12,458 bases of DNA, taken from assembly GCA_946629405.1 (NCBI GenBank), contig CAMOXW010000191.1, forward strand, positions 1 to 12,458, in the 5' to 3' direction. Origin of the DNA: an uncultured Ruminococcus sp. GTDB taxonomy: Bacteria > Bacillota_A > Clostridia > Oscillospirales > Ruminococcaceae. This document shows positions 1 to 12,458 of this stretch, in pieces; the stretch's first letter is position 1; each line of letters starts with the position of its first letter. A model generated the notes under the pieces. The model did no database searches. It worked only from the letters and a program-made list of their open reading frames with translations, and was not told the origin of the DNA. A program made the translations under genes and the position numbers.

Positions 1-638
1 GCGTTCTGTGCAGCAAGCAGGGGGTTGTACTTATCGGGGATGAGGTCGAAGTTGAGCACGAGAAGGAAGATGAGGAAGCCCATCTGTATCTGCTGGTAAT
101 GCTGGTAGAACCAGCGGTCGACCTTAGGACCCGTGAAGAAGCGCATTACATTGAAGCCGTCGAGCGGCGGGATAGGTATGAGGTTGAAGATCGCAAGGCC
201 GATGTTGACCATCATGAGGAACTCCGTGAGCAGGAGCACGCAGTAGGTGGTCGAGACCTTGTCGGAGACAACATAGATTGCGGTCCTTCCGCCCTCTGTG
301 CAGCGGATGCAGGCGTTCACGAGACCTGCTGCAAAGGCAGCGATGAGGTTCGAGAGAGGTCCGGCGAGGGCAGTCACGGCGAGTCCCGCGCGGGGATTCT
401 TCATATTCCTCGGCTCAACGCTTACCGGCTTAGCCCAGCCGAAGCCTGTCAGTAACATCAGCATCGAGCCGATCGGGTCGAGGTGGACGAAGGGACTGAG
501 GGATATCCTGCCCTGGTTTTCGGCGGTATTGTCGCCGAAAAGTTTAGCCGTGAGAGCGTGTGCAGCCTCATGGACAGGGAGGACGAGCAGGAGCGTCACT
601 ACTCTTGCAAACAGTTTGATTGTTAAATTTAAATCCAT
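1..638 (-). CDS. Site-2 protease-like M50 family membrane metalloprotease (partial, C-terminus cut by window edge)
   Basis: This reads as an intramembrane zinc metalloprotease of the M50/site-2 protease type, in the compact group without PDZ or CBS domains. The zinc motif HEAAH (HExxH) is at residues 23-27, inside the first hydrophobic segment. The second signature, NLIPIPPLDG (NxxPxPPLDG), is near residues 152-161 and supplies the third zinc ligand, Asp160. Several hydrophobic stretches between and after these motifs fit a polytopic membrane protein. The ATG at 638 follows an AAGGAAA-like site a few bases upstream and lies about 37 bases after the predicted transcription start. About 212 residues are visible with no stop before the window edge, so only a short C-terminal part is likely missing. 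The substrate cannot be told from sequence. The gene diverges from rpmB. Confidence 0.9.
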   Translation of the reverse strand, partial: MDLNLTIKLFARVVTLLLVLPVHEAAHALTAKLFGDNTAENQGRISLSPFVHLDPIGSMLMLLTGFGWAKPVSVEPRNMKNPRAGLAVTALAGPLSNLIAAFAAGLVNACIRCTEGGRTAIYVVSDKVSTTYCVLLLTEFLMMVNIGLAIFNLIPIPPLDGFNVMRFFTGPKVDRWFYQHYQQIQMGFLIFLLVLNFDLIPDKYNPLLAAQN

Positions 639-681
639 AAATTTCCTTTCTGAACTGTCAGAAAACAGTAATACAATTTAT

Positions 682-710
682 ATTATACTACATTCTCTCA
701 GCGTTTTCAA
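682..710 (-). promoter_or_regulatory. Sigma-A promoter of the M50 protease gene
   Basis: On the minus strand TTGAAA (710-705) is followed by exactly 17 bases and then a perfect TATAAT (687-682). Transcription would start near 675, giving a leader of about 37 bases before the ATG at 638. The elements and spacing are read directly; activity is inferred. Confidence 0.8.
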
Positions 711-769
711 GTAAAATACGAAAATTTTAACGCCTAAAAAATTTTTTTCAAGTTTTTTTCAAAAAACAC

Positions 770-798
770 TTGCATTTTTCTGAGATTTGTGATAGAAT
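770..798 (+). promoter_or_regulatory. Sigma-A promoter of rpmB with extended -10 and A/T-rich upstream tract
   Basis: TTGCAT (770-775), a 17-base spacer and TAGAAT (793-798), with TGA directly before the -10, form an extended -10 promoter. Positions 736-769 are nearly all A and T in long T and A runs, which resembles the UP elements of strong ribosomal promoters. Transcription would begin near 805, about 40 bases before the start codon. Confidence 0.8.
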
Positions 799-844
799 AA
801 TCATGTTGTATGTTTTCACAAGTTTTTTAAGGAGGTGCAGCCTG

Positions 845-1033
845 ATGGCAAAATGTGATATCTGCGGAAAGGGCGTTACTTTTGGTATCAAAGTTTCCCA
901 CTCACACAGAAGAACTAACAGAACATGGAAGCCTAATGTAAAGCGTGTTAAGGCTATCGTCAAGGGTACTCCTTGTCATATCTACGCTTGCTCAAGATGC
1001 CTGCGTTCGGGTAAAGTTGAGAGAGCTAACTAA
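845..1033 (+). CDS. rpmB: 50S ribosomal protein L28, zinc-ribbon form
   Basis: The protein has 62 residues and is a component of the large ribosomal subunit. The sequence starts MAKCDICGKG and has the HSHRRTNRTWKPN core typical of bacterial L28. Two CxxC pairs, Cys4-Cys7 and Cys49-Cys52, mark the zinc-binding version, unlike the cysteine-free paralogs that some Firmicutes use under zinc limitation. The ATG at 845 follows a near-perfect AAGGAGGTG site at 829-837. An in-frame upstream extension to 770 begins inside the promoter and is not credible. The gene is monocistronic: its own promoter lies upstream and a hairpin terminator begins 17 bases after the stop. It is divergent from the M50 protease gene. 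Confidence 0.98.
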   Translation: MAKCDICGKGVTFGIKVSHSHRRTNRTWKPNVKRVKAIVKGTPCHIYACSRCLRSGKVERAN

Positions 1034-1050
1034 GTTAACGTTAGAAAATC

Positions 1051-1084
1051 AAGAGCGTTCCGGTGGGAGCGCTCTTGTTTTTTA
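1051..1084 (+). terminator. Rho-independent terminator of rpmB
   Basis: An 11-bp stem (AAGAGCGTTCC at 1051-1061 with GGAGCGCTCTT at 1066-1076, one G-T wobble) closes a 4-base GGTG loop. A G then six T residues follow. The stop codon of the opposing deacetylase gene (1084-1082) lies in the T-run. On the minus strand the stem is followed by GATTTTC, so it may also end that gene, less efficiently. Confidence 0.9.
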
Positions 1085-1960
1085 TTCATGAAGCAGCCGG
1101 GCCATGTATTCCTCCGTACTGAGCAGACCGCTGCGGTTATAGCGGAAGATGCCGTAAAGGCAGTCCGGGCTGCGGGTGATATAGTTAGCCTTTTCATAGC
1201 AGGTCAGGGTCATGCGTATGCCCTGCTCGCGGAGCAGCGGAAGGCTCTCAGGGCTTATCGCTCCGAACGGGTAGGCGAAAACCTGCGGCAGCAGCCCGGT
1301 ATGGCTCATTATTTCGCTCTGGAGGGTGCCGATATCGGCAGACAGTGCCTCGCGGTAGGCTTTCTCGTCCTCTCCGGGCAGCTTCATGCAGCCGCGCCGT
1401 GTTCCGCGCAAAGAGTGCATATCGTATGTATGATTGCCTATCTCAACACGCCCTGATGCTGAAAGCTCAGCGATATCCTCCCATGTCAGGTAGGAATAAG
1501 CCGGAACATGAGGGTCAGCAGCAGCGAGCCGGTCGGTGTACATTCCCACGACCGACACCACCGCACACATATCATACTTTTCGAGAAGCGGAAGAAATTC
1601 TGAGAGGTTGTTGTAATAACCGTCGTCAAGAGTTATCATCACCGGTTTTTCCGGGAGAGCTCCCCGGCCGGCAGAATATTCTATGACCTCTCCGGCACTG
1701 ACTGCGGTGTAGCCGTGTCCGGACAGCCAGCGCAGGTCACTTTCAGCCTGAGCGGGAGTGACTATGTATTCTCCGGGGGTATTTCCGTAAACGCTGTGAT
1801 ACATGATGACCGGCAGAAATATGCCTTTTCCGCCCCCATTGTCAGCCGAGGAGAAGAACATCAGCCTGCCTATGAAGAAAAATGCCGCGCAAAGCACGAA
1901 GATCAGCGCGTCGGCTATCAGCGTCATGCCGAGCCGCCGCCAGCCGCGGGGAAGTTCCAT
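1082..1960 (-). CDS. Membrane-anchored polysaccharide deacetylase (carbohydrate esterase 4 / NodB domain)
   Basis: This is a predicted extracytoplasmic metal-dependent deacetylase of cell-wall or surface polysaccharide N-acetyl groups. The protein has 292 residues. A positively charged start (RGWRR) precedes one membrane segment at about residues 12-36. The catalytic domain opens with the PVIMYHSV strand (50-57). It carries motif 1, TLDDGYY (110-116, catalytic base Asp112 and metal ligand Asp113), motif 2, HTYDMH (metal ligands His177 and His182), and FAYPFG (228-233, motif 3). I chose the ATG at 1960 because GGAG at 1973-1970 sits nine bases upstream. A 14-codon extension to a TTG at 2002 has no such site. 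The exact substrate (peptidoglycan GlcNAc or MurNAc, or another glycan) cannot be decided from the sequence. Confidence 0.9.
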   Translation of the reverse strand: MELPRGWRRLGMTLIADALIFVLCAAFFFIGRLMFFSSADNGGGKGIFLPVIMYHSVYGNTPGEYIVTPAQAESDLRWLSGHGYTAVSAGEVIEYSAGRGALPEKPVMITLDDGYYNNLSEFLPLLEKYDMCAVVSVVGMYTDRLAAADPHVPAYSYLTWEDIAELSASGRVEIGNHTYDMHSLRGTRRGCMKLPGEDEKAYREALSADIGTLQSEIMSHTGLLPQVFAYPFGAISPESLPLLREQGIRMTLTCYEKANYITRSPDCLYGIFRYNRSGLLSTEEYMARLLHE

Positions 1961-2007
1961 ATCATCACGCTCCGTTAAAATTTGCTTGAAAAAAAGTGTC
2001 AAAGGGC

Positions 2008-2036
2008 TTGAAATCCGGGATATAATATGTTATAAT
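2008..2036 (+). promoter_or_regulatory. Sigma-A promoter of the permuted papain-like gene
   Basis: TTGAAA (2008-2013), 17 bases, then a perfect TATAAT (2031-2036) preceded by TGT make a near-consensus extended -10 promoter. Transcription should begin near 2043, leaving about 25 leader bases that hold the AAGGAGG site at 2053-2059. That short leader supports a start codon near 2068. Confidence 0.8.
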
Positions 2037-2067
2037 ATATTGAATTTATCGAAAGGAGGAAGCAGCA

Positions 2068-2622
2068 CTGGAAGATTATATTTATATAGTAATGGCTCAG
2101 ACCGGCACGAGACCTGCAAGATTTTTCAGGTTCATCACAAAGAAGCCGTTCAATCACGTTTCACTTTCCGGCGATGTCACGCTATCAGAGATGTACAGCT
2201 TCTGCCGTACATACAGGCGTTTTCCGCTGCCTGCTACCTTTAACAAGGAGACCGTGGGGAAGGGGACCCTCGGAAATTACGGTATCATACCGTGCGAGAT
2301 ATACAGGATATCTGTCACACCTGAGCAGAAAGCAGCTTATTACCGGATAATAAGGCATTTCTCCGACAACAGGAACGTATATTCATATAATATCCTCGGT
2401 CTGCTGACCGTCTACCTTGACATCGAGTGGAGCAGGAAGAAGAATTTCCTCTGTTCTCAGTTCGTTGCATATACTATGGACAAGATCGGCATCCGCCTTG
2501 ATAAGCCGTTCTGCCTCTATAAGCCGGACGATTTCAGGAGATTTCCGGGAGCTACGCTCATCTATTCGGGCGAGCTCAACAGCTTCTACAGCAGCGTAAG
2601 GTCAAAAATAGCGGCAAAGTGA
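2068..2622 (+). CDS. Permuted papain-fold (NlpC/P60, LRAT/YiiX-like) hypothetical protein, probable CTG start
   Basis: The gene product has 184 residues from the proposed start and no signal peptide or membrane helix. Two motifs suggest a circularly permuted papain-like cysteine fold, in which the catalytic His comes before the Cys: NHVSL with His30 near the N-terminus and FLCSQFVAY with Cys129. The opening residues (EDYIYIVMAQTGT...) fit a first beta strand leading to the His. Known members of this superclass are hydrolases or acyltransferases acting on peptide, amide or ester bonds; the substrate here is unknown. The AAGGAGG site (2053-2059) is 8 bases before the CTG at 2068 but 32 before the first ATG at 2092, and starting at ATG would cut into the first strand. 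If CTG is wrong, 2092 is the fallback. The 3' end overlaps the opposing gene by 21 bases. Confidence 0.75.
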   Translation: MEDYIYIVMAQTGTRPARFFRFITKKPFNHVSLSGDVTLSEMYSFCRTYRRFPLPATFNKETVGKGTLGNYGIIPCEIYRISVTPEQKAAYYRIIRHFSDNRNVYSYNILGLLTVYLDIEWSRKKNFLCSQFVAYTMDKIGIRLDKPFCLYKPDDFRRFPGATLIYSGELNSFYSSVRSKIAAK

Positions 2623-2910
2623 GATCATGAACCCGACTGCCCTGAGCTCATCGGGCGAAGCGATATAAGCCGCACAATAGAGCTTGCTCTCGGGCTCAAA
2701 CGGTGAAAGGTCTATCTCAGCACCGCGGTCGAGCACGCTCACAGAGGCGCTGCCGGAGTTAAGCGTGATACTTGCGGGAGCGGTGTCCTCACCGGTCATT
2801 CTCCGTCGGAATGCCGAGTAGGAATCAAGAAACATCCATAAGCCTGCCGAGAGGATAAGGTATACCACGACCGACCTTGCGGCGGTCTTTTTTTTATTCC
2901 TGTGCATCAT
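2602..2910 (-). CDS. Small single-pass membrane protein of unknown function, coupled to spoIIP
   Basis: I do not recognise this 102-residue protein. It has a very basic start (HRNKKK), one hydrophobic segment at about residues 13-30 (VVVYLILSAGLWMFLD), and then a polar domain of about 70 residues that would lie outside the membrane. Its ATG overlaps the spoIIP stop codon (ATGA), with GGAG inside the end of spoIIP, so translation is very likely coupled; a second ATG follows directly at 2907. Because it has no promoter of its own, it should be expressed with spoIIP and may act in sporulation, but that is inference from position. The 3' end overlaps the convergent neighbouring gene by 21 bases and no terminator is visible. 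Confidence 0.7.
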   Translation of the reverse strand: MMHRNKKKTAARSVVVYLILSAGLWMFLDSYSAFRRRMTGEDTAPASITLNSGSASVSVLDRGAEIDLSPFEPESKLYCAAYIASPDELRAVGFMISLCRYF

Positions 2911-4067
2911 TTCTCCTGTCCGGAACGCGGTGCGAAAGAGCGGAGGAGCTTCCCGAGCGAACGCCCGATGAGCTGACCGGAATACTGCACCTGTTCAAGC
3001 GTATTTCCGTGCGAGCCGACTTCAATGAGAAGGCTGCCGGTGGTGAGATCCTGGTTATATTTGCGGTAGTCAAAGAGTATGGGACGGGTAAGTCCCGGGG
3101 TATCGCCCTCGAGCTGCTGCTGGAGAGAGCTTGCAAAACGGAAGTTCTTCATATACTCCGGCATCCCGAGAGTGCCGTCGTCACAGCCGGAGATTATCAT
3201 TATCTGGGCAGCCTCCCTGCCGTTGACCTCAATGTAAGGCTGATAGACAACGCCCTCGCCGGATATCGCATCGCGGTGGATATCGAGGGCTACCTTTATC
3301 GAGGGGTACTGCTCAAGAATGGGAAGAATAGTGCTTCTGCTGCGGTCGTAAGCACCGTTGTAGGAGGGGTGGTCATGAATAGTCCGGACATGGATTACGC
3401 CTATGCCCTGCGCTTCAAGCTCAGCCTCGATAGCGTCGCCGACCATGACGACGTTTTTTGTCTCGTCGGTTGTACGGTAGTTGAAGGCCGTGTCAAAGTT
3501 TTCGCGGACGAACGGTTCAAAGCTCTCGCAGGTGTGAGTGTGATAGATAAGCACCTGAGGCTCAGAGGTATCACTTATGGTGAAGTCCGGCAGACAGCGG
3601 CTCTCGGCAAGAAGGGTCTCGTTGGGGACGGAGGTCTTGTTGTTGACCTGACCGCAGCGCTCCAAATTGAAAAACGTGCTGCCGGAGTATGGCTTATAGG
3701 TCGTCCGCACGACTGTGCCGCCGCTTCCCCATGAGGTAGGATAAGGCTTTTCTCCGGGGGCTGGGGAGGTCATTTCAAGCGGACTTACGAGCTTTACTCC
3801 GGGCGTAACGTCGGCTGATTCGTCTGAGATACCGTAGCCCTCTGAGAGGATGAGACTTCCGTAGAGGTCGTTTCCGGAGGTCATGCGGTCTGTGAGAGTG
3901 TCCTCGCCTGCGCCGGCTGACATAGCAGGGGAGCGGGCAGCTTTCAGCGTATCGTGGCTTCTCAGCCTGCCTATACCGCTTGCAGAGGCGGCGATCAGCG
4001 AGGGTGTGACAAGAAGTGCGGCTGCTCTTGCTGCTTTTGCAAGGAAATTTTTTTTACGGCGTTTCAT
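2907..4067 (-). CDS. spoIIP: Stage II sporulation protein P, peptidoglycan amidase/endopeptidase
   Basis: SpoIIP is the membrane-anchored cell-wall hydrolase that works with SpoIID and SpoIIM to thin septal peptidoglycan and drive engulfment of the forespore. The protein has 386 residues, close to the family norm. A basic start (MKRRKK) is followed by a hydrophobic segment at about residues 8-30, then a low-complexity linker. The zinc-hydrolase domain covers about 170-375: IYHTHTCESF (His176, Glu181), HDHPSYN (231-237), DIHRD (262-266) and LIEVGSHGN (Glu349, His353). I chose the ATG at 4067 because GAGGTGA lies 5-11 bases upstream and because the longer GTG start at 4100 would precede the predicted transcription start. 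The gene does not sit behind gpr, as it does in many spore formers, but next to fhs. Confidence 0.95.
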   Translation of the reverse strand: MKRRKKNFLAKAARAAALLVTPSLIAASASGIGRLRSHDTLKAARSPAMSAGAGEDTLTDRMTSGNDLYGSLILSEGYGISDESADVTPGVKLVSPLEMTSPAPGEKPYPTSWGSGGTVVRTTYKPYSGSTFFNLERCGQVNNKTSVPNETLLAESRCLPDFTISDTSEPQVLIYHTHTCESFEPFVRENFDTAFNYRTTDETKNVVMVGDAIEAELEAQGIGVIHVRTIHDHPSYNGAYDRSRSTILPILEQYPSIKVALDIHRDAISGEGVVYQPYIEVNGREAAQIMIISGCDDGTLGMPEYMKNFRFASSLQQQLEGDTPGLTRPILFDYRKYNQDLTTGSLLIEVGSHGNTLEQVQYSGQLIGRSLGKLLRSFAPRSGQEK

Positions 4068-4100
4068 TTTTCTCACCTCGTTATTATAACCTTTCTCCAC

Positions 4101-4129
4101 AGTATATTCATCTTTCTTTGAAAATATTC
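4101..4129 (-). promoter_or_regulatory. Sigma-E-like sporulation promoter of spoIIP
   Basis: On the minus strand GAATATT (4129-4123) fits the sigma-E -35 consensus KMATATT. After exactly 14 bases comes AATATACT (4108-4101), which matches the -10 consensus CATACAnT at all but two positions. Transcription would start near 4094, leaving a 27-base leader that includes the ribosome binding site. In Bacillus, spoIIP is a known sigma-E gene, which agrees with this reading. Confidence 0.65.
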
Positions 4130-4146
4130 GGTGCCCGTCAGAAGCT

Positions 4147-4170
4147 CATAAGACACTGCTTTGTCTTATG
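4147..4170. repeat. Perfect 9-bp inverted repeat between spoIIP and fhs
   Basis: CATAAGACA (4147-4155) and its exact complement TGTCTTATG (4162-4170) flank a 6-base CTGCTT spacer. No T-run follows on either strand, so a terminator is unlikely. The site is 24 bases upstream of the fhs -35 and 18 bases behind the spoIIP -35, a possible operator. A direct repeat of TGATAAC follows at 4172-4185. Confidence 0.5.
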
Positions 4171-4193
4171 CTGATAACTGATAACAAAAAGTC

Positions 4194-4222
4194 TTGCATT
4201 TTTACATCAGGTGTGGTAAAAT
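4194..4222 (+). promoter_or_regulatory. Sigma-A promoter of the fhs operon
   Basis: TTGCAT (4194-4199), a 17-base spacer and TAAAAT (4217-4222), with TGG immediately before the -10, form an extended -10 promoter. The 11 bases CTTGCATTTTT are identical to those at the rpmB promoter. Transcription would start near 4229, about 30 bases before the fhs start codon. Confidence 0.75.
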
Positions 4223-4259
4223 ATATAGTATACTTATTTTTATCTCCGGAGGTAATACT

Positions 4260-5939
4260 ATGTTATCTGATATCGAGATCGCTCAGAACGCGAAGATGAA
4301 AAAAATCACCGAAATTGCCGCTGGTCTCGGCATTGACGAGGACGACCTCGAGCCTTACGGTCACTATAAGGCAAAGCTCTCGGAAAAACTCTACTCCAAG
4401 ACCGCCTTCCGCGAGGACGGCAAGCTCATTCTTGTTACCGCTATCAACCCCACTCCCGCCGGCGAGGGAAAAACTACCGTCAGCGTAGGCCTTGCAGAGG
4501 CTATGGGAAAGATCGGCAAAAAGGCAGTTCTTGCGCTCCGTGAGCCCTCGCTCGGACCTGTTTTCGGTATAAAGGGCGGTGCTGCCGGCGGCGGCTACGC
4601 TCAGGTAGTGCCTATGGAGGACATAAACCTCCACTTCACAGGCGATATGCACGCTATAACTGCTGCAAACAACCTTCTCTGCGCCATGATAGACAATCAT
4701 CTCCAGCAGGGCAATGAGCTCGGTATCGACCCACGCAGGATAATGTTCAAGCGCTGCCTTGACATGAACGACCGCGCTCTCAGGAACGTTATCGTAGGCC
4801 TTGGCGGAAAAGCCAACGGTGTTCCCCGCGAGGACGGCTTCAATATCACTGTTGCCTCCGAGGTAATGGCAATACTGTGCCTTGCTACCGACATTGCGGA
4901 CCTGAAGGAAAGACTGGGCAATATCCTCGTTGCGTATACCTACAGCGGTGAGCCTGTTTTTGCAAGGCAGACCGGTGCGTGCGGAGCTATGACTGCCCTC
5001 CTGAAAGATGCTCTCAAGCCGAATCTCGTCCAGACCCTCGAGAACAATCCTGCCTTTATCCACGGCGGACCCTTCGCAAATATAGCACACGGCTGCAACT
5101 CCATACGCGCCACCAAGCTTGCATTGAAGCTCGGCGACTACTGCATCACTGAGGCAGGCTTCGGCTCAGACCTCGGTGCTGAGAAGTTCTTTGACATAAA
5201 GTGCAGATACGGCGGACTTACTCCAGCCTGTGTAGTTCTTGTTGCGACGATAAGAGCTCTCAAATACAACGGCGGAGTGCAGAAAAACGACCTTGCGAAG
5301 GAGAATATGTGGGCGCTCGAAAAGGGAATAGTCAACCTCAGAACCCACATCGAAAATATGCACAAGTATCACGTCCCGGTAGTCGTTGCGATAAACCGTT
5401 TCAGCACCGATACCTCTGCTGAGATAGAGTTCGTGCAGAATTTCTGCGCCGAAATGGGTGTTGAGGTCTCGATGTGCGAGGTATTCGCAAAAGGCGGCGA
5501 GGGCGGCAGGGAGCTTGCCGAAAAGGTATGTGAAACTATAAAGCTCTGCTCCGACAGTGCAAGCGGCTTCAAGCCTCTTTACAGTACCTCCCTCCCGATA
5601 AAGGACAAGGTGGAGATCATTGCGAAGGAGATATACCGCGCGGACGGCGTTGTCTATACCCCTCAGGCTGAAAAGGCAATAAAGGAGATAGAGGGCATAG
5701 GCTTCCGCGATATCCCGGTATGTATCGCAAAGACCCAGTATTCGCTCTCGGACAATCCGGCTCTGCTCGGAAAGCCGAAGAATTTCAGCATAACTGTCCG
5801 CGACGCAAGACTTTCCTCCGGTGCAGGCTTCGTGGTCATCTACACAGGCGATATCCTGACGATGCCGGGACTTCCGAAGAATCCTGCTGCGTTCAATATC
5901 GACTGCGACAACAACGGCTGTATAACCGGACTTTTCTGA
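4260..5939 (+). CDS. fhs: Formate--tetrahydrofolate ligase (10-formyl-THF synthetase)
   Basis: This is a cytoplasmic enzyme that joins formate to tetrahydrofolate using ATP and gives 10-formyl-THF, which feeds purine and formyl-Met synthesis and, in acetogens, the methyl branch of the Wood-Ljungdahl pathway. At 559 residues it has the full length of the bacterial monofunctional enzyme. The P-loop [10 protein letters not shown] is at about residues 64-73. It is followed by the highly conserved [21 protein letters not shown] block and by DINLHFTGD. The C-terminus ends GCITGLF, as in family members. The ATG at 4260 has CCGGAGG eight to fourteen bases upstream; a longer in-frame reading to 4194 would start in the promoter. 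It is the first gene of a plus-strand operon, and the next gene starts one base after its stop. Confidence 0.98.
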
Positions 5940-5940
5940 T

Positions 5941-6384
5941 ATGATAAGAATTATTACCCACTCCCCGGAGGAGACTATTGCCGCTGCTGAAAAGTTCGGC
6001 AGGCTCCTTCGTCCGGGAGATATGATAGCCTTCAAGGGAGGGCTCGGCGCGGGAAAGACCACCTTCACCCGCGGTATATCCATAGGTATGGGGCTCGGAG
6101 ACAACGTGACCTCCCCGACCTTTGCCCTTGTCAACGAGTACCGCGGCGATAAAATGACGCTCTACCATTTTGATATGTACCGCATAATGAACGAGGAAGG
6201 GCTGGAGTCAACAGGCTTTTACGACTATCCCTTTGATGAGAACGTTGCGGCTGTTGAGTGGTCGGAGAATATCGCTGACTTTCTCCCGGAGAATACCTTG
6301 TACATCACAATAAACAGACTCAGTGAGTCTGAGCGTGAGATAATTATTGAGGACGGTGACAGATTTGCTGATTCTTGGGATTGA
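5941..6384 (+). CDS. tsaE: tRNA t6A threonylcarbamoyladenosine biosynthesis ATPase TsaE
   Basis: TsaE is the ATPase of the TsaB-TsaD-TsaE complex, which puts threonylcarbamoyl on A37 of ANN-decoding tRNAs. The protein has 147 residues. The Walker A loop GGLGAGKTT is at 33-41. Other family blocks are TSPTFALVNEY (58-68), HFDMYR (76-81) and VEWSEN (105-110, with the conserved Trp107). The ATG is one base after the fhs stop and I see no convincing ribosome binding site, so translation probably depends on reinitiation after fhs. The end overlaps tsaB by 20 bases, which suggests both proteins are made together, as expected for complex partners. Confidence 0.95.
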   Translation: MIRIITHSPEETIAAAEKFGRLLRPGDMIAFKGGLGAGKTTFTRGISIGMGLGDNVTSPTFALVNEYRGDKMTLYHFDMYRIMNEEGLESTGFYDYPFDENVAAVEWSENIADFLPENTLYITINRLSESEREIIIEDGDRFADSWD

Positions 6385-7057
6385 CACATCCGGAAAGACC
6401 GCCTCTGCTGCACTTTTCGACACGGAAGCTGAGATATTCCTTGCCCAGAGCCTGCTCTACACCCAGAAAACACATTCGCAGGTCATAATGCCTATGGTAA
6501 GGGACATTATTTCACAGTCCGGAAAAACCATGGCGGATATAGGAGCGGTAGCAGTTGCAAATGGTCCTGGTTCTTATACGGGCCTCAGAATAGGCGTAGC
6601 GGCAGTGAAGGCACTTGGCTTCGGACTTGGTGTGAAATGCTGCGGTGTTTCTACACTTCTCGGACTTGCGTGCAATAATATCGCCTACAAGGGTATGATA
6701 TGTGCTGTTATGAAGGCAAGGGGCGATCTTGTTTACAATTGCCTTTATAGAAGCGACGGATATGCAGTTGAACCGGTCACTGCGGAGCGTATGATCTCGT
6801 GCGATGAACTTGCACAGGAACTTGCTATGAACGGCGAGGAAGTCCTGCTTTGCGGCGACGGGGCAGGGGACTTCTTTACTTCTTACAGTTCACCGATGCT
6901 CTTTATCGCACCGCCGTATGCAAGATTGCAGAACGCTTCCGGTGTTTGTCTTGCAGGAGCATCGCTGAAGCTTGTTGAGCCGGATGAGCTGGAGGTATCC
7001 TATCTACAGAAGGTCAAGGCTGAAAAGGACCTCGAGGACAGACAGAGGAAAAACTGA
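6365..7057 (+). CDS. tsaB: tRNA t6A biosynthesis protein TsaB, TTG start
   Basis: TsaB is the inactive ASKHA-fold partner that dimerises with TsaD, the enzyme that transfers the threonylcarbamoyl group in t6A synthesis. The protein has 230 residues. The N-terminal strand LILGIDTSGKTASAAL is the nucleotide-fold signature, and ANGPGSYTGLRIG (about 65-77) is the TsaB hallmark. There is no ATG near the start. I chose the TTG at 6365 because it gives the typical family N-terminus and has GGTGA five bases upstream; another TTG at 6347 would add six residues. Many Firmicutes follow tsaB with rimI and tsaD; here rpiB follows after 20 bases and tsaD must be elsewhere. Confidence 0.93.
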   Translation: MLILGIDTSGKTASAALFDTEAEIFLAQSLLYTQKTHSQVIMPMVRDIISQSGKTMADIGAVAVANGPGSYTGLRIGVAAVKALGFGLGVKCCGVSTLLGLACNNIAYKGMICAVMKARGDLVYNCLYRSDGYAVEPVTAERMISCDELAQELAMNGEEVLLCGDGAGDFFTSYSSPMLFIAPPYARLQNASGVCLAGASLKLVEPDELEVSYLQKVKAEKDLEDRQRKN

Positions 7058-7077
7058 TTTGATTGGAGAATTAAAAT

Positions 7078-7512
7078 ATGATAGCAATTGGCTGCGACCA
7101 CGCTGGAGTGGAAATGAAAAAGGCAGTTATCGCTGCGATGCAGGAAAAAGGCTTCAAATTCAATGATCTTGGTACTGATGGTGAGCCCTGCGACTATCCT
7201 GTGATAGCTGAGAAGGTATGTGCTGAGGTCACCTCAGGCAACTGTGAGAGAGGTATCCTTATCTGCGGAACAGGTATCGGTATGTCTATTGCCGCTAACA
7301 AGATAAAGGGCATAAGAGCCGCACTCTGCTCAGATTCATTCTCAACAAAGTTCACACGTCTTCACAATGATTCAAATATAATGTGTATGGGCGCAAGAGT
7401 TCTCGGAAACGGACTTGCCTGTGAACTTGCTGAGATATTCCTCACAACAGGCTTTGAGGGCGGACGTCATCAAAGACGTATCGACCTTATCACTGACCTT
7501 GAAAACAAGTGA
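7078..7512 (+). CDS. rpiB: Ribose-5-phosphate isomerase B
   Basis: RpiB interconverts ribose 5-phosphate and ribulose 5-phosphate in the non-oxidative pentose phosphate pathway. This supplies the PRPP used by the downstream upp product. The protein has 144 residues. The start MIAIGCDHAG contains the conserved Asp7-His8 pair. The loop ILICGTGIGMSIAANK holds Cys63, which aligns with the catalytic cysteine of E. coli RpiB, and HNDSN (96-100) with GAR (105-107) form the phosphate-binding end. A GGAG site lies nine bases before the ATG. Some LacA/LacB galactose-6-phosphate isomerases look alike, but those come as a pair in lactose operons, so RpiB is the better call. The stop overlaps the next start as GTGA. 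Confidence 0.93.
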   Translation: MIAIGCDHAGVEMKKAVIAAMQEKGFKFNDLGTDGEPCDYPVIAEKVCAEVTSGNCERGILICGTGIGMSIAANKIKGIRAALCSDSFSTKFTRLHNDSNIMCMGARVLGNGLACELAEIFLTTGFEGGRHQRRIDLITDLENK

Positions 7513-8042
7513 GCTGCGGCTTATTTGAAACTGAAAGGCTTCTGTGCAGACCATTCCGCAGCAATGACGCAGAGGATATGCTGAAAAACTGGGCAGCCGA
7601 TCCTGATATACAGACTGAATACGGTGAACCGGTCTATACCGATCTGCCGCAGGTTATGAAGCTTTTGAGCGGGTATATATCCGGTCCGGAATCACTGTAC
7701 CGGTGGGCAGTTGTTGAAAAGCAGAGCGGTGAGAATATCGGACAGATAGCATTCTGCAAGGTCTGGGAAGACTGCCGCACTGCCGAGATCGAATACTGTA
7801 TCGGAAAACGATTCTGGGGCAGGGGATATGCCGGCGAGGCACTGTCGGGACTTATCAGATACGCATTCGCAAATACAGGATTTGAACGGCTTGAGGCTTA
7901 TCACAGGGCTGAAAACACAAAATCCGGAAGAGTTCTTGAAAAGTCTTTGATGCACAGAACTGAAACAGTGCAGAGATTTATCAGAGAGGGCATTGTTCCT
8001 GAGGGCGAAGTCTGTTACTGCATTGAAAAGAAGGGTAAATAA
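7509..8042 (+). CDS. GNAT family N-acetyltransferase, RimJ/RimL-like
   Basis: This 177-residue protein matches the acetyl-CoA-dependent GNAT fold of the RimJ/RimL group. The start ETERLLCRPFRSNDAEDML is the typical first strand and helix. IEYCIGKRFWGRGYAGEAL (94-112) forms the acetyl-CoA pyrophosphate-binding motif A (R-G-Y-A-G-E-A). ENTKSGRVLEK (135-145) is the usual helix before the final strands. The expected glycine-phenylalanine after this helix is replaced by SLMHR, so substrate recognition may differ. The GTG at 7509 overlaps the rpiB stop, which indicates coupling. Substrate could be a protein N-terminus, an amino acid or a small amine. It is not the RimI that acetylates S18 in the tsaE-tsaB-rimI operons of other bacteria, because the motifs are of the RimJ/L type. 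Confidence 0.85.
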   Translation: MSCGLFETERLLCRPFRSNDAEDMLKNWAADPDIQTEYGEPVYTDLPQVMKLLSGYISGPESLYRWAVVEKQSGENIGQIAFCKVWEDCRTAEIEYCIGKRFWGRGYAGEALSGLIRYAFANTGFERLEAYHRAENTKSGRVLEKSLMHRTETVQRFIREGIVPEGEVCYCIEKKGK

Positions 8043-8050
8043 CAAAAAAG

Positions 8051-8078
8051 GTGTTCGATGGGTGCAATTTGCGAACGC
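8051..8078 (+). other. Weak hairpin in the leader between the acetyltransferase and upp
   Basis: GTGTTCG (8051-8057) can pair with CGAACGC (8072-8078) around a 14-base loop, with one G-T wobble. It lies in the 104-base gap before upp. No T-run follows, so this is not a terminator. I see no clear sigma-A promoter in the gap, so upp is probably read through from upstream. Confidence 0.25.
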
Positions 8079-8146
8079 GCAGCCACATAAAAGGTTAGAT
8101 ACCCGAAAAGAATTATATGAAATAAAATATGAAAGGAGCTGTTGAT

Positions 8147-8776
8147 ATGGGAGAGTTACATATTATTGACCACCCACTTGTACAGCACAAGATCACACTT
8201 TTAAGAGATAAGAACACAGGCACAAAGGAATTCCGCGAGCTCGTTTCCGAGATAGCAATGTTCATCTGCTATGAGGCTACACGCGACCTTCCGCTTAAAG
8301 AGATCGAAATGGAGACACCTCTTGAAGTTGCAAAGTCTAAGATCATCTCCGGAAGAAAGCTCGCTTTCATCCCGATACTCCGCGCGGGTCTTGGCATGGT
8401 AGACGGCGTGACACAGCTCGTTCCTGCCGCTAAGATAGGCCATATCGGAATATTCCGTGATCCTGTGACACAGGAACCTGTGAAGTATTATTCAAAGATG
8501 CCTGAGGACATTTCCGAGCGTGATGCTATCATCGTTGACCCGATGCTTGCTACGGGAAATTCGGCAGTTGCTGCTATTACCGAGCTGAAAAGTCTTGGCG
8601 TCAAGCACATCAAGTTCATGTGCATAATCTGTTCTCCCGAGGGCGTTGAGGCTATCAGGACCACTCATCCGGATGTCGAGATATACGCCGGCGTTATGGA
8701 TAAGGGGCTCAACGAGGACAAGTACATCATACCCGGTGTAGGCGATGCCGGCGACCGTATCTTCGGTACAAAGTAA
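8147..8776 (+). CDS. upp: Uracil phosphoribosyltransferase
   Basis: This enzyme converts uracil and PRPP to UMP plus pyrophosphate, the key step of uracil salvage. The 209-residue length is standard. [12 protein letters not shown] (77-88) carries the conserved arginine loop, [10 protein letters not shown] (130-139) is the PRPP-binding loop, and [15 protein letters not shown] at the C-terminus (195-209) binds uracil. The start ATG at 8147 has GGAG at 8133-8136, ten bases upstream; an ATG at 8129 would lie upstream of the GGAG and lacks its own site. upp closely follows rpiB in other Clostridia too, and here an acetyltransferase gene separates them. The gene is followed by a strong terminator at 8869. 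Confidence 0.97.
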
Positions 8777-8780
8777 CATT

Positions 8781-8834
8781 GTCAGCGCCCGGATGTTCTG
8801 CGGAGCTGTACGGCTGACACGGGAGTTATTCCCG
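8781..8834 (+). other. Two possible hairpins in the upp 3' region
   Basis: GTCAGC (8781-8786) can pair with GCTGAC (8813-8818), extended by a T-A pair at 8780/8819. Next CGGGA (8820-8824) pairs with TCCCG (8830-8834) around GTTAT. These sit between the upp stop and the terminator at 8869. They may be part of the upp 3' UTR or of a small RNA ending at that terminator. I recognise no known riboswitch or RNA family. Confidence 0.3.
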
Positions 8835-8868
8835 GCATACATTGAACTTCACCGCAATGGTAAAAATT

Positions 8869-8898
8869 TGCCGCTGTTATAACAGCGGCAGTTTTTTA
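8869..8898 (+). terminator. Strong Rho-independent terminator after upp
   Basis: A perfect 22-base palindrome (8869-8890, arms TGCCGCTGT and ACAGCGGCA) forms a stem of at least nine bp around TATA. A G and six T residues follow. On the other strand the palindrome is followed by AATTTTTA, so it could work in both directions. It separates the fhs-upp operon from the two-component operon. Confidence 0.9.
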
Positions 8899-8949
8899 TA
8901 TTCAGGATCGTATGGTACCATTTCAGGAGGAGCAGCCTCCTGGATCAGA

Positions 8950-8989
8950 TTTGCAAAAGTTTTGCAAAATTTTTGCGGAAGGTTTGACA
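8950..8989 (+). promoter_or_regulatory. Predicted PhoB-type response regulator binding box, four 11-bp-phased repeats
   Basis: TTTGCAA (8950), TTTGCAA (8961), TTTGCGG (8972) and TTTGACA (8983) begin exactly 11 bases apart, with four-base spacers AAGT, AATT and AAGG. A seven-base unit plus a four-base spacer, repeated in tandem, is the arrangement of boxes bound by PhoB/OmpR regulators. The last repeat contains the -35 TTGACA. It probably binds the regulator encoded next to it, which would make the operon self-regulated. Confidence 0.55.
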
Positions 8990-9012
8990 GAGTTTCTTTT
9001 TGCTGATACAAT
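8984..9012 (+). promoter_or_regulatory. Promoter of the two-component operon
   Basis: A perfect TTGACA (8984-8989) is followed by 17 bases and TACAAT (9007-9012), preceded by TGA (extended -10). Transcription would begin near 9019. GGGAGG lies at 9022-9027, so the leader is very short. The -35 overlaps the last unit of the repeat box. Confidence 0.85.
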
Positions 9013-9036
9013 TAAAGTACAGGGAGGAATTCTATC

Positions 9037-9702
9037 ATGATAAATATACTGATAATTGAGGACGATGAGAACATCGCTAAAATGATAAAAGCTACCCTTG
9101 CGATAGTCGGCTATGAAGGCAACTGCCGTTATGATGGGACAAGCGGAGCTGATGAGGCTTTGCGGGGGATATACGACCTTATACTTCTGGACGTCATGCT
9201 GCCCGGGATGAGCGGCTTTGAGGTCATGGACAGGATAAAGGACTGCGGCACTCCGGTAATATTTCTCACTGCCATGCAGGACGTCACCGATAAGGTGCGG
9301 GGACTGCGGCTTGGTGCAGAGGACTATATCGTCAAGCCCTTTGAAGCACTTGAGCTGCTTGCGCGTATCGACGTCGTGCTGCGCCGCTCCAACAAGACCG
9401 CTGATGTTATCACATACGGAGCTATTACCGTCGATACTTCGCGGCATATCGTTACAAACGGCGGAGAGACAGTTCAGCTTACCCCAAAGGAATATGACGT
9501 GATCGTTTACTTTCTCCAGCATCAGGACATAGCCGTTTCGCGTGAAAGGCTGCTTTCAAGCATCTGGGGCTACGAATTTGAGGGCGAGAGCAGAACTGTT
9601 GATATCCACGTCCAGCAGGTGCGCCGAAAGCTCGGGCTGAAGGACAGGCTCGTGACCATTCCGAAGCTCGGATACCGCCTTGAAAGTCAGGACAGCCAAT
9701 GA
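9037..9702 (+). CDS. OmpR/PhoB-family response regulator
   Basis: This is a DNA-binding transcription factor of 221 residues controlled by phosphorylation. The receiver domain (about 1-115) has the acidic pair Glu8/Asp9/Asp10, the phospho-acceptor Asp52 in LLDVMLPGMSG, Thr78 in IFLTA and Lys100 in VKPFE. The C-terminal winged-helix domain (about 125-218) shows LTPKEYDVIVYFLQHQ, VSRERLLSSIWGYEF and the recognition part SRTVDIHVQQVRRKL, ending in the wing IPKLGYRLE. GGGAGG sits about ten bases before the ATG. The stop overlaps the kinase start (ATGA), so the kinase is its cognate partner. It belongs to the WalR/PhoB/VanR-like set, but I cannot name an ortholog. Its target sites may include the repeat box before its own promoter. 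Confidence 0.96.
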   Translation: MINILIIEDDENIAKMIKATLAIVGYEGNCRYDGTSGADEALRGIYDLILLDVMLPGMSGFEVMDRIKDCGTPVIFLTAMQDVTDKVRGLRLGAEDYIVKPFEALELLARIDVVLRRSNKTADVITYGAITVDTSRHIVTNGGETVQLTPKEYDVIVYFLQHQDIAVSRERLLSSIWGYEFEGESRTVDIHVQQVRRKLGLKDRLVTIPKLGYRLESQDSQ

Positions 9703-11144
9703 AGCTCTGGCAGAGGATATTTCTGAGCTCGCTGTGCCTTATCATACTTGTAGTTAACGTTATTTCCATAACGCTGCTCAACAACAGCCACCGGCTCATT
9801 CTTGAACGGGAGCAGTCCCACGCGATAAGTGAGTATGAATATTTTGCCGCATCCTTCGCAAATTCAGCCGTCTATGAACGCCTCCGCTCGGGCAAGCTCC
9901 TGCTCGGGGATGAGAGTATAAAAACCATCGCTGAGGATATCGTTCGCAGCGGTGTTCAGGGAAAGTCCGCTGCTGCAATTTACAGCGGAAGCAGGCAGCT
10001 CATAGCCCGCAGCAAGCTCCCTGAACTGTTTACCCTTGATGAATTCAACAGATATATTGAAGTGCTGAAATTTTCCGGAGATGAGTACAAGCTCCGTGTA
10101 TTTGAGAGCGGGAGCACCCACTACATGACAGTCTGCTCAAAGCTTACGGTAGAGGAAAAGCCCTTCATCATAGTCCGGGTCTCGGATGTTTCGGAGATAT
10201 ACACCCTCCGCAGCCGTCAGAGGGACTTTGTGCGGCGGGTCGGAATGGTCTCGGCGGGGGCGGTCTCGCTGATACTGCTCGTCACAGTGATGCTGCTTCT
10301 TCGCCCGCTTAGCCGGCTGAATATGTACACAAAGGCGATCGCGGCAGGCGATTACAAGCTCCGGATACGCCAGCGCGGAAGCCGGGAATTCCGCGAGCTT
10401 GCGGGAAATATGAACGTTATGGCTGAGGCAGTCCAGTCCCACGCGGCACGTCTTGAAAAGACCGCAGAGGACAGACAGGTATTCATCGCAAATCTTGCAC
10501 ATGAGATGAAAACTCCCCTAACCTCGATACTCGGCTTTGCCGACCTGCTCAAGATCAAAAAGAACGTTTCCGACAAGGAGCGCGTTGAGTATGCCGGGGT
10601 CATAGTTGACGAAACACGCCGTCTGAGGTCGCTTTCCGGCAAGCTTATGGAGCTGATCTCGCTCGGGGGCACTGAGACTGAAAAGAAGCCTGTGAGCCTC
10701 CCTGACATGATAAGGGATACCGAGACCTCACTTGCTCCGATACTCCAGAAAAGCTCAGTTACTCTGAAATGCACCTGCGAGGATATCACGCTTTCCGCTG
10801 ACGAGGAGCTGTTCAAGTCCCTGCTTTACAACATCATCGAGAACGCTGTCAAGGCATCGGCTATCGGGCAGGAGATAGAGCTTTCAGCCGCTATGAAGGA
10901 CGGCAGCGCAGTCATTGCTGTCACCGACCACGGCATCGGAATGAGCCCTGAGGACACAGGAAAGGTCTTTGAGCCGTTTTACATGGTCGATAAGTCACGC
11001 AGCAGGAAAGCGGGCGGAGCAGGCCTCGGACTTGCGCTCTGCGTAAGGATAGCGAGCCTTCACAATGCAGTGCTCAGTCTTGAAAGCGAGCAGGGCAAGG
11101 GCACAACGGTCTATATCACGATCTCCGGGGAGGAATGTCTGTGA
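9699..11144 (+). CDS. Membrane sensor histidine kinase
   Basis: The protein has 481 residues and pairs with the upstream response regulator, with its ATG overlapping that gene's stop. TM1 is at about residues 7-28 and TM2 at about 183-203, bounding an extracytoplasmic sensor region of about 150 residues with no domain I recognise. A HAMP linker (about 203-255) follows. Next are the H box LAHEMKTPLTS with phospho-acceptor His268, the N box NIIENAVKAS (Asn382), the G1 box TDHGIGM (Asp410), the F box FEPFY (424-428) and the G2 box GGAGLGLAL (439-447). No PAS domain is seen, unlike in WalK. All catalytic residues are present. The downstream membrane-anchored proteins may modulate it. Confidence 0.96.
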   Translation: MKLWQRIFLSSLCLIILVVNVISITLLNNSHRLILEREQSHAISEYEYFAASFANSAVYERLRSGKLLLGDESIKTIAEDIVRSGVQGKSAAAIYSGSRQLIARSKLPELFTLDEFNRYIEVLKFSGDEYKLRVFESGSTHYMTVCSKLTVEEKPFIIVRVSDVSEIYTLRSRQRDFVRRVGMVSAGAVSLILLVTVMLLLRPLSRLNMYTKAIAAGDYKLRIRQRGSREFRELAGNMNVMAEAVQSHAARLEKTAEDRQVFIANLAHEMKTPLTSILGFADLLKIKKNVSDKERVEYAGVIVDETRRLRSLSGKLMELISLGGTETEKKPVSLPDMIRDTETSLAPILQKSSVTLKCTCEDITLSADEELFKSLLYNIIENAVKASAIGQEIELSAAMKDGSAVIAVTDHGIGMSPEDTGKVFEPFYMVDKSRSRKAGGAGLGLALCVRIASLHNAVLSLESEQGKGTTVYITISGEECL

Positions 11145-12079
11145 AGCATACAATAGCGTTTATACTTCTGCTCGGGGCAGTTCTTGGGGCAGGCTACTAC
11201 AGCGTTGACTTCTCGGCACTGATATACGGCAGTTCAGCCGAAAGTGCGAGCATAGCGCGAAGCTCAGCCGAAAGCCGGGCGGTATATATCAATTCAGGCG
11301 AAAATGCAGGCTTCGATCCCATGAGGGTGCTCTCCGGTGAAAATCAGCCGAATCGTCCTAAGGAATATGATCAGGAGCGGCAGATCTGCGCGGGTCTGGC
11401 ACGGTGTCTGAGCCTTGCTTCGCCGGAAACTGAGATCACGGCGGATTACATTGAATCTCTCGGATATGCTGTCTACCTCAGCACGAACGGATATTTTCAC
11501 ATTGACCGTTTCCACTATAGAAGCAGATCAGGCAGGCTCTTGCACCTTGAGCTGATAGTTTCTCAGCACGATTTCCGGGTGATATACATACGTTTCGTCC
11601 CGGACGAGGCATTCGAGGAGGGTGATCCTGACCGTGCGCTCAGGCTTGCGGAGGAATTCACAAGGGATATTGCTTCCCCCGACCTTGTACGCGAGCTTGA
11701 GGATCTCAACTCAAATCTGAGTGCGTCCTTGACCTTTGAGGAGAGAAGCTCCGGCAATTCCGGAGCTGAAGGCTTCTCCGACGGCTTCAGCGAGCTTTCA
11801 CGGGAGGCGCTGGAGATGCTTGGCGTCACATCGCCCTATTCCCGTTTCTGGTACAACGCCCTGCTTGTTTCGCTTCTGCACAATACCGGCGCTGAGCTGG
11901 ACTGCATATCCTACATTGCCGAGACAGTTTTCGGCGGAATCACTCCCGGTGTGCCGGAATATACCGTATACAAGGGCAGCCTGTACCAGTATCTCCCGAT
12001 TTCCGGCAGCACGCTGATAACACTTTACAACATTGACGGCGGCTTTGTCGAGGGCTTCTTCGCGCCGCCAACAAGATAG
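11141..12079 (+). CDS. Membrane-anchored secreted protein of unknown family, paralog 1
   Basis: I do not recognise this 312-residue protein. It has a basic, hydrophobic start (MKHTIAFILLLGAVLGAGYY) that looks like an uncleaved signal anchor, so the rest should be outside the cell. No Cys lies at a lipobox position. Residues 31-45 contain two copies of SSAES. The body is mixed, with beta-type strands near YAVYLSTNGYFHIDRFHYRSR and LLHLELIVSQHDFRVIYIRF. The GTG at 11141 is chosen because GGGGAGG ends seven bases upstream and the GTG overlaps the kinase stop; an ATG at 11135 is too close to the site. The N-terminal 62 residues align in register with the next gene product. By position it likely serves the kinase, for example as an accessory sensor; that is inference. 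Confidence 0.8.
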   Translation: MKHTIAFILLLGAVLGAGYYSVDFSALIYGSSAESASIARSSAESRAVYINSGENAGFDPMRVLSGENQPNRPKEYDQERQICAGLARCLSLASPETEITADYIESLGYAVYLSTNGYFHIDRFHYRSRSGRLLHLELIVSQHDFRVIYIRFVPDEAFEEGDPDRALRLAEEFTRDIASPDLVRELEDLNSNLSASLTFEERSSGNSGAEGFSDGFSELSREALEMLGVTSPYSRFWYNALLVSLLHNTGAELDCISYIAETVFGGITPGVPEYTVYKGSLYQYLPISGSTLITLYNIDGGFVEGFFAPPTR

Positions 12080-12090
12080 GAGCTGAAAGC

Positions 12091-12458
12091 TTGAAGAATA
12101 CTATCGTATTTGTTATCCTGCTTGCAGCGGTTGCCGCGGGAGGTTTTTTCGGAACGAACGCAGCGCTTGCAAGGTTCACGGAGGAGAACGCAGTCCTGAC
12201 CGATATACGGCGGGATTCTGCTGATACTGCGGCTGTCTATATATCCCCTGAGCCTGCCGCAGCCATTGACCCGATGTCCGTGCTTGAGGAGCCGCTCGTC
12301 CTGAGCTGCAATGTCGTTCCGGAGGCGAGACTCGGCGGATGCAGCTTTGCGGAGTTCATGTTCGTGACTTTAAAGCAGCTCAGCCGCTATTCGTCCGCAA
12401 CAGCCTTCGCATCGCCTGTGAGTGCAGATTTCACCAGGCTTGTCCGCACCGACAGACA
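12091..12458 (+). CDS. Membrane-anchored secreted protein of unknown family, paralog 2 (partial, runs off window)
   Basis: Only the first 122 codons are visible and there is no stop. The start is TTG at 12091, eight bases after AGGAG (12078-12082), and eleven bases after the previous gene. The N-terminus MKNTIVFVILLAAVAAGGFF is a signal anchor like that of paralog 1 (MKHTIAFILLLGAVLGAGYY). The later blocks AVYI and DPMxVL occur at almost the same positions (48-51 and 60-65 here, 47-50 and 59-64 in paralog 1). Beyond about residue 70 the similarity is weak. It is probably co-transcribed with the two-component genes. Family and function are unknown. Confidence 0.75.
   Translation, partial: MKNTIVFVILLAAVAAGGFFGTNAALARFTEENAVLTDIRRDSADTAAVYISPEPAAAIDPMSVLEEPLVLSCNVVPEARLGGCSFAEFMFVTLKQLSRYSSATAFASPVSADFTRLVRTDR

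Follow-up and report, generated by a model that had tools for sequence, protein, structure and literature searches.

The last 3.4 kb of the window, the 12,458-nucleotide stretch of an uncultured Ruminococcus sp. contig analysed here, appears in the list of open reading frames as a four-gene operon in which an OmpR-type response regulator and a sensor histidine kinase are followed by two accessory proteins, A and B. The initial annotation likened this architecture to WalRK-YycH-YycI, and the locus raises the question of whether A and B belong to the YycH/YycI families and what they do beside the kinase. The analogy to WalRK-YycHI is a good lead, while the family is another one; most likely, DUF6836-like proteins serve here in a dedicated kinase-accessory system.

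The operon starts beyond a terminator-like hairpin with a T run that follows upp (8870..8898, plus strand, read from the sequence by eye). A sigma-A-type promoter was recognized by sight at 8984..9012 on the plus strand, with TTGACA (8984-8989) and TACAAT (9007-9012) separated by a 17-bp spacer, and similar promoters are visible in the loci of relatives. All four genes lie on the plus strand. Those of the regulator (221 aa, 9037..9702, identified with Pfam) and the kinase (481 aa, 9699..11144, identified with Pfam and by alignment) overlap by 4 bases (ATGA). The gene for A (11141..12079) has two possible in-frame start codons, GTG at 11141 and ATG at 11135, which give overlaps with the kinase gene of 4 bases (GTGA) and 10 bases, respectively. 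The GTG is the likelier start, since a GGAGGA stretch abuts the ATG and lies 6 bases ahead of the GTG, and since MKHT is the N-terminus of the database homologs of A. The gene for B begins with a TTG at 12091, 11 bases on from the end of A at 12079, and runs into the window end at codon 122 (12091..12458). The coordinates from 9037 to 12458 thus agree with the earlier description of four genes that overlap or lie at most 11 bases apart. No Rfam family matched anywhere in the window at the gathering cut-offs.

The regulator matches the Pfam families Response_reg (E 3.9e-23) and Trans_reg_C (E 3.1e-21). The kinase consists of HAMP (197-246), HisKA (259-319) and HATPase_c (368-475) domains and an N-terminal half in which two transmembrane helices, TM1 and TM2, assigned by sight, flank an outer region of about 150 residues. 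As only 12 residues separate the end of HAMP at 246 from the start of HisKA at 259, there is no room for a cytoplasmic PAS domain, and the initial annotation was right that the kinase lacks the one found in WalK. Among the best 25 of 104 NCBIfam matches of the regulator, and likewise among the best 25 of the kinase, none reaches its cut-off; the regulator scores 155.6 bits with the WalR model NF040534 (cut-off 340) and the kinase 170.1 bits with the WalK model (cut-off 725). The kinases of two relatives (G047 and G050, loci L062 and L063) have about 20 more residues in the sensor half than that of the window, and the sensor half of the G050 kinase matched in two pieces.

A and B of the window share 38% identity over 65 residues (E 3e-10) and are homologous over their full length in relatives, so that the two are paralogs, as had been proposed; neither matches a Pfam or NCBIfam family above cut-off, and no match to an unrelated enzyme came up there. 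Since the window holds just 122 codons of B, the protein was studied via P0022 (368 aa), a near-match from a set of 5.8 billion proteins that serves as its full-length proxy. In the same set, A as a single query retrieved 6 proteins and a profile of B proteins 29, of both the A and the B kinds, while a genome scan yielded four Ruminococcus loci (L001-L004), each with the order regulator-kinase-A-B. A has a charged start, a predicted helix of hydrophobic residues at 4-30 with no cysteine near its end, and two PepSY-like domains. A and B change fast among relatives and, judging the N-terminal helix by sight, are probably membrane-anchored outer proteins.

The nearest relative of A and B is the DUF6836/4PW1 family. 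Their profile aligns with that of DUF6836 (PF20762) over 260 columns, the full length, at 96.8% in hhalign, with controls at most at 0.6%, and in a profile search of the PDB it matches 4PW1 with an E of 3.4e-4. The predicted structure of the A/B body likewise matches the 4PW1 fold, the second structural match being the C-terminal domain of YpeB. YpeB is a spore germination protein, the partner of SleB in spores, and we know of no link between it and a kinase. Low-scoring PDB matches, which included CsgF, the MccC family, concanavalin B, a designed binder (E 0.037) and others, were taken as chance. The 4PW1 entry is CLOLEP_02462 of Clostridium leptum, a PF20762 protein of solved structure and unexplained function, which shares with A and B an N-terminal hydrophobic segment, two repeated halves and a conserved C-terminal Y-x-IY...IY...GF stretch, in addition to the profile and fold match over the body. 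The identity is, however, only 12-14%, and A and B fall below Pfam detection: PF20762 gave no match to the 16 members of alignment A3 at E values up to 10, which makes A and B remote relatives of DUF6836 and not members of the Pfam family. A PF20762 scan of 295 genomes of the order returned no match, but neither did it in the control genomes, so that it is mute on absence. With the A/B profile, 12 of 396 genomes of the family matched at E 0.01; three matches are strong and come from genomes already known (G001, G010 and G121), and the other nine are partial (E 1.3e-4 to 0.0094), several of them in much longer open frames. An open-access literature search found no paper with DUF6836; 4PW1 occurs in one structure-prediction paper.

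The occurrence of the system was surveyed in 125 genomes of the genus of G001, the Ruminococcus flavefaciens MAG behind L001, a set in which completeness is not given and related species are not independent. The A/B profile matches 34 of these genomes and the profile of the kinase sensor half the same 34, the other 91 having neither at these cut-offs. Regulator, kinase and A are contiguous in this order in all 34, and no unlinked copy of A or B was found at E 0.001 in the 125 genomes. Because the order is the same in every genome with the kinase sensor half or A, the arrangement is more than chance, and the co-occurrence with this kinase, whose lack would have counted against the initial annotation, is complete in the set searched. 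The window and 13 of the 34 genomes also have B, but the pair is not universal: in 18, A stands alone with DNA present downstream. In the remaining three (G022, G096 and G108), too little of the contig is left after A for a B gene to be excluded. For G066, G075, G080, G086 and G098, whose fetched regions end inside A, the absence of B was judged from L022, L018, L024, L019 and L015.

A tree of 49 proteins places all 14 B proteins in one clade (support 100/100) and every single-copy protein on the A side. In the tree of kinases, the 14 rows that have the pair group with G121, which carries A only, in a cluster of 15 (83/59). One duplication, perhaps with one loss, is the simplest account of B; several A and B branches are long and the finer branching order is unsure. 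Along A, the N-terminal helix is kept at 48% mean pairwise identity versus 14-31% in the other parts (31 of 35 proteins, four cut below 300 residues being omitted). The kinase values are 78% for TM1, 66% for TM2, 44% for the outer region, 78% for HAMP and 74% for the catalytic part. Such well-kept helices would fit a contact between A and the kinase in the membrane, though their narrow composition also makes hydrophobic helices alike.

The sequence upstream of the operon promoter, TTTGCAAAAGTTTTGCAAAATTTTTGCGG, holds an 11-bp direct repeat. It was described as a TGCAAA-N4-TTGCAAA box, which a pattern scan places at 8952..8968 on the plus strand and which is followed by a weaker third half-site reaching 8979. 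Direct repeats of 11 bp are of the type used by OmpR-type regulators, and the box is a candidate operator of the regulator. Scanning both strands with up to one mismatch gave 3 overlapping matches versus 0.02 expected. The window and 27 of the 34 genomes have an exact box no more than 250 bp ahead of the regulator gene, and two more have box and promoter at 372 bp (G104, L136) and 750 bp (G066, L131) before it; in both, repeat-rich DNA appears to be inserted between promoter and regulator gene. G029 and G096 show no box in upstream DNA that is too short (133 and 67 bp), and none was found in 403 bp upstream in G098 or in 900 bp in G077 and G108. Exact boxes were also counted across whole genomes, with the reversed pattern as control: 14 genomes with the system have 30 boxes (1 for the control), the remaining 20 with it have 72 (0 for the control), and 20 of the 91 that lack it have 7 (1 for the control), a few near-palindromic sites being counted on both strands. 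By reading of their places, 31 of the 102 boxes precede the system's own operon, the source of the pattern, which leaves 71 elsewhere in 34 genomes, or 2.1 each, versus 0.35 each without the system. Among 87 distinct sites, the best −35 element follows at 5 bp (30 sites), 16 bp (25) or 15 bp (18), with 2 sites at other distances and 12 without a good promoter.

Downstream genes were examined for 80 distinct sites, the window's included, which covers part of the 102; sites were de-duplicated by flanking sequence, so that orthologous promoters of related species remain, and a site counts as assigned if the 2.5 kb downstream of it contain, on the same strand, a homolog of a chosen representative, which need not be the first gene. 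This operon accounts for 24 sites and an ABC permease operon for 12, with two boxes in several genomes. Long lipoproteins, of which there are two kinds, one with a solute-binding domain, follow a further 8 sites. An anchored GH25 muramidase follows 5, and a choline-binding protein that has a transglutaminase-like domain another 5. A smaller solute-binding-like lipoprotein, a metallophosphoesterase and a gene followed by one for a C39-like peptidase have 2 each; 5 sites are single others and 15 have no assignment. Given this bias of box-bearing genes to surface proteins, the targets, as predicted from promoter sequence, fit an envelope role, and a role in sugar uptake would also be possible. 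Among the loci listed, L144 (turned locus, boxes at 971 and 1199), L145 (boxes at 763 and 1002), L153 and L116 have two boxes at a distance of 226-239 bp, and a promoter-like stretch comes after each box. The operon behind them is one for an ABC permease or a solute-binding lipoprotein, and the genomes are several of those that have one accessory gene.

We consider it probable that the operon encodes a dedicated two-component system in which A, joined by B in one subclade, acts on the outside as an accessory protein of the kinase and spans the membrane once. Its N-terminal transmembrane helix would set the two-domain PepSY-like body beside the small outer sensor region of the kinase, and A and B would bind the kinase both in the membrane and outside it, setting its kinase/phosphatase balance by the state of the envelope. 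The regulator would in turn activate its own operon and an envelope gene set via the 11-bp direct repeats that sit a short way ahead of the −35 element. Computation establishes the gene order, the linkage, the homology to DUF6836/4PW1, the predicted fold, the single origin of B and the common box, whereas contact with the kinase, the sign of regulation, the signal, the topology and binding of the box by the regulator go beyond it. The step from linkage to kinase control is an inference, for which PepSY-type partners offer precedents. In the DbfQRS system of Vibrio cholerae and the BqsRS system of Pseudomonas aeruginosa, which has two PepSY proteins, an outer partner of this type is encoded with kinase and regulator, as is predicted here; DbfQ is reported to interact with the sensory domain of its kinase, and the vicinity of two-component genes to PepSY genes to be over 60-fold commoner than chance would give (PMC12714742, in part). 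The gene for A is likewise next to those of kinase and regulator in all 34 genomes. DbfQ is, however, a small, secreted, one-domain protein encoded upstream, whereas A and B are two-domain, probably membrane-anchored, encoded downstream and not recognized by the Pfam PepSY model.

That A and B are instead true, very divergent YycH and YycI proteins in a WalRK operon appears very improbable. As in the WalRK systems of Bacilli with YycH/YycI (WalH/WalI), four genes overlap or abut in the order regulator, kinase and two anchored outer proteins (anchoring by sight), and the predicted targets include a cell-wall hydrolase; YycI has also been called a PepSY protein, in a text that cites BqsP/BqsQ, so the fold class may be common (PMC4282423, in part), and the weak alignment of the A/B profile with that of YycH over the N-terminal helix could be taken in its favour. 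The resemblance in architecture stands, but the kinship is not supported. Neither A nor B has a Pfam match to YycI (PF09648) or YycH (PF07435), and in hhalign YycI gives 0.1% and YycH 4.5% (E 0.009) over 33 columns confined to the N-terminal helix, whereas YycI and YycH, the positive control, find each other at 98.6%. YycI was found in 0 of the 125 genomes, the regulator and kinase stay far below the WalR and WalK cut-offs, and the kinase has no cytoplasmic PAS. Chains of YycI/YycH are not among the VIA structural matches listed for A and B, which by itself excludes nothing. Unlike YycH and YycI, A and B arose by one local duplication, and just one accessory gene is present in 18 of 34 relatives; nor is WalJ seen after B in the three readable relatives, L001-L003, where a convergent metK is the next gene or the next but one (L004 stops shortly past B, and the window inside it). 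The suggestion in the initial annotation of an independent or very divergent kinase-accessory system fits these results. An open-access search found no paper combining Ruminococcus, YycH and two-component systems. From the WalRK side, the transmembrane segments of YycH and YycI suffice for their contact and both form a ternary complex with WalK (PMC5013275, in part), and WalH-WalK and WalH-WalI contacts and extracellular bodies have been found (PMC4801191, in part). By analogy, A and B may activate or inhibit their kinase: the YycHI proteins are described as negative regulators in B. subtilis (PMC7299342, in part) and as activators in S. aureus (PMC5013275), where atlA expression is increased in the mutants (PMC4801191).

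A and B might also be mere outputs, envelope proteins co-transcribed through autoregulation that do not act on the kinase. Many other predicted targets look secreted or anchored, and operon position alone does not show feedback. Yet A goes one-to-one with the kinase in all 34 genomes, the kinase stop overlapping the start of A; together with the lack of any unlinked copy at E 0.001 in the 125 genomes, the conserved transmembrane helix and the precedents of such partners acting on kinases, this makes the output reading unlikely. Quite improbable is that another envelope enzyme is their partner, which they inhibit or hold in the way YpeB does SleB, with the kinase a mere neighbour. The structural match to YpeB would suit such a role, as would the box before the muramidase gene and the reports that propeptide PepSY regions inhibit proteases and that YpeB controls SleB (PMC4282423), but the kinase accompanies A in every genome and, in an unsystematic view by sight of a part of the loci, no common hydrolase gene was seen beside A or B.

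For the accessory reading, a wider history can be sketched tentatively, as a possibility somewhat short of even. Within a part of Ruminococcus in which no YycI was found, an independent system of regulator and kinase may have gained PepSY-fold outer regulators from DUF6836 stock that were later duplicated to a pair. It would have converged on the WalRK-YycHI design, and its regulon, reached via TTGCAAA repeats, would centre on the envelope and comprise the muramidase, the choline-binding protein, the lipoproteins and the ABC transporter. Control of a sensor kinase would then be the first function for DUF6836-type proteins, and the solved, unexplained 4PW1 structure is tied to sensor kinases via relatives with complete linkage in the set searched. 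PepSY-fold outer proteins would have become kinase partners more than once, and censuses built on the PepSY domain models would miss some of them. The candidate operator and target list are testable, genomes with one or two accessory proteins offer a natural comparison, and no paper on the system was found in the open-access search.

The surroundings of the operon differ among the loci. By sight, the window encodes a polysaccharide deacetylase-like protein (1082-2002), a SpoIIP-like protein (2907-4100), formate-tetrahydrofolate ligase (4194-5939), TsaE and TsaB (5941-7057) and an RpiB-like protein (7078-7512), followed by upp (8129-8776), the one of these neighbours for which a Pfam scan was run. 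A site-2-protease-like gene (3-638) and rpmB (about 845-1033), seen by sight some 8 kb upstream of the operon, lie directly past A in L034 (2575-3706), which suggests that the neighbourhood has been reshuffled around the operon. Where the window has upp, L001 carries two tandem RadC-like JAB-domain genes (4328-5746, Pfam) just upstream of the operon, and similar RadC-like genes occupy the same place in L002, L003 and L004 by sight. A few kb past the operon, after metK, L003 has a second kinase-regulator pair (11886-13980, by sight), and a kinase like that of this pair is found in L001 at 12290-13720.
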